Below, piece by piece: positions 1 through 64,000 of a DNA stretch of 64,000 nt. Each line of letters opens with the position of its first letter. The stretch's first letter is position 1. The position numbers were made by a program, and so were the translations under genes. This DNA is from Blastopirellula sediminis (GTDB lineage: Bacteria > Planctomycetota > Planctomycetia > Pirellulales > Pirellulaceae), in contig NZ_JAJKFT010000010.1 of the NCBI RefSeq assembly GCF_020966755.1, positions 992,001 through 1,056,000 of the forward strand, given 5' to 3'. The notes under the pieces were generated by a model that worked only from the letters and a program-made list of their open reading frames with translations, was not told the DNA's origin and did not search any database.

Positions 1-543
1 TGGTGGATTCGCCAGGCGATCACCCGCGCCGTAGCCGATCAGAGCCGCACGATCCGCATCCCGGTTCACATGGTCGAAACGATGTCGCGCGTTCGCAACG
101 TCGCTCGCCAGCTGCTCCAGGAAAAGGGTCGCGAACCTACGCTGGAAGAAACGGCCCGTCGCGCCGGCACCACCGTCGAAGAAGCGCGTCGCGTATTGGC
201 GATGAGCCGCTATCCGATCTCGCTCGATCGTCCGGTCGGCAACAGCGAAGATAGCCAGTTCGGCGATCTGCTTCCCGATGGCGAAGCCGAAAGCCCGGCG
301 ATCGGCGCCGCGCAGGAAATGCTGCGGACCCGCATCAGCCGCGTGCTGAAGACCCTCAGCTACCGCGAACGTGAGATCATCAAACTCCGTTACGGTCTGG
401 GCGACGGCTACAGCTACACGCTGGAAGAAGTGGGCCACATTTTCAAGGTGACCCGCGAACGTATCCGCCAGATCGAAGCGAAGGCGGTTCGCAAGCTCCA
501 GCAGCCGAGCCGCAGCCAAGAGCTGGTCGGTTTCCTCGACTAA
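1..543 (+). CDS. rpoD: RNA polymerase sigma-70 factor, primary type, C-terminal part
   Basis: The reading frame is open from base 1, so the 5' end lies outside the window; 180 residues are visible. It begins inside region 2.4 (WWIRQAITRA followed by TIRIPVHM), which recognises the -10 element. Region 3 follows, and the end is a region 4.2 helix-turn-helix (TLEEVGHIFKVTRERIRQIE) that contacts the -35 element. The near-consensus 2.4 and 4.2 sequences point to the housekeeping sigma factor rather than an alternative or ECF sigma. An internal ATG at 70 is not the start, because conserved sequence continues upstream of it. A strong terminator follows the stop. Confidence 0.95.
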   Translation, partial: WWIRQAITRAVADQSRTIRIPVHMVETMSRVRNVARQLLQEKGREPTLEETARRAGTTVEEARRVLAMSRYPISLDRPVGNSEDSQFGDLLPDGEAESPAIGAAQEMLRTRISRVLKTLSYREREIIKLRYGLGDGYSYTLEEVGHIFKVTRERIRQIEAKAVRKLQQPSRSQELVGFLD

Positions 544-575
544 GCTTTTCGCGAAACTGCGAAACGACAATCGAT

Positions 576-613
576 AAGCCGACGCTCGCGACTTCCGCAC
601 GTCGGCTTTTTTT
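576..613 (+). terminator. Rho-independent terminator after the sigma factor gene
   Basis: An 8-bp perfect stem, AAGCCGAC (576-583) with GTCGGCTT (601-608), is followed directly by a T run. It begins 33 bases after the sigma factor stop codon and ends before the next start. Confidence 0.85.
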
Positions 614-626
614 ATGGAACCAACGC

Positions 627-1139
627 ATGTCGACAGGCGAGCCTTCCAATCCGTTCCGCTCGCCTGACGACGGCGGCTCGTCCGACGTCGTCTCGGCGAC
701 TCCGCCGTCGGTAGCGCTCGTCTATCTCTTCTCGGCGCTGCTCGCTCTATTTCAATTGTGCGTCGCCGTGGCGCTTGCCTTTCAGTCGCACGACCGCACC
801 CAGGCGCTCATGCTGTTCCCTTACTTGCCGCTGCTGTTGGCGGTAGGACTCTGGTTCGGCGGACGCGCCGTCTGGGCGACCGCTCGCTATTACCTGGCGT
901 TCGCCACCGCTTCGTCGGCCCTGTTTGCGGTCGCTTCGCTCGCGGTGGGGCATCCTTGGCCTTCGGCGTACGCCGGCGTCAACACGATCCTCTGCGCGCT
1001 CCTCTATTGGGAGCTTGGCCGTTCGGCCGCGCGGGCCTATTTTGGTTTTATCTGTCCGCGGTGCGGCGCTGATCGCCCGCGTGGAATCGACATCCTGCAA
1101 ATCGAAGTCCGCTGCCGTCAGTGCGACTATCGCTGGTAA
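627..1139 (+). CDS. Hypothetical membrane protein with C-terminal zinc ribbon
   Basis: A 170-residue protein not recognised as a named family. After a polar N-terminus of about 28 residues there are four probable membrane segments (about 29-50, 62-78, 86-105 and 112-128). The C-terminal tail carries two CxxC pairs (CPRCGADRP and later CRQCDYRW), the layout of a small zinc ribbon. Membrane segments plus a terminal zinc ribbon are common in uncharacterised planctomycete proteins. It lies 18 bases before the methyltransferase gene in the same direction, so the two may be co-transcribed. Confidence 0.7.
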   Translation: MSTGEPSNPFRSPDDGGSSDVVSATPPSVALVYLFSALLALFQLCVAVALAFQSHDRTQALMLFPYLPLLLAVGLWFGGRAVWATARYYLAFATASSALFAVASLAVGHPWPSAYAGVNTILCALLYWELGRSAARAYFGFICPRCGADRPRGIDILQIEVRCRQCDYRW

Positions 1140-1157
1140 CGCTGAGGAATCGCTCCC

Positions 1158-1994
1158 TTGTCGACTGACGACAATCCTTCGGAATCGCACGGCCAAGCCC
1201 TCGATCACAATCGCGCCGCGTGGGATCGCAAAGTCCATCAACGTGATCGCTTCGCGCGCCCGGCGAAAGACGAAGACTTTCGTGATCCGCTCACCCTGGT
1301 CGATCGCTGGGGATGGCTCGGCGGCAGCGTCGTCGGCAAGCGGATCTTGTGTCTCGGCGCCGGCGGCGGTCGCCAAGGACCGCTGTACGCCGCGGCAGGG
1401 GCGATCGTCACGGTGGTCGACATCAGCCCGGCTCAGCTCGAGCTCGATCGTCAGGTCGCCGCCGAGCGACGTCTGACGCTCACCACCGTCGAAGCGTCGA
1501 TGGACGATCTCTCGATGCTCGGCACGGCTGACTTCGACGTGGTGATCCATCCGGTCAGCACCTGCTATGTTCCCGATCTCCGTCCGGTCTACGCCGAAGT
1601 TTCGCGACTGCTTACCGACGGCGGCACGTACATCAGTCAACACAAAACGCCGACCAGCCTGCAGACCGACATCCGCCGCAGCGCCGGCGGCTACGAACTG
1701 ATCGAGCCCTACTATCGCCGCGGTCCGCTGCCGCCGGTCGCTGGAAGTCGCCATCGCGAGGAAGGGACGCTCGAGTATCTCCATCGCTGGGAAGAGCTGA
1801 TCGGGCTGATGTGCCGTAGCGGCTTTGTCATCGAAGATCTGGTCGAGCCGCTGCACGCCAAGGACGACGCCGAGGCAGATTCGTTCGCCGATCGCAGCCG
1901 CTACGTCGCTCCCTATGTGCGGATCAAAGCACGCCGCGTTGGGCAGAATGCCAAGCAGGAAAGCCGTGGGGCGATCTGGTTGCCTGGAAGCTAA
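1158..1994 (+). CDS. Class I SAM-dependent methyltransferase
   Basis: A 278-residue protein with the Rossmann methyltransferase signature: motif I ILCLGAGGGRQG (about residues 63-74), then an acidic residue ending strand 2 (VTVVDIS), and motif IV-like DFDVVIHPVS. The substrate cannot be told from sequence. The start is a TTG at 1158 preceded by GAGGA; no ATG or GTG gives a better N-terminus. The C-terminal residues after KARRVGQ look unstructured. It follows the zinc-ribbon membrane protein closely. Confidence 0.8.
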   Translation: MSTDDNPSESHGQALDHNRAAWDRKVHQRDRFARPAKDEDFRDPLTLVDRWGWLGGSVVGKRILCLGAGGGRQGPLYAAAGAIVTVVDISPAQLELDRQVAAERRLTLTTVEASMDDLSMLGTADFDVVIHPVSTCYVPDLRPVYAEVSRLLTDGGTYISQHKTPTSLQTDIRRSAGGYELIEPYYRRGPLPPVAGSRHREEGTLEYLHRWEELIGLMCRSGFVIEDLVEPLHAKDDAEADSFADRSRYVAPYVRIKARRVGQNAKQESRGAIWLPGS

Positions 1995-2229
1995 CCTTCT
2001 CCGCAAATAGGCTCCTTCTACGGGGCGGGATCCCTCTGTCGTTTTTTTCGCCGGACCTGTCGCGCTAACCGACAGGCCCGCCAGACGACGCCGGCCATGG
2101 TCTCTTCCGAAAGCGAAAATCCGCAGGAATTGCGCTGAAAAACTCTTCATGCGCCCGCATTATCCATTGGCGCAGAAAGTGCGTTTAAATCGCACTTTCA
2201 TCGGAACAGGCAACGAGGAAACAACGGAA

Positions 2230-2415
2230 GTGCAACTGCGTCGTGGCGTTACCCTGGTGGAGTTACTGGTCGTGATCCTGACCGGCAAAGGGCTCGACGA
2301 TTGGGTTAATCGCAACATCAGCACCGCCAGCTACAACCTGGTCGGCAGCGGCACGCCGACGCTGATGTACCTGGTGACGCGCGACAGCGGCGAGGTGATC
2401 TCTGATGGGCAATAG
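2230..2415 (+). pseudogene. Remnant of a DUF1559 prepilin-type protein, internally deleted
   Basis: The GTG at 2230 follows a good GAGGAA site (2215-2220) and starts a type IV prepilin-like leader, RRGVTLVELLVVI, as in the large planctomycete DUF1559 family. Normally that helix continues for another 15 or so residues and is followed by roughly 250 residues. Here it jumps straight to LTGKGLDDWVNRN and then to a tail, LMYLVTRDSGEVISDG, that resembles a DUF1559 C-terminus. The simplest reading is an in-frame deletion that joined the two ends, leaving 61 residues. The tail overlaps the start of the downstream lipoprotein gene. An ATG at 2149 is in frame, but its upstream residues do not resemble a prepilin leader. 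Confidence 0.65.
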
Positions 2416-2809
2416 CGTAAGCGGATTCGTCGCCGTCCTGGTCGCGACGGCGGCTCTCAACGGTGGTTGCAATAAAGCTGTACCGACGGAAACGCTCGTC
2501 TCCGGCGTCGTGCGCTTCCGGAAAAAGCCGGCTGACGGCGTCTACGTGCTTCTGCACAAAGATCGCAACCCTGACGCGGCGGCCGATGCGACAGCGCGGA
2601 CCGGCAAAGACGGGACGTTCGTCGTCAGCGTCTCGGAGCCCGGCGCCTACGCGGTAACCGTCTTCTGGCCGACAACGACGAACGTCGACGGTTCGGTCGA
2701 AGAGGGAGCGGATCGTTTCAACTATCGCTATCGCGATCCACAACAACCGCTCGCCGAAATCGACGTGCACGAGGGCTCCAACCAGTTGGAACCGCTCGAA
2801 GTGAAATAG
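2405..2809 (+). CDS. Lipoprotein with carboxypeptidase-regulatory-like domain
   Basis: A 134-residue protein. The N-terminal signal ends in a lipobox-like ALNGGC, followed by a compact beta domain (VSGVVRFRKKPADGVYV, later GTFVVSVSEPGAYAVTVF) of the transthyretin/carboxypeptidase-regulatory type. Planctomycetes very often place such a lipoprotein directly after a DUF1559 gene, and here it overlaps the DUF1559 remnant by 11 bases. GAGG at about 2390 suits the ATG at 2405. It is probably exported and attached to the envelope; the function is unknown. Confidence 0.75.
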   Translation: MGNSVSGFVAVLVATAALNGGCNKAVPTETLVSGVVRFRKKPADGVYVLLHKDRNPDAAADATARTGKDGTFVVSVSEPGAYAVTVFWPTTTNVDGSVEEGADRFNYRYRDPQQPLAEIDVHEGSNQLEPLEVK

Positions 2810-2814
2810 TCGGC

Positions 2815-5800
2815 TTAGCGATTGAACAGCTTATCCAAGCCGCGGTTCAGACCTTTTTCGATCAGATCTTGCGCCGCGCCGCCGATCGCTTGGCCGGCGA
2901 TCCCTTCGATCGCACGAGCGTCCAGCTTCGGGCTCTCCAGCGTTCCGCTGATCGGCACTTCCAGCGTCTTGCCGCGGAGCGACGCCAACGCAGGATTGCT
3001 TTGGATCCACGCCTCTTGCACCGGGATCTTGGCGAGCATCTGAATCGACTGGTCGACGCCAACCGATCCCTGGCTGATGATCTGCACCGAGTCGATCTGC
3101 ATCGTCAGATTCTGGTGATAGACGCGACCGCCGGCCATTTGCACCGGAACTTGCTGCTCCGGCATTCGCATCAGGACGGTTTCGTTCGGGTTCGTTTGAC
3201 CAGGAATCTGCTTCTTGACGATCGCTTGAATCTGCTTGGCCAGCACCACGTATTGATACGCGAGCGGGCCAGGGCGAACTTCGGCGCCGTGAATGGTCAA
3301 CGTTCCGACCGCTTCACCACCCATCGGATTGAGGACCGGGAAATCGGCTTGCTGCACGTCGAGCGAGAAGCGACCTTCCGCGCGAGTCGAATCGGCCAAC
3401 AGCGGCGCCGCGTATTTCATCCAACCTTGGCACATCTCCGGCGTGATCGCCAGGTTCTCGACCAACCGGCCTTGCGGCAATTGCAACAGCGGCGGATTGG
3501 TCAGCAGCGTCACTCGCGGCTGCGCGTTCACTTTGCCGCCGCTAACATCGATGCGGAGCGGATCAAACCCGATGATTCCCTGGTTCAAGTTCGCTTTGAT
3601 GTTGGTGGCGCCGATCGGTACGCCGTAGAGCGTCGCTTGTTGCCACGCGATCGACCCGGCGGCGGTCAACTGCGGCGAGAGCCACGCGAACGGCGCGGTC
3701 GATTGCGTTTCGGGCGCCGTCAAAGGACCGGCGATTTGAAACGGCGATTGCTGCTTTCCGGTCAGTTTCACTTCTTTACCGGCGAAGGACGCGATCACCG
3801 GAGCGAGCAGGTCCCAGTCGTAGTTCGCGTTGCCTTGCAAGTTGGCGATCGGCGCGGTCGACCATTGCTCCACCTTGCCGGCGGCGGCGACTTGCACGGC
3901 GCTGGTCGTCAGCTGCATTGTTTCGATCGTCGCGGTATCGGCGGCGTCGATCTGGCCGTTCAGTTCAAATCCAACGCTCGGTTCCCGCCAGACGACGTCA
4001 TACTGCGAACCGCCGGCGACATTGTTCGCCATGCTGACCTGCGTCATCTGCGGCGCTGCGACGCGCGACAGGGCGCCGAGCTGGAAGTTCTTGATCTCGC
4101 CGACGATCCGCGCGGTCGCGCCGCCGGTCTCTTGCGTGAAGTTCAAACTGCCGGCCAGTTCGCCGGCCGGTAGAAACGGAGGCTGCGCGCCCCAACGCTT
4201 CCACTGCATCGTCCGATTGAGATCCAAGCGGTAGGCGATGCTACCGACCGCCGACCCTTTATGCGTTGCGGTGGCGGGCAAGTAGTTGACTTGCTTGCCA
4301 CGGGCGGAAATCGTCGTACCAACCATCGTGAAGCCGGGAGACTGAATCCGGCCATCTTCCAGACCGTAGGTCAGATCTCCTTCCACTTCGAGGTTCGGCT
4401 CAAAGACGTTCAACGTCTGCGAGGTGACCGACAGGTTGCTGAGCGAGGCGCGAATGCCCGACACGGTCACTTGTTGCTCGGTCATCACCACGCCGGCCGT
4501 CGCCGCGGTCGTGCCGTCGAGTCGCAACTCGCCGAGATTCATCAGCCCCGCCAGGCGATTCTGCCAATGGCCAAGCGACCCGTTAAGCTGTAACTTCAAC
4601 TGCTTCGGCTCGACGCCGCCCAATATTATCGGCGCAGCCGTTTCGAGCATCAAAAGATCGTTGCCGGCGATCCAGCTGAACGATCCGGTCTCGACCACCG
4701 AGTTGTCTCGAATCATCGCGTTGAATTTGATTTCGGCTGCGGCGTCGTTCCAGATGTCGACGCCATCGCGAATCGCTCGCATGTTGGCGCCACGGAACGA
4801 ACCAGCCAGCGATGCGACGTTGGCGTTTTGCCGTTGAATTTGAACCATGCCATCGGCGGCGCCAGAGAGGTCAACGCCCAAATTGACGAACTGCGCCAGT
4901 TCGGCCGACAGCTTCGCCAGGTCGATCGTCGCATGAATCTGGGCGCCGTTGGCGTCACCGGTTCCGTCGGCGACCAGGAAGCTGGAGTTCGCCGCCGCAT
5001 GCTGCAGTTGCAAGCCGGACGGAGTTTGCGCCAGCGTCGCATTGACCGAGAGAGGATCGCGCCACGTCACTTCCTGTCCCGAGACGATCGCTCCGACGTC
5101 GCTGACGTTGCCGACTGCGGAAATCAGCCCCGGCTGCTGCGGATCATGCGCCAGCTGAAAGACGGCTTGGCCTGACTTAATGACGGCGTCGTCGCGCAGT
5201 CGCATCAAATGCGGCAAGCGAGCCGCCAGCTTTTCGAGATCGACCGTTCCGCCCAGTCGCCACGCTTGTTCGCTGGCGGCGATCGGCACGGCCGTAAAGT
5301 CAGTCAGTTGCGAGATCGGCACGTCGCCGTCGGCGACGAAGTTGGCGCCAAAGTCGGTCGTCACCGCGACTTGCTCAGCCCGCAGACGACCAGCGCCATG
5401 CAGCATCTTGCCGTGAAAGGCGATCTGCCCGCCGCTGACCGGTTCGGTTCCCAGAACGGCCGGCCAGACGATTCCGCCGATGATCGCCTGCATGTCGCCG
5501 GAGATCGAGTTTCCTTCGGCCGTTTGCGCCAGGCGCAACTTGCCGTCTAGTTTTCCTTGCGTGCGCAGCTGCGTCTCGAAACGAGTCGCAATCGGCTGCA
5601 CCAAGCCAAGCGGCACATTCGTGGCGATCACGTCGACCACCGCTTCGCTGCCGGTCAGGTTCCCTTGCGCTTGCAGTTGGCCCGTTTGTTCCGCTTGTTT
5701 AACGGCGGTTTGCAGCGTGAAGTTCTGGGCGAGTCCTCCTTCGGCGGTGGTGGCCGAATTGAAATCGAGCGCACAGTCGTCGAGCGACCACTTGTCGGTG

Positions 5801-6369
5801 GAGGTCGTTTCGCGAATTTGAATCGTTCCTTCGCGAATCGTCATGTTCATCTTCGGCAGCGTCAGCGGCGTATCGGCCGCGGCGACTTCTTCGACGGTCT
5901 CGTAGGCGTCGGGCGGAAAGAGAATCGCTTCCAAGTTGCTCGTGCCAGGCGAGACGACGATGTCGGCCGTCGGACGCGTGATTTCGACGACGCCGAGATC
6001 TTTCTGATTCCAGATCAAGCTCAAGAGCGACTTGCTGGTCTTCAGTTCTTCGACCGTCGCGACGACGTTCCCATCCATGTCGGAGAGGGTAACGTTGCGG
6101 ATCGTCGTCGCCGACATCCAACCGAGCGAAGCGCTGCCGACCGAGGCCTTGCCATTGATCCCGCTGGTGGCGCTCGAAACGGCGAGCCCCAGCAGCGGCG
6201 TCATCGCCACGATGCTGGGTAATAGATAAAGACCGGCCAGCACCAGTATCAGCGCGATCCAGCGCCAGCTGCCGCCACTGCTTTTGCGGCTTTTTCTTCG
6301 TCGCGACTTGGACGGACGATCGTCGTCGTCCTCGTAGTCTCTTTCGCGCGATTTTCGGTTCAGCGCCAT
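2815..6369 (-). CDS. Very large AsmA-like envelope protein
   Basis: A 1184-residue protein with a basic and acidic cytoplasmic N-terminus, one membrane anchor (WRWIALILVLAGLYLLPSIV) and a very long beta-rich region. The C-terminal part (from about residue 950) has AsmA/DUF3971-like features, including a stretch ending in MAGGRVYHQNLTMQI. AsmA-family proteins are long hydrophobic-groove proteins linked to outer-membrane lipid transport or assembly, and that role is inferred here. I chose the ATG at 6369 (MALNRKS) because AGGA lies upstream; an in-frame TTG at 6399 has only an A/T-rich stretch before it. The gene is convergent with the upstream lipoprotein, whose stop is 6 bases away. Confidence 0.7.
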   Translation of the reverse strand: MALNRKSRERDYEDDDDRPSKSRRRKSRKSSGGSWRWIALILVLAGLYLLPSIVAMTPLLGLAVSSATSGINGKASVGSASLGWMSATTIRNVTLSDMDGNVVATVEELKTSKSLLSLIWNQKDLGVVEITRPTADIVVSPGTSNLEAILFPPDAYETVEEVAAADTPLTLPKMNMTIREGTIQIRETTSTDKWSLDDCALDFNSATTAEGGLAQNFTLQTAVKQAEQTGQLQAQGNLTGSEAVVDVIATNVPLGLVQPIATRFETQLRTQGKLDGKLRLAQTAEGNSISGDMQAIIGGIVWPAVLGTEPVSGGQIAFHGKMLHGAGRLRAEQVAVTTDFGANFVADGDVPISQLTDFTAVPIAASEQAWRLGGTVDLEKLAARLPHLMRLRDDAVIKSGQAVFQLAHDPQQPGLISAVGNVSDVGAIVSGQEVTWRDPLSVNATLAQTPSGLQLQHAAANSSFLVADGTGDANGAQIHATIDLAKLSAELAQFVNLGVDLSGAADGMVQIQRQNANVASLAGSFRGANMRAIRDGVDIWNDAAAEIKFNAMIRDNSVVETGSFSWIAGNDLLMLETAAPIILGGVEPKQLKLQLNGSLGHWQNRLAGLMNLGELRLDGTTAATAGVVMTEQQVTVSGIRASLSNLSVTSQTLNVFEPNLEVEGDLTYGLEDGRIQSPGFTMVGTTISARGKQVNYLPATATHKGSAVGSIAYRLDLNRTMQWKRWGAQPPFLPAGELAGSLNFTQETGGATARIVGEIKNFQLGALSRVAAPQMTQVSMANNVAGGSQYDVVWREPSVGFELNGQIDAADTATIETMQLTTSAVQVAAAGKVEQWSTAPIANLQGNANYDWDLLAPVIASFAGKEVKLTGKQQSPFQIAGPLTAPETQSTAPFAWLSPQLTAAGSIAWQQATLYGVPIGATNIKANLNQGIIGFDPLRIDVSGGKVNAQPRVTLLTNPPLLQLPQGRLVENLAITPEMCQGWMKYAAPLLADSTRAEGRFSLDVQQADFPVLNPMGGEAVGTLTIHGAEVRPGPLAYQYVVLAKQIQAIVKKQIPGQTNPNETVLMRMPEQQVPVQMAGGRVYHQNLTMQIDSVQIISQGSVGVDQSIQMLAKIPVQEAWIQSNPALASLRGKTLEVPISGTLESPKLDARAIEGIAGQAIGGAAQDLIEKGLNRGLDKLFNR

Positions 6370-6542
6370 GACTTGCGTCCTGCCAGATGAATCCATCAAT
6401 AAAAAAATATCTAGGCGCTGGAACTTCTACCGAAATCCCCCCAAAGACGCCATAGCAAGCGGCGAGTGCTAGCAGCCGAAGTTTTTTACCGCCGTCTGCA
6501 GGAAATCGCTGAAGATTCGCCGCCCGTTTACCGGGGTTGGGT

Positions 6543-6571
6543 TTGACAGCCGCTGCCGAATTCTCTATTTA
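6543..6571 (+). promoter_or_regulatory. Sigma-70 type promoter for the coiled-coil lipoprotein
   Basis: TTGACA (6543-6548), 17 bases, then TATTTA (6566-6571). The -35 is perfect and the spacing ideal, while the -10 is partial. Transcription would begin near 6578, some 50 bases before the preferred start codon. Confidence 0.5.
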
Positions 6572-6628
6572 CCTCCTCTCGCAGTCGGCGTGCGCCGGCA
6601 TTTTGTTCTCCCCCGAACAAGCAAACAC

Positions 6629-7552
6629 GTGATTCGACTTCGCCTGCTAACTCCGCTCTTCGGCCTGTTGTGTGCACTGGTTCTTTCCGGTTGCCGCAGC
6701 GATCCGAATATGGAACTGCTGGAGCGCGACCTGCGCTACCTGGAGGACAAGGTCTACTCACTGCAGGACGTGGTCGAACAAAAGAACGCCGAGATCAACT
6801 CGGTCCGCCGCGAAAACGAAACGCTTCGCAAGCGACTTGGCTTGCCTGACCTGGAAGACGACTTCCAGTCGTTTAACGACCTGCCCGAGACGCCGGAGAT
6901 GCTCGCGACCCGTTTGAAACCGGTGACCGGTTCGCCGGCGCTGCAAGCGCCGACGATCGACCTGGGCATGGCTCTTTCTCCTGAAGAGGCCGAAGTGGTC
7001 GATCGCCATGTGACTGCGATTCATATCAATCCCCGTCTGACCGGCGGCTACGACTTTGACAAGAAGCCTGGCGATGAAGGCGTAATGGTCGTCATCGAGC
7101 CGCGCAATCGCAACGGTCAATACGTCGACGAAACCGGACAGCTGTCGATCGTCCTGCTCGATCCGCAGAAGGAAGGGAAAGAGGCGTACGTCGCTCGCTG
7201 GGATTTTGAAGCGTACGAAGCGCAAGAGAAGATGAAGCGCTCGCTGCTAGGGAAGGGGATTCATATGCAATTGCCCTGGCCCGGCGGCTATCCCGAACAT
7301 GAAACGCTCGTCTTGTTCGTCCGCTACGAAACGCCGGATGGACGGAAGATCGAGCAGAAGAAAGAGATCCGCATCGAATTGCCGGCGAAAGTTTCGTCTC
7401 GCTGGACGCCGGCGATGCAAGAGTTGCAGCCGCGAATGTCGCACGCACCGCGAATTGGCGTGCCGTCCACAGTAGATCTCTCTCCGCCGCCAGAAGCGGC
7501 GACTCCGGCCGCTCGCACGGCGACGGCGCCCGAGTGGAAGCCGTATCGCTAA
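6629..7552 (+). CDS. Lipoprotein with N-terminal coiled coil
   Basis: A 307-residue protein from the GTG at 6629. This start gives a normal lipoprotein signal, with a hydrophobic helix ending in the lipobox LVLSGC; an in-frame GTG at 6590 would add 13 residues. After the Cys, about 45 residues form a clear coiled coil with charged heptads (LRYLEDKVYSLQDVV onward). A C-terminal region of about 190 residues looks like a folded beta domain, and the end is Pro/Ala-rich. No named family is recognised. It is probably envelope-anchored. Confidence 0.7.
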   Translation: MIRLRLLTPLFGLLCALVLSGCRSDPNMELLERDLRYLEDKVYSLQDVVEQKNAEINSVRRENETLRKRLGLPDLEDDFQSFNDLPETPEMLATRLKPVTGSPALQAPTIDLGMALSPEEAEVVDRHVTAIHINPRLTGGYDFDKKPGDEGVMVVIEPRNRNGQYVDETGQLSIVLLDPQKEGKEAYVARWDFEAYEAQEKMKRSLLGKGIHMQLPWPGGYPEHETLVLFVRYETPDGRKIEQKKEIRIELPAKVSSRWTPAMQELQPRMSHAPRIGVPSTVDLSPPPEAATPAARTATAPEWKPYR

Positions 7553-7563
7553 ATCGATCGACA

Positions 7564-7604
7564 AAGCGCGACGGGGAGTCTCCTCCCGCATCGCGCCGCG
7601 TTTC
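7564..7604. terminator. Possible bidirectional hairpin between convergent genes
   Basis: GCGCGA (7566-7571) pairs with TCGCGC (7591-7596), with a further inner pairing of GGGAG and CTCCC around a short loop. It sits between the convergent lipoprotein and cyclophilin genes. There is no long T tract on either strand, so termination is only suggested by position. Confidence 0.3.
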
Positions 7605-7616
7605 GATTGGTAGTTG

Positions 7617-8048
7617 TTAGGCGTCCGCGACGGTCACTTTGACCATCTTGTCGCCCTGCTTGATCGAGTCGACCACGTCCTGACCTTCGATCACTTTGCC
7701 GAAGACGGAGTGCTTGCCGTCGAGCCATTCGGTCTTCACATGGGTGATGAAGAACTGCGAGCCGTTGGTGTTCGGACCCGAGTTCGCCATCGACAACACG
7801 CCGGGACCGACGTGCTTCAAGTCGGGGTGGAATTCGTCTTCAAACTTGTAACCGGGACCGCCGGTGCCGGTACCGTGCGGGCAACCGGTCTGGATCATGA
7901 AGTCGGGGATGACGCGATGGAACTTCAGGCCATCGTAGAAGCCGTCTTTGGCCAGCTTCTCGAAGTTGGCGACCGTCTTCGGCGCCTTGTCATCATGCAA
8001 CTGAATCTTGATCGTACCTTTGTCGGTCTCGATGGTTGCGACCTTCAT
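7617..8048 (-). CDS. Cyclophilin-type peptidyl-prolyl cis-trans isomerase
   Basis: A 143-residue protein covering a compact bacterial cyclophilin. Typical motifs are [13 protein letters not shown], which holds the catalytic Arg, then GVLSMAN, NGSQFFI and [12 protein letters not shown]. No signal peptide is present, so it should be cytoplasmic and catalyse proline isomerisation during protein folding. The ATG at 8048 follows an AGAGGAGA ribosome site. An in-frame upstream start at 8093 would add residues absent from the family. Confidence 0.95.
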
Positions 8049-8176
8049 CGCATCTCCTCTTTGCGCTAAATGAGGCGGGGTGCAGATTTGCAATCCCCTA
8101 TTTTATCGCTTTAGCGTCCCCCGCGTAACCGGTCGATGACGGCGAGACCGCTTCACAAGCGACGAAAGCGGCGGCA

Positions 8177-8303
8177 AATGTCTAATGACTAATCACTAAT
8201 GTCTAATGCCAAGAAGCGCCTTCTCCATCCTTTTAGACATTAGTCATTAGACATTCGTCATTTACCAGCGGCCGCATTCCCTCGCTTGCGCTGCGGGCTA
8301 GTG
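8177..8303. repeat. Family A stop-codon-associated repeat, copy 1 (one core arm)
   Basis: A 17-base perfect inverted repeat (8177-8193 with 8239-8255, containing TGTCTAATGACTAAT) is followed by one family A core arm at about 8274-8303. Read on the minus strand the arm is a hairpin with CCC/GGG outer pairs and a GCAA loop. It touches the bufC stop codon at 8304-8306. The left core arm found in other copies is missing. Confidence 0.75.
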
Positions 8304-9170
8304 TTACGGCTTAACCAGTTGCACGAAGAAACCCTCGCGGGCGAAGCGGCGGAACCAATCGGGCAATTGGCGGGCAAGCGCATCCAAATCGGCCGCTTGT
8401 TCGGCCGCTTGCTCAATCGCGTCGCCGACCGACTCACCGGTCATCAGCGAGTGAAGCAGCAGGAACTCTCCCTGCTCCAGCGGAACCCTCCGCACGATGT
8501 AGTCGCGCCGCGACAGCGCCAGCCAGGTCGGTTCGGCCGGCGGAATGGTGAGCGTTTGGCCAGAACGAAACTGCGTGAAGTAATCGTTCACCGGAAAACG
8601 GTACGCATGCAAGTTCAAACATGGCGCCGCGATCAACTTGCAATCGGGCCACTGGTCAGGCGACACCTGGGCGAGATCCTCCGGCGAGATCACGCCGCTC
8701 TGCTCCACGCCTGGACCGTCGAACGTTTGCGCTACGCTCCATTCAAACGACGCGAGATCAATCAGAAAGTCGGCCCAGCCAGGTTCGCCGCCGTCGCTCG
8801 TTGGGCGGGTCGCTTCCAGGTGTTCGACAAACTGATCGGCGAGTCGCGACAAGGTGTAGCTGGTCGAAGGACGCTTGTCCAAGTAGTCGAGCGCGAACCC
8901 ATCGAACAACTCTTGCCCGAGCGTTTCGCAAAGAGCCGGAAACTGCTCGCGCATGCACTCGACAAGCCGCGCGAAGTAGGCGTTGCCGTAAACCTGCAAA
9001 CGCTGCAGACTCGTCCGCTTTTCGCTCCGCTCGATCACTTGCTCGACCTGGTCGCTCGCCACGTCGATCCATTGCCGCGATGCGTCGATGCCGGCCGAGA
9101 CTCCGCCGGGGCAAGAGATCACGCTTTGCATCCAGCGCTGTAGCTTCGCAAGTTGCGCAGGCTCGCTCAT
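8304..9170 (-). CDS. bufC: DUF2063 (BufC-like) partner protein of the DUF692 enzyme
   Basis: A 288-residue protein of the DUF2063 family, starting MSEPAQLAKLQRWMQ. The N-terminal helical domain contains YGNAYFARLVECMREQFPALCE, typical of this family. In bufferin and related pathways this protein binds the precursor and assists the DUF692 iron enzyme. The ATG at 9170 overlaps the bufB stop by four bases (ATGA), indicating translational coupling. An in-frame upstream extension to 9332 lies inside bufB and was discarded. Confidence 0.85.
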   Translation of the reverse strand: MSEPAQLAKLQRWMQSVISCPGGVSAGIDASRQWIDVASDQVEQVIERSEKRTSLQRLQVYGNAYFARLVECMREQFPALCETLGQELFDGFALDYLDKRPSTSYTLSRLADQFVEHLEATRPTSDGGEPGWADFLIDLASFEWSVAQTFDGPGVEQSGVISPEDLAQVSPDQWPDCKLIAAPCLNLHAYRFPVNDYFTQFRSGQTLTIPPAEPTWLALSRRDYIVRRVPLEQGEFLLLHSLMTGESVGDAIEQAAEQAADLDALARQLPDWFRRFAREGFFVQLVKP

Positions 9171-10084
9171 TCGATCTCCGGCGCAACAAAGTGAAGGGGA
9201 TGGGGCGCGTGAACTTCGCCGCTTGGCGTTTCGGTCGACGTCGGCAGTTCGCCTAACTGCGAGGTGATGTGGTCGCGGGCCTTCAGCACTTCGGCATGCA
9301 GGACGTCGAACGGCGGAATGTTGGCGTCCCATTCCAAGAGCGTCGACGCTCCGCCGGTCAGCTCGTACGCCAACCGATAGAGCTGCCAGACCGGATCGAT
9401 CACCGCGGCGTCGTGCGTGTCGATGCAGTAGTCGCCCATGTTGGTGTGGCCCGCCAGATGAAACTGCACGACCCGCTCGTGAGGAACGCCGCGCACGTAT
9501 CCGGCCGGATCAAAGTCATGATTGACGCCGGAGACGTAGACGTTGTTCACATCAAGCAGCAGTCCGCAGTCCGCTTCCTCCGACATCGCCGTCAGAAACT
9601 CCCACTCGGTCATCGTCGACGCGGCGAAGGTGACGTACGAACTGGGATCTTCCAGCACGAGCGGACGTTCGAGAAACTCCTGCACCGTTTTGATGCGCGC
9701 GACGACATGTGCGAGCGACTCTTCGTTGTACGGAATCGGAAGCAAGTCGTGCGAGTTGCGGCCTGCGACTCCGGTCCAGCAAAGATGATCGGAGATCCAG
9801 CGAGCGTTGATCTCGTTGGCTAAACGTTTCAGCTTCGCCAGGTAAGCGAAGTCGAGCGGATCGGTGCTGCCGATCGACATCGAAACGCCGTGCATCACGA
9901 TCGGGTAACGTTCTGCGATTTGGTCGAGGACATAGCGCGGACGCCCTTGCGTGTCGATGTAGTTCTCCGAGATGATCTCGAACCAATCGACGGCCGGCCA
10001 TTGCTGCAGAATGTGGCCGAAGTGGGCGGCGCGAAGTCCGACCCCCAGTCCCAAGTTTTGATGGCCCAGCCGCGCGGCGGTCAT
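9167..10084 (-). CDS. bufB: DUF692 multinuclear non-haem iron enzyme (BufB-like)
   Basis: A 305-residue TIM-barrel protein of the DUF692/MNIO family. Candidate metal-site segments are visible in order: FEIISENY, MHGVSMSIGS, ISDHLCW, LLDVNNVYVS, FHLAGH and LLEWDANIP. Characterised members modify Cys residues of ribosomally made peptides, for example to thiooxazoles in bufferins or oxazolone/thioamide in methanobactin. Here it lies between a Cys-rich precursor gene and a DUF2063 gene, so Cys modification of that precursor is the likely role. The exact product cannot be read from sequence. Confidence 0.9.
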   Translation of the reverse strand: MTAARLGHQNLGLGVGLRAAHFGHILQQWPAVDWFEIISENYIDTQGRPRYVLDQIAERYPIVMHGVSMSIGSTDPLDFAYLAKLKRLANEINARWISDHLCWTGVAGRNSHDLLPIPYNEESLAHVVARIKTVQEFLERPLVLEDPSSYVTFAASTMTEWEFLTAMSEEADCGLLLDVNNVYVSGVNHDFDPAGYVRGVPHERVVQFHLAGHTNMGDYCIDTHDAAVIDPVWQLYRLAYELTGGASTLLEWDANIPPFDVLHAEVLKARDHITSQLGELPTSTETPSGEVHAPHPLHFVAPEIE

Positions 10085-10153
10085 GACGTTCTCATCATGT
10101 GCGCTAGCCGGCGCGGAACGATCGCCGCGCCGGACGTGAATCGAGAAGACGAA

Positions 10154-10606
10154 TTACAGCATCGGGGCCGGGGCCGGTTTGGCCTCTTTGCCCGCTTCTT
10201 TCATCTTGGCTTCGAACTTTTCGCGAGCTTCGTCCCAGGCGCCTTCCATCAGCGGAATGGCGCAACCGCCTTTCCCTTTGCACTCGTTCAAGCCGACTTC
10301 CTTGCCGCAGCCCCCTTGCCCTTTGCATTCGTTATGGCCGCCGCAGGCATGCGCCGCGAGGGACGAACAAGCGCCGGCCCCGGCGCAATCATTGTCGCCC
10401 CCTTTTCCTTTCCCCTTGCACTCATTCAAACCGCGGCACAGGTGAAACTCGGCGGCAGCTGCACCGCCGCTCCCCGTATCAGCGACATCCGGCTTACCGC
10501 TTTCGCCGCAACCGAGCGAGACGCCCCCGATCATTCCGCCCAAAGCGGCGGCCGAGAGACGGTTGAAGTCGCGACGATCGAGATTTCGTTTGTCGTTGGT
10601 GCTCAT
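10154..10606 (-). CDS. bufA: Bufferin-like Cys-rich precursor peptide with Tat-type signal
   Basis: A 150-residue protein. The N-terminus has a twin-arginine motif (RR at 11-12, RRDFNRLSAAALGG), a hydrophobic stretch and a lipobox-like SLGC ending at Cys33. The core, about residues 55-121, holds nine Cys in Gly-rich repeats with NECKG three times, HACGG once and two GGC ends (NECKGQGGC, NECKGKGGC). The pattern resembles BufA2-type bufferin metallophores. A charged helical tail follows. It is the first gene of the operon, with GGAC upstream of the ATG. Modified bufferins bind copper; the metal bound here is unknown. Tat export and lipidation are predictions. Confidence 0.8.
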   Translation of the reverse strand: MSTNDKRNLDRRDFNRLSAAALGGMIGGVSLGCGESGKPDVADTGSGGAAAAEFHLCRGLNECKGKGKGGDNDCAGAGACSSLAAHACGGHNECKGQGGCGKEVGLNECKGKGGCAIPLMEGAWDEAREKFEAKMKEAGKEAKPAPAPML

Positions 10607-10897
10607 GTTACGTGTCCTGATGGGAGGTGGAGATTGGGGCGATCTACGTCTGACCTACCCTAACGGCGGCCATGCTCGCAGTCTACCGAGGACCGCTGCG
10701 AACCGACGGTGGAGGCGCGTACAAAGTTTCGGTTAAGTTCGGGCGATTCCGCGGCGGTTCGGGAAGGATTGTGTGTCCCTCTCTGCGTGGTTCTCTTCTA
10801 ATGGGGGTTCGGCGAATGAACTCTCCCTTCTTCGCGTAAGGTTACCAGCTTTCCAGGCCGCATGGGGCCTGTCCGGGCTCGTTTCAGGGCAGTTCCG

Positions 10898-11191
10898 ATG
10901 AACTCATCACCACCACAATCGCCAACCGATTCGACGCTGAGGTATATCTATAACCTCTTTACGGATCTCTTCTTCGGGCCGAATTTCCGCTGGAAAGACA
11001 ACCTGCTGCAGGGGATTATCGTCGCCACGTTCTTCGCGATGGGGGCCAGCTACGGCTTGCTGATCGCCGAAGACAAGTACATGGGCTTCCTGATCGGCAG
11101 CCTGATCGGGATCGTTTCCGGGGCATTGGGAAGCGGGTTCTCGCTGATGATCTTCCGTGGACTCCGGCACATGCTGGGTCGTCACGATTAA
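10898..11191 (+). CDS. Small two-helix membrane protein
   Basis: A 97-residue protein with two membrane helices (about 38-58 and 63-85 from the chosen start) separated by a short turn, flanked by polar ends. No family is recognised; the overall shape resembles small AtpI/AtpZ-like proteins, but no ATP synthase genes are near. I prefer the ATG at 10898 (MNSSPPQSP), which has AGGG upstream, over an in-frame ATG at 10862. The upstream 290 bases, shared with the divergent bufA gene, contain no other gene that I can see. Confidence 0.6.
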   Translation: MNSSPPQSPTDSTLRYIYNLFTDLFFGPNFRWKDNLLQGIIVATFFAMGASYGLLIAEDKYMGFLIGSLIGIVSGALGSGFSLMIFRGLRHMLGRHD

Positions 11192-12604
<1,413 letters not shown>

Positions 12605-12634
12605 TCGCCGCATTTGCGACGGAAACGTACAAAG

Positions 12635-12666
12635 CCCTCGCTGCATCCCGCAGCGAGGGTTTTTTT
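12635..12666 (+). terminator. Rho-independent terminator after gap
   Basis: A perfect 10-bp stem, CCCTCGCTGC (12635-12644) with GCAGCGAGGG (12650-12659), is followed by seven T. It begins 31 bases after the stop codon. Confidence 0.92.
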
Positions 12667-12808
12667 GTGCGCATTTTGGAACTAAGGTAGAGATAACCCA
12701 CTCTCGCTCCGCCAACGGCGGCAGCGCCCACATCCGACCCATCCACCCAATCGGGGCCAGGGAACTCTTTCCCCCCGTCCAGGCAAATAGCTCAGGAGTC
12801 TCTTCTCT

Positions 12809-15124
12809 ATGGCGAAAACGACCCGTCGTACCGCGATCAAGGCGATGGCCGCCGGTACCGCTTTGATCAGTCTGCAAAAGTCGACCGCCGAGGCGAAAGA
12901 CTCCGCCGCCCAAACGACTGCGGCTAGTCGGCTGGAGAACCGTCAGGACCGCGTCTGGCTCGGCGAAGAGTATTGGGCCAACCCGATGGAAGATTGGCGG
13001 ATCGTCGACGGCGCCGCCGAGTGCCAAAACACCGCCGGCGATCGCAACGTTCACCTGCTGACGCATCAGCTGACCAACAACGGCGGCGCCTTTCAAATGT
13101 CGGTTCGTCTCCGTCAGGTCGAAGTCAACAAAGACGACGGCGGCGCCGGCTTCCGCATCGGCGTTCGCAGCGACATCAACGAACATCGCAGCAACTGCTT
13201 CGCGAAGAACGGCATCAACGCCGGCGTCATCGGCGATCAGCTTGTTCTGGGCGGTTCGAAGAAACCGCTGACCGAAAAGGTCGCTGACCAAGTGATCCAA
13301 CTCTCGCTCTCCGGCAAGCCGGCCGACAAGGGCTACCAGCTGACCTTGATCGCGTCGACGCCGACCAGCGACAAGCCGCTCGCAACCTTGACCGAAACCG
13401 TTCCCGCCGCCTCGGTGCTGGGGAACGTCTCGATCGTCAGCAACTACAACAAAACTCCTGCCATCAAACGGGGCGCTCGTTATCGCTTCTGGGATTGGAA
13501 GGTCTCCGGCGACGCGCTGACCGAAGCGGCCGAAAACAAGTTCGGCCCGATCCTCTGGACGATGTACTCGCTCAGCGATTCGCGCTCGGGCGAAGGCTTC
13601 GTCTTGAAGCTGAGCGCCTTGACCGGCCCGCTCGGCGAGAAGGATAGCAAAGACGTCGAACTGCTGGTCGAAAAGGATGGTGCGTGGAAGTCGCTCGGCA
13701 CGGCCCAGCTCGATACGGACGCGTGGGTCGCCACCTTCCGCATCCCGAACTGGGACGAGAAGACCGCGACGCCGTTCAAAGTCGTGTATCGCGAAGCGCT
13801 GCGTGACGGCAGCGTCAGCGAGTCGGACTGGACCGGAACCGTCCGCGCCAACCCGGTTGGCCGTCCGCTGCGTTTTGGGGCGCTCACCTGCCAGAACGAC
13901 TATGCGTTTCCGTACGAGCCGGTCGCCAACAACTTGCTGGCGCTCGATCCCGATATCCTCTACTTCTCCGGCGATCAGCTGTATGAAAACCATGGGGGCT
14001 ACGGGCTCATCCGCGACCCGGCCGACCCGGCGATCCTCAACTACCTGCGCAAGTATTATCAGCATGGCTGGTCGTTCCGCGAGCCGATGCGCGATCGTCC
14101 GACGTTGTGCCTGCCGGACGACCATGACGTCTTCCAGGGGAACATCTGGGGCGAAGGGGGCAAGGCGATGATCAGCGGCGACACCTCTTCGGCCGGCGGC
14201 TATCGCGAACCGGCCAAGATGGTGAACGTCGTTCACAAAACCAACTGCGCCCATCACCCCGATCCGTACGATCCGGCGCCTTGCTTGCAGGACATCAGCG
14301 TTTACTACGGCGACGTCGTTTACGGCGGCGTCAGCTTCGCGGTGATCGCCGATCGTCAGTGGAAGACCGGTCCCGATCATGTCGATACCGGCGGCGGTCG
14401 CCCAGACCATGTGCCGGATGCGAACTTCGACACGTCGAAGCTCGACAAGCCGGATCTGGTGCTGCTCGGCGAACGCCAGGAAAAATTCCTGGAAGAGTGG
14501 GTCGAAGATTGGCGCGGGCACAACATGAAGGTGGTCCTCAGCCAGACCGTCTTCGCCGGCGTTGCGACGCATCACGGCGGTTACGACGGCTACCTGAAGG
14601 CCGACCTCGACAGCGGCAGTTGGCCGCAAACGGCCCGCAACCGCGCGGTCGCCATCCTGCGCAAGGGAATGCCGCTGCACATCAACGGCGACCAGCATCT
14701 GACGACGCTGGTGCAGTACGGCGTCGACAAGCAGCGGGACAGCAACTGGTCGTTCTGCTCGCCGGCGATCGCCGTCGGCTATCCCCGGTGGTGGCGTCCC
14801 GACGAAGTCGGCATGCCGCACGAAAACCGACCGAAACATGGCCTGGCCAACACCGGCGAGTTCATCGACGGCTTCGGCAACAAAGCGTACGTCTACGCCG
14901 TCGGCAATCCGGAAGTCGGCAACAAGCGTAACCGCTACGAACTGGCCCACCAAAAAGGAAGCGGCTTCGGCATCGTCACCATCGACACCGAAGCGAAGAC
15001 CTACAAGATCGAGTCGTTCCGCTTTTTGATCGACGCGACCGACGGCAAAGAAGGGAACCAATTCCCCGGCTGGCCGATCACGCTGCAACAAAAAGAAAAC
15101 GGCGGCCAGAACGTCATCGGCTAA
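12809..15124 (+). CDS. PhoD-like metallophosphatase (alkaline phosphatase D family)
   Basis: A 771-residue protein with a twin-arginine start ([16 protein letters not shown]), suggesting Tat export. An N-terminal region of about 330 residues includes a beta-sandwich-like part. The PhoD-type catalytic domain follows: [13 protein letters not shown], then [14 protein letters not shown], a later HHGG motif and INGDQHL, all fitting metal ligands of calcineurin-like PhoD enzymes. These enzymes hydrolyse phosphodiesters or monoesters outside the cytoplasm. The length exceeds classical PhoD (about 550 residues) because of the N-terminal region. The substrate is unknown. Confidence 0.85.
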
Positions 15125-15135
15125 GGCGACGCCAA

Positions 15136-15166
15136 ACTAACCCGAGGCGCAAGCCGAGGGAATGCG
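15136..15166 (+). repeat. Family A repeat, single arm after the PhoD gene
   Basis: This 31-base arm, starting ACTAACCCGAGGCGCAAG, is identical to the family A arm at 37817 over its conserved part. It starts 11 bases after the PhoD-like stop codon and reads in the sense direction of that gene. A weaker direct copy is visible at about 15317-15343. Confidence 0.75.
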
Positions 15167-15250
15167 GAAGGCAATCGAGCCACAAGCCGCAAAGTCAAAA
15201 TAGGGTGGCCCGTCCGGTCGGCAAGACTGGGCGGGCTCTGAAGCAACAAG

Positions 15251-15301
15251 ATGCCGCGCCCTCCGGTCGGAACGACTGGACCGGACCGCGGCATTTTTTT
15301 T
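15251..15301 (+). terminator. Rho-independent terminator after the PhoD-like gene
   Basis: ATGCCGCG (15251-15258) pairs perfectly with CGCGGCAT (15287-15294), with further inner pairing of TCCGGTC and GACCGGA. Eight T follow. It is also the first member of the T-tract repeat series in this gap. Confidence 0.8.
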
Positions 15302-15729
15302 GCGCGGGCATCGTAGCTTGAGGAGCAAGCCGAGCGGAATGCGGACTGGACCGCGGCGCGATTTTTTTCGATCCGGCAGTGGACTGGAACGCACTCTATT
15401 TTCCGGGCCAGCCCCGCCCGATTCATTCGCGTCCAAACGGACACTGGACTGGACCGCAACATTTTTTTGAGGAGCTGTCTCTCTGGCCCCTCATAACTTC
15501 CCCTGGCTTTCCCAGTCTTCCTATGATGTGGACCGCTCGAACACGTTTTTTTAAATCGACCAGTGGACTGGACCGCACACTTTTTTTTTCGAGCTCCGCA
15601 TCTTCCGTCGGGTCCGCTCTGCGGACCGCAACGTTCCGAACGACTTGCCATCGGGTTCTCGCTTCCGACGGTCCGCAGAGCGGCGCCAACGCTGGGAGTG
15701 GACTGGACCGCGGCGTGATTTTTTTTCGC
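15274..15729 (+). repeat. Dispersed repeat: GGACTGGACCGC followed by a T tract, about seven copies
   Basis: Copies lie at about 15274-15301, 15341-15368, 15377-15402, 15441-15468, 15525-15552 (degenerate), 15561-15590 and 15696-15728. Each has a form of TGGACTGGACCGC, 3-8 variable bases, then usually seven to nine T. All point the same way, with irregular spacing of about 40-135 bases. Interspersed are hairpins of the GGTCCGC/GCGGACC type. Only the first copy is an obvious terminator. Open frames across this stretch are built from the repeat and are not convincing genes. Confidence 0.7.
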
Positions 15730-15918
15730 GACGCCACCGCGGCAACAGGAACGTCTCATTCCAGATTCACGAATTGCCAAAGACCTTCTCCGTCAGGCAA
15801 GCGACGCCGACGGTTTGCTCCTCCCGAGCGAGAATTGCGCTTCGCTGCGCTACGGGGAATCGACCACAATTCCGTGCGCTTTGTCAATCAAAAAAGTAAG
15901 GCGCGAGACGCCGCCGAT

Positions 15919-16067
15919 ACTAGCCCGAGGCGCGAGCCGAGGGAAAGCGGCCGCAAGTAAATGACGAATGTCGAAGCTCGAATGACGAATCTTGTTCTTT
16001 CGTCATTCTGGTTTCGACATTCGTCATTTCTCCAAACCCATTCCCTCGGCTCGCGCCTCGGGCTAGT
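15919..16067. repeat. Family A inverted repeat, copy 2 (both arms)
   Basis: A perfect 27-base inverted repeat: left arm 15919-15945 (starting ACTAGCCCGAGG) and right arm 16041-16067. Inside is a second perfect 17-base inverted pair, 15959-15975 with 16013-16029, containing ATGACGAATGTCG. The right arm ends 13 bases before the queC stop codon. The element resembles a small palindromic or MITE-like unit with nested inverted repeats; no target-site duplication was identified. Confidence 0.85.
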
Positions 16068-16080
16068 GTTGGTGCGCGAA

Positions 16081-16740
16081 CTACGCCATGTAGACCGTCG
16101 GATCTTTGAGCCCGTGCTTCGCGAACGCTTCTTTCCGTTCGGTGCACGCGCCGCATTTGCCGCAGTGCTCTTCCAGACCTTTGTAGCAAGTCCAGGTCAG
16201 CTCGTACGGGACGCCCAGCTCGGCGCCGCGCTTCGCGATGTCTCCCTTGTCGATGTCGACGAAGGGGCGCCACAGCTGGACTGGGTTCCAGTCGCAGAGC
16301 TGCGCCGCTTGGTCCATCGCGGCGGCGAACTCCGGACGACAATCGGGATAGATCGCATGGTCGCCGCTATGGGCGCCGTAGGCGACGGCGACGCACTGCT
16401 GACTGATCGCCCATGCGATCGAGACCGAGAGCAAGATCATGTTGCGATTTGGGACGACCGTCAGCTTCATGTTCTCTTCGGCGTAGTGGCCTTCGGGGAT
16501 TTCGATGTCGCGGCCGCTCAGACTGTTGGCGCCAAACAGCGGATTGATCGCCGAAAGATCGGCGACCATGTGCGGAACGTTGACTCCCTCGCACAACTTC
16601 CGCGCGTACTCCAGCTCCTTCACATGCCGCTGCCCATAGTTGATCGAGATCGCGCAGACTTCGTGCCCGGCGTCGAGCAAATGGTAGAGCAGGGTAGCGG
16701 AGTCCATCCCTCCGGAAACGACGGCGACGACTTTGGACAT
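16081..16740 (-). CDS. queC: 7-cyano-7-deazaguanine synthase QueC
   Basis: A 219-residue enzyme making preQ0 from 7-carboxy-7-deazaguanine in the queuosine pathway. The ATP-binding PP-loop motif [14 protein letters not shown] is near the N-terminus. The C-terminal zinc site [15 protein letters not shown] is complete. The ATG at 16740 gives the family N-terminus ([11 protein letters not shown]); the in-frame extension to 16788 was discarded. A TATAAT-like box lies on the minus strand at 16787-16792. No other queuosine gene is in the window. Confidence 0.96.
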
Positions 16741-16922
16741 GGGGTTGGCTTTGGCGAAACGAAAAAGAGAAAGAATGTCGGTTGGCATTATACTACAATG
16801 CGGTGAATTGCCTGCACGGCACGACAGCCCCTACGATTGTCGGGAAAGGGAGTTTTCCATTGATCGCGTTGAGTCGCTTCGCCTGACCACTCGTCGCGTA
16901 GCCACTAAAGGAACGGTGAGCG

Positions 16923-17825
16923 ATGCTAGTCTCGGCCCTCGACCTTCAGAAGCTGCTGTTCAAGGTCATGTTCCTGGCATTTGTCTTCAGCTTATTGCTG
17001 GGACTGCTGGCGATCTTCGTCGCGCTGCTGCGCCGCTCGCAGGCGGCAAAAGCCTTGGGTTCGTTCTGCGTCGCCGTCGGCCTGGTCGCTGGGATCTTGC
17101 CCGGAGTGATGTACGTTCCGTTCACAACTCCGCTGCTGCTGGTCCCGCTCGCGATTCCGGCGCTGCTTGGCGCGGCGGCGCTGGGGATCAATCGCTACTA
17201 CAAAGACCTGCCTCCGCTGACCGGCTTTCAGTTTCCGCTGCCGGCGTTGATCTTCGTCACGTTGCTCGTCGCGTCGATCGCCGGCCTCTACAAGGCGGGG
17301 CAGCGGGCGTATTTCTACAACCGCGATCAGGCCCTGGCGAATTTCCAACGAATGCCAGCCATCGAATCGGTCGTCGTGCATGGACGCCCTGATCCCGACT
17401 TGTTCGAGTTCTGGGTCGAGGAGATTGAGTTTTCGCTGGTCGGTCGGCCGGAGACGCGGATTCGTCTGGCGGCGAACTATTCGCTGCGTCATTGCGACTC
17501 AGACCAGCCGCTAGAGCAACTTACGATCAAGCAAATCGGTCCCTGGACGTTCGGCGGCCAGGGTATGATATCGACCACGAGCGCCGACGGTCAGCCGCGT
17601 AGAAAGAAAGTCAGCATCGGCGACCTATCGCTGGGAGTCGACGGGCCTTTGCGTTCTCTGATCCCGCTGAAGATCGAAAGCGTCGACGATATCGTCGCGA
17701 ACTACGACAAGCTGGTCGAACTGCTGGAAAGTTGGCCGCGGGTAGAAACGCCGGGACGATTGGAGTTGGAAGATCAGGTGATTGAATATTGGGTGACGGA
17801 AGTCGACAGCGTCCCTGCCCCGTAG
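16923..17825 (+). CDS. Unknown membrane protein, tandem paralogue 1
   Basis: A 300-residue protein of no recognised family. The N-terminal half has about four membrane helices, and the C-terminal half is soluble. Landmarks shared with the next genes include NFQRMPAIESVVVHG, EFSLVGRPETR, QIGPWTFGGQG, LKIESVDDIV and LVELLESWPR. AAAGGA upstream supports the ATG at 16923. It is the first of four consecutive same-strand relatives, so duplication in place is the clear origin. The paired membrane and soluble halves could be a sensor or a surface complex, but nothing indicates a reaction. Confidence 0.75.
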   Translation: MLVSALDLQKLLFKVMFLAFVFSLLLGLLAIFVALLRRSQAAKALGSFCVAVGLVAGILPGVMYVPFTTPLLLVPLAIPALLGAAALGINRYYKDLPPLTGFQFPLPALIFVTLLVASIAGLYKAGQRAYFYNRDQALANFQRMPAIESVVVHGRPDPDLFEFWVEEIEFSLVGRPETRIRLAANYSLRHCDSDQPLEQLTIKQIGPWTFGGQGMISTTSADGQPRRKKVSIGDLSLGVDGPLRSLIPLKIESVDDIVANYDKLVELLESWPRVETPGRLELEDQVIEYWVTEVDSVPAP

Positions 17826-17840
17826 AGAACGAACGCGAAC

Positions 17841-18749
17841 ATGCAAGGCGACTTATTCCCCGGTATCGAGTACATCGTTTTCTCGATGGCGTTTCTCGCC
17901 ATCGGGATTCCGCTGGGACTGCTGGCGATCTTGATCGCGCTGCTGCGGCGACTAACGGCGGCGCGGCTGCTGGGGAAGTTTTGCGTTGGCGCCGGAGTGT
18001 TGGGCGCCGCGATCCTAGGCTATTTGCTGTTCTCAAATTCCGTGCCGATGCCGGTTCTGTTCATCCTGCTCATTCCAGCCGCCCTGGGCGGCGTGACATT
18101 GGCGATCGCCTACTATTACAAAGATCGCCCACCGCTGGGGCGTTGGCAGGTTCCGTTTCCGGCGCTGATCTACGTAACGCTGGTGGTCGCCGGAGCCGCC
18201 GGCATTTACAAAATGTCGCAGACGAGCTTCTATCGCGAACGCGATCAATGCCTGGCGAACTTTCAAAGGATGCCGGGGATCGACAACGTCGTCGTTCACG
18301 GTCATGAAGTATCGCGGTTTGAGGTCGACAGCGTGCAGTTTTCGCTGGCCGGGCGTCCCGACACGCTCGTGAAGCTTGGCGGCCAAGAGGAGCTGTTCGA
18401 TTGCAAGTCGAGCGATCGTCTCGAATCGCTGGCAGTTCTCCAGATCGGCCCCTGGACGTTTGGGGGCCAAGGGAAGAAGCCACGCAAAGGAAGCACCGCC
18501 GAAGAGCCCCTGTTCTCCAAATTCGGGATCTACGCGCTCTCGTTTGGCCCCGATAGTCCGCTGCGTGATCTGGTCCCGCTGAAGATTGAAAGCGTCGACG
18601 ATTTGGTAGAGCATTACGATGAGTTGGTGGAACTGCTGGAAAGTTGGCCCCGGAAAGAGGCGCCGGGACATTTGGAACGAGGGGACGAGACGCTCGACTA
18701 TTGGGTGATCGATAACCGCCCACCGAATCGCGACGACGCGAGCGACTAA
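17841..18749 (+). CDS. Unknown membrane protein, tandem paralogue 2
   Basis: A 302-residue protein closely resembling paralogue 1: membrane helices, then NFQRMPGIDNVVVHG, QFSLAGRPDTL, QIGPWTFGGQG, LKIESVDDLVEHY and ELLESWPRKE. It starts 15 bases after the previous stop, consistent with one transcript. The family is unrecognised. The C-terminal half has diverged mostly in a Lys-rich loop (GKKPRKGS). Confidence 0.75.
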   Translation: MQGDLFPGIEYIVFSMAFLAIGIPLGLLAILIALLRRLTAARLLGKFCVGAGVLGAAILGYLLFSNSVPMPVLFILLIPAALGGVTLAIAYYYKDRPPLGRWQVPFPALIYVTLVVAGAAGIYKMSQTSFYRERDQCLANFQRMPGIDNVVVHGHEVSRFEVDSVQFSLAGRPDTLVKLGGQEELFDCKSSDRLESLAVLQIGPWTFGGQGKKPRKGSTAEEPLFSKFGIYALSFGPDSPLRDLVPLKIESVDDLVEHYDELVELLESWPRKEAPGHLERGDETLDYWVIDNRPPNRDDASD

Positions 18750-18755
18750 TGCATC

Positions 18756-19634
18756 ATGATCGAATTCATCCTCCTCTTCGGCTTCGGTGCGCTCGTCCTT
18801 TGCTATTTCGCGATCTTCCTTTCGCTCGGTTTGCGCGCGCTTGTCCACGCGTGCTGGGGAAGGTTTGTGAAGGCGCAATACCTGGGTTGGCTTTGTCTCT
18901 TGATGGGAGGAACGTTCGGCGTGTGGCTGGCGATCGTCTCTCTGTTTCTTGGCTTTCCGCTGCCGTGGATCTTTGCCGTCCCAGCGATCCTGGGAGGAAT
19001 GGCGCTGCTGCACTCCTACAGCTTTCGCGACGTGCCGGCGCCGGGGCAATTTCAGTTTCCCATCCTCGCGGTTTTTTACGCAACGTTTCTCACCGCGATC
19101 GTGACGCTAGCCGGAGTCCAGTTCCATCGCTTGCTGCGAACCGACGACGCGATCCGGCGCGAGTTCGCCGCCAATCTAAGTCGCATGGACCAGATCGAAA
19201 ACGTCAACGTGATGGGAAGCGTCTATAGACGGGAGTTCCACGTCCAGCAGATCGAGTTCTCCTTGGCCGGACGACCAGACACGCTCGTTCGAATTAATCC
19301 CGACGATAAGCTAAGAACGTGCGACGCCGATGAGCCCTTACCGGAGGTCATGCTCATCCAGGTCGACCGTTGGCTGGTCGGCGGGGAGACTCAGCCCAAC
19401 GCAAATACGCGGCTTTCGTTTATCGGCATCGACGTCCACCAAGGTGGGAGGTTTGAAAAGTCTTTTCCCTTTCCTTTGCAGAGCATCGACGACATCGCGG
19501 CGCATTACGATGAGTTGGTCGAATTGCTGGACACGTGGCCCCGCGAAGAGAAGCCTGGGCGAATGGAAACCGCCGATGGATTGACGATTGAATACTGGAA
19601 GGTGGATGGCGGCGCTCCGACGAAAGGCCCTTGA
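18756..19634 (+). CDS. Unknown membrane protein, tandem paralogue 3
   Basis: A 292-residue protein, more distant from paralogues 1 and 2 but with the same plan. It has N-terminal membrane helices and WIFAVPAILGGMALLHSY, then LSRMDQIENVNVMG, IEFSLAGRPDTLVRI, LQSIDDIAAHYDELVELL and TWPREEKPGR. It starts six bases after the stop of paralogue 2. The function is unknown. Confidence 0.75.
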   Translation: MIEFILLFGFGALVLCYFAIFLSLGLRALVHACWGRFVKAQYLGWLCLLMGGTFGVWLAIVSLFLGFPLPWIFAVPAILGGMALLHSYSFRDVPAPGQFQFPILAVFYATFLTAIVTLAGVQFHRLLRTDDAIRREFAANLSRMDQIENVNVMGSVYRREFHVQQIEFSLAGRPDTLVRINPDDKLRTCDADEPLPEVMLIQVDRWLVGGETQPNANTRLSFIGIDVHQGGRFEKSFPFPLQSIDDIAAHYDELVELLDTWPREEKPGRMETADGLTIEYWKVDGGAPTKGP

Positions 19635-19647
19635 GCAAACTCACGTC

Positions 19648-19953
19648 ATGATGGACTTCGACACGTACGCACTGTTGTTCATCCCTTTTTGGGCGATGGG
19701 GCTCCCATTCTTGTTGGTCGGCGTCCTTACGGGAATCATTGGGGCGGCCAACGCATGGGTGGGAGATTTTGAGACGGCGCAGCGGTTGGGTTGGAACTGT
19801 GCGGTTCCGGGCGGGATTGTCGGCAGTCTGCTATTGGCGGCTAGCGCAGCGATCGGAGTTCCCTATCCGTGGATCTTCGCGCTTCCCGCGCTGCTAGGAG
19901 GCATGGCGCTGCTGCATGCCCATTACTTTCGCGACATGCCGCCTCCTACATAG
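19648..19953 (+). pseudogene. Tandem paralogue 4, truncated after the membrane half
   Basis: A 101-residue product from the ATG at 19648. It matches the membrane half of paralogue 3 closely, including WIFALPALLGGMALLH followed by an FRDMPPP stretch. It stops exactly where the other copies enter their soluble half, and the sequence after the stop shows no trace of that half. It may be a decayed copy or a surviving membrane-only version. It starts 13 bases after the previous gene. Confidence 0.65.
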
Positions 19954-20021
19954 CACCAATTTAAGCGATCGATGTTCTTTTACTCGACGCAGGCGTCGGC
20001 AAATCTGGTTACCGCATCGCT

Positions 20022-20038
20022 GGTCCGCACAGCGGACC
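20022..20038. repeat. Short hairpin repeat GGTCCGC-N3-GCGGACC
   Basis: A perfect 7-bp stem with loop ACA. A second copy with loop TCT lies at 15611-15627 and a half-degraded one at about 15670. It is intergenic, between the truncated paralogue and ilvC. Confidence 0.55.
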
Positions 20039-20054
20039 CTACGATTTGCGTGCG

Positions 20055-20087
20055 CAAAAAAAGAGGGCCGTCCTGTTGGACGGCCCT
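20055..20087 (-). terminator. Rho-independent terminator after ilvC
   Basis: A 10-bp stem, AGGGCCGTCC (20064-20073) with GGACGGCCCT (20078-20087) and loop TGTT, is followed on the minus strand by seven T (20056-20062). It lies about 28 bases beyond the ilvC stop. Confidence 0.85.
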
Positions 20088-20115
20088 GCTTCTTTGTTCT
20101 TGACGCTGTTGGCGA

Positions 20116-21120
20116 CTAGACTTCCTTCGAGTCGATCCAGGTCATCAGCTTGCGGAGGCGCTTGCCGACCTGTTCGACCTGGTGGCCGCGTTCGTTGCGG
20201 CGGATCGCCTTGAAGCGCGGGGCGCCGGCGCGGTTTTCGAGGATCCAGTTGCGGGCGAAGGTGCCGTCTTGGATCTCGTTGAGGACGCGCTTCATTTCAG
20301 CCTTGGTTTCGGCGGTGATGATGCGCGGGCCGGTCGAGTAGTCGCCGAATTCGGCGGTGTTCGAGATGCTGTAACGCATGTAGTTCAGTCCGCCCTGATA
20401 GAGCAGGTCGACGATCAGCTTCAGTTCGTGCATGCACTCGAAGTAGGCCATTTCTTCTTGGTAGCCCGCTTCGACCAGCGTTTCGAAACCAGCTTTGACC
20501 AGTTCGCTGACGCCGCCGCACAGCACGACCTGTTCGCCGAACAAGTCGGTTTCGGTCTCTTCGGCGAAGGTGGTTTCGATGACGCCGCCGCGGGTGCCGC
20601 CGATCCCCTTGGCGTAGGCCAGGCCGATCTTGCGGGTTTCTTCGCTGGCGCCGTCGCCGAGCGCGATCAGCGACGGAACGCCGCCGCCGGCGACGTATTC
20701 GCTACGAACCAAGTGGCCCGGGCCCTTCGGCGCGACCAACAAGGTGTCGATCCCCTTCGGCGGTTCGATCTGGCCGAAGTGGATGTTGAAACCGTGCGAG
20801 CACATCAGAACGTCGCCCGGCTTCAGGTTCGGGGCGATCGAGGTCTTGTAGATGTCGCCCTGGACTTCGTCCGGCAGCAGGACGTTGATGACCTGGGCCT
20901 TCTTGCAGGCCTCTTCGATCGACATCGGCTCGAAGCCGTGCTTCACGGCCAGGTCGTAGTTGGCGCTGCCGGGACGCTGCCCGATTACGACATTGCAGCC
21001 GCTATCGCGCAGGTTCTGGGCTTGGGCGTGTCCTTGCGACCCATAACCCAAAATAGCGATCGTCTTATCCTTCAAGACGGAAAGGTCGGCATCGTTGTCG
21101 TAATAAATCTTGGCGGGCAT
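20116..21120 (-). CDS. ilvC: Ketol-acid reductoisomerase
   Basis: A 334-residue class I enzyme that converts acetolactate or acetohydroxybutyrate to the dihydroxy acids of valine and isoleucine synthesis. The NADPH fold has [19 protein letters not shown], and the family segments PKGPGH and [13 protein letters not shown] (metal-binding acids) are present. The ATG at 21120 (MPAKIYYD) has AGGAAC upstream; an in-frame extension to 21222 was discarded. It follows ilvH in the same direction after about 120 bases. Confidence 0.97.
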
Positions 21121-21242
21121 TGAAAAAGTTCCTGTAACGCAACAAAACGGGTGTATGGAAAAGCAGGCGAAGCGAAGGCTCCAGTCCTGCGAGCAGGCGA
21201 AAGTGGAGTCAAAACGCCGCACAGGGCGTTTCGCTGAATCGC

Positions 21243-21731
21243 TTATTCGACCGTGGTACCGCTGCGGACCATGGCGATTCGGCCGGTGCGGACCAGTTCG
21301 GTGATGCCGAACGGACGCATGCAGTCGATAAACGCGATGATCTTGTTTTCGGGACCCGACATTTCGATCACAACGTCTTCCGCGCCGACATCGACGATGC
21401 GGCCGCGGAAGATGTCGGCCAGCTCGCGAACTTCGCTACGCTTGCCGCCGGCGGTCGAAACCTTGATCAGCATCAAGTCGCGTTCGACGAAGTCTTGCGA
21501 ACTGACGTCATAAACGCGAACGACCGTAACGATCTTCTCGAGCTGCTTACGAACTTGCTCCAATACCTGATCATCGCCTACGACTACAAACGTCATCCGC
21601 GACAGGTTGGGTACTTCGGTTTCCCCTACCGCAAGCGAATCGATATTGTAGCCCCGCGAAGCCAGCATCCCCGAGATGTGCGCAAGCACCCCGGGCACGT
21701 TCTGGACGACCGCCGAAAGGACGTGTCGCAT
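21243..21731 (-). CDS. ilvH: Acetolactate synthase small (regulatory) subunit
   Basis: A 162-residue protein. An N-terminal ACT domain ([20 protein letters not shown]) is followed by LMLIKVS and a C-terminal domain typical of IlvH/IlvN. It activates the catalytic subunit and mediates valine feedback inhibition. GGGAG precedes the ATG. The large subunit gene is not upstream here, so ilvB must lie elsewhere. It probably shares a transcript with ilvC. Confidence 0.95.
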
Positions 21732-21764
21732 CAGTTTCTCCCAGTAGAGTCAGAATAAACCCGC

Positions 21765-21793
21765 ATGATACTTGGCGTTTTGAGCGGGAACAA
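21765..21793 (-). promoter_or_regulatory. Sigma-70 type promoter for ilvH-ilvC
   Basis: On the minus strand TTGTTC, 17 bases, then TATCAT, placed 34 bases before the ilvH start. Spacing is ideal and each box is four or five matches from consensus. Confidence 0.5.
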
Positions 21794-21946
21794 GTAGACG
21801 AGACCCCCAAACAGCCGTCAGGTTCACCCTGTTTCGCAGGAACTTCACGCGTACGTAAAGCAAGATTTCACGGGGATTTAAGTTGACTCGGCCAGGCCAT
21901 AAGATCGGCCGACTCTGGCCCCCCACGAGCGGCCGCCAATCACGCG

Positions 21947-24508
21947 TTAAGCGGCCTCTTCTTCCAACTTTTCGCTCTCCGGGCGATGTCGACCGATCAA
22001 ACGGGTCACATCAGCCAACACTTGCGGAAGCGCCCAGCCGCCGGGAGAGGCCAAATAGCGGGGGGCCCAGACCGGTTTGAACTTCGATTTGTAGGCCCGC
22101 AGCCCCTCAAAGCTGTAGAAGTGGTCCCCGTGCCGGTAGACCAGCCCGGCGATCTTGTTCCACATCGGGGCCAGCCGGCGATCTTCGATTCCAGAAAGGG
22201 GCGCCATGCCGAAGTTAAACCACTCGTACCCTTCCTCCTTCGCCCAGAGGAGGAGTTCAATGAACAGGAAGTCCATCAGCCCGGCGACCGACGAGTCATA
22301 CCGCATCAGGTCGATCGACGCCTCTTCCTTCGGCTCGTTCGCCAAGACGTTCGCGAAGGCGACAATTCTTTCCGCGTCGCGGATCACGGCGATGTCGAAA
22401 TGGCTCAAATACTCTTCGTCGAAGAAGCCGAGGGAGAATCCTTTCTCGGCCGAGTGCTTCTCGGCGAGCCAACCGTCGGAGATCTCGCGAAGTCGCGGCA
22501 TCAGCTCGGCGGTTTGCTCGCGGGGAACGATCTCAAACGTGTAGCCCGACTTTTGCAGCTTGTTGCGGGTCGAGCGGAGGCTCTTGAAGTGATTGCCGGC
22601 GATCGAATACTCGCGGAGCGGCACGCGGCCATCTTCACCGAGCTTCAAGAGCGTCAAACCTTGATCGAGATAGATCGACAAGCTTTCAGGGGCGACTTGG
22701 TAGAAGACGGGCCAGCCATGATACCGATCGCAGAGTTCGCGATACTTCCAAATCAGTTCTGACCATTGCTCAACCGGGCCGACCGGGTCTCCCATCGCGA
22801 CCCACGATCGCCGTTCGATCGCGTACATGATGAACGCCGAATTGTCGTCGCTGAACAGGAACCGTTTGTCTCCCAGCAGCGCGAGCGTCGATGCGAGCCT
22901 GGGCGACTTGGCGACGATCGCCATGACGGTTTCCATCTCTTCAGGCGTCGGCGGTTCGGTCCGTGGACCCGGTGCGCGCGAGAGGAGCCGCCACACTGCG
23001 AAGACCAACACCACGACCGCGACGCCGACGCTGGCTCGCAAGAAGCGCGACGCATCCCCATGAAACGCGAAGTCCCACCACAAGTCGTTGCGATAGTCGA
23101 CATGGCGGTAACTGAAGAACCCGAGCCATGTCGCACTGACGAGCGCCAGCGCCAGCAGGGCGATCCAGGCCGGCGAGAATCGCTCGTGCACCAGCGATCC
23201 TTTCCGATAGAACTGATCGCGACACGCAATTAGCGCAAATAGGACGAGCGATAGCAGAATCGCCGCTTCATAGTCCAATCCCTTGAGCAGCGACGTGATG
23301 ATGCCGGCGACGAGCAAGAACGCCGCAGCCCACCAGGCCGAGTCAAGTTTCAGTTGAAGTCCCCGCGCCGTCAGCAGCAGCGCAACGCCGGCAACGCTTC
23401 CCAAAAAGTGAGACGCCTCCAAGAACGAGAGGGGAATGTAGTGCTTGAGCGCCGCGATCCGTTCTCCCATCCCTGGCGTATTGCCGGAGAAGAGCAAAAC
23501 CGCGCCGGCGATGAACGCGGCGAACGCCAACAGCGTTGGTAACAGCGACGAGGTGATCTGCCAGGCCTGACGCGCTACCGGATCGAGATGATGGCGATGA
23601 GCGTGATACTCTTGACCGCCCAGCAGCAAGATCGCGGCGAAGAGCGGCAGCAAGTAGTAAATCACCCGAAAGACGAGGAGCGCCGCGACGACGTCATCTT
23701 TGGCGGTCGATGCGGTCAGCGTCAGGATCACCAGTTCAAAGACGCCGACGCCGCCAGGAACATGCGTCAGAACCACCGCGATCGACGCCAACAGAAAGAC
23801 GCCGAGAAACTGCGGGTAGTTCATTCCCACGTCTTCAGGCAGCAGCACGTACAAACAAGCGGCCGCGATCATGATGTCGGCGATCGCAACCCCTAGCTGC
23901 GCCAGGGCGATCCCCGGACCAGGCAAACGGATCTCTTGCCCGGCGATCGTGAACGGCTTTTTCCAGAGGAACGTCAGCGCGATGTAGACGACGGCGCTGG
24001 CCAACAGTAGCCAGCCGAGTCCCGAGACCGACGTAATCGGCAGATGCAAGTCAGGCGGCAGCTCGAACGGATCGAAGACGAATGCGAGTCCGCCGATCGC
24101 GAAGACGCCGATCCAAAAGGTCCCGCCGAGCATGACCGAAATCTGTAAGACTTCGACCGAGGAAAGCCCCAGGACCGAGTAAGAACGATAGCGAACCGGG
24201 ACCCCGCCAAGCGTTGCGCCAAAGTTATAACTGGCGGCAAATCCGGTAAACGACGCGAAGGCGACCCGCAGCAGCGGCAACGTCCGGCCGATCGCCTTCA
24301 GGGCGAGCAAGTCATAGCCAACCAGCACGACGTAGTTGAGGAACATCAGCGCCACGCAGAAAGCGATCTTCTGCGACGGCATCGTACTCAGACTTTCGCG
24401 GATGTCGTGCCAATGGTAGTTGCGCAGCTCATGCGCCAGCAGCCAGGCGGCGCCGCAAAAGATCAATACCGCCAAAAAGGGCGACAGTCGTGACAGCAGT
24501 CGTTTCAT
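21947..24508 (-). CDS. mprF: MprF-type aminoacyl-phosphatidylglycerol synthase/flippase
   Basis: An 853-residue protein of normal MprF length. The N-terminal two thirds hold about 14 membrane helices, including the flippase signature region with SYNFGATLGGVPVRYRSY and HVPGGVGVFELV. The C-terminal DUF2156 (GNAT-like) domain carries WFNFGMAPLSGIE and FYSFEGLRAYKSKFKPVW, typical of lysyl/alanyl-phosphatidylglycerol synthases. It would transfer an amino acid from tRNA to phosphatidylglycerol and move the lipid outward, lowering negative surface charge. The amino acid cannot be told. The ATG at 24508 is preferred over 24583 because the signal-like helix starts there. Confidence 0.9.
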   Translation of the reverse strand: MKRLLSRLSPFLAVLIFCGAAWLLAHELRNYHWHDIRESLSTMPSQKIAFCVALMFLNYVVLVGYDLLALKAIGRTLPLLRVAFASFTGFAASYNFGATLGGVPVRYRSYSVLGLSSVEVLQISVMLGGTFWIGVFAIGGLAFVFDPFELPPDLHLPITSVSGLGWLLLASAVVYIALTFLWKKPFTIAGQEIRLPGPGIALAQLGVAIADIMIAAACLYVLLPEDVGMNYPQFLGVFLLASIAVVLTHVPGGVGVFELVILTLTASTAKDDVVAALLVFRVIYYLLPLFAAILLLGGQEYHAHRHHLDPVARQAWQITSSLLPTLLAFAAFIAGAVLLFSGNTPGMGERIAALKHYIPLSFLEASHFLGSVAGVALLLTARGLQLKLDSAWWAAAFLLVAGIITSLLKGLDYEAAILLSLVLFALIACRDQFYRKGSLVHERFSPAWIALLALALVSATWLGFFSYRHVDYRNDLWWDFAFHGDASRFLRASVGVAVVVLVFAVWRLLSRAPGPRTEPPTPEEMETVMAIVAKSPRLASTLALLGDKRFLFSDDNSAFIMYAIERRSWVAMGDPVGPVEQWSELIWKYRELCDRYHGWPVFYQVAPESLSIYLDQGLTLLKLGEDGRVPLREYSIAGNHFKSLRSTRNKLQKSGYTFEIVPREQTAELMPRLREISDGWLAEKHSAEKGFSLGFFDEEYLSHFDIAVIRDAERIVAFANVLANEPKEEASIDLMRYDSSVAGLMDFLFIELLLWAKEEGYEWFNFGMAPLSGIEDRRLAPMWNKIAGLVYRHGDHFYSFEGLRAYKSKFKPVWAPRYLASPGGWALPQVLADVTRLIGRHRPESEKLEEEAA

Positions 24509-24747
24509 GGGGAATGTTCTAGTATTCGTAGCGACGGATCGCAACGTAAGTTTCGACTGGCGTTGTGCGATCGCTTCCGCCAAACCGGTCGAAGCCGGAT
24601 TATACCGGGGACCAACAACCGCATGCCGAGCGCAAGGAAACGATTTTTTTGCGTCGCCGCAGGGGAGGGGGTATGATCAGGCGAACCGCCGACTTTCCGG
24701 TCGATCGGTCCTCCTCGCACAGCTTTCTATTCTCGGCGGAACGTCTC

Positions 24748-26349
24748 ATGCCTATCGAATTTGCGTGCCCGGTTTGCAGCAAACGCTTCAAAGTGGACGA
24801 CAAGCACGTAGGGCGAAAAACAAGTTGCCGATCATGCGGCGCGGCGATCACCATCCCCGACCAGGGAGAAGCGGAGCTTTCCGGCGACACCACCGGCGGT
24901 AGCACGCTGTACGACCACTCGAACAAAGAGCGGCGCGACCTGGGGATTTCGATCGGGGACGAGGGGCTGATCGAAGCGGTCAGCGAACATATTGAGAAAC
25001 ATTTCGGCAAGGTCGACAACGTTTTTCATGAGCTGATTTCGACCGGAGTGCATGTCGACGTCCATGTGATCAACCCGACGACCGAGCGTCCTTACTACAC
25101 GCTGGTCACGTCCGGGATGTCCGAGCTGCCGATGACGACTCCGCCGGGCGCCGAAGAGCTGGCCTACGCCGAGCTGGTTCTCTGCTTGCCGCCCGATTGG
25201 AAAATGTCGCAGGACGCGTTTGAGGACGAGTCGAACTACTGGCCGATTCGCTGGATGAAGATCCTGGCGCGCTTTCCGCACGACTACGAAACCTTCTTCA
25301 CCATCTCGCACACGATCCCCGGCGGCAATCCACCGGAAGAGTTCGACGCCAGCACGCCGATGGGTTGCTGGATGTTCGTTGCGCCGTTCATGTTTGAAGA
25401 AGAGTCGTTCGAGTTGCAGCATGACGGGCACACCGTCAACTTCCTTTACATGCTGCCGCTCCATCTCGATGAAATGGAATTCAAACTGAAGCATGGTTTT
25501 GACGAAGCGGTCGATCGGATCATGGAATCGTTCGAGATTCGCGAGCTGATCGATATGCAGCGTCCCAGCTTCATGCAGTTGGATTGGGCCCCAGCGCGTC
25601 GATCGAAGCGGCAATCGATCGTCGCGAGTTGCCCGTGCGGCGAAACCTTCGAAGCGAAAACCGGAGATGCGGGCAAATCGATCCCCTGTCCGAAGTGCAG
25701 CCAGCCGGTCTACGTCCCTTGTTCGACCCTGGCGGTGACCGGCAATTATCCGGATGGACCGGCCGCATCGAATCCGGCCGGCGTCTCCCTGAAGCTCGGC
25801 CGCTACGTATCGCTGCGTCCGATCGAGATCCTCTGGTGGGGCATTCCGGCGGTCTTGTTCGTTCTGCTCGGCATTATGGTCCACTGGAGCCTCTTTATTC
25901 CGGCCGTGATCCTGTTCGGGATCTTCGCACTCAGGTGGCGGAAACTTCATCATCACTTTAAAGACGGCGACAGCCGGCCCGGCGTGATCGTTTCACTGGA
26001 TCCGCCGCTGTTCGCTTCGATCACCGACCTCGATTTGGGCGCCGGCGGAGGAGAACGACTCGCGGTTAAGGTGGTCCCCTTTTTCTCGAAACAAATCGAC
26101 GGCAGTCCGATCAAGATTGGCGAGCGCATTCCAACCGCCGCCGCCTATCATGAAGATTCCGAAAAAGGGGACAAAGCGACAAGCTGGGGCGACTTCGAGC
26201 CGATTCCGGTCGCCTACGCCAACGGCGATCCAGCCGCCGCACGGTATGTGATCTCGCAAATCGACGACGAAGAGTGGAAACAACTCAGCGAGGGGCTAAA
26301 ACAAGTTCCCCGCCCCTTGAAACCAGGCCTGTATGACGTGACGCTATAG
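24748..26349 (+). CDS. Zinc-ribbon plus SUFU-domain membrane protein
   Basis: A 533-residue protein. An N-terminal zinc ribbon (CPVCSKRFK, then SCRSCG) is followed by a suppressor-of-fused-like domain of about 190 residues with YTLVTSGMSELPM, ELVLCLPPDWKM and NYWPIRWMKILARFPH. A second zinc-ribbon region (CPCGETFE, CPKCSQPVYVPC) follows, then two membrane helices near residues 350-395 and a C-terminal soluble domain. Bacterial SUFU proteins are often linked to toxin immunity, but no toxin is adjacent. The ATG at 24748 fits the neighbour paralogue; the longer frame to 24565 was rejected. Confidence 0.8.
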   Translation: MPIEFACPVCSKRFKVDDKHVGRKTSCRSCGAAITIPDQGEAELSGDTTGGSTLYDHSNKERRDLGISIGDEGLIEAVSEHIEKHFGKVDNVFHELISTGVHVDVHVINPTTERPYYTLVTSGMSELPMTTPPGAEELAYAELVLCLPPDWKMSQDAFEDESNYWPIRWMKILARFPHDYETFFTISHTIPGGNPPEEFDASTPMGCWMFVAPFMFEEESFELQHDGHTVNFLYMLPLHLDEMEFKLKHGFDEAVDRIMESFEIRELIDMQRPSFMQLDWAPARRSKRQSIVASCPCGETFEAKTGDAGKSIPCPKCSQPVYVPCSTLAVTGNYPDGPAASNPAGVSLKLGRYVSLRPIEILWWGIPAVLFVLLGIMVHWSLFIPAVILFGIFALRWRKLHHHFKDGDSRPGVIVSLDPPLFASITDLDLGAGGGERLAVKVVPFFSKQIDGSPIKIGERIPTAAAYHEDSEKGDKATSWGDFEPIPVAYANGDPAAARYVISQIDDEEWKQLSEGLKQVPRPLKPGLYDVTL

Positions 26350-26392
26350 CAGTCCCTTTCTCGTCCGTTTCGCTCTCTCCACCCCAGACTTT

Positions 26393-27232
26393 ATGCCGAT
26401 TGAATTCCGCTGTCCCATCTGCGGAAAAGGATTCAAGGTCGACGAAAAGCATGTCGGTCGCAAGACGATCTGCAAAGGGTGCGGCACGACGATTCTCGTC
26501 CCGCAGCCCGGCGAAACGGAAGCGATCGTCATCCCCAGCGAAGATGAAGTGCTGGTCCCTGCGACGGCGGCGGAGCCGCCCAAGCGCGTGATCGAGCGCG
26601 ACGGTCAACTCTTCGCCGCGATCAGCAAGCATATCGAACAGCACGTTGGGCCGATCGCGCGCGTCTTTCGCGATCATGTCAACGAAAAGAAGCAGGTCGA
26701 CATCCTCTGGGTCAAACCGACGGCCAAGACGCCGTTTCATACCTTAGCGACCTGCGGCATGGCGGAGCAACCGATGCAGATCCCGCCGGAAGCCGACGGC
26801 TTCCCTTACGCCGAGATGATCCTCTGCTTGCCGCAGAATTGGCCCATCGACGAAAGCGCGCTGGCCAACGAAGCGATCTACTGGCCGTTGCGCTGGATGA
26901 AATTGGTCGCGCGCTTGCCGCAAGAGCAAAACACGTATGTCGCCAGGTCGCAGGTTCTGCCCAACGGCGTCCCTGCGCGTCCTTTTCACGCCAACACGAC
27001 GATGACCGCCTGGATGTTCACTCCGCCGCAAATTGGGCCGGAAGAGCTTCCCGCGATGGCGGTTTCAGATCGTACGGTCGACTTTTTCGCGATGACGGCG
27101 ATTCACACGGACGAACTGCGGTTCTACTATCAACATGGCTATCTCGAGACGCTCCGGCGACTAAAAGCGGAGTTTCCGTCGCGCACCTTGCATAGCATGC
27201 GTCGCCCCAGTTTTCTCAATCCTCACCGGTAG
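26393..27232 (+). CDS. Zinc-ribbon plus SUFU-domain protein, short paralogue
   Basis: A 279-residue paralogue of the preceding gene. The N-terminal ribbon is almost identical (CPICGKGFKVDEKHVGRKT, then CKGCG), followed by a single SUFU domain with FHTLATCGMAEQPM, MILCLPQNWPI and YWPLRWMKLVARLPQ. It lacks the second ribbon and membrane part. It starts 43 bases after the first gene, and both start MPIEF, which supports recent tandem duplication. Confidence 0.8.
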   Translation: MPIEFRCPICGKGFKVDEKHVGRKTICKGCGTTILVPQPGETEAIVIPSEDEVLVPATAAEPPKRVIERDGQLFAAISKHIEQHVGPIARVFRDHVNEKKQVDILWVKPTAKTPFHTLATCGMAEQPMQIPPEADGFPYAEMILCLPQNWPIDESALANEAIYWPLRWMKLVARLPQEQNTYVARSQVLPNGVPARPFHANTTMTAWMFTPPQIGPEELPAMAVSDRTVDFFAMTAIHTDELRFYYQHGYLETLRRLKAEFPSRTLHSMRRPSFLNPHR

Positions 27233-27534
27233 CGGCTGCGAATAGAACAGGGCGACGGCGCCCCTGTTCCCGATCTGCCGATCTCTATTTCTCCTACCGC
27301 GTCTCCGGTCGTGTTCTTCCTCCGCGGCCTCCGTGTTCCATTCTCCTCCCTCCTCCAAAATGGGGTCGAATTTCGAAGCTCAACGAACCCTTTGGGCGAT
27401 TTGACTCTCCACACCCGCATTGACCCGTCCCCAAATCTCTGGAAAATGTTGGGGTTCTTGAGGTTACATTCTTCGCTGTTGCGCCTCGGACTTGCTCCTT
27501 GGCGGATTTCGCCCCCCAATCAAGGCAATTTTCG
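27233..27534. other. Intergenic region upstream of lysS
   Basis: No gene or convincing promoter was found. A weak dyad (CCCCAAA ... TTGGGG at about 27430-27455) is the only visible structure. Confidence 0.4.
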
Positions 27535-29595
27535 ATGGCTGCGCCCGCCAAACGCCCCTCCAAGTACCACGTCTTCCTGCTTTGGTCGAATGACACGGTC
27601 AAGGAATGCCGCGAAGTGCGGAAGTTCTTCAAAGATTTCAACAAATCGGTCGCCAAGCCGAACTACGGCGTCACCTTTGAAATCATCGATCACTGCTTTG
27701 ACACGGATGACCACGGCCGTCCTGGCGCCGTGCCGTCGCGGGAATTGCTGGAAAAGGCGCGTGACACGCTCTGCCTGACCATCGGGCTCGGCTCGGACAA
27801 CGAAGCGTCCCTCAATCCCTACACCAAAGAGACCGCCCAGCACGAACTGGACATCGTGCTGGAGAGCGCCCAGCAGACGCAACTGTTGCAGTGCGTGTGG
27901 TTTATGCGCAACGACCACAATGGCAACCGCGAAGACGTCGCCGGCGAAATGTACGATCTGCTGCGACTGCCGAGCGGCCTGAAGCCGAACGAAGTCGAAC
28001 TTTACGAACCGCATGACGACTTCAAAGAACTGCTGGCCGCCATCGTCGGCCGCAAGTTGACCTCCAAGGATCGACCTTGGACGGTGAGCGAAGACGAAGC
28101 GAATCTGTCGGCGTTGGAAGCGGCTCGCCGCCAGAAGATGCAGCAGCTGATCGACATGGGGATCGACCCGTGGGGTCAGCGGTTCGACAATCACATCGCA
28201 ATCGCCGACGTCCGCGCCCAGGAATCGAAAATCACCGAAGCGACCGAAACGGTCGACGGCAAGGAAACGACCACCTACAACGGACCGAAGGTCCGCATCG
28301 CAGGGCGACTCGTGCTGATGCGATCGGCCGGCAAACTGATTTTCGCCGATGTCCGCGACCGGACCGGGCAGATCCAGATCTTCATCGGCCAAAACCAGGT
28401 CGGCGAGCGGAACTGGCAGATCGCTCAATGTCTCGACCTGGCCGACATCGTCGGCGTCGACGGCGAACTGAAGAAGACCAAGACCGGCGAACTGACCGTC
28501 TTCGTCGAAGAGCTTCACTTCCTCACCAAGACCCTCGATCCGCCGCCGGAAAAGCACAAAGGCCTGACCGATCCGGAACTGCGTCAGCGGATGCGTTATC
28601 TCGACCTGTCGCACACCGACGGAGCGATCGAACGTTTCGTGAAGCGGACTGAGATCGTCAAGTCGATCCGTCAGACCTTGTCGAACCAAGGCTTTATTGA
28701 AATCGAAGGCCCGACGCTCCACGCGATCGCCGGCGGCGCCGCCGCTCGTCCGTTCATCACCCACCACAACGCGCTCGGCATGGAATTGTACATGCGGATC
28801 GCGCTGGAGCTGCATTTGAAGCGGCTGTTGGTCGGCGGCATGGAACGGGTCTTTGAACTGGGACGCGTTTATCGCAACGAAGGGATCAGCCCGAAGCACA
28901 ATCCTGAGTTCACGATGCTCGAAGTCTATCAGGCGTACGGCGACTACCGTTCGATGATGGATTTGACCGAAGCGATCATCACCGACGCTATCAAAGCTAT
29001 CGGCGCCGCGTTTGAGCTGCCGTATGGCGAAACGCTGGTCAACTTCACGCCGCCGTTCCAGCGCCGGACCTACGCCGAGCTGTTCCATGAAAACACCGGC
29101 ATCAATCCGGAAGACGACGCCGCGGTGAAGCTGTATGCGATCAACCTCGGTCTCGATACGGAAGGAAAGCACCCCGACGTCATCCGCAACGAGATCTTCG
29201 AAGAGAAGGTGGAAGACCAGCTGAAGGGTCCGATCTTTGTGATGGACTACCCTGCTAGCATCTGCCCCCTGACCAAGCGGAAGACCGACAATCCGGCGGT
29301 GGCCGAGCGTTTCGAGCTGTTCATCAACGGCATGGAAGTGGCCAACGCGTATACCGAGCTGAACGATCCCGACCTCCAGGACAAGCTGTTCCGCACGCAG
29401 CTAGAAGGGCAATCGGAAGAAGACTCGATGGCCAAAATGGACCATGACTTCATCCGGGCGCTCCGCAACGGCATGCCTCCGGCCGGGGGTCTCGGAATTG
29501 GGATTGACCGGTTAGTCATGTTACTTACTAATACGCAAACGATCCGCGAGATCATTCTATTCCCCCTCCTGCGGCACGAAGCGTCGCAAGAATAG
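27535..29595 (+). CDS. lysS: Lysyl-tRNA synthetase with an extra N-terminal domain
   Basis: A 686-residue protein. From about residue 195 it is a complete class II LysRS: OB-fold anticodon-binding domain, motif 2 (VFELGRVYRNEGIS with KHNPEFTMLE) and motif 3 (GLGIGIDRLVMLLT ending IILFPLLR). The first 185 or so residues are extra. They start KYHVFLLWSNDTVKECREV and include TIGLGSD, then QHELDIVLESAQQT and LQCVWFMRND, a pattern resembling TIR/DUF4062-type alpha-beta domains (inference). No ATG with a ribosome site precedes the synthetase part. The ATG at 27535 is chosen over 27499 because AAGG lies upstream. Confidence 0.9.
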   Translation: MAAPAKRPSKYHVFLLWSNDTVKECREVRKFFKDFNKSVAKPNYGVTFEIIDHCFDTDDHGRPGAVPSRELLEKARDTLCLTIGLGSDNEASLNPYTKETAQHELDIVLESAQQTQLLQCVWFMRNDHNGNREDVAGEMYDLLRLPSGLKPNEVELYEPHDDFKELLAAIVGRKLTSKDRPWTVSEDEANLSALEAARRQKMQQLIDMGIDPWGQRFDNHIAIADVRAQESKITEATETVDGKETTTYNGPKVRIAGRLVLMRSAGKLIFADVRDRTGQIQIFIGQNQVGERNWQIAQCLDLADIVGVDGELKKTKTGELTVFVEELHFLTKTLDPPPEKHKGLTDPELRQRMRYLDLSHTDGAIERFVKRTEIVKSIRQTLSNQGFIEIEGPTLHAIAGGAAARPFITHHNALGMELYMRIALELHLKRLLVGGMERVFELGRVYRNEGISPKHNPEFTMLEVYQAYGDYRSMMDLTEAIITDAIKAIGAAFELPYGETLVNFTPPFQRRTYAELFHENTGINPEDDAAVKLYAINLGLDTEGKHPDVIRNEIFEEKVEDQLKGPIFVMDYPASICPLTKRKTDNPAVAERFELFINGMEVANAYTELNDPDLQDKLFRTQLEGQSEEDSMAKMDHDFIRALRNGMPPAGGLGIGIDRLVMLLTNTQTIREIILFPLLRHEASQE

Positions 29596-29659
29596 AGCTT
29601 GCCGATTGATCCGCGTCGGCACGGAAGCCGCCGCCGTCGAGAAAGCCAAAGGACTGGCG

Positions 29660-31366
29660 ATGTACAAGCTGTTACTCTGCCTGCGCTATCTGCGAACGCG
29701 CTATATTGCGCTCGCTTCGATCATCAGCGTCACGCTGGGCGTGGCGACCATGATCGTCGTCAACTCGGTCATGTCGGGCTTCGCGCACGAGATGCACTCG
29801 CGCCTGCATGGCATCCTTTCCGACATTGTGATGGAAAGCCACAGTCTGAACGGCTTTTATCACTGGGAAGAGGAGATTGCGCGGGTCAAAGAGGTCGCCG
29901 GCGACGACATCGAAGCGGTCACCGCGACCGTGCACGTCCCGTCGATGCTTAGCATCAAAATCCGCGATCAATGGATGCCGCGGCACGTCACGCTGGTCGG
30001 TATCGATCCCGAGTCGTACGCCAAAGTCAGCGACTTTACCCAATATCTGAAGCATCCCGCCAACCGCGAGCACGTTAACTTCGACTTGAAAGAGTCTGGC
30101 TACGATGCAGAGCAGGGCTCTCCGCTGCGCGACGCCGGCTGGGGACATCGTCGCGGCAAGGTGATGTACGAGCGCGAGCTCGAAATGCAGCTGATGCAGT
30201 TCCGCGAATTTGAAGAAACCGGCCGTTGGCCCGATCAAGATCTGTTGAAACAGAAACGAGTGATGCAGCCGGCGCCGATTGCGCTGGTCGATCACGAAGA
30301 AACCGTGACCGAAAAAGCGGTGCTGCCGCCGTTCGCTTCCGATCCTGACGCGCCGCCGCTGCCGGGAGCTCGTCCGGAAGAACTGAACCAGATGGCCAAC
30401 GCCGAGCTGTACGACGCGAACAAGAAGGGCGCCGACCCGTTCTCGTCGCGCCGCGGCTTGCCGGCCGAATCAACCTACGATCCGCTCACCCATCAAGCGA
30501 CCGGCTTGATCCTGGGGATCGCCATCGGCAGCGTTCGCGATCGCGACAAGACGACCGGCGAAGTGAAGGACTTTTACATGGTCCTGCCGGGCGACGACGT
30601 CAAACTGACCTTCCCGACGGCCGAGAATCCGCCGAAAGCGATGAACGCCACGTTCACCGTGACCGACTTCTACGAAAGCAAGATGAGCGAATATGACGCG
30701 GCCTTCGCCTTCATGCCGCTCGATCAGCTGCAACGTCTACGCGGGATGATTCATCCGGAACATGGAACCGCGATCTCGTCGATTCAGATCAAGCTGAAGG
30801 ATGGCGCCAATCTACAGCAAGTGACCGACAAGTTGCGTGCTGCGTTCCCGCCCGCTTCGTCGCCCTACCGCATTCAATCGTGGCGCGACCTGCAAGGTCC
30901 GCTGCTCTCGGCGGTCGAAATGGAAAAGACGATCCTGAACATCCTCCTCTTCTTGATCATCGGGGTAGCCGGCTTCGGCATCCTGGCGACCTTCTACATG
31001 ATCGTCGTCGAGAAGACCAAAGACATCGGCATCCTGAAGTCGCTGGGCGCCTCGGGCGGCGGCATCATGAGCATCTTCCTCGGCTACGGCTTGTCGCTGG
31101 GGATCGTCGGATCGGGCGTCGGCATGGTGCTCGGACTGCTCTTTGTGATCAACATCAATCGGATCGCCGCGGTGATTGAATGGATCACCGGCCGCGAAGT
31201 CTTCGACCCCACGGTCTACTACTTCCGCGAAATCCCGACCATCATCGAACCTTGGAGCATCGTCTGGGTCGTCGCTGGCGCGATGCTGATCGCCGTGTTG
31301 GCGAGCGTTCTGCCGGCGATGCGAGCCGCGCGACTTCATCCGGTAGAGGCACTTCGCTATGAGTAA
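29660..31366 (+). CDS. ABC transporter permease, LolC/LolE-MacB type
   Basis: A 568-residue protein with one N-terminal membrane helix (YIALASIISVTLGVATMIV), a periplasmic region of about 400 residues, and three C-terminal helices with the FtsX-type segment TFYMIVVEKTKDIGILKSLG. This is the fold of lipoprotein-releasing and mechanotransmission ABC permeases. The next gene, overlapping by eight bases, is the matching ATPase. Release of lipoproteins from the inner membrane is plausible but not proven. The ATG at 29660 with AAAGGA upstream is the chosen start. Confidence 0.85.
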   Translation: MYKLLLCLRYLRTRYIALASIISVTLGVATMIVVNSVMSGFAHEMHSRLHGILSDIVMESHSLNGFYHWEEEIARVKEVAGDDIEAVTATVHVPSMLSIKIRDQWMPRHVTLVGIDPESYAKVSDFTQYLKHPANREHVNFDLKESGYDAEQGSPLRDAGWGHRRGKVMYERELEMQLMQFREFEETGRWPDQDLLKQKRVMQPAPIALVDHEETVTEKAVLPPFASDPDAPPLPGARPEELNQMANAELYDANKKGADPFSSRRGLPAESTYDPLTHQATGLILGIAIGSVRDRDKTTGEVKDFYMVLPGDDVKLTFPTAENPPKAMNATFTVTDFYESKMSEYDAAFAFMPLDQLQRLRGMIHPEHGTAISSIQIKLKDGANLQQVTDKLRAAFPPASSPYRIQSWRDLQGPLLSAVEMEKTILNILLFLIIGVAGFGILATFYMIVVEKTKDIGILKSLGASGGGIMSIFLGYGLSLGIVGSGVGMVLGLLFVININRIAAVIEWITGREVFDPTVYYFREIPTIIEPWSIVWVVAGAMLIAVLASVLPAMRAARLHPVEALRYE

Positions 31367-32234
31367 CGCAGAACCGCAAGGCCTGTCCGCCCTCGAAATT
31401 CGCCTGCAGCGCGAAAGCGTCCTGCCCGATCATGAAGTGCGTCGCCAAACGATCAGCGGCCCGCACATCAGTCCGGCCAAGTTCGCGCCGCCGACTAGCA
31501 GCACGCCGGAAGCGAGCGAAAAGCCGAGCAAGAAAAAGAAGAAACCGTTGCTCGAGACGAAGAACCTGCACAAGAGCTACCGCAAAGGGCGGCTGACGAT
31601 TCCGGTCCTGCGCGGCGTCGACTTCGCGGCGGAAGAAGGGAAAATCACCACCATCATCGGGCAGAGCGGCAGCGGCAAGAGCACGCTGTTGCACCTGATG
31701 GGAACGCTCGATTCGCCTGACTCCGGCGAGATCAACTTCGCCAACACGCGGATCGACAAACTGAGCATTCGCCAGCGCGACGCGCTTCGCAGCCGCGCGT
31801 TTGGAATGATCTTCCAGTTCTATCACTTGCTGCCGGAACTGACGACGCTGGAGAACGTCCTGACGCCGATCATGATCTCGCACGGGATGTGGAGCTATTG
31901 GGCGGCTCGCAAGAAGTTCCGCAAGCGCGCTGAAGAGCTGCTCGAGATGGTCGGCCTCGGTCATCGCATCACGCACAAGCCGCGTGAGCTTTCCGGCGGC
32001 GAAATGCAACGGACCGCAATCGCACGTGCGCTGATCGCGCAGCCGCGGATCCTGCTGGCCGACGAACCGACCGGCAACCTCGACGAGCAGACCGGCGGCG
32101 AGATCATGGAGATCTTGAAGCGGCTCAACCGCGAGCAGAATCTGACGATCGTCATGGTGACGCACGACAACGCGATCGCCGCGCAAGGGCACGAAGTGAT
32201 TCGCCTGACCGGCGGACGCGTCGAGAAAACGTAG
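31359..32234 (+). CDS. ABC transporter ATPase, LolD/MacB type
   Basis: A 291-residue ATPase. Walker A is GQSGSGKST, the signature is LSGGEMQRTAIARAL, and Walker B is ILLADEPTGNLDE, the last typical of the LolD/MacB/FtsE group. An N-terminal extension of about 60 residues ending in a Lys-rich stretch (KKKKKP) precedes the usual start of the fold. It overlaps the permease gene by eight bases, so the pair is translationally coupled. Confidence 0.92.
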   Translation: MSNAEPQGLSALEIRLQRESVLPDHEVRRQTISGPHISPAKFAPPTSSTPEASEKPSKKKKKPLLETKNLHKSYRKGRLTIPVLRGVDFAAEEGKITTIIGQSGSGKSTLLHLMGTLDSPDSGEINFANTRIDKLSIRQRDALRSRAFGMIFQFYHLLPELTTLENVLTPIMISHGMWSYWAARKKFRKRAEELLEMVGLGHRITHKPRELSGGEMQRTAIARALIAQPRILLADEPTGNLDEQTGGEIMEILKRLNREQNLTIVMVTHDNAIAAQGHEVIRLTGGRVEKT

Positions 32235-32247
32235 GGCGTTTACTCTT

Positions 32248-32354
32248 TGGTGCCATGCTCTTGCGGCGTCTTCGCCGGATGAGCATGTCTTTGCCCTGGT
32301 AATACGCATTGAAGACATGCTCTTCTCGCGAAGACGCGACAAAAGCATGGCGCC
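32248..32354. repeat. Family B palindromic repeat, copy 1
   Basis: A 107-base near-palindrome starting 13 bases after the ATPase stop. The left arm is a hairpin: CATGCTC with GAGCATG outside and GGCG-TCTT-CGCC inside. The right arm is TCGCG-AAGA-CGCGA inside a CATGC/GCATG stem. The ends, TGGTGCC and GGCGCC, also pair. Confidence 0.85.
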
Positions 32355-32492
32355 CGGTTACTAGCAGGCTCTCCTCAGAAAATTCGCGATTTTCTCTCGC
32401 AATTGATCTGGATGCTGGCGCCCCCCGTTTGCTAACCTCCCGCGCGCTAACTACAGATTCTCGCTCACTGCACACACAGCAAGGAGGCTGCG

Positions 32493-33485
32493 ATGCGGGC
32501 CCTCATTCTTTCGGTTTTGGCGTTCCTCTTCGGATTGATCTTTTCCGGCGGGTGCAACGTTGAACAACTCGAAAAATTAGCCGCCGAAGTCGCTCAGCAG
32601 CAACAGAACCAGCAAACCGAGTCGACCGCGACGACGCCGATCTCGACCGGCGGCCCCACCGCCGCTCCGTCGGGCGATACGATTCGAATCGCTTCGTTCA
32701 ACATCCAGGTCTTCGGTCAATCGAAGATCGGCAAGCCTGACGTGATGCAGGTGCTGACCGAGATCGTCCGCAAGTTCGACGTCGTCGCGATCCAGGAACT
32801 GCGCAGCAAAGAGCAGGACGTGATTCCCCGCTTCTTGCAGATGATCAACGCCAACGGCCGCAACTACGACTCGATCGTCGGTCCGCCGCTCGGTCGAACC
32901 AGCAGCAAAGAGCAGTACGTGTTCATCTACGACAAGAATCGGATCGCCGTCGAACCGAGCTCGGTCTACACGATCAATGACCCGAGCGACCTGCTCCATC
33001 GCGAACCGATGGTCGCCACGTTCCGTGCGATCGGCGCCGATCAGACCCGCGCCCCGTTCCGCTTCAGCCTGATCAACATCCATACCGATCCGGACGAAAC
33101 CGACCAAGAGCTCGACGCCCTGGGCGAAGTTTATCAACTGGTCCGCTACAGCGGTCACGAAGATGACGTGATCCTGCTCGGCGACTTGAACGTCGACTAC
33201 AAACACCTCGGCGCGCTCGGTCAGGTCCCCGGCATTACCTACACCGTCTCGGACGAACCGACCAACACGCTGCGCAAGAAGAGCTACGACAATCTGGTCT
33301 TCATCGCCGCCGACACCCGGGAATTCACCGGCCGAGCCGGCGTCTACGACATGCAGAAAGAACATGGACTGACGCTGGAACAAGCGTCGGAAGTCTCGGA
33401 CCACTTGCCGGTCTGGGGCGAGTTCTCCGCCTACGAAGCCGGCCCATCGGCCGTCGCCTCTGGCGCCGGAGCGCCGGTCCGCTAA
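32493..33485 (+). CDS. Endonuclease/exonuclease/phosphatase-fold lipoprotein
   Basis: A 330-residue protein. The signal peptide ends in FSGGC, a lipobox, followed by a Gln/Thr-rich linker. The catalytic domain has the EEP-fold motifs IASFNIQVFG, VVAIQELRS (acidic metal ligand), LINIHTDPD, ILLGDLNVDY and a final SDHLPVWGEF (His). Such enzymes cleave nucleic acids or phosphoesters, and surface DNase activity is a reasonable inference. AAGGAG precedes the ATG. It is transcribed alone. Confidence 0.85.
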   Translation: MRALILSVLAFLFGLIFSGGCNVEQLEKLAAEVAQQQQNQQTESTATTPISTGGPTAAPSGDTIRIASFNIQVFGQSKIGKPDVMQVLTEIVRKFDVVAIQELRSKEQDVIPRFLQMINANGRNYDSIVGPPLGRTSSKEQYVFIYDKNRIAVEPSSVYTINDPSDLLHREPMVATFRAIGADQTRAPFRFSLINIHTDPDETDQELDALGEVYQLVRYSGHEDDVILLGDLNVDYKHLGALGQVPGITYTVSDEPTNTLRKKSYDNLVFIAADTREFTGRAGVYDMQKEHGLTLEQASEVSDHLPVWGEFSAYEAGPSAVASGAGAPVR

Positions 33486-33500
33486 TCGCGATCTCAATAG

Positions 33501-33592
33501 TAGCCCGAAGCGCGAGCGAGGGAAATGCGTCGGGCTACTTCCAACCGCGTCATGATTGCCAAGCGCATTTCCCTCGCTTGCGCTTCGGGCTA
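33501..33592. repeat. Family A inverted repeat, copy 3
   Basis: 29-base arms 33501-33529 (starting TAGCCCGAAGCGCGAG) and 33564-33592 are inverted with one mismatch, separated by 34 bases. The left arm starts 15 bases after the lipoprotein stop, and the right arm ends 22 bases before the GntP stop. Confidence 0.88.
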
Positions 33593-33614
33593 CGAATGAA
33601 GAGGCTCGCTGCGT

Positions 33615-35396
33615 TTACACCAGCGGCAACAATGTCGCCAGGATCAGCGTCGCCAGGAAGCTGGTGCCCCCCAGGACCAACAGCAGCAGCGTCCACGACT
33701 TCAGCGCTTCGACTTCGGTCAGACCGCTCATCTTGGCGAAGACCCAGAAGCCGCTGTCGTTCATCCACGAACCTATCAGCGAGCCGCTGCCGATCGCCGT
33801 GGCGAGATAGACCGGATGGCAGCCGAGCGTTTCCGGCGTCGCTAGTCCCCCGAGCATCGCAGCGCCGGTGATCATCGCCACCGTGCTCGAACCTTGGGCG
33901 ATCTTCAATACCGACGCGATCGAGAAGCCGAGCAGCAGAATCATAATCGCGCTGCCGCCGCTGCCGACGCTGAACATTTCGCGAATCGCCGGACCGACGT
34001 TCGCCGCCCCCAGCATCGCGCCGAAAGCGCCGCCGGCACACGTGATCAGGATGATCACGCCGCCGCTCATCAGCGCCACTTCGACCGATTGTCCCAGTTC
34101 CTTCAACGACAGCTTTCGCGACGAAACGAGCGTCGCCATCGCAATGATCGCCGACAATAGCAGGGCGAAGTTCGGATCGCCAAACGCCGCCGACCAGTTG
34201 GCCGCTTTCCGCGCGTCGGTATCCCAGACGTGCGGCTGAATCATTTCTTCGCCGTAAGTCGATTCCAACACCTGGCGATTCATCCGCTCGGCGTCGACCG
34301 GCTTCATGCGGGTGTTGTCGCCGTTCACCTTTTTGACCAGCGACGGCGGCAATTTGCCAGGCAAGTCGACCCCCAGCGGTTTGTGGGAGAGTACGAACTG
34401 GTTCAAACCGGTCACCAAAGCTTGCTGATCGTCGGTCGAAAGGGGTGCGTCACGCAGCAGCAGATCGGCGATCTCGGCGCGACGTTCCTTTTGGAATTCG
34501 CTTTCGGTGATGACCGAGACCATCCGCTTGCCAAGCGTGTCGGCGTCGCCGCCGTTCTCGGCGCGAACCTTGTCGCGGAACTTCTCCCAATCGACGTCTT
34601 CCACTTTCAGCTGCGCGGCGCGCTGTCCATCGGCGATCGTCGTCAGGACGGTGTTGGTCGAAATCAACAAGACCGGCAACAACACCGGCAGCAGCGAGAC
34701 GAAGAGGCTCGGCAGTTGATCGTCCGGCAGTTCATCCGGTTCCGGTTCGGCGCTGATCGGCCGCATCGGCAGCGGCATCCAGCGGTTCATCAGCATCGAG
34801 AAGAGGAGCCCCGCGATGGCGCCCGGCAAGGCGACGCCGGCGCCAACCAGAATCATCATCCCTTTGTCGACTCCCAACTGATCGGCGACGACCAGCGGAC
34901 CAGGAGTCGGCGGAACGAGCGTATGCGTAATCGCGCCGCCGGTGGCGATCGCCATCACGTAGAGCAGGTAGTTCTTTTTCGTTTTGCGGAACAGCGAGCG
35001 AGCCAGCGGCACCAGCAAGTAAAAGACGGTGTCGAAGAAGACCGGCACCGCCAGGATAAAGCCGCTGCTCATCAGCGCCGCAGGCGCCCGTTTCTCGCCG
35101 CAAATGCTCATCATCCAGCGGACGACCCTATCGGCCGCGCCGCTGTCGAGCATGCACTTGCCGATGATCGCTGCGAGCGCGATCACAATGCCGACGCCGC
35201 CGGCCATGCCGCCGAATGCCGAAGCGACGCGGCTGAATTTGTCTTGCACGCTGCCGTCGGCCATCAAGCTGACGACCATCGCCGCAACCAACATCGCGAT
35301 GAAAGCGTTGGCCCGCAGGAAGATGATCAGTCCCAATACCGTGGCCATGCCGACGCCCAAACAGAGGAGGGCGTAGTTCACTTGGTCAGGCGTCAT
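33615..35396 (-). CDS. GntP-family permease with a large hydrophilic insert
   Basis: A 593-residue membrane protein of the gluconate:proton symporter family: about 12 helices with family segments such as IIGKCMLDSGAADR, HTLVPPTPGPLVVADQLG and the C-terminal AQGSSTVAMITGAAML. Family members have about 450 residues. Here an insert of about 150 hydrophilic residues (from about residue 255, ADGQRAAQL to HVWDTDARKAA) splits the transporter. The substrate may be a sugar acid or a related small acid. The gene stands alone. Confidence 0.88.
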   Translation of the reverse strand: MTPDQVNYALLCLGVGMATVLGLIIFLRANAFIAMLVAAMVVSLMADGSVQDKFSRVASAFGGMAGGVGIVIALAAIIGKCMLDSGAADRVVRWMMSICGEKRAPAALMSSGFILAVPVFFDTVFYLLVPLARSLFRKTKKNYLLYVMAIATGGAITHTLVPPTPGPLVVADQLGVDKGMMILVGAGVALPGAIAGLLFSMLMNRWMPLPMRPISAEPEPDELPDDQLPSLFVSLLPVLLPVLLISTNTVLTTIADGQRAAQLKVEDVDWEKFRDKVRAENGGDADTLGKRMVSVITESEFQKERRAEIADLLLRDAPLSTDDQQALVTGLNQFVLSHKPLGVDLPGKLPPSLVKKVNGDNTRMKPVDAERMNRQVLESTYGEEMIQPHVWDTDARKAANWSAAFGDPNFALLLSAIIAMATLVSSRKLSLKELGQSVEVALMSGGVIILITCAGGAFGAMLGAANVGPAIREMFSVGSGGSAIMILLLGFSIASVLKIAQGSSTVAMITGAAMLGGLATPETLGCHPVYLATAIGSGSLIGSWMNDSGFWVFAKMSGLTEVEALKSWTLLLLVLGGTSFLATLILATLLPLV

Positions 35397-35826
35397 GGCA
35401 GGCGTCTCTAGCAGCTATTTCAGAGAAGTGGGGTAATTTTCCGTGGCGCGGGGAAGTATGAGAATGCCACAACGAGGCCCGAATATCAAGGGTTACGCTG
35501 GGAAATAGGGAGCCAAATCCGGCAAGAGCAGCTCAGGCCATGCCGGTTGGGGGCGACAAGGGGGAAGATCTGGTCACAAAGCCACGTGGCCCCATTCGCA
35601 ACATGAAAAGTCATTCATTCCTTCGCTTCCTAAGCCTCGCGCTCGCGCGCGAATCTGCCCGCACCGACGAGCCGAATCGTCGTTTTTCGCTCGGCGTTTC
35701 CCGTGCGAATTGACGCCGAGATTGCTAGCAGCGAAACACATCGGCCTTGGTCGTTTTAGGGCCAATCCGTTACATTGCCCTGCTATCAACTTCGGCTTTA
35801 CAGCTCCCGCGAAAGAAAGCACCCCA
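35397..35826. other. Intergenic region between divergent GntP and lpxD genes
   Basis: No gene is supported. In-frame sequence upstream of lpxD extends to 35710 but lacks a ribosome site and family similarity. No clear promoter with consensus boxes was found on either strand. Confidence 0.4.
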
Positions 35827-36873
35827 ATGAGCGTCACACTCGGCCAGTTGGCTACTCTTGTCGAAGGGGAGCTGCTGGGAGACGCACAGCTCGAGATCAC
35901 CGGCGCCGCGATCATTCGCGATTCTCAGCCGGGCGAAATCACCCTGGCCGATCGCCCTGAACTAGCGAAAGAGCTGGCCCGCTCGCAAGCCGCCGCCGTC
36001 ATCGCTTCGGGCGAGTTCGCCCCGGCGGGCATGCCGGTCATTCTGGTCAAGAATGTTCACGCCGCGTTCGCCAAGGCGGTCGCGCTATTTCGTCCTTCCC
36101 TCACCCAGCAGACGCCGGGCGTTCATCCTTCGGCCATCATCGCCGCCAGCGCCGTGATCGCACCGAGCGCGTCGATCGGGCCGATGGTAGTGATTGGGGA
36201 AGGAGTTACCGTTCACGCTGACGTGATCATTCATAGCAGTGCGCAGATCAGCGCCGGCTGCTCGATCGGCGCTGGGACGACGATCTTCCCCGGCGCCGTG
36301 CTCTACGAAAACACTATCGTCGGCGCCAACTGCATCCTGCACGCCGCGGCGGTGTTGGGAGCGTACGGCTTCGGCTACGACTCTTCCAGCGGCAAGCATG
36401 TTCTCTCGGCGCAGCTGGGGAACGTCGTGCTGCATGACAACGTCGAGATCGGCGCCGCCACGACGATTGACCGCGGCACCTACGGACCGACCGTGATCGG
36501 CGAAGGGACCAAAGTCGACAACCAGGTGATGATCGCCCACAACTGCCGCATCGGCCGCTTCAATCTGATCTGTTCGCAAGTCGGCATCGCCGGCAGCACC
36601 AGCACCGGCGACTACGTCGTGATGGCGGGTCAGGTCGGCGTTCGCGACCATGTCCACATCGGCGACGGCGCGATCCTGGGCGCCAAGTCGGGGATCTCTT
36701 GCGATATCGGCGCCGGACAAAATGTGATCGGCGCGCCGGCAATTTCGGCGAAGGACAAGAAGCTGGAACTCGCGCTGCTCAGCAAGTTGCCGGAGATGCG
36801 AAAGCAGCTGAAGGCGCTCCTCGCGCGAGTCGATCAGCTCGAGAAAGAAGAAGAGCTGCGCAAGACGGCCTAA
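35827..36873 (+). CDS. lpxD: UDP-3-O-acylglucosamine N-acyltransferase
   Basis: A 348-residue enzyme of lipid A synthesis that adds the N-linked acyl chain. The N-terminal uridine-binding domain includes LADRPELAKELARSQAAAVI. A long left-handed beta-helix of hexapeptide repeats follows, with GAYGFGYD and MIAHNCRIG (catalytic His). The C-terminal end is a helical tail. The ATG at 35827 starts the conserved sequence (MSVTLGQLATLV). It is followed after 22 bases by lpxI, so the organism appears to make lipid A. Confidence 0.95.
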   Translation: MSVTLGQLATLVEGELLGDAQLEITGAAIIRDSQPGEITLADRPELAKELARSQAAAVIASGEFAPAGMPVILVKNVHAAFAKAVALFRPSLTQQTPGVHPSAIIAASAVIAPSASIGPMVVIGEGVTVHADVIIHSSAQISAGCSIGAGTTIFPGAVLYENTIVGANCILHAAAVLGAYGFGYDSSSGKHVLSAQLGNVVLHDNVEIGAATTIDRGTYGPTVIGEGTKVDNQVMIAHNCRIGRFNLICSQVGIAGSTSTGDYVVMAGQVGVRDHVHIGDGAILGAKSGISCDIGAGQNVIGAPAISAKDKKLELALLSKLPEMRKQLKALLARVDQLEKEEELRKTA

Positions 36874-36895
36874 CGAGTTCATCAGCAAGGATGCC

Positions 36896-37804
36896 ATGAA
36901 TTCTCACGCACAGACGCAACAGCGGCCGTTCGGTTTGCTCGCCGGATGGGGCAGACTGCCGATCGAAGTGGCGACCGCGCTCACGCGACGCGGTTACGCG
37001 GTTCACACGCTGCTGATCAAAGACCACGCCGATCCAATTCTGGCTGAACTCTCAACTTCGCACGAGTGGATCGGGCTGGGACAGCTCGGCAAATGCGTCC
37101 GCTTCTATCATCGTCACAATGTGACGACCGCGACGATGGTCGGCAAAGTCCACAAGGTGCGGCTGTTCGACCGGAACGTCCTCTGGAATCATTTTCCTGA
37201 CTGGTACGGCGCCCGGATCTTCGCTCCGCACTTCCTGCTGGGGACGAAAGACCGCAAAGACGACACGCTGCTGGGCGGCATCTGCCGCGCGTTTTCGAAG
37301 AAAGGAATCGAGTTCGTGCCTGCGACCGACTACGCTCCTGATCTCTTGGTCAAATTCGGACACCTCGCTGGCAAACCGCTCAGCAAGAAGCAACTCGCCG
37401 ACGTCGAGTATGGCTGGCGGCTGGCCAAAACGATCGGCCAGTTCGACACCGGGCAGAGCGTCGCGATCAAAGGCCAAACCGCGCTGGCGCTGGAAGCGGT
37501 CGAAGGGACCGACGAGTGCATCCGTCGCGCCGGCCAGCTTTGCCGATCAGGCGGGTTCACCATCGTGAAAGTCGCCAAGCCGCAACAAGACATGCGGTTC
37601 GACGTCCCGACCATCGGCGTCGGCACGATCGAAACGATGAAGGCCTCCGGCGCCGTAGCGCTGGTGATTGAAGCCGACAAGACGATCATCGTTGATCAGG
37701 AAGAAGTGCTCGCCAAAGCGAACGAATTGGGAATCGCGATCCTCGCCGCCACCGGCGAGCGACTGGGCGAAGTGCTGACCGACGAAGACGCGGTCGCGGC
37801 GTAA
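36896..37804 (+). CDS. lpxI: UDP-2,3-diacylglucosamine pyrophosphatase LpxI
   Basis: A 302-residue DUF1009/LpxI protein. Typical segments are LLAGWGRLPIEVA at the N-terminus and, in the C-terminal domain, DTGQSVAIKGQTALALEAVEGTDE and VVKVAKPQQDMRFDVPTIG-like sequence. It would hydrolyse UDP-2,3-diacylglucosamine to lipid X, serving instead of LpxH. It lies directly after lpxD, which acts two steps earlier in the pathway. Confidence 0.93.
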   Translation: MNSHAQTQQRPFGLLAGWGRLPIEVATALTRRGYAVHTLLIKDHADPILAELSTSHEWIGLGQLGKCVRFYHRHNVTTATMVGKVHKVRLFDRNVLWNHFPDWYGARIFAPHFLLGTKDRKDDTLLGGICRAFSKKGIEFVPATDYAPDLLVKFGHLAGKPLSKKQLADVEYGWRLAKTIGQFDTGQSVAIKGQTALALEAVEGTDECIRRAGQLCRSGGFTIVKVAKPQQDMRFDVPTIGVGTIETMKASGAVALVIEADKTIIVDQEEVLAKANELGIAILAATGERLGEVLTDEDAVAA

Positions 37805-37816
37805 TTCTGACTCCAC

Positions 37817-37951
37817 ACTAACCCGAGGCGCAAGCCGAGGGAATGTGCGTGACAATAAAGAAGCGGCCGCAATTCTACTTGCGGCCGCCAATGACTAATC
37901 ACTTCTTGTTTCGCGCCGAACGCATTCCCTCGGCTTGCGCCTCGGGTTAGT
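37817..37951. repeat. Family A inverted repeat, copy 4
   Basis: Arms 37817-37845 (starting ACTAACCCGAGGCGCAAG) and 37923-37951 are a perfect 29-base inverted pair. Between them lies a GCGGCCGC-containing inverted pair around 37863-37889. The left arm starts 12 bases after the lpxI stop, and the right arm ends eight bases from the stop of the minus-strand propeller gene. Confidence 0.9.
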
Positions 37952-37959
37952 TTCGGACG

Positions 37960-39279
37960 TTACGGCGTGATGCAGTAGAACTTCGGGCCGGTTCGGATCA
38001 GCAACTTGCCTGGGACGGCGGCGTAGCCGTAGACGATCGGTCCGGACGACATCGGCGGGCCGCGACGGCCTCCTTCCTCCCCTTCCGCGGCGGGCGCTTG
38101 GGCCGGCTCTTCCGCTTCCGGATTCCAGAGCATGTTTTCGGCCAACACTTCCCATTTGGGACCTGCTTTAACGACAGTCGTCTTCCCATCTTTGCCGAAG
38201 AAGTAAACCCGATCGCCGACGCCAAGCGACGTAGCCCAGCACGATTGCGACAAGCGTTCGGTGAAGAGGGTTTCGCCGCTTTCCACATCGACGCCGAAGA
38301 CGACGCCGCTTTTGTTGACCCAGTAGGCGACTCCCTGATGCACGATCGGCGTGCTGAACGAAGAGGAGGCCTTTTCATTCCGCCACAGGACTTCGGCCGT
38401 CGCGCCGGCATCCGATTCGCGGACGCGAACCGCCATGTTCGAGCGTTTGGCGCCGTCCCCTGATTCTTCGCCGCGACCGGCCGACGCGCCGACCAGGAAC
38501 ATCCCATCGCCATACGGCATCGGGGTGTTGGTCGTGTTGCCGCCGAGATCGTCGATCGTCCAGAGCTTCTTGCCGCTGCTAACGTCGTAGCCGTCGACCG
38601 TGCCGCTGCTACTGACGATGATCTGCGGACCGCCAGGAGTGGAGATGACGCGCGGCGAACTCCAGCTCACTTTGCTCTCGCGATCGGTCTTCCAGGTCGC
38701 TTCGCCGGTCTTCTTGTCGAGGGCGACGATGTAGGAGGGACCGTCGTTTTCGACGAGCAAGATCACCGCGTCGTCGCTCAAAGCAGGCGAAGCGGCGAGC
38801 CCGTGGTTCGACTTCATTTCGCCATACTCGGCGATCAGCGACTTGCTCCAGAGTTGTTCGCCGTCATGCGACAGGGCGATGATGTCGCCGCTCTCGAAGA
38901 ACGCGTAGACTCCCAGCTGATCAACGGCCGGAGTTGGCGCGGCGCGGCTGACGTAAGTGCTGCTCTTGATCGGCAGCGACGACTTGAAGTCTTTCCGCCA
39001 CAGCTGCGATCCGTCCGCCAGGCTCCAACAAGTGACGATGTTCGTCTCTTTGTTGGGACCGTCGATCGACGTGACGTAGACCTTGCCGTTCCAGACGATC
39101 GGGCTTGATTGTCCGTAGCCCGGCAGATCGGCCGTCCAGGCGATATTGCTGTCCGGCGACCACTTCAGCGGCACTTGGGCGGCGGCGGGAGGTTCGACGC
39201 CGGCGCCTTGAAAAGCGGGCCAATTGTCGCTGCCGACCGCCATCGCCGTCAGCAGGACGAAGCAGGAAACCGCATGCAT
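37960..39279 (-). CDS. PQQ-binding-like beta-propeller protein
   Basis: A 439-residue exported protein with a short signal peptide followed by WPAFQGAG. Repeated propeller blades follow, for example SPIVWNGKVYVTSIDG, IVALDKKTGEATWKTD, VDGYDVSSGKKLWTIDD and GVDVESGETLFTE. The family is the BamB/PQQ-like group that is abundant in planctomycetes. No catalytic PQQ-dehydrogenase residues are obvious, so a binding or scaffold role is more likely. The C-terminal blade holds a Pro/Ala/Glu and Gly/Arg-rich insert. Confidence 0.8.
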   Translation of the reverse strand: MHAVSCFVLLTAMAVGSDNWPAFQGAGVEPPAAAQVPLKWSPDSNIAWTADLPGYGQSSPIVWNGKVYVTSIDGPNKETNIVTCWSLADGSQLWRKDFKSSLPIKSSTYVSRAAPTPAVDQLGVYAFFESGDIIALSHDGEQLWSKSLIAEYGEMKSNHGLAASPALSDDAVILLVENDGPSYIVALDKKTGEATWKTDRESKVSWSSPRVISTPGGPQIIVSSSGTVDGYDVSSGKKLWTIDDLGGNTTNTPMPYGDGMFLVGASAGRGEESGDGAKRSNMAVRVRESDAGATAEVLWRNEKASSSFSTPIVHQGVAYWVNKSGVVFGVDVESGETLFTERLSQSCWATSLGVGDRVYFFGKDGKTTVVKAGPKWEVLAENMLWNPEAEEPAQAPAAEGEEGGRRGPPMSSGPIVYGYAAVPGKLLIRTGPKFYCITP

Positions 39280-39340
39280 CTCGTTTCTCGCAGATAAATG
39301 GAAATGAGGTCGAGTCCGACGAATTCAATGTCCTGGCGCC

Positions 39341-39448
39341 TGGTGCCATGCTCTTGCGGCGTCTTCGCCGGATGAGCATGTCTTCGCCCTGGTAGAACGC
39401 ATTGAAGACATGCTTACTCGGCGAAGACGCCGTGAAAGCATGGCGCCA
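39341..39448. repeat. Family B palindromic repeat, copy 2
   Basis: A 108-base unit nearly identical to copy 1 in its left arm (GGCG-TCTT-CGCC hairpin). The right arm has GGCG-AAGA-CGCC, so the stem differs from copy 1 while the loop is kept. It ends 12 bases from the stop of the minus-strand DUF3386-like gene. Confidence 0.85.
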
Positions 39449-39460
39449 AGTAACGTTAGT

Positions 39461-40162
39461 TTACTTGGTTTTCAGCTGCGGATGGTTAAATTCGACACGA
39501 ACGACCTTCCGTTCTCCTTTATCAGAAGTTCGGATCGCGGTGTGGCTGACCGGCAGATCCCAGTCGCCGACCCGCTTCCAGACGTTTTCGACCGTCGCGC
39601 TGGCGGTCAGATTGCCGTCGGCGTCCCAGTTGCTGATGGTGAAGACCTGCGGCAGGTATTTCCCTTCCGGGTTCCGATAAACGTTGACCACGGTGATGGT
39701 GAACGAACCGGTCTTCGAGCGGCGAATCACCTCGTGAATCACCCCATCTTTCACGCGGGATTGGCTTTCCATCAAGCCGCCGCTTTTCTCGATCAGCTTG
39801 CCGAGGGCGGTGCCGGGATCTTTCGGATCAAAGTAAGCTTCTTCGCCAGCTTCGTTCGCTTCGTCCCGGAAACGGTGCGCGATCAGCGAATCGAGGGCGC
39901 GGCCGATCGTCTTGTCTTCGGCGAGCGAAACGCCGCTGATTTTCATTTCACCGTCCGACGAAACGTCGATCGTCCCGGTTTCGGTCTTGCCGTCGAGTGA
40001 GACGACCAGTTCCGCGGTGAAGCCGGGGATGCCGTTCCAGACGATCCGCTGATCGCGGGCGTCGGCCAGCAATTGCACAGCGGAAATCTCGGTGGAAGTC
40101 GGTTCGGCGGCGGCCAGAGGAGCGGCCAGCAGTACCAGCAGACAGAAGGTTCGGCGAATCAT
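39461..40162 (-). CDS. DUF3386-like exported protein
   Basis: A 233-residue protein with a signal peptide (CLLVLLAAPLAAAEP). The mature part resembles DUF3386: FTAELVVSLDGKTETG, DSLIAHRFRDE, a segment with GKYLPQVFTISNWD, and RVGDWDLPVSHTAIRT near the end. The function of this family is unknown. It is divergent from the kelch/DUF4198 gene, and the 411-base gap between them holds a Fur-like site that could act on both. Confidence 0.65.
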   Translation of the reverse strand: MIRRTFCLLVLLAAPLAAAEPTSTEISAVQLLADARDQRIVWNGIPGFTAELVVSLDGKTETGTIDVSSDGEMKISGVSLAEDKTIGRALDSLIAHRFRDEANEAGEEAYFDPKDPGTALGKLIEKSGGLMESQSRVKDGVIHEVIRRSKTGSFTITVVNVYRNPEGKYLPQVFTISNWDADGNLTASATVENVWKRVGDWDLPVSHTAIRTSDKGERKVVRVEFNHPQLKTK

Positions 40163-40573
40163 CGGCAGGGTCCCTTTCCAAGAAACGGCGCGGTTTTGAA
40201 GAGCGTCGAAGCGTGGCTGGCGACAGATTCGGCTGGCGAGCTGATAAACGCGAAAAACTTGAGACTGATTCTCGATAGGCTATCTTCCCGCGAAGAAAGA
40301 GGCAAGCGGCCGCGGGCCGAAGTTCTTGATTTCGCCCGAAACTCCCCGAAAACCGGGGACTAAGTCGGAGAAAATCCAAATCTGGCCAATTGACGCCAAC
40401 AGGGGAGCTGATAAGCTACATGCGTGAGAATCAATCTCAATAAGCCTTCGCCAGCAAGATTCCCGCCAGCCCGGCATCGATTCTCACAACGGTTCGTATC
40501 CCCCCGCATTCCGCGATCTGGTCCAATAGGATCAGTCGCCTTGCTCCTAACACTTTGGCGAAGGAATCCTTGC
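40163..40573. other. Divergent control region between DUF3386-like and kelch genes
   Basis: No gene is seen; an in-frame open extension from 40424 into the kelch gene lacks a signal peptide. The region carries a Fur-like dyad at 40425-40439 and a TTGACG box at 40390-40395 upstream of it. Confidence 0.5.
40425..40439 (+). promoter_or_regulatory. Fur-box-like operator
   Basis: TGAGAATCAATCTCA matches 11 of 14 positions of the 7-1-7 Fur consensus TGATAATNATTATCA and forms a TGAGA/TCTCA dyad. It lies just downstream of a possible -35 TTGACG (40390-40395) with a weak -10 (TAAGCT, 40412-40417), where a repressor would block transcription. Confidence 0.5.
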
Positions 40574-42190
40574 ATGTTGCGAAAACTGACAAGCGCGCTG
40601 GCCGTTGCGCTGCTCGTATCGGCCATCATCGCGCCGGCCCAGGCCCACTTTTTGTGGCTGGTCGAAAGCGATAACCCGAAAGTCCTGAATCTCTACTTCT
40701 CGGAAGGGCCGTACGCGGACGAGCCAGCGATCCTGAAGCGGGTCGAAGACGCCGTCGCTTACAAAGTGTTCAGCGACAAAGAGCCGGAACAGATCAAGTT
40801 CACACTGGCCGACGAAGAACTGAAGTCGGAAGAATTGAAAGGGCGCGGCGAATCGCTGTACGCTTTGACCCGGTCGCTGGGCGTCATGGAGCGCGGCGGT
40901 GAGAAGTTCCTGCTGCAGTACAATGCGAAGACCGGCCCGACGCTGGGCAAATCGGCCTGGAAGCGGGACGCGTCGAAGCTGGTTACGCTCGACGTCGTAC
41001 CGACGCTGCAAGATGGAGAAGCGGTCTTCACGGTGACCTTCGCCGGCAAGCCGGTGGAAGGAGCCGAAGTGTCGGTCGACGGCGCCAATGGAAAAGAGAA
41101 GGCCGAGACCGACTCGCAAGGGATCGCCAAGTTCGCCGCCAACAAGGCAGGCCTCTACGCGGTTCGTGCGAAGTATGTCGAACCGAAGTCGGGCCAGGTC
41201 GGCGACGACAAGTACGATTCGATTCGTCACTACACCACGTTGACGTTGCCTGTGATTCCGAAACTGAACGAAACGCTCAGCGCTTATCCCGATCTGCCGG
41301 AAGCGGTCACCAGCTTTGGCGCCGCGGTCATCGGCGATGCTCTGTACGCCTACGGCGGTCACACCGGCGACGCGCATCACTACTACTACGAAGCGCAGAA
41401 CGGCTCGCTGCAAAAGCTGTCTTTGAAGAAAGACGCCAAGTGGGAAACGGTCGCCGAAGGGCCGAAACTGCAAGGCTTGGCGATGGTCGCTCACGGCGAC
41501 AAGCTCTACCGCATCGGCGGCTTCACCGCGATGAACAAAGAAGAAGAGGAAGGTCGCAACCTGGTCTCGCAGGCCGACGTCGCGGCGTTCGATCTGAAGA
41601 CCGGCAAGTGGTCCGATCTGCCGAAGTTGCCGGAGCCGCGCTCGTCGTTTGACGCGGTCGTCCTCGGCGACAAGATCTACGTGATCGGCGGCTGGGCCCT
41701 GAACGGCGAAGACAAGGATTCGACCTGGCACAAAACCGCTTACTCGCTCGACCTGAGCCAACCCAGCGCCGAATGGACCGCGATTGCCGAACCGCCGTTC
41801 CAGCGTCGTGCGAATTCGGTCGGCGTGGCCAACGGCAAGATCTACTCGATCGGCGGGATGCAAGAAGAAGGCGGGCCGACTACCCGCGTCGCCGTTTACG
41901 ATCCGGAAGCGAAAACCTGGAGCGAAGGGCCGGAACTGCCCGGCGGCAACATGGACGGCTTCGGCACGTCGACGTTCGCCCAAGGCGGCAAACTGTACGT
42001 CAGCACGATGAGCGGCCGTTTGGTTCGCCTGGCCGATGACGGCAAGTCGTGGGAGACGGTCGGCGGGCTGACCAACGAACGGTTCTTCCACCGCATGTTG
42101 CCGGTCGGCAAAGACCAACTGATTCTGCTCGGCGGCGCCAGTATGACCGTTGGCAAGTTCAGCGAAGTCGACGTGGTCAATCTGAAGTAA
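40574..42190 (+). CDS. Exported DUF4198 plus kelch-propeller protein
   Basis: A 538-residue protein. The signal peptide ends at about APAQA|HFLW. The first 200 mature residues look like DUF4198/NikM-type (HFLWLVESDN, later FTVTFAGKPVEGAEVSVDG). The rest is a kelch propeller with repeats such as LYRIGGF, IYVIGGWAL, IYSIGGMQE and LILLGGAS. AAGGAA precedes the ATG at 40574. DUF4198 domains are tied to metal uptake in other bacteria, and with the Fur-like site upstream an iron or other metal role is likely but unproven. A strong terminator follows. Confidence 0.8.
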   Translation: MLRKLTSALAVALLVSAIIAPAQAHFLWLVESDNPKVLNLYFSEGPYADEPAILKRVEDAVAYKVFSDKEPEQIKFTLADEELKSEELKGRGESLYALTRSLGVMERGGEKFLLQYNAKTGPTLGKSAWKRDASKLVTLDVVPTLQDGEAVFTVTFAGKPVEGAEVSVDGANGKEKAETDSQGIAKFAANKAGLYAVRAKYVEPKSGQVGDDKYDSIRHYTTLTLPVIPKLNETLSAYPDLPEAVTSFGAAVIGDALYAYGGHTGDAHHYYYEAQNGSLQKLSLKKDAKWETVAEGPKLQGLAMVAHGDKLYRIGGFTAMNKEEEEGRNLVSQADVAAFDLKTGKWSDLPKLPEPRSSFDAVVLGDKIYVIGGWALNGEDKDSTWHKTAYSLDLSQPSAEWTAIAEPPFQRRANSVGVANGKIYSIGGMQEEGGPTTRVAVYDPEAKTWSEGPELPGGNMDGFGTSTFAQGGKLYVSTMSGRLVRLADDGKSWETVGGLTNERFFHRMLPVGKDQLILLGGASMTVGKFSEVDVVNLK

Positions 42191-42221
42191 TTGCTACGCA
42201 GCAATTCTTCGAGAAACGAAA

Positions 42222-42251
42222 AACGCGAGCCGGATTCGGCTCGCGTTTTTT
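42222..42251 (+). terminator. Rho-independent terminator after the kelch gene
   Basis: A 10-bp stem, AACGCGAGCC (42222-42231) with GGCTCGCGTT (42238-42247), is followed by a run of T. It begins 31 bases after the stop. Confidence 0.9.
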
Positions 42252-42267
42252 CGTGCGTTAGTGTTCC

Positions 42268-42377
42268 TGGCGCCATGCTCTTATCGCGTCTTCGCGAGAA
42301 GAGCATGTCTTCAATGCGGCATCCAACAGCAGGCTCGCATGCTCATCCGGCGAAGACGCCGCAAGAGCATGGCACCA
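42268..42377. repeat. Family B palindromic repeat, copy 3 (inverted)
   Basis: A 110-base unit in the opposite orientation to copies 1 and 2: the reverse complement matches copy 1 in both arms but has a different centre. Arms carry TCGCG-TCTT-CGCGA and GGCG-AAGA-CGCC. It ends five bases from the uvrA stop and lies directly after the kelch terminator. Confidence 0.85.
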
Positions 42378-42382
42378 GTTGA

Positions 42383-45250
42383 TTATTCGCTTTCCGCGAC
42401 AGCGACGCGGCCGTTTAAGAGCGGCTTCAGGAACTGGCCGGTATAGCTTTCCGCTACCGCCGCCACTTCTTCGGGCGAGCCCGCGGCGATGATCTGGCCG
42501 CCGCCGGAACCTCCTTCGGGGCCGAGGTCGATAATCCAGTCGGCGCACTTGATGATGTCGAGGTTGTGCTCGATCACCAGGACCGTGTTACCCTTGTCGA
42601 CCAAACGGTTCAACACGTCGAGCAAGCGGCGGATGTCTTCAAAGTGGAGACCGGTCGTCGGTTCGTCGAGCAGGTACAAGGTCGAGCCGGTATCGACGCG
42701 GGCCAGTTCGGTCGCCAGCTTGATGCGCTGCGCTTCGCCGCCTGACAACGTGGTCGACGGTTGGCCGAGCGACAAGTAACCGAGGCCGACGTCATCCAGG
42801 CTGGCCAACGTCCGGTGGATCATCGGGATGTTCTCGAAGAAGCTGACCGCGTCGCGGATCGGCATGTCGAGAACTTCGGCGATCGACTTGTCTTTGTAGC
42901 GAACCCGCAACGTCTGGCGATTGAAACGAGCGCCGCGGCAGGTCGCGCAGGTAACGAACAGGTCGGGCAGGAAGTTCATCTCGATCTTCTGCAGCCCTTG
43001 TCCCTGACACGCTTCGCAGCGGCCTCCCTGGACGTTGAAGCTGAAGCGGCTCGCTTTGTAGCCGTATTGCTTCGCTTGTCGTGTGCCGGCGTAGACCTTG
43101 CGAATTTCGTCGAAGACGCCGGTGTAGGTCGCCGGGTTGCTGCGCGGGGTGCGGCCGATCGGCGATTGGTCGATCGGAATCACCTTGTCGACATTCGCGG
43201 CGCCTCGAAGACTCTTGTGCGGGCCTGGCTTAGCGGTCGGCGTATTCAATCGCTTGAGAAGCGCCGGCGCGAAGGTCTCGTTGATCAGCGAGCTTTTCCC
43301 CGATCCGCTCACGCCGGTGACGCAAACCAATGCGCCTAGCGGAACGAGAACCGAGACGTCTTTCAAGTTGTTGGTCGTCACTCCTTCGATCGTGATCGAA
43401 CGAGTCTTGGCGATGCGGCGACGCTTCTCCGGCAATTCAATTTTGCTTTTGCCGGAGAGATATCGCCCGGTGATCGAATCGGAGTTCGTTTCCACTTCCA
43501 GCGGCGTACCATCGGCCATCACGCGACCGCCATCGCCGCCGGCGCCAGGTCCGATGTCGATCAAACGATCGGCCATCCGCATCATCGCTTCGTCATGCTC
43601 GACCACCAGGACCGAGTTCCCCTGATCGCGGAGATCGGTCAGCGAGCTGATCAGCCGCTCGTTGTCGCGAGGATGCAGCCCGATCGACGGTTCGTCGAGG
43701 ATGTAGCAAACTCCGACCAAGCCGGAACCGATGCCGGTCGCCAGACGGACGCGCTGCAGTTCGCCGCCGCTCAATGTGTCGGCGGCGCGATTCAGCGTTA
43801 GATACTCGGCGCCGACCTTCTCAAGAAACTCGAGCCGCTTGATGATCTCCCGGACGATTGGTTCGGCAACCGGCTCTTCATGTTCGACGAAGGTGAGTTG
43901 CTGGAAGAACTCGCGGGCTTCGGCGACGTTCATCGCCGTGATCTCGTGAATCGCTTTGCCGCCGATCTGGACGGCCGTCGCTTCCATCCGCAAACGCGAG
44001 CCTTTGCAGGCGCTGCAGATCACTTCGGCGCGGAAGGCGGCCAGCTGATCGAGTCGCGCTTTGCGCGTGGTAGTGACATACTCTTTTTCGAGCATGACCA
44101 GGATGCCGAGGAACTTCTTCTCGTCGCCGTGGAAGAGCTGATGGAGCGTCTTTTCGGGAATCTCGGCCAGCGGAGTCGTCGGTTCGACTTTGTGCTTCTT
44201 CAGAAACTCGACGGCGGCCGCTTGATGTTTCTTCTGCGTCGCAGCGGTCAGCGCCTTCCAAGCGACGATCGCGTCCCCTTCGACCGAGAGCGACATGTCG
44301 GGAGCGACCAGCTCGGCGTCGAACTCTTCTTTGGCGCCCAAGCCTTCGCAGACCGGGCAAGCGCCGTACGGGCTGTTAAAGCTGAACGTGCGCGGTTCGA
44401 TGTCGATAAAGCTCAAGCCGCAGCTGGGGCAGGCCAGCTCGGTGTTGTAGACCTCATCGCGCCACGTTCCCTTCGGGTGCTTGGCGTCGATCGCATCGGC
44501 GTCGAGATAGCAGGCCAACATCCGGCCTTCGCCCAGCTTCAGCGCCAGCGCGACCGATTCTCCCATGCGAGCCCGCAACCCTTCGCGGACGATGATGCGG
44601 TCGACGACGGCGTCGATGCTGTGCGCTTTCTTCGGATTGAGTTCCGGGATCTGATCGAGTTCGAAGACGTCGTCATCGACGCGAGCGCGCAATAATCCGC
44701 TCTTCCGAATCTTGTCGATCTCTTCTCGATGGGCGCCTTTGCGTCCGCGAACCATCGGCGCCAGAACCATCAACTTCGTCTGATCGGGCAGGGCGAGCAG
44801 GCGGTCTTGGATCTGTTCGGGCGTTTGCTGCGAGATCGGAACGTTGCACTTCCAGCAGTGGGGCTGCCCGAGTCGCGCCATCAACAGACGCAGGTAGTCG
44901 TAGACTTCGGTCACCGTAGCGACGGTGCTGCGCGGGTTCTGACTGCCGGCACGTTGATCGATACAGATGGTCGGCTGCAAGCCTTCGATCAGGTCGACGT
45001 CGGGACGTTCCATCTGATCGAGGAACTGCCGCGCGTAAACCGAGAGGCTTTCGATGTATTGCCGTTGCCCTTCGGCGAACAACGTATCGAGCGCAAGCGA
45101 ACTCTTCCCACTACCGCTCGGTCCGGTGAAGACGACCAGCTGATTTCGAGGGATATCGAGATCGACGTTTTTCAGATTGTGAACGCGGGCCCCACGAATT
45201 CGGATGAAGTCGCTGGGGGATTCCGGAAGCGTTTTTTCCTCGCGATGCAC
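42383..45250 (-). CDS. uvrA: Excinuclease ABC subunit A
   Basis: A 955-residue damage-recognition subunit of nucleotide excision repair. Two ABC modules: the first Walker A is TGPSGSGKSSLALDT near residue 42 and the second is TGVSGSGKSSLINE. Signatures are LSGGELQRVRLA and LSGGEAQRIKLATEL. Zinc-binding CxxC pairs are present (CWKCN, CPSCG/CPVCEG, CEACQG, CATCRG). The start is a GTG at 45250; no strong ribosome site is visible. The length is normal for the family. Confidence 0.97.
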   Translation of the reverse strand: MHREEKTLPESPSDFIRIRGARVHNLKNVDLDIPRNQLVVFTGPSGSGKSSLALDTLFAEGQRQYIESLSVYARQFLDQMERPDVDLIEGLQPTICIDQRAGSQNPRSTVATVTEVYDYLRLLMARLGQPHCWKCNVPISQQTPEQIQDRLLALPDQTKLMVLAPMVRGRKGAHREEIDKIRKSGLLRARVDDDVFELDQIPELNPKKAHSIDAVVDRIIVREGLRARMGESVALALKLGEGRMLACYLDADAIDAKHPKGTWRDEVYNTELACPSCGLSFIDIEPRTFSFNSPYGACPVCEGLGAKEEFDAELVAPDMSLSVEGDAIVAWKALTAATQKKHQAAAVEFLKKHKVEPTTPLAEIPEKTLHQLFHGDEKKFLGILVMLEKEYVTTTRKARLDQLAAFRAEVICSACKGSRLRMEATAVQIGGKAIHEITAMNVAEAREFFQQLTFVEHEEPVAEPIVREIIKRLEFLEKVGAEYLTLNRAADTLSGGELQRVRLATGIGSGLVGVCYILDEPSIGLHPRDNERLISSLTDLRDQGNSVLVVEHDEAMMRMADRLIDIGPGAGGDGGRVMADGTPLEVETNSDSITGRYLSGKSKIELPEKRRRIAKTRSITIEGVTTNNLKDVSVLVPLGALVCVTGVSGSGKSSLINETFAPALLKRLNTPTAKPGPHKSLRGAANVDKVIPIDQSPIGRTPRSNPATYTGVFDEIRKVYAGTRQAKQYGYKASRFSFNVQGGRCEACQGQGLQKIEMNFLPDLFVTCATCRGARFNRQTLRVRYKDKSIAEVLDMPIRDAVSFFENIPMIHRTLASLDDVGLGYLSLGQPSTTLSGGEAQRIKLATELARVDTGSTLYLLDEPTTGLHFEDIRRLLDVLNRLVDKGNTVLVIEHNLDIIKCADWIIDLGPEGGSGGGQIIAAGSPEEVAAVAESYTGQFLKPLLNGRVAVAESE

Positions 45251-45584
45251 TACGTCAGCTTTCGAGAAGAGAGTCGAAAACCGCCCTGACGGCGATTAAA
45301 GTGCGGTTACGAATCTTTTCAGCCTAACACGCCCGCGACGTTCCCACAATCGCCGGATGTCTCAAAACCGACCCACAGAGGGGTCTGGCTGACTGCTCTA
45401 CGGGAAGTCCGGGTCCATTTTGGCCATTCTTTGCAGAATTCGGTTTCGATTTCGGCCCCTCGCGCAATTTAGCTGGTGTAGCGACTTCAATTTTGGTTGT
45501 GGAGCCGCTGCGCATGGGGGAGAATTAAAGCTTCCCGCCCGGCCTCTCACCTTTCCCGCCTGCTCCTTGTTCTGGTGCTTTCGA
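45251..45584. other. Intergenic region between divergent uvrA and PSCyt1 genes
   Basis: No gene is seen. The open frame upstream of the PSCyt1 start runs back to 45420 but encodes no recognisable sequence. No LexA-type box or consensus promoter was recognised by eye. Confidence 0.4.
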
Positions 45585-48446
45585 ATGCCGCGAATGGATT
45601 GCTTCCGTTGGGTCATGACGCTGCCGACGCTCCTGTTTTTGGCAGGGGTCGTGGCGTCCGAAGAACCGGTCGATTTCAACCGCGATATTCGCCCGCTCCT
45701 CTCGGGCAATTGCTTCCACTGCCACGGCCCCGACCCGGAAACGCGTGAAGGAGGACTGCGGCTCGATGAGCGCGAGGGGGCCATCGCCGAACTCGATAGC
45801 GGCACAATCGCCGTCGTCCCTGGCAAACCGGATGAGAGCGAATTGCTGGCCCGATTGGTTGGCGACGATTCGATTCGGATGCCGCCGCCGGAAGCGGGCC
45901 GCCAGTTGACCCCCGCCGAAGTCGATCTGTTCCGCCGCTGGATCGCCGAAGGCGCCCAATTTCGCCGTCACTGGTCGTTCGAGCCGCCGGTCAACAGCGA
46001 ACTGCCAATTCCCCCCAGCGTCGAGTGGGCGAAAAATCCGATCGACCACTTCATCCTAAATGAACTGCACAAGAAGAACCTGACGCCGGCGGCCGAGGCC
46101 GATCGAGCGACGCTGTTGCGGCGCGTTTCGCTCGCGCTGACTGGCCTGCCGCCGACGATCGCCGATGTCGACGCGTTCGTCAACGACGCCGATCCTAACG
46201 CCTACGAGAAAGCGGTCGATCGCTTGTTGGCTGATCCGGCCTATGGCGAACGTTGGGCTCGTCCCTGGCTTGATATCGCTCGCTACGCCGACTCGGCAGG
46301 CTACGCGCAAGATCCGGAACGGAACATCTGGAAATACCGCGATTGGCTGATTCAGGCGCTCAACGCGAACCAACCGTTTGATCAGTTCACGATCGACCAG
46401 TTGGCCGGCGACATGCTGCCGCAGCCGACCGAAGATCAACTGATCGCCACGGCGTTTCATCGCAACACGATGACCAACAGCGAAGGGGGAACCAACGACG
46501 AAGAGTTCCGCAGCGCCGCGATCGTCGATCGGGTCAACACCACGATTCAGGCCTGGATGGGACTGACGATGGAGTGCGCCCAATGCCACACGCACAAGTA
46601 CGATCCGATCACGCAAGAAGAGTACTTCCAATTCTTCGCGATCTTCAATCAGTCGGCCGACGCCGATCGCGGCGATGAATCGCCGAATCATCCGACTTGG
46701 ACGGACGAACTGACCGCTCGCAAGTCAGCGCTGACCAAGAGCCTGGAAAACGCCAAAAAAGAGCTGGAAGAGCTGAAAAAGTCGTCTCCTTCGCCAACTC
46801 CGCCGCCGACCGGTCCGCTCGCCGCGCGGTTTATTCGGGTCGAGAATCTCGGCGAAGGGAAGATTCTCTCGCTGGCCGAAGTGCAAGCGATCGCCGGCGG
46901 CGAGAACATCGCGCCGCGCGGTACGGCGTCGCAAGTGAGCGTCGCCTATGACGGACCTGCGAAGCTCGCCATCGATGGCATCACCGACGGGCACTATTTC
47001 AACGCGAAGAGCACGACCCACACCGAGACGCAAAACAATCCGTGGTGGGAACTCGATCTGAAAGAGCCGACTTCGCTGGAGAAGGTAGTCCTGTGGAATC
47101 GAACCGACGGCAACTTGTTTTCGCGGCTTGCGCCGTATCGCGTGGTGCTGCTCGATGCGGAGCATAAACCGATCTGGGCGCACGAAAGCGACGCGCCGTT
47201 CGCAACGTTCGTGGAATTCGACATTCCGAAGAACGGGGAAGAGCTGGACGACGCCGCGAAGGGCGCCATCGCCAAGTTCTCTGCCGGCGAACGTCCTGAA
47301 CTCGAAGCCAAACAAAAGGCGATTGAAAAGCTGACGAAACAGCTTGCCGGCGTGAAGCCGATTGAAACGCCGATCATGCAAGAGTTGCCGGCCGACAAAC
47401 ATCGCGAGACGTTCATTCAGATCCGCGGCAACTACCAATCGCACGGCGCGAAGGTGGAGCCCGGCGTCTTGACCAAGTTCCACCCGCTGCCGGAAGGCGC
47501 CAAAGCGGATCGCTTGGGCGCGGCGCAGTGGCTCGTCGCCCGCGACAATCCGCTTACCGCCCGCGTTGAAGTCAATCGCCTCTGGGAGCAACTCTTCGGC
47601 ATCGGGCTGGTCGAAACGAGCGAAGACTTCGGCTCGCAAGGGGAACTGCCGGTCAATCAGGCGCTGCTCGACTACCTGGCGGTCGACCTGATGGAACATG
47701 GCTGGGACGTCAAGCGAACGCTGAAGCTGATGGTCGAATCGGCCGCCTATCGTCAGGCGGCGACCGCCACGCCGGAGAAGCTGGCAATCGATCCGACGAA
47801 TCGCCTGGTAAGCCGCGGTCCGCGGTTCCGTTTGTCGGCCGAAATGGTGCGTGATTCGTCGCTGGCCGCCAGCGGGCTGCTGAGCCGCAAGATGTACGGG
47901 CCGTCGGTTCGTCCGATGCAGCCGAAGATGGGAATGAACTCCGCGTTCGGCGGTTCGACCGACTGGGACCCGAGCCCCGGCGAAGATCGCTATCGCCGCG
48001 GCCTTTACACCAAATGGCGACGTACGACTCCGTACCCGTCGATGATGGCCTTTGACGCGCCGAGCCGCGAAGTCTGCACGATTCGCCGCATTGCGACCAA
48101 CACTCCGCTGCAAGCGCTGGTGACGCTCAACGATCCGGTTTACGTCGAAGCGGCGCAGGCGCTGGCTCGCCGTGTCGTCGCCGAAGGGGGAGACGCGAAT
48201 GAAGCCCGCATCGTTTACGCATTCCGGCTTTGCCTGAGCCGACAGCCGACCGATGCGGAAAAGACGCGGCTGCTGCAACTGCTGGAGCAGGCGCTCGCCG
48301 AGTATCGACAGCAGCCTGAAATGGCGAAGACGATCGCAACCGATCCGCTTGGGCCGCTTCCCGAAGGCGCCGATGCGGCCGAACTTGCAGCCTGGACGTT
48401 GGTCGGCAACGTGTTGATGAACCTGGACGAGTTTTTGTCGCGCTAG
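45585..48446 (+). CDS. PSCyt1/DUF1549/DUF1553 planctomycete protein with discoidin-like insert
   Basis: A 953-residue protein. After a signal peptide there is a c-type haem motif, CFHCH (PSCyt1), then RMPPPEAG. The DUF1549 part contains ERWARPWLDIARYADSAG, a segment around NTMTNSEGGTNDEEFR, and CAQCHTHKYDP. A coiled linker leads to an insert (FIRVENLGEGKILSLAEV to VEFDIP) that resembles a discoidin/F5-8 type C domain. The C-terminal DUF1553 has LWEQLFGIGLVETSEDFGSQG and the NTPLQALVTLND motif. The function is unknown; proximity to DUF1501 is typical. Confidence 0.9.
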   Translation: MPRMDCFRWVMTLPTLLFLAGVVASEEPVDFNRDIRPLLSGNCFHCHGPDPETREGGLRLDEREGAIAELDSGTIAVVPGKPDESELLARLVGDDSIRMPPPEAGRQLTPAEVDLFRRWIAEGAQFRRHWSFEPPVNSELPIPPSVEWAKNPIDHFILNELHKKNLTPAAEADRATLLRRVSLALTGLPPTIADVDAFVNDADPNAYEKAVDRLLADPAYGERWARPWLDIARYADSAGYAQDPERNIWKYRDWLIQALNANQPFDQFTIDQLAGDMLPQPTEDQLIATAFHRNTMTNSEGGTNDEEFRSAAIVDRVNTTIQAWMGLTMECAQCHTHKYDPITQEEYFQFFAIFNQSADADRGDESPNHPTWTDELTARKSALTKSLENAKKELEELKKSSPSPTPPPTGPLAARFIRVENLGEGKILSLAEVQAIAGGENIAPRGTASQVSVAYDGPAKLAIDGITDGHYFNAKSTTHTETQNNPWWELDLKEPTSLEKVVLWNRTDGNLFSRLAPYRVVLLDAEHKPIWAHESDAPFATFVEFDIPKNGEELDDAAKGAIAKFSAGERPELEAKQKAIEKLTKQLAGVKPIETPIMQELPADKHRETFIQIRGNYQSHGAKVEPGVLTKFHPLPEGAKADRLGAAQWLVARDNPLTARVEVNRLWEQLFGIGLVETSEDFGSQGELPVNQALLDYLAVDLMEHGWDVKRTLKLMVESAAYRQAATATPEKLAIDPTNRLVSRGPRFRLSAEMVRDSSLAASGLLSRKMYGPSVRPMQPKMGMNSAFGGSTDWDPSPGEDRYRRGLYTKWRRTTPYPSMMAFDAPSREVCTIRRIATNTPLQALVTLNDPVYVEAAQALARRVVAEGGDANEARIVYAFRLCLSRQPTDAEKTRLLQLLEQALAEYRQQPEMAKTIATDPLGPLPEGADAAELAAWTLVGNVLMNLDEFLSR

Positions 48447-48496
48447 TCGACTGATCTACCGAACGCATTCCTGAAAAAACTTTGGCGAATCCTGTT

Positions 48497-49954
48497 ATGA
48501 ATCCGCGACTACGACAACTGCAAACGATCACGCGTCGCCACTTCCTGAGCGCTATGCAAATGGGCGTCGGCGGAATCGCGCTCGGTTCGCTCCTCTCCGG
48601 CGAATCGCAGGCCGACCCGATCTCGATCAACGCTTCGCAGCCGATGTTGCCGCGCAAGACGCACTTCGGGCCGAAGGCGAAGTCGGTGATCTATCTGCAT
48701 TTGGCCGGTTCGCCGCCGAATCTCGACCTGTTCGATTACAAGCCGGAACTGGTGAAGCGCAACGGCGAAGATTGTCCCGCCGAGTTCTTCAACGGCAAAG
48801 AGTTCGCGTTCACCAAGGGAACGCCGACGCTGCTCGGCACGCCCCACAAGTTTCGCCAATGCGGCGAGTCGGGGGCCTGGCTCTCGGACGCGATGGTTCA
48901 TCTGGAAGAGGTGATCGACGACGTCTGCTTCATCAAGTCGATGAACACCGATCAGTTCAATCATGCTCCGGCCGAACTGCTGCTGTACACCGGTTCGCCG
49001 CGACTCGGGCGTCCGTCGATGGGTTCGTGGGTCACCTATGGCCTCGGCTCGGAAAATCAAAATCTGCCGGGCTTCGTGGTGCTCAACTCGGGCGGTTCGA
49101 ACCCGAGCTCCGGCAAGAGCGCTTGGGGAAGCGGCTTTTTGCCCTCGGTATTTCAAGGGGTGCAGTGCCGCTCGCAGGGCGATCCGGTCTTGTATCTCTC
49201 AAACCCGAAAGGGATGCCGCAAGATGTGCGGCGGTTATCGCTCGATGCGATTCGCGATCTGAACCAAGCGCAAGCCGGCGTCATCGGCGATCCCGAAACC
49301 GAGACCCGCATCGCTCAATATGAGTTGGCGTATCGGATGCAGGCTTCGGCGCCGGAGTCGATGGATATCTCGAAAGAAACGGCCGAGACGCTCGCCAGCT
49401 ACGGCGCCAAACCTGGCGACGGCAGCTTCGCGTCGAACTGCGTCCTCGCTCGACGACTGGTAGAGCAGGGGGTGCGGTTTGTGCAGCTGTTCGACTGGGG
49501 TTGGGACTTCCATGGAACCAGCGCCGGCACCGCGCTGGGAGACGGTCTGCGCGGCAAAGCGAAGGGAATGGATCAGCCGGTTACGGCCCTGATCAAAGAC
49601 TTGAAGCAACGGGGCATGCTAGACGACACGCTGGTGATCTGCGGCGGCGAATTTGGCCGGACCCCGTTCCGCGAAGGTCGTACGGCGGCGAGCACGAATC
49701 TCGGTCGCGATCACTATCCCGATTGCTTTACCCTGATGCTGGCCGGCGGCGGCATCAAACCGGGGATCTCGTACGGAGCGACCGACGAGCTAGGATTCGG
49801 CGTCACCGAGAATAAGGTGCACGTCCATGACTTGCAGGCGACGATCCTGCATCTGTTGGGAATGGATCACTTGCGATTGACCTATCCCTTCGCCGGTCGC
49901 AACTTCCGGTTAACCGACGTCCACGGCGAAGTGGTGCCGGGGATCTTGGCGTAA
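48497..49954 (+). CDS. DUF1501 protein
   Basis: A 485-residue exported protein with a twin-arginine start (TITRRHFLSAMQMGVGG). Family motifs are SVIYLHLAGSPPNLDLFDYKP-like sequence, HAPAELLLYTGSPRLGRPSMG, FDWGWDFHG, ICGGEFGRTPF and GRDHYPDCFTLMLAGGG. It is a sulfatase/alkaline-phosphatase-fold relative, and its partnership with the PSCyt1/DUF1549/DUF1553 protein is very common in planctomycetes. The ATG at 48497 is preferred over a TTG at 48482. The likely substrate is a polysaccharide or its derivatives (inference only). Confidence 0.9.
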   Translation: MNPRLRQLQTITRRHFLSAMQMGVGGIALGSLLSGESQADPISINASQPMLPRKTHFGPKAKSVIYLHLAGSPPNLDLFDYKPELVKRNGEDCPAEFFNGKEFAFTKGTPTLLGTPHKFRQCGESGAWLSDAMVHLEEVIDDVCFIKSMNTDQFNHAPAELLLYTGSPRLGRPSMGSWVTYGLGSENQNLPGFVVLNSGGSNPSSGKSAWGSGFLPSVFQGVQCRSQGDPVLYLSNPKGMPQDVRRLSLDAIRDLNQAQAGVIGDPETETRIAQYELAYRMQASAPESMDISKETAETLASYGAKPGDGSFASNCVLARRLVEQGVRFVQLFDWGWDFHGTSAGTALGDGLRGKAKGMDQPVTALIKDLKQRGMLDDTLVICGGEFGRTPFREGRTAASTNLGRDHYPDCFTLMLAGGGIKPGISYGATDELGFGVTENKVHVHDLQATILHLLGMDHLRLTYPFAGRNFRLTDVHGEVVPGILA

Positions 49955-49960
49955 ATCCAG

Positions 49961-50320
49961 TTACGCTTCGGTCGTTTGTGCGGCGTGCGGTTTCGCACCG
50001 CTGCCGCTCGTATGCGGCTTCGTCTTTGCAGAGACCGCGGCGGCTTCCTTCGGCTCAAACGCCAGCAAGGCGGAAAGAGCGACCGCGACTACCAGCGGCA
50101 ACAGCGTCAGGGGATGAATCGGCGGATCGCGATCGACCGGCGGTTCGACCTGGATTTCTTCGATCGGTTCCCACCCATCAACCGTGTGACGCCACTCGAC
50201 CGGCTCCGCCGGGGCTTGCGCCGTTTCGGCGTGCGAATAGTCGGGGTTTGGAATCACAGCGCACGTCGCCAACCAGAAGACGATCGGTACGGCGGCGATA
50301 AATAAAATGGTGCGTAGCAC
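49961..50320 (-). CDS. Small hypothetical membrane protein
   Basis: A 119-residue protein with an N-terminal helix (ILFIAAVPIVFWLATCAVI) and a second near residues 72-87 (LTLLPLVVAVALSALLAF), separated by an acidic Pro-rich segment. The tail is Ala/Lys/His-rich. No family is recognised. It is convergent with the DUF1501 gene, with stops six bases apart. Confidence 0.55.
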   Translation of the reverse strand: MLRTILFIAAVPIVFWLATCAVIPNPDYSHAETAQAPAEPVEWRHTVDGWEPIEEIQVEPPVDRDPPIHPLTLLPLVVAVALSALLAFEPKEAAAVSAKTKPHTSGSGAKPHAAQTTEA

Positions 50321-50700
50321 GGCGGTTTTCCGCGGGGATCAGCGAGGATGCAAACGGTGTGAGGTTGAATAACCTTCCAAGGCAATCTCCGTGCCCAAAC
50401 CCCAATCGCCGACGTTAACTGCCAGTCGCACAACGTCTTAGCGAAAATCTTCGCATCCCTGCCGATTGTCGCTGTCGCTTTTCGTCAACATGCATGTTTC
50501 GCAGAAGCGACGCGCCGAGTTCCGATTATAGCGACTACCGGCCGTTCCCGCCTCCTTCGGGCCCCTCGCGAATCTTTGCAATCGATGTTTGTGAGTTTGC
50601 GTCACTGCGGCACGTGACCTACGTTTCGGGGTGGAACTCTCATTCGCGTCGTTCCGGCGGCTTGGGTTAGGATTTTCAGCACCGGGGTAGAGTTAAAAAA
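50321..50700. other. Intergenic region upstream of the HDOD gene
   Basis: No gene is seen. It holds a long symmetric dyad at 50474-50511. No clear consensus promoter was found close to the HDOD start, which has no good ribosome site. Confidence 0.45.
50474..50511. promoter_or_regulatory. Long interrupted palindrome, possible operator
   Basis: The centre is the perfect 12-base palindrome AACATGCATGTT (50487-50498). Six bases out on each side, GTCGCTT and AAGCGAC (50474-50480, 50505-50511) are also perfect inverses. The three-part symmetry, with 26 of 38 bases paired, looks like a two-dimer binding site. Confidence 0.45.
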
Positions 50701-51609
50701 ATGACAGACTCATCGAAACAGCTCAAAGATTTGTTGGCGGGCGCCCAGCTTCCGGCTTTGCCGCAAAGCGCGATTCGCCTCTTGGAACTCTCGCAGGATC
50801 CGGAAAACGGACCTGCCGAATTCGCGGTACCGATCGAATCGGATCCGGGCCTGACCGGCCAGGTATTGCGATTCGTAAATTCGTCGTACTTTGGATTCTC
50901 TCGCGAAATCTCCAGCGTGAAGCTGGCGATCACGCTGGTCGGCATTCGCACGATCAAAAACTTCGCTCTCTGGAGCGCCGTCTTCAGCTTGATGCCCAAC
51001 CCGAAAAGCGGGCCGTTCGACCTGAAGAATCTCTGGCAAGACTCGCTCCGTCGCGGTCTCTTCGCCCGGGCGATGGGTAAGATCCTGGGTTTGAAAGACT
51101 CGGAAGACCTGTTCGCCGCCGCACTGCTGCAAGACATGGCGGTGCCGCTGTTGGCGAAAGAGCTGCCCGAAAAATACGCCGAATTGTTGGTTAGCCGAGC
51201 CGGCGGCGAGAAGCGTCTGTCGCATTTGGAACGAGACAAGTTCGGCTGGGACCATGCCGAAGCGGGCGGCGTCATCGCTCGCGGCTGGAGCCTTCCGGAA
51301 GAGTTCGCCGTGTTGATCGAATCGCATGCCGACATCGACAACCTGGTGAACGAGCCGAACGAGCCCGGCAAGGTGTCTGTCGCTTTGTCCGCCTTGTTGC
51401 CGGCCAGCAATGACCAGGCTTGGCCCGAACGGGACACCTTCGTCGGCTACTACGAACAACTGCGGGGGGATGGCCCCTCGGTCGAAGAACTGCTGGCGCA
51501 GATCGACACCGAATTTGAAGAATTCGCGCCGGTCCTGAAACTGTCGACCCCGACCCAGTCGCTGATCGATACGCTGAACGCCCAGCCGAAAGAAGCGACG
51601 CAGGCTTAG
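50701..51609 (+). CDS. HDOD-domain protein
   Basis: A 302-residue protein dominated by an HDOD domain: LPALPQSAIRLLELSQDP, ESDPGLTGQVLRFVNSSYFGF and a segment with KLAITLVGIRTIKNFALW, then AALLQDMAVPLLAKELPEKYAEL. HDOD domains lack HD phosphodiesterase activity in general and act in signalling or regulation. No output domain is fused. A terminator follows, so it is probably monocistronic. Confidence 0.88.
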   Translation: MTDSSKQLKDLLAGAQLPALPQSAIRLLELSQDPENGPAEFAVPIESDPGLTGQVLRFVNSSYFGFSREISSVKLAITLVGIRTIKNFALWSAVFSLMPNPKSGPFDLKNLWQDSLRRGLFARAMGKILGLKDSEDLFAAALLQDMAVPLLAKELPEKYAELLVSRAGGEKRLSHLERDKFGWDHAEAGGVIARGWSLPEEFAVLIESHADIDNLVNEPNEPGKVSVALSALLPASNDQAWPERDTFVGYYEQLRGDGPSVEELLAQIDTEFEEFAPVLKLSTPTQSLIDTLNAQPKEATQA

Positions 51610-51651
51610 CCTACTAACTTCTAATTGCAGATTTCTACCCAGTGCACAAAG

Positions 51652-51685
51652 CGCTGCGGACGAATTTCGTCCGCGGCGTTTTTTT
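51652..51685 (+). terminator. Rho-independent terminator after the HDOD gene
   Basis: CGCTGCGGACG (51652-51662) pairs with CGTCCGCGGCG (51668-51678), with one mismatch, around a short AT-rich loop; a run of T follows. Confidence 0.88.
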
Positions 51686-51826
51686 ATGCCTATTTCGGAC
51701 CCACGTGCTAGCGGGCAGGGGGTAGTTTTCGGAGAACGAAAAGGATTGCCGGAACAGCCCGCACGGCATAAGCCGTTTAACCTGACCGCGGTCGCTAGTT
51801 TTGCGGCGTAACCGTGCGACAAGGAA

Positions 51827-51855
51827 TTGGTATCGAATTTTCCCTTCGGTAAAAT
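51827..51855 (+). promoter_or_regulatory. Sigma-70 type promoter for the TPR gene
   Basis: TTGGTA (51827-51832), 17 bases, then TAAAAT (51850-51855). It is followed about 45 bases later by the first good start codon. Confidence 0.5.
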
Positions 51856-51899
51856 TTTTTACAGTTCGGTGCTGGAACATCGCAGTCGGTCGGCGAACA

Positions 51900-52502
51900 A
51901 TGGAAAAGCCATCCGAAACCAATCTGGGACGCCCCGATATGAACAGCCTGCAGGAAACGCGTCGCCTTCGTCGCATTCGCGAAGTTGAAGGTTATCTCGA
52001 CCTGATCCTCTCGGCCTCTTCCCAATTGTCTGCGACGTTTGAGGCCAAGCGAACGGTAGCCCTGCGGGCGATCTCCCTATTGGACGAAATTGACGAGCTC
52101 GACGGCTCTTCGAGCGATACGCTCTATTTGCGTGGCCAGACCTATCGAACGTTGGACGAGCATGACAAGGCGATTGAATGCCTGCGTCAGGTCTGCGACG
52201 ACGACCCGGCCGATATCCATGTCTGGCTCGCCCTCGGCTGGTCGTACAAGCGGCTAGGACGCTTGGACCTGGCGATTGAAGCGCTGGAGGAAGCAATGTG
52301 CCAAGATCCGGCGCAGCCGATCATCCACTACAACCTGGCCTGCTATTGGGCGCTGGCGAAGAACATTCGGCTGTCGCTTGAGTACTTGGCGCAAGCGTGC
52401 GAGATCAACTCCAGCTTTCGCGAGCTGGTCGGCAACGAGCCCGACTTCGATGCGATCCGCAACGATCCCGAATTCATCGGACTCTTGAATCTGATCGCCT
52501 GA
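51900..52502 (+). CDS. Tetratricopeptide-repeat protein
   Basis: A 200-residue protein with about three TPR units, for example TLYLRGQTYRTLDEHDKAIE, VWLALGWSYKRLGRLDLAIE and IHYNLACYWALAKNIRLSLE. No signal peptide or other domain is seen. It is probably a protein-interaction scaffold. The ATG at 51900 is used; 51939 (MNSLQETRR) is an equally possible start, as neither has a strong ribosome site. Confidence 0.78.
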   Translation: MEKPSETNLGRPDMNSLQETRRLRRIREVEGYLDLILSASSQLSATFEAKRTVALRAISLLDEIDELDGSSSDTLYLRGQTYRTLDEHDKAIECLRQVCDDDPADIHVWLALGWSYKRLGRLDLAIEALEEAMCQDPAQPIIHYNLACYWALAKNIRLSLEYLAQACEINSSFRELVGNEPDFDAIRNDPEFIGLLNLIA

Positions 52503-52528
52503 GGCGATCGGCTATTTCTATCTTATCC

Positions 52529-52683
52529 GGTGCCGTTGCCACGTCTTCGTGGCCATGAATGCGTTCTGCGGGTGCGAGGGAAGCCCGAGCCGAGCTTGCT
52601 CGTCTCCCAAGCCGAGATAGCAGCGCCTTGCTCCACGGCATCTCTGGGCACAATCATTGCCACGAAGACGTGGCAACGGCGCC
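52529..52683. repeat. Family B-related palindromic repeat, copy 4
   Basis: 25-base arms 52529-52553 and 52659-52683 are inverted with one mismatch. Each has a CCACG-TCTT-CGTGG type hairpin, the family B loop with a different stem. The centre of about 105 bases differs from the other copies. It starts 26 bases after the TPR stop. Confidence 0.75.
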
Positions 52684-52752
52684 CCATGGTGGCGATTGCA
52701 CGCGAATGAAACAGCGAACATGCTTTACCGCGCTTGCTCCACCCACCCTACG

Positions 52753-53241
52753 TTAGATACGCCGCCAAATCTCGAACGTCGTCGGGTAGTCGTTCTTTTC
52801 GTCCGCCCCGATTTCGGTCGCTTCGACCCGTTCCCAGTTCTCACGATCAAGCGCCGGAAAGAAGGCGTCCCCATCGTCGATTAGCGCGTGGACGCGCGTC
52901 AGATAAATTTGCTGCGCGAGGTCGATCGACTGCGCGTAGATTTCGCCGCCGCCGACAATGAAGAGCTCACCGCCAGCCGAGGGAACTTGTACCGCTTCCT
53001 CAACGCTGGAAGTGATCACCGCTCCTTCGACCGCATAGTCGGCCTGACGCGTAACGATCACCGTTTGCCGACCCGGCAGAAGGCGCCCGATCGATTCGTA
53101 GGTCTTGCGTCCCATGACGATCGTGTTGCCCATCGTCAGCTTCTTGAAGCGCTGCAGGTCCGACGAAAGCCGCCACGGCATATCGCCATTGCGACCGATG
53201 ACGCCGTTTTCCGACGCCGCGACGATCAAGGAAACGGTCAT
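52753..53241 (-). CDS. folA: Dihydrofolate reductase
   Basis: A 162-residue enzyme that reduces dihydrofolate with NADPH. Typical segments are [20 protein letters not shown], then [24 protein letters not shown], and [13 protein letters not shown]. Its start overlaps the thyA stop by four bases (ATGA), coupling it to the enzyme that makes dihydrofolate. Confidence 0.96.
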
Positions 53242-54032
53242 ACCGCCACCGGCGCCGAGATGTGCGGATGCGGATCGTAGTTGACCAGTTCAAAGTCTTC
53301 AAACTTGAACGCGAACAGGTCAGTCACATCGGGATTGATTCGCATGGTCGGCAGCGGGCGCGGGTCGCGCGACAGTTGCAGCTGCGTCTGCTCCATGTGA
53401 TTCGTGTAGAGATGGGCGTCGCCAAACGTGTGGACGAAGTCCCCCGGCTCGAGTCCGGTCACTTGCGCGATCATCATCGTCAGCAGCGCGTAGGACGCGA
53501 TGTTGAACGGCACCCCCAGAAAGACGTCAGCGCTCCGCTGATAGAGCTGGCACGACAATTTTCCATCGGCGACGTAAAACTGGAACAGCAGATGGCAGGG
53601 GGGGAGCTTCATCCGCGGCACATCGGCGACGTTCCAGGCCGAGACGATCAGCCGACGCGAATCGGGATTCCGCTTGATCTGTTCCACCAGGTTGCTGATC
53701 TGGTCAATACGTCCGCCATCCGGGGTCGGCCACGATCGCCACTGGTAACCGTAGACCGGGCCGAGTTCGCCGTTTTCGTCGGCCCATTCGTCCCAGATCG
53801 TGACCTTGTTCTCGCGCAGATAGGCGACGTTCGTTGCCCCTTGGAGGAACCAGAGGAGTTCGTGAATGATTGACCGGAGATGCAGCTTTTTGGTCGTCAC
53901 GGCCGGAAATCCATCGGCCAGGCAAAACCGCATCTGATGCCCGAAGATGCTAAGCGTACCGGTACCGGTCCGGTCTTCCTTGCGGACTCCTTCGTCCAAG
54001 ATACGCTGCATGAGATCCAGGTATTGTCGCAT
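53238..54032 (-). CDS. thyA: Thymidylate synthase
   Basis: A 264-residue enzyme making dTMP from dUMP and methylene-tetrahydrofolate. Motifs are [29 protein letters not shown], the catalytic Cys in [12 protein letters not shown] and [20 protein letters not shown]. The ATG at 54032 gives the family start (MRQYLDLM); an in-frame extension to 54137 was rejected. It is co-transcribed with folA. Confidence 0.97.
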
Positions 54033-54108
54033 GCAGGTATGATCGCGGAGTCGCGCGGTTTTCGCAAGTAGCGGACCGCTGCGGATCTCCGCGCAGGCTG
54101 GTCGATTA

Positions 54109-55107
54109 TTAGTCCGGTGAAGGGGAAACTCGCCCATACATGACGCCGTCGATCGGCTTACCGTCGCGGAAAAAGTGGCGTCGCAGTTCCGCTTCCAGTT
54201 GGTATCCCGCCTTTTCCAAGACGCGCCGCGAGCCGATGTTCGTCGTCACGACTTCGGCGTAAATCTTTTGCAGACGATATTCGCGAAATGCGAAATCGGT
54301 CAATTCTCTCACCACCTTCGTCATGATCCCCTGACCCCATCGATCGACGGCCAGCCAGTAGCCGATCTCCGCTTTTTCGCCTGGCGTAAAATTGCACAAT
54401 CCAATCCCGCCGATTAGGCGCTGTTGCGCGTCCCGAATCGCCCAGCTGCGCATCTTCCAATTCGGCAGCGCCCCCTCGGCCGTCGATTGCAACCGACAAG
54501 ACGAGAGCCAAAAGTCGGCGTCAAAAGGTGCGTAGGGGTAAGGGACCCGAGACAAGTAGCCGGTCGCATCCCCCAGTGCATTGATCTCTTTGACGAGCGC
54601 CGGCTTGTCTTCGTCGCGCATGGCGGAGAGGTAGATCTGGCCGTCAACCGAAATGGTTGGTACCGGCTCCGGCGACGACTCGGGCTCAACAAGACGCTTT
54701 TGAAACGACAAACGCGGATCGGGATCGTAGCCAAGGCGCTTCAGAAAGGTAGCGATATCCGGACGGTTCGGCGCAGCTTGCAAACGAACGCTCGAACATC
54801 CGCGCAAGCGAAAAGCGGATTCGATGTGTGCGACCAGTTGTCGACCGATCCCTTGACGGTGGAATTGCGGATCTACTGCTAGCGCTTCGATCGATCCGTG
54901 AACGCCATCGTAGCCGGCAATCGCCACGGCGACGACACGCTGCTGAATTTCTCCGACAAAGAACAACTGGTCGGTCAGCAATTGCTTGGCGATCATTACT
55001 CGCTGCGGATCGGTCGAAAACGTCTCACCCGAGAATTGGCCCCAAAGCTGGCGTACGGCGTCGAAGTCTTGCGTGCGAAATGAGCGAATCTGTAACGTTT
55101 CCATCAT
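54109..55107 (-). CDS. Double GNAT-domain acetyltransferase
   Basis: A 332-residue protein with two GNAT folds. The first (residues 1-150) has the acetyl-CoA loop [15 protein letters not shown]. The second, RimJ/RimL-like (about 160-325), has [17 protein letters not shown] and the typical end [16 protein letters not shown]. Both loops look complete, so either may be active. The substrate is unknown. AGGAAG precedes the two adjacent ATGs at 55107 and 55104. Confidence 0.85.
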
Positions 55108-55191
55108 CGCTTCCTGGCAGTGAAGAGGGCATAGCGATGAACAGACGCAGATGGGGACAAGAGGGTTCGCCTTCAATGGCGAAAAACTCGC

Positions 55192-55485
55192 CTATTCGCC
55201 GATCAACACCACCGGCAATCCCAGTACGATAGCGCCGCCGTGGTCCGTTTCATCTCCCATTCGCGCGGCCGGCATTTCTTCGAGCAAAACCGTCGCCGAT
55301 CCGAGGACGATCGTCGCTGGAGGTCCAACGCAGGTGCACATGTTGCCGACTTGCGCCGCCGGCAATTCGCCGACCAAAACCGTGACTGCGCCGGGGCCGA
55401 TGATCGGTCCGCCGACATGCGGCACGATGCCGTCGACCATCGGGCAGACCTGCATGAACGAAATGCACGCGGCTGGTTGTCCCAT
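55192..55485 (-). CDS. PAAR-domain spike tip protein
   Basis: A 97-residue protein with PAAR-type repeats: GAVTVLVGELPAAQVGNMC, then GSATVLLEEMPAARMGDETD and HGGAIVLGLPVVLIGE. PAAR proteins form the sharp tip on VgrG trimers in type VI secretion and related contractile systems. It is the last gene of the minus-strand series led by vgrG, five bases after the coiled-coil gene. It has no extra effector domain. Confidence 0.88.
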   Translation of the reverse strand: MGQPAACISFMQVCPMVDGIVPHVGGPIIGPGAVTVLVGELPAAQVGNMCTCVGPPATIVLGSATVLLEEMPAARMGDETDHGGAIVLGLPVVLIGE

Positions 55486-55489
55486 ACGA

Positions 55490-56002
55490 TTAACCCTCGC
55501 CGATCGGCTTTTCCGCGTTCCATTGCCAGTCGTCCCAGATCGCGGCGTCGCGCGGGGCCGACACCGGAGCGGCAGGGAGCTTGCCGAACTTATTCAAAAG
55601 TTCGTCCTTCAGATGATCTCCCCAACCTGGCGGCATTTTGATTTTCGAGAGCTTCACTTTGACCGGCTTGGCGCGCAGCTTCTTTTTATCTTCTTCGCGC
55701 TTCGCGTTGACCTCTTTCGCCTTTGCGACCAGCGCGTCACGGCGAGCTTTCCGCTGCGGCGCTTCGTCTTTCAGCTTCTTCAGCTTGGCGATGACCCGTT
55801 CGCGCCTCTCCTGCAGGCTGTTGATCGCCGCCGGAACGGCCACTTCCGCTTCTTGGCGGGCTTCGCGAATCTTCATGATCAAGTTGTCGAACATCTCGCG
55901 ATGCTGGGTATTGATCATCCGCGATTGGACGTCGGAGATTTGGTTGACGAAGTTGTCAACGTGCCCCATCAGATTGTTGAAATCGCCAAAATTGAGACTC
56001 AT
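55490..56002 (-). CDS. Coiled-coil protein of the VgrG island
   Basis: A 170-residue protein, mainly a long charged helix (about residues 20-120, with Lys/Arg/Glu-rich heptads such as LKKLKDEAPQRKARRDALVA), followed by a Trp-containing tail (PPGWGDHL, DDWQWNAEKP). No family is recognised. It sits between PAAR and a helical gene in the same direction, so a chaperone, adaptor or effector role linked to the spike is possible. Confidence 0.65.
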   Translation of the reverse strand: MSLNFGDFNNLMGHVDNFVNQISDVQSRMINTQHREMFDNLIMKIREARQEAEVAVPAAINSLQERRERVIAKLKKLKDEAPQRKARRDALVAKAKEVNAKREEDKKKLRAKPVKVKLSKIKMPPGWGDHLKDELLNKFGKLPAAPVSAPRDAAIWDDWQWNAEKPIGEG

Positions 56003-56030
56003 GGTCGCACTTCCTTCGAATCGGTTCGCG

Positions 56031-56603
56031 TTACGTCGCCGCTGCGGCCGTCGCCCAGTTATGTTGTCCGCGACTGACTTCCATCGCCAGACGGAGGAAC
56101 TCCGGCTTCATGCCGACCTTCTTCTTTTGTCCGCACGCGGTCGCCGCCGACTTGATGGCGGTCGCGATCAACGCGACCGGTACCTTCGGGCTCGGTTTCA
56201 GTTTCGGTCCGCCGGCCGGGGTGACGCTTTCGCCAGAATGAAACAGGGCGTGCGCCAGCATCTTCAGCTGCGGCGACACTTCTTTCCGCTTCGCCATCGT
56301 GCGACACTTCCAGCGGAGATCTTCGTTCGGCTCGCGCAAATAGCCGACCAGCATCTGCAGCAGCAGATCGTCGTCGTCATTTACATCCGGACGAAGCGAT
56401 TCCCAGACGCACATTACGCCCCACCAGATGCGATCCATCGGCGCCAGACAGGCCGCCGCAAATAGCAGCGCGTCGTCATGCATCTCGCCGTCGACTAGCG
56501 CCTTGAAAAACCGGGCGCTGTCCGGCTCTTTGGCCAGCAGCTTTTGGGCGTCTTCCGACAAATCGCAAAGCGACGCCGCTTGACTCGCTTCTTTTCCGGT
56601 CAT
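56031..56603 (-). CDS. Helical protein of the VgrG island, DUF6931-like
   Basis: A 190-residue protein. Its central motif DDALLFAAACLAPMDRIWWG resembles the DUF6931 group found near type VI secretion genes. Helical throughout, with no signal peptide. The ATG at 56603 overlaps the upstream stop by four bases (ATGA). It shares the plan of short acidic helices then IWW/LWW with its upstream neighbour, so the two are probably paralogues. The function is unknown. Confidence 0.6.
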   Translation of the reverse strand: MTGKEASQAASLCDLSEDAQKLLAKEPDSARFFKALVDGEMHDDALLFAAACLAPMDRIWWGVMCVWESLRPDVNDDDDLLLQMLVGYLREPNEDLRWKCRTMAKRKEVSPQLKMLAHALFHSGESVTPAGGPKLKPSPKVPVALIATAIKSAATACGQKKKVGMKPEFLRLAMEVSRGQHNWATAAAAT

Positions 56604-57277
56604 GTCGTCTCCTGCATCGAGTGCATGCGGCGCGACCAGGGCGCCGGACCAGTCGCCAAACTTTGTCCCAAAAGTAAATAACGTCGTTGACGCTCGCGAT
56701 ATCCCCGAGCGCCGCGATAGACCGACGCCATGTAAACGAGCGCCGCCGCAAACCGCCGCGACGTCTCTGGAGGCGCCGCGACCATTTGCCGCTCCGGTGG
56801 ACTGACGCGACCGCCGGCTGCGTAGGTCGCCTGGTACAAGCAGCCCCACATACTGTTTCGTTTCACTTGCAAGTCGAGGCGCCGAACCGCGATCAGTCCT
56901 GCATCGCTCGGCCGTGCGATCCACTGCACCACCGGCGCCAGACGATCGCGCTCTTGCTGTTCATCGGCGCCAAGGGCGTCATGAATCGCGAGCACGCTCC
57001 ACCACAAGGCTCTTCGCACCGGCAAAGCGGCCGCGAGAAACTTGCGGGCGTCGGCGTCCAATTCGGCGGTCAGCAGTCGGGCGAAAAAGTGTTCCGAGGA
57101 AACATGAGCCGTCAATTGACGCCGCGCGGCCAACGAGAGTTGCAGCTTCATGCGCTCGCAGACCGCCGCCGCGGTCGCATCGCCGCGCAGCGGAGGGACG
57201 ACGATGCGCGGAGTCGGCGCAACATGCCCATGCGAGCCGTGGCAGCAACTATGTTTTCCGGGTTGGTGGGCGTGCAT
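56600..57277 (-). CDS. Helical protein of the VgrG island with His/Cys-rich N-terminus
   Basis: A 225-residue protein. The N-terminus is metal-binding-like (HAHQPGKHSCCHGSHGH). The body is helical, with EHFFARLLTAELDADARKFL and VRRALWWSVLAIHDALG, similar to the next gene and to DUF6931-type proteins. It lies 14 bases after the beta-repeat gene. No catalytic motif is seen. Confidence 0.6.
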   Translation of the reverse strand: MHAHQPGKHSCCHGSHGHVAPTPRIVVPPLRGDATAAAVCERMKLQLSLAARRQLTAHVSSEHFFARLLTAELDADARKFLAAALPVRRALWWSVLAIHDALGADEQQERDRLAPVVQWIARPSDAGLIAVRRLDLQVKRNSMWGCLYQATYAAGGRVSPPERQMVAAPPETSRRFAAALVYMASVYRGARGYRERQRRYLLLGQSLATGPAPWSRRMHSMQETT

Positions 57278-57291
57278 CGGTTCCGTCTCGG

Positions 57292-57864
57292 TTAGTTGAT
57301 ATTCACCAAGGCGCCTTCCATTGTGATCATCGCGTCGCCGGTCACTTCGATCGTCGGCGCTTCGAGCGAGATCGCCGCCGGCGTGACTTCGAATGAACCG
57401 TCGGCCGCTTCCAATACGTGCCCGGCCGGAGTGGCCGAGCGAATGGTATCGGTGACCGTCTCGGTGATTCCTTCCGGCGTAATACTGAGCGTGTTTTCGG
57501 CCACTTTGAAAATGATCGACTCCGGCGTCATCGTGATGCTCGCGCCGCCGGCCAGCGGTCCGACGCTAATCGTGATCAATTCCGGCTCCATCTGAATGCT
57601 GGCTCCGGCGTCCGGTACGCCGACGATCTGACGAATCTGGCCAACTTCACCGGCGGTAAGGCAGATCGTCGCGCCGGCGTCGGTGCCGGTCACCGTGATC
57701 ATTCCCAAGCCGCTTACGACCTGGACTTGAGAAGTCGCCATGATGTTGACTTCCCCTTCCAAGCCGGAGGCGACGAGGTCGACGCCGTAACCTTTCGACT
57801 CGACGAGCACGCCGCCGTACGCGGTGGTCGTTTGAGAACCCCAGAGAATATGGTTTTTGTTCAT
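57292..57864 (-). CDS. Beta-repeat protein of the VgrG island
   Basis: A 190-residue protein with alternating hydrophobic and polar residues (GASIQMEPELITISVG, GASITMTPESIIFKVAEN, LSITPEGITETV, ISLEAPTIEVTGDAMITMEG). The periodicity resembles the beta-prism or beta-helix extension at the C-terminus of VgrG/gp5-type spikes. It may prolong the spike or carry a cargo. No catalytic motif is seen. It is cytoplasmic, with no signal peptide. Confidence 0.65.
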   Translation of the reverse strand: MNKNHILWGSQTTTAYGGVLVESKGYGVDLVASGLEGEVNIMATSQVQVVSGLGMITVTGTDAGATICLTAGEVGQIRQIVGVPDAGASIQMEPELITISVGPLAGGASITMTPESIIFKVAENTLSITPEGITETVTDTIRSATPAGHVLEAADGSFEVTPAAISLEAPTIEVTGDAMITMEGALVNIN

Positions 57865-57990
57865 GGATGTTGGCCTATCTCAATTCGCTTGCGAGCTTGT
57901 ATCAGGTCTCAAATTCGTAATGACCAGCGCTTTGATTAGCGAATTCCAACGGCGCCCAGTGAACGACGCCACCTGAAACTCGGATCATGG

Positions 57991-59838
57991 TTACTGCTGT
58001 GCGTTTGGCTCCGCGTCGTCGTCTCCGCCCGCGCCACCTTCCGCACCACCACCAGCGCCTCCGGCTCCACCTTCCGCACCGCCACCAGCGCCACCGGCAC
58101 CACCTTCCGCAGCACCACCAGCGCCTCCAGCTCCACCTTCCGCAGCACCACCAGCGCCTCCGGCTCCACCTTCTGCAGCACCACCAGCGCCTCCGGCTCC
58201 ACCTTCCGCAGCACCACCAGCGCCTCCAGCTCCACCTTCCGCAGCACCACCAGCGCCTCCGGCTCCACCTTCCGCAGCACCACCAGCGCCTCCGGCACCA
58301 CCTTCCGCAGCACCACCAGCGCCGCCGGCACCACCTTCCGCAGCACCACCAGCGCCTCCGGCACCACCTTCCGCAGCACCACCAGCGCCTCCGGCTCCAC
58401 CTTCCGCAGCACCACCAGCGCCTCCGGCACCACCTTCCGCAGCACCACCAGCGCCGCCGGCACCACCTTCCGCAGCACCACCAGCGCCGCCGGCTCCACC
58501 TTCCGCAGCACCACCAGCGCCTCCGGCACCACCTTCCGCAGCACCACCAGCGCCGCCGGCTCCACCTTCCGCAGCACCACCAGCGCCTCCGGCACCACCT
58601 TCCGCAGCACCACCAGCGCCTCCGGCTCCACCTTCCGCAGCACCACCAGCACCTCCGGCTCCACCTTCCGCAGCACCACCAGCGCCGCCGGCACCACCTT
58701 CCGCAGCACCGCCAGCGCCTCCGGCACCACCTTCCGCACCACCACCAGCGCCTCCGGCTCCACCTTCCGCACCGCCACCAGCGCCACCGGCACCACCTTC
58801 CGCAGCACCACCAGCGCCTCCGGCACCACCTTCTGCACCGCCACCAGCGCCTCCAGCTCCACCTTCCGCAGCACCACCAGCGCCTCCAGCTCCACCTTCC
58901 GCAGCACCACCAGCGCCTCCGGCTCCACCTTCCGCAGCACCACCAGCGCCTCCGGCTCCACCTCCACCTTCCGGATTTTCCGGTTCTCCTTCCGCGAGGT
59001 TTCGAGCGCCGGCAGCGCCGTCGTTTCCTTCACGACGTGCTGCTCCTGCGCCACCTTGTTCGACAGGCTGTTCGACGCCATTGCCGGCGGCGTTTGCGTT
59101 CGGCGCCTCTTGTCGCGGCACCACTGCCGCGCCGTGGTCGGCGTGATTTTCGGCCGCTTCCACCGGCGCGTTGACTTTCTCCAGCGAAACGATCAGCGCG
59201 AAGATGCGGGAAGTGATCATCGTCGAGATCCCTTCCAGCTCGTGCGGCGCCCAGTCGTCGGTCGGCTCGCTACTTGAACTGCCGCTTGAGCTATCGTCAT
59301 CGTCGCCCGATTCGCTCTCAGAGCTTTCCGACTCTTCGCCGAACTCCGGGTATTTCACATGAATCGTCATCTGGTAGGCGATGGTCGTCAAAACGTAAAG
59401 CGCCACCAGCGCCTTGATGCCGCGGACCACCGCGATCGAAGCTCCTTCCGGCGGATGATTTTCCGCGGCGGCGGCTTGCGCTTCGGCGGCCGCAGCCAAC
59501 GCGAAGCTGAAGATCGGGGCGCCGGAGTATTCGTATTTGTCCGCGCGCGAAAACTCTCCCAAGGGCCCCGCATAGGCGAGATCGTTCTTCCCGCCCAGGA
59601 CCATTTCGTTCTCGCCCCACTGGCCGCCCAGCAAACCGAGCATGATGCCGACGGGACTAGCGCCGACGTTCGCAAAGAAGGCGGGATCGACGATAAGCGT
59701 TTGCCGAGTGCCGAAGAACGACTCCAGGTTCTGACCGTAGATCGAGTCGACCGCGGTACCTAACGTGCATTCGTACTTACCGCCGCCGAATGCAAATAGG
59801 TCTTTCGCTGCGTTTTCCAACCAGTTGGTGAATGACAT
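57991..59838 (-). CDS. Gly/Ala/Glu-repeat protein of the VgrG island
   Basis: A 615-residue protein. The first 130 residues are a non-repetitive domain (MSFTNWLENAAKDLFAFGGG). Then come a hydrophobic helix (VVRGIKALVALYVLTTIAY), a Ser/Glu/Asp-rich acidic stretch and a linker. From about residue 290 to near the end there are about 29 units of GGAGGAGGAAE with few variants. The repeat-free N-terminus shows it is a true gene rather than a chance frame, even though all frames are open through the repeat. The function is unknown; it may be a fibrous or cargo-like component. It lies 33 bases after vgrG. Confidence 0.8.
   Translation of the reverse strand: MSFTNWLENAAKDLFAFGGGKYECTLGTAVDSIYGQNLESFFGTRQTLIVDPAFFANVGASPVGIMLGLLGGQWGENEMVLGGKNDLAYAGPLGEFSRADKYEYSGAPIFSFALAAAAEAQAAAAENHPPEGASIAVVRGIKALVALYVLTTIAYQMTIHVKYPEFGEESESSESESGDDDDSSSGSSSSEPTDDWAPHELEGISTMITSRIFALIVSLEKVNAPVEAAENHADHGAAVVPRQEAPNANAAGNGVEQPVEQGGAGAARREGNDGAAGARNLAEGEPENPEGGGGAGGAGGAAEGGAGGAGGAAEGGAGGAGGAAEGGAGGAGGGAEGGAGGAGGAAEGGAGGAGGGAEGGAGGAGGGAEGGAGGAGGAAEGGAGGAGGAAEGGAGGAGGAAEGGAGGAGGAAEGGAGGAGGAAEGGAGGAGGAAEGGAGGAGGAAEGGAGGAGGAAEGGAGGAGGAAEGGAGGAGGAAEGGAGGAGGAAEGGAGGAGGAAEGGAGGAGGAAEGGAGGAGGAAEGGAGGAGGAAEGGAGGAGGAAEGGAGGAGGAAEGGAGGAGGAAEGGAGGAGGAAEGGAGGAGGGAEGGAGGAGGGAEGGAGGDDDAEPNAQQ
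58022..58972. repeat. 33-bp tandem repeat encoding GGAGGAGGAAE, about 29 units
   Basis: The unit contains the constant piece CCACCTTCCGCAGCACCACC, with most differences at third codon positions (GCCTCC, GCGCCG and similar) and a few Ala/Gly changes. The length is always a multiple of three, so unit gain or loss keeps the frame. Confidence 0.9.
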
Positions 59839-59871
59839 CGCCGCTTGTTCCTCTCGCTTCTAACCGACGGA

Positions 59872-61584
59872 CTAACCCGGCAGTGAGCCGCACAGGGCGT
59901 AATGCTTGGTGGGGGTGTAGTTGTAGCGATAGCTCTCGGTGTTATCGACCGCTTGTCGTTCGGAGTGGACTTGCGTGTACTGGTGACCCGGCACGTCGTG
60001 GAAGACGAGCGCGTTGAAGTTCTTCAGCGGATCGCCTTGGAAGATGCACGACTTGATCCCACCCTTTTGATTGTTCGAGGGGAGCTCCAGCGGCGGCATG
60101 TTCTTCGAGTTGTAAACGCTGCCGACGACGATCGGGCGATCGGGATCTCCCTCTTCAAAGGCGACGATCACTTCATGTCCGATGCGCGGCCAGAAGAAAG
60201 CCCCCCAGCGCGGTCCAGCCCAGACCTGGCCGACGCGAATCCAGCACGAGGCGTTTTCGTTTTCAATGTCGCTCCGGTCCCACGCAAACTTCACTTTGAT
60301 GCGACCATACTTGTCGACGAAGATCTCTTCTTTTTCCGGCCCGACGACCCGCGCCGACTGCATGCCGTGGATCTTCGGCCGCGGCGTGATCAGTTGCGGT
60401 CGAAACTGCACCGCTTTCGGTTGGCAGAGAAAGTTGTTTTCGTAGTGGAGATCCGTTCCCAGCGACGCATCGTGCGAGCGATAGTTGACGTCGACCTTGG
60501 CGTCATGTTCGATCTCAAGCAGTTGATATTCGTCGTCCCCGTTGGAATGCCGCAGCAGCGTGAACAAATAGCCCGGCGTCAGACGGGGAATATCGCTGTT
60601 CCCTTGGCAACGGACCGCAGTCGTCGCGATTCGTTGGGCGTCCAAGCGAGCCGAAGCGTCTCCAGCGTCATTGGTCTTGCCAAGTTCGCCGCTTTGATCG
60701 CCGCCGCCGCCGTTGACGTCGTCAAACCAACCGGCGTAACCGGACGGAAAGGTATAGACTTCGCGGCGTTCGTCCGGCAAATCGCTGACGGCGTGCAAGT
60801 CATGTTGGGCTAGACCGCATTTGACGGTCTTCACGATGTCGGCCGACGCGTCGAGATCTTGCCCAGTCATTTGAAAGGCGATGTCGCGGAGCGCCACTTT
60901 CTTGGTGGTAATCTGCTGCTCGCGCCGCCAAGCGTAGATTCGATTCTCGGGGCGAACGCCGCCGATGATCTGCTCATAGATCAGGCCGCTGATCCCTTCG
61001 ATCGATACCTGGCTGACCGTTTGATCGCACAGGAACATCGTGTGCTTCTCTTTTTCGTGCTTGAAGTGGAAATAGATTCCCACTTCTTCCATCAGCCGCA
61101 TCGCGAAATCGAGATCCGATTCTTCGTATTGCACCAGGTAGTCGCGATCGGGATAACTCGATTTCAGATTGAAGTCGACGTCGTACCCGGTAAAGACTTC
61201 CTTCAAGACTTGCGGAACGTTCATCCGCTGGAAGATGCGGCAGTTGCGAGTCAGCCCCATCAGCCAATGTTTGGGAGCGAGGGTCGCTTCGTACTGCGTG
61301 AATTGATCGTCGCGGCTCACTTCGGCGAAAGAAGTGATGATGCCATTGAAGTAGCGCGTCGTCAGGCCGGTAAAATCGTCAAGCGAAACGGTCGCCGTCT
61401 TCCCCAGGATCTTGGAAAAGTCGATGTCGCTCGTCGGACTCCCCAGCAACGTCAGCTGGAACTCATAGAGTCGACTAACCGCTTCGCGACCGCGAAATGC
61501 GGAGATCGCCAGCGTCATCGGACCCAATGGAGTTTCGACTCGCAAGGGGCGATTCGACGCGTCAAAGAGTTCTGAGAGATCCAC
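59872..61584 (-). CDS. vgrG: Type VI secretion-type VgrG spike protein
   Basis: A 570-residue protein. The N-terminal gp27-like part includes ETPLGPMTLAISAFRGREAV and LYEFQLTLLGS. The middle has QYEESDLDFAMRLMEEVGIYF. The gp5-like OB region has CWIRVGQVWAGPRWGAFFWP and RIGHEVIVAFEEGDPDRPI, and the standard end of VgrG follows. No enzymatic extension is present. The GTG at 61584 starts the conserved region; in-frame sequence to 61809 shows no similarity and lies in the shared upstream region. It heads the minus-strand series. No sheath, tube or baseplate genes are in the window. Confidence 0.93.
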   Translation of the reverse strand: MDLSELFDASNRPLRVETPLGPMTLAISAFRGREAVSRLYEFQLTLLGSPTSDIDFSKILGKTATVSLDDFTGLTTRYFNGIITSFAEVSRDDQFTQYEATLAPKHWLMGLTRNCRIFQRMNVPQVLKEVFTGYDVDFNLKSSYPDRDYLVQYEESDLDFAMRLMEEVGIYFHFKHEKEKHTMFLCDQTVSQVSIEGISGLIYEQIIGGVRPENRIYAWRREQQITTKKVALRDIAFQMTGQDLDASADIVKTVKCGLAQHDLHAVSDLPDERREVYTFPSGYAGWFDDVNGGGGDQSGELGKTNDAGDASARLDAQRIATTAVRCQGNSDIPRLTPGYLFTLLRHSNGDDEYQLLEIEHDAKVDVNYRSHDASLGTDLHYENNFLCQPKAVQFRPQLITPRPKIHGMQSARVVGPEKEEIFVDKYGRIKVKFAWDRSDIENENASCWIRVGQVWAGPRWGAFFWPRIGHEVIVAFEEGDPDRPIVVGSVYNSKNMPPLELPSNNQKGGIKSCIFQGDPLKNFNALVFHDVPGHQYTQVHSERQAVDNTESYRYNYTPTKHYALCGSLPG

Positions 61585-61904
61585 TGGAGACGTTCCCCCG
61601 ACAAAAGACGGATTGCTAGCACGTCTTCTGCTTCGGCATTTCCTCCTTCTTCCATTTGCCCGACATCGGGGACGTGGCGAGAAAACCTCACCGACTGCGT
61701 AGACTGCGCCGCAAATAGCGATTGGCCGAACGCAACGATCATGCGGCAGATCGCGACTGCACCGCCGGAAGCAATTGCAGCGACCGCAAGCGACCTGAAC
61801 TGTTGCCAAAAGAATACGGGGAAGTCGTTTGCCCCTCTCGGACGTTGATGTAGAGTTGCATGGTTTTTTTTCTGCAACATTCCCTGAGGCGAAACGGCAA
61901 CGTC
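61585..61904. other. Divergent control region between vgrG and the caspase-like gene
   Basis: No gene is supported; a 40-codon minus-strand frame (61739-61861) is too short to call. A hairpin (GTTGCA 61855-61860 with TGCAAC 61873-61878, loop with eight T) lies in the leader of the caspase-like gene. No clear promoter boxes are seen. Confidence 0.4.
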
Positions 61905-64000
61905 ATGAATCGAGGCCGAAATAACCAATCGAGTTCCCACACCCCAGCTCGTGGGGAACAAGCAGACCAACAACGTTGGCACGCGTTTGACGCGCCGCGC
62001 CGTACCGATTGGAAGCGGCTGCAGCTGCCGTTTTCGATCGCGTTTCTTGCAGGCCTGATTCTGGTCATCCTGTGGACCAGCAGTTGGCTTCGTCCTCCGC
62101 GGCCGACGCGATTCCTGTTGGCGGGCGCCGGTTACGAGACGAATCTCTCGGTTCCGCACAACGCTCTCGGCTGGAACGTGCTGGTCGACTTGCAAGAAGT
62201 TTCTAATGACGCCCAGACGCAGCGCTATTGGGGCCATCGCTTGCTGCGCAGCGGCGACGGTCCGCAGCGGATGCAAATCGGCTGGCGTCCGAATCTGGAA
62301 AACATCGACGAAAACAACGTCGTTTTGATGCTGACCGGGCATGGCTTCATCGGCGAAAAAGGTCCGGCGCTGCTGCCCGAAAACGTCGACCTTTCGAAAC
62401 GTCCTGAAGCGATCAACATCTCCGACGTCATCGCCGAACTGCAAAAGCTGCCGGAACAGACCAACAAGCTGCTGATCATCGACAGCTGCCGCACAATCGT
62501 CGCACCCCGCTTGGGACTACTTACGAACAACTTCTCCGACTCGATGCGCGAGCTCGACGCTGAGATTCGCAAAGCGCCGAATCTGACCGTCGTCATCGCG
62601 GCCGACGTCGATCAGCGAGCCTTTAGCTACTACCAGCAACATCGCACCGCGATGGGGCACTACGTGATCGAAGGGTTGCGCGGCGCCATCACCGACAGCG
62701 ACGACGACGGCCGCATCGACGCCGGCGAGCTGTTCCGCTACGTCGACAGCGAGTTAATGCAATTTGCCGCCGCCAACCACAACCGTCGCCAAAACGTGAT
62801 GTTGCTGCCGCTCGGCGACGAAGGTACGACGCGCGCCGACGCCTTCGACCTGGGCGTGCTCCGCCCCGGCTACGAACCAGAGAAAGCCCCCACGCCGATT
62901 CCGGTGACCGAATGGGAATGGATGACCGAGTTCTGGCAGCAGCAAACGTCCCTGGCGCAAGCCAAGCCGTCGGTGTTGCGTTTCGCGCCTCACATCTGGC
63001 GGCGTTATCAAGAGACGCTGCTGCGGATGGAATCGCTGCTGATCGCCGGCGACGTCGCCAACGCGTCCCGTCTGCGCAGCTCCGCTTCGGAACTGGCCAA
63101 CGCCCTGGAAAACGGACGACAATTGCCGCTGCAATCGCAGGACTTGTCCCTCTCGTGGCGAGCCGCCGCCGGTTGGTTGCAACCGTCGCCGGAAGCGGTT
63201 TCGTCGGCGGCGACCTTGTTGACCTCGACCGCGCCGCAAGATGTCCGAGCCACCTACGATCAATCGGCCCAGCAACAAATCGCCTTGGGAGTGCCGGAAG
63301 CGGCCTTCGCCGACGCGCTTCGCCGTGAGCTGCTGCTCCGTGCGGCGGAAGACCCGATTCGTCAACTCAATAAGAACTGGCGCGTGATCGGCTCGATCGG
63401 CCAATCGCACGAGACCGGCCCGACCGAACTGGTGTTCGTCGATCTCCTCTGCCAGCAGATCGACATGTCGAAGTTGTCGCCAGCCGACGCCGAAGCGATC
63501 GGCCGTGCGATCAAAACCAACCTGCTGGCCGAACAGGCCGCCGCTTCGACGGCCCTCTGGAGCACCGCTTTCTCGTCCCGCGTTGATGCTGCCGACTTGG
63601 AGCGTCGCTTGGGACAGGACCTCCTCTTTATCGATTCGTCGACTCGGTTGAAATCGATCGGACATTTCGAAACAGCCGCCAAGGCGTACGCGTCGATCAC
63701 CAACGACGTCGCCATCCTGATCCGTGCGATGGAAGCTCGCAACAACGCGCTGGCCGAACTGCCGTTCTATAACAACTGGACGATGGCCACGCCGCCGGAA
63801 TCAGGCGGACAAGGGCTGGAGATCCAGGTAATGAATCTGTGGGAGTCGGCCCATGATCTGGACGATCAAATGAACGGCGCCGTCTCGGCGACTGCGGTCA
63901 CGCCTGACATGCTTTCAACGCTGATCGGCCTGACGACAAAGGTCGAACAGCAACGTTTGGACCTGCAAAAGCAGAACGAACAAGAACAAACGTCGGCCTT
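61905..64000 (+). CDS. Membrane-anchored caspase-like peptidase (C14), 3' end outside the window
   Basis: At least 698 residues; the frame is open to the window end. The N-terminus is polar and basic, then one membrane helix (FSIAFLAGLILVILWTSSWL, about 47-66). The caspase-fold domain follows, with catalytic His146 in MLTGHGF and Cys195 in IIDSCRT, 49 residues apart as usual. The domain ends GHYVIEGLRGAI, then a perfect 12-residue EF-hand loop (Asp264 to Glu275) and LFRYVDSEL. The rest is a long helical region. GAGGC precedes the ATG at 61905. It is divergent from vgrG. The substrate is unknown. Confidence 0.88.
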   Translation, partial: MNRGRNNQSSSHTPARGEQADQQRWHAFDAPRRTDWKRLQLPFSIAFLAGLILVILWTSSWLRPPRPTRFLLAGAGYETNLSVPHNALGWNVLVDLQEVSNDAQTQRYWGHRLLRSGDGPQRMQIGWRPNLENIDENNVVLMLTGHGFIGEKGPALLPENVDLSKRPEAINISDVIAELQKLPEQTNKLLIIDSCRTIVAPRLGLLTNNFSDSMRELDAEIRKAPNLTVVIAADVDQRAFSYYQQHRTAMGHYVIEGLRGAITDSDDDGRIDAGELFRYVDSELMQFAAANHNRRQNVMLLPLGDEGTTRADAFDLGVLRPGYEPEKAPTPIPVTEWEWMTEFWQQQTSLAQAKPSVLRFAPHIWRRYQETLLRMESLLIAGDVANASRLRSSASELANALENGRQLPLQSQDLSLSWRAAAGWLQPSPEAVSSAATLLTSTAPQDVRATYDQSAQQQIALGVPEAAFADALRRELLLRAAEDPIRQLNKNWRVIGSIGQSHETGPTELVFVDLLCQQIDMSKLSPADAEAIGRAIKTNLLAEQAAASTALWSTAFSSRVDAADLERRLGQDLLFIDSSTRLKSIGHFETAAKAYASITNDVAILIRAMEARNNALAELPFYNNWTMATPPESGGQGLEIQVMNLWESAHDLDDQMNGAVSATAVTPDMLSTLIGLTTKVEQQRLDLQKQNEQEQTSA

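Follow-up and report, generated by a model that had tools for sequence, protein, structure and literature searches.

Bufferins and oxazolins have been called unusual RiPPs for carrying Sec signal peptides (for bufferins, PMC12452194). The bufferin Buf1 binds copper through thiooxazoles derived from cysteine, BufA2 precursors have 6 or 12 conserved cysteines, and the genome-mining study that reports this holds that something must keep the peptide from being exported before it is modified (Antoine et al. 2025, PMC12452194). The oxazolin system HvfABC combines an MNIO enzyme with an HvfC-type partner and uses the signal peptide as leader. A related Microbulbifer operon with EGKCG repeats left no trace in the proteome, whether or not copper was supplied (PMC12538549). 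The DAG-RiPPs include the lipidated oxazolin NedA, in which a precursor with a lipoprotein signal is accompanied by an MNIO (PMC12636315), and captophorins are thiooxazole RiPPs of an MNIO and a PME-type 1 protein, with a Cys-Lys group among them (PMC13097082). The marks of a thiooxazole product of the captophorin or bufferin kind are 5-thiooxazole on cysteine, absorbance at ~305 nm and binding of copper.

The Tat system exports cargo that is completed before it leaves the cytoplasm. For lanthipeptide display, its use was raised merely as speculation in PMC5686179. The terms 'Tat', 'twin-arginine' and 'planctomyc' are absent from the main text of PMC12452194, as are 'Tat' and 'twin-arginine' from that of PMC12636315 and 'Tat' and 'planctomyc' from PMC13097082. 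Among the matches listed for the open-access literature, no natural Tat-exported RiPP was found and, from 2024 on, no planctomycete bufferin. Bufferin terms and names of Planctomycetota occurred together, among the matches listed from 2024 on, only in PMC12636315, where the lipidated oxazolin is demonstrated and Planctomycetota are named once, for ChrH-like enzymes, in the parts of the article covered.

The window analyzed here is a stretch of 64,000 nucleotides from Blastopirellula sediminis. Its minus strand holds three genes that encode, in 5' to 3' order, a RiPP precursor, an MNIO and a DUF2063 protein (Table 1). An earlier note on this DNA had listed a Cys-rich peptide gene, a DUF692 gene and a DUF2063 gene in this order, with no strand given and with a 4-base overlap of the last two; the coordinates were confirmed, and the overlap was located to positions 9167-9170, which are common to the stop codon of the MNIO gene and the ATG of the DUF2063 gene. 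The gap between the precursor and MNIO genes is 69 bp. The note's reading of a bufferin-like operon was borne out by an MNIO that scores over the BufB cut-off, a DUF2063 partner and a precursor family that matches BufA2. Thus, the operon is real and of the bufferin kind, and is set apart by a twin-arginine signal, a nine-Cys core and a follower helix. The genes and their homologies are direct observations; the operon probably makes a modified, metal-binding peptide of bufferin type. As the best overall reading of the sequences, we propose with a probability of about two in three that this product is a Tat-exported, probably lipid-anchored, copper-binding thiooxazole peptide.

Table 1. Features of the bufferin-type operon, in positions of the window.
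Feature	Position	Strand	Remarks
RiPP precursor gene	10154..10606	-	150 aa; coordinates include stop
Signal peptide, residues 1-33	10508..10606	-	R11 R12 in DRRDFNRL, weakly hydrophobic h-region, lipobox-like SLG-C33
G-M-I-G-G, residues 24-28, candidate leader element	10523..10537	-	instance of the G-hydrophobic-hydrophobic-x-G motif
Core, C57 to C115	10262..10438	-	nine Cys, three NECKG
C-terminal follower, residues 118-150	10157..10255	-	predicted helix 121-137
MNIO (DUF692) enzyme, BufB type	9167..10084	-	305 aa; NF050167 match over cut-off
DUF2063 partner, fits PME-type 1 with RRE	8304..9170	-	288 aa; Pfam profile and fold match

The MNIO was the only one found in its 7.05 Mb genome. It scored 367.5 bits against Pfam MbnB_TglH_ChrH (cut-off 25) and 361.2 bits against NCBIfam MNIO_BufB (NF050167), which passes the cut-off of 310, and remained under the cut-off of NCBIfam HvfB (271.2 bits; cut-off 360). 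Its best solved relative by sequence was 3BWW (E 1.5e-49). Residues H65, D99, H100, E145, N180, H209, D222, H224, E251 and D253 were identical in all 134 rows of an MNIO alignment that takes in near copies, and H189 was kept in 132 of them. These residues are the ones expected at the metal and catalytic site, and part of the assignment of iron ligands follows PMC13419390. Among 79 MNIO rows of the follower type (near copies included), 76 had Ala directly after the catalytic Asp and the other 3 had Ser; in 30 other rows this residue was Asp in 12, Ala in 11, Glu in 4 and Gln in 3. By contrast, an Asp is reported at this position for the MNIOs of Cys-Lys captophorins (PMC13097082), to which the present system is similar in its gene pair and in the Cys-Lys motifs of its precursor; the window MNIO has Ala, and none of the 79 follower-type rows has Asp.

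The DUF2063 partner scored 64 bits against Pfam DUF2063 (cut-off 27.2). It missed the cut-off of the NCBIfam HvfC model (64.2 bits; cut-off 142), and HvfABC further differs from the window system by its EGKCG repeats and Sec signal. The predicted structure of the partner (pLDDT 96.5) matched TglI (8hci_A, E 1e-5) and NGO1945 (3dee, E 2.6e-5) by Foldseek, and on the basis of these matches to its model the partner fits a PME-type 1 protein with an RRE domain. The fold match of the model to the RRE protein TbiB1 was weak (E 0.70), and a sequence search of the PDB returned nothing relevant (best E 0.25).

The counts of three NECKG motifs and nine core cysteines given by the earlier note for the precursor both held; only three of the nine core cysteines stand before Lys, and a tenth cysteine, C33, sits at the end of the signal peptide. 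When compared with bufferin precursor profiles, a check proposed in the same note, the precursor gave a weak match to NCBIfam BufA2 (NF050166; 23 bits, E 6.6e-5). The closeness to BufA2 claimed earlier stands as relatedness, while the equivalog cut-off of 60 bits is missed and the rule of 6 or 12 cysteines does not hold. All 76 members of a family alignment (A2, the window precursor with 75 of 88 rule-passing relatives) matched the BufA2 profile at E<=1, and the 12-Cys relative L038, in which the signal has no arginine pair (RR-less), passed the cut-off with 67.3 bits. Cysteine spacings were 5-10-5-7-5-5-8-5 in the window precursor, 5-5-6-5-5-7-5-5-8-5 in the 11-Cys relative L011, 5-5-6-5-5-7-5-5-6-5-5 in L038 and 5-5-6-5-12-22-5-5-6-5-12 in a 12-Cys precursor of Pseudoalteromonas. 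Six of the eight spacings in the window precursor are as in the 12-Cys type, and the remaining two, of 10 and 8, fall where cysteines appear to have been lost; this suggests a form that lost C3, C4 and C10 of twelve, and the spacings may account for the low BufA2 score. The system is like BufA2/Buf2 (Buf_6/12Cys, PMC12452194) in spacings that largely follow duplicated six-Cys units, in its CxGxNxCKG motifs and its operon of MNIO and DUF2063 genes, and unlike it in the nine core cysteines, the twin-arginine signal, the follower helix and the score under the cut-off.

Nine cysteines per core were counted in 88 of 98 distinct follower-type precursors, eleven in 5, eight in 3 and ten in 2. These 98 (71 from the best-80 relative loci and 27 from other genomes) have in common the follower segment ..AW..AR..FE..M...GK...AP, which is absent from both 12-Cys forms aligned beside them. 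Within the follower the helix is predicted in a block with pLDDT 75-83, and the AlphaFold model of the core is disordered (pLDDT 39-61). The rule applied found no core in L047 or L084, and L067 (long-tailed, RR-less and of other architecture) was not assigned to the follower class. Together with L063 and L064, from other planctomycetes, L067 has an MNIO and a long precursor built of spaced units of the CxGxNxCKGLGGC type. Pfam DUF7640 matched 4 of 18 precursors in a smaller alignment, A1 (best E 7.1e-7), and the NCBIfam 'lipo-invert' C-terminal anchoring domain matched 11 of the 76 in A2 (best E 3.2e-4). The nearest relative among the best 80 of 378 was that of Blastopirellula marina DSM 3645, with 76% identity over the precursor. 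In the genome of the window, the precursor was the only full-length match (E 1.1e-57), followed by two matches with E 0.63 and 1.08 that covered the N-terminus only. One of these two, L154, is an open frame with a Tat-like N-terminus, NRRDFLKQSAAAAGALAMAG; the other, L153, has ILGGMLAG and no RR pair.

The leader, which the earlier note had called distinct, carries the twin-arginine motif RRDFNRL and a lipobox-like cysteine. Its RRxFxxL context fits the Tat consensus. R11 and R12 were invariant in the 76-row precursor alignment, and RRx[FLV] was present in 97 of the 98 follower-type precursors (RRxF in 93, RRxL in 3 and RRxV in one, the L128 fusion described below), with L052 counted as the exception; the motif and its conservation are observed directly. 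By script, RRxF was found in 76 of 80 relative loci, with RRDF in L084 (no core in frame) and RRxL in L112, L134 and L145, and these loci are the best 80 of 378 relatives when ordered by how closely they resemble the precursor of the window, a ranking that may favor similar N-termini. As a control, 112 signal-like N-termini were drawn from 564 further ORFs in the window and in the 80 loci; RRx[FLVIMW] was present in 13, some of which are probably true Tat proteins, and in none of the nine with a lipobox-like cysteine.

The h-region was less hydrophobic in the follower-type precursors (1.68) than in 19 RR-less relatives (2.15; p 1.2e-8, with rows that are not independent) when the N-termini of the latter were set by hand, each being found in its locus. 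A first comparison had given no clear difference (p 0.08, with RR slightly higher), as the starts of the RR-less precursors were misplaced. In ten RR-bearing precursors of the 12-Cys type the value was 2.09, close to that of the RR-less group, and the case for Tat is therefore weaker for those ten. At E<=1, the NCBIfam models TAT_signal_seq and formate_TAT matched 22 and 14 of the 76 aligned precursors, respectively, and the Pfam Tat-signal model matched 5 of the 18 rows of A1. By contrast, no Tat model matched 15 RR-less control precursors (14 of the 19 plus that of Pseudoalteromonas). The best Tat match of the window precursor itself had an E of 0.38, under the cut-off. TatC was detected in the genome of the window (202.6 bits); of 11 further genomes tested, 10 also had it. 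A twin-arginine motif, a weakly hydrophobic h-region and a genomic TatC, the sequence features by which a Tat substrate is judged, were thus all found.

The lipobox at C33 is imperfect, with Ser at -3; by a crude rule, a lipobox-like cysteine was present in 73 of the 98 follower-type relatives and missing in 25. A precursor with a lipoprotein signal is also known from NedA (PMC12636315), although the signal of the window precursor is of the twin-arginine type. A G-hydrophobic-hydrophobic-x-G motif also occurs in the signal region. It was counted in 16 of the 19 RR-less precursors (shuffle mean 1.8), in all ten RR-bearing ones of the 12-Cys type (1.9) and in 87 of the 97 of follower type (9.3), all of them groups of related, non-independent rows. 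It was not seen in the Pseudoalteromonas precursor. Since RR and RR-less signals alike carry this motif, it is a candidate for the element recognized by the RRE.

The precursor and its enzyme were observed to co-occur. Of 40 sampled genomes (the class of the window and closer kin), 25 had both a precursor and a strong MNIO relative (E<1e-100) and the other 15 had neither, one of these (G307) with a distant MNIO (E 2.3e-27). Across 392 sampled planctomycete genomes, an MNIO relative (E<=1e-20) was found in 83 and a precursor match (E<=1e-5) in 61, one of which, G221, had no listed MNIO. An MNIO was present in 53 of the 80 relative loci and absent from 27, where at most 6 kb on each side was covered, often cut by contig ends. 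As 12 of 13 genomes tested from these 27 carry an MNIO elsewhere, split loci or second precursors are likely. L077, L080, L108, L129 and L137 have family precursor genes alone, with no MNIO within ~6 kb and MNIOs elsewhere in the genomes. Eight of the 80 loci came from Verrucomicrobiota MAGs. A tblastn search of plasmids with the 12-Cys precursor L038 returned one record, from Pseudoalteromonas, so that export type beyond the two phyla is hardly sampled. Partner proteins were aligned as the window protein with 72 of 109 references (A3).

In a quick tree of 125 MNIOs (LG+G4, with SH-aLRT support only), the follower-type enzymes fell in one branch of 84 rows (98, starred), which comprised 72 RR-bearing rows of follower type, 11 for which no precursor had been scored, and L052. 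A neighboring branch of 15 rows was mixed, with 10 RR and 5 RR-less. On this tree, export type needs at least 4 changes and architecture 2, and the follower group needs 8 if unscored rows count as outside. L052, which was miscoded as 12_Tat in the tree, has a degenerate eight-Cys precursor with no credible signal peptide, and its MNIO falls inside the Tat clade. A separate arrangement was seen in a bufferin operon of a Gemmataceae MAG. Its MNIO and DUF2063 genes flank a single frame of 356 aa (L128:1749-2819), in which a membrane domain that by eye resembles DoxX is joined to a twin-arginine-like segment and to a second bufferin core plus follower; it is a natural DoxX-bufferin fusion with the RR internal.

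Around the operon itself, no DoxX gene was recognized by eye in the window, a further difference from BufA2/Buf2. ORFs of >=100 aa around the window operon and in the 80 relative loci were clustered by blastp, and the commonest neighbor family, apart from precursor, MNIO, DUF2063 and overlapping or antisense frames, occurred in only 9 of 81 loci. No shared upstream regulatory motif was evident by eye in the window and six relatives, and a sigma-70 scan of the upstream DNA found 0 sites with 0.7 expected. Positions 8173-8266, immediately beyond the operon's 3' end, hold an inverted repeat of 34 nt with 85% complementarity and a 26-nt gap. It is built of heptamers such as TTAGACA/TTAGTCA, and a 20-nt piece of it recurs at one other site in the genome.

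For the precursor product we infer modification, Tat use, lipidation, a bound metal and a physiological role as follows. In the cytoplasm, the RRE-type DUF2063 partner would bind the precursor through the signal peptide as leader, and perhaps through the C-terminal helix as well. The MNIO would then oxidize several core cysteines, most likely to 5-thiooxazoles (-4 Da each), and the matured peptide would be exported by Tat rather than Sec. After cleavage behind residue 32 and lipidation on C33, the peptide would be held on the periplasmic face of a membrane, where it would bind and buffer copper or a similar soft metal. Points that weigh against this reading are the imperfect lipobox, the Ala behind the catalytic Asp of the MNIO, the 27 relative loci in which no MNIO was seen and, as regards function, the undetected Microbulbifer operon.

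The twin-arginine pair admits another explanation, that of an ordinary Sec/SPII bufferin in which the RRE domain of the partner, and not Tat, reads the RR pair in the leader. We consider it unlikely, given the fit of the RRxFxxL context to the Tat consensus, the less hydrophobic h-region, Tat models that match RR precursors but not the RR-less ones, and RR-less relatives that manage with related enzymes and without the pair. The RR could nevertheless be kept for RRE binding rather than for Tat, and the disordered core model, which offers no obvious folded cargo, speaks against Tat. The G-hydrophobic-hydrophobic-x-G motif of both RR and RR-less precursors likewise indicates that something besides Tat constrains this segment. 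The signal peptide acts as leader in HvfA (PMC13419390) and, by preliminary results, in Buf1, and roughly 16% of Buf2 have predicted lipoprotein signals and are treated as Sec-exported (PMC12452194). It is quite improbable that the product is a Cys-rich lipoprotein with no modification or a different one and with a metallothionein-like or redox role, with chemistry other than thiooxazole and a metal other than copper: the few cysteines before Lys, the MNIO pocket residue unlike the Cys-Lys group, the departure from the 6/12-Cys rule and the lack of a metal gene that would tie the operon to copper (no neighbor family being common enough) favor such a protein, but the BufB-level MNIO score, the conserved metal-site residues, the PME-type 1 partner and the agreement of precursor and close MNIO relative in presence or absence across 40 of 40 genomes argue against it.

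Returning to Tat export of a matured bufferin-type peptide, this is the part of the finding worth testing. Tat would be a simple answer to what stops bufferin export before modification. We lean slightly towards the view that Tat is the natural export route of a RiPP clade found in Planctomycetota and Verrucomicrobiota. The precursor would stay in the cytoplasm until the MNIO complex has oxidized its cysteines, and perhaps until metal is bound, and would leave it as a completed metal buffer with a lipid anchor. The large apparent Tat clade beside RR-less lineages provides a natural comparison for the question of export before modification, and candidate Cys-modified metallophores would be extended to planctomycetes. 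If the proposal is true, proofreading by Tat would solve how a RiPP that bears a signal peptide avoids export before it is modified.
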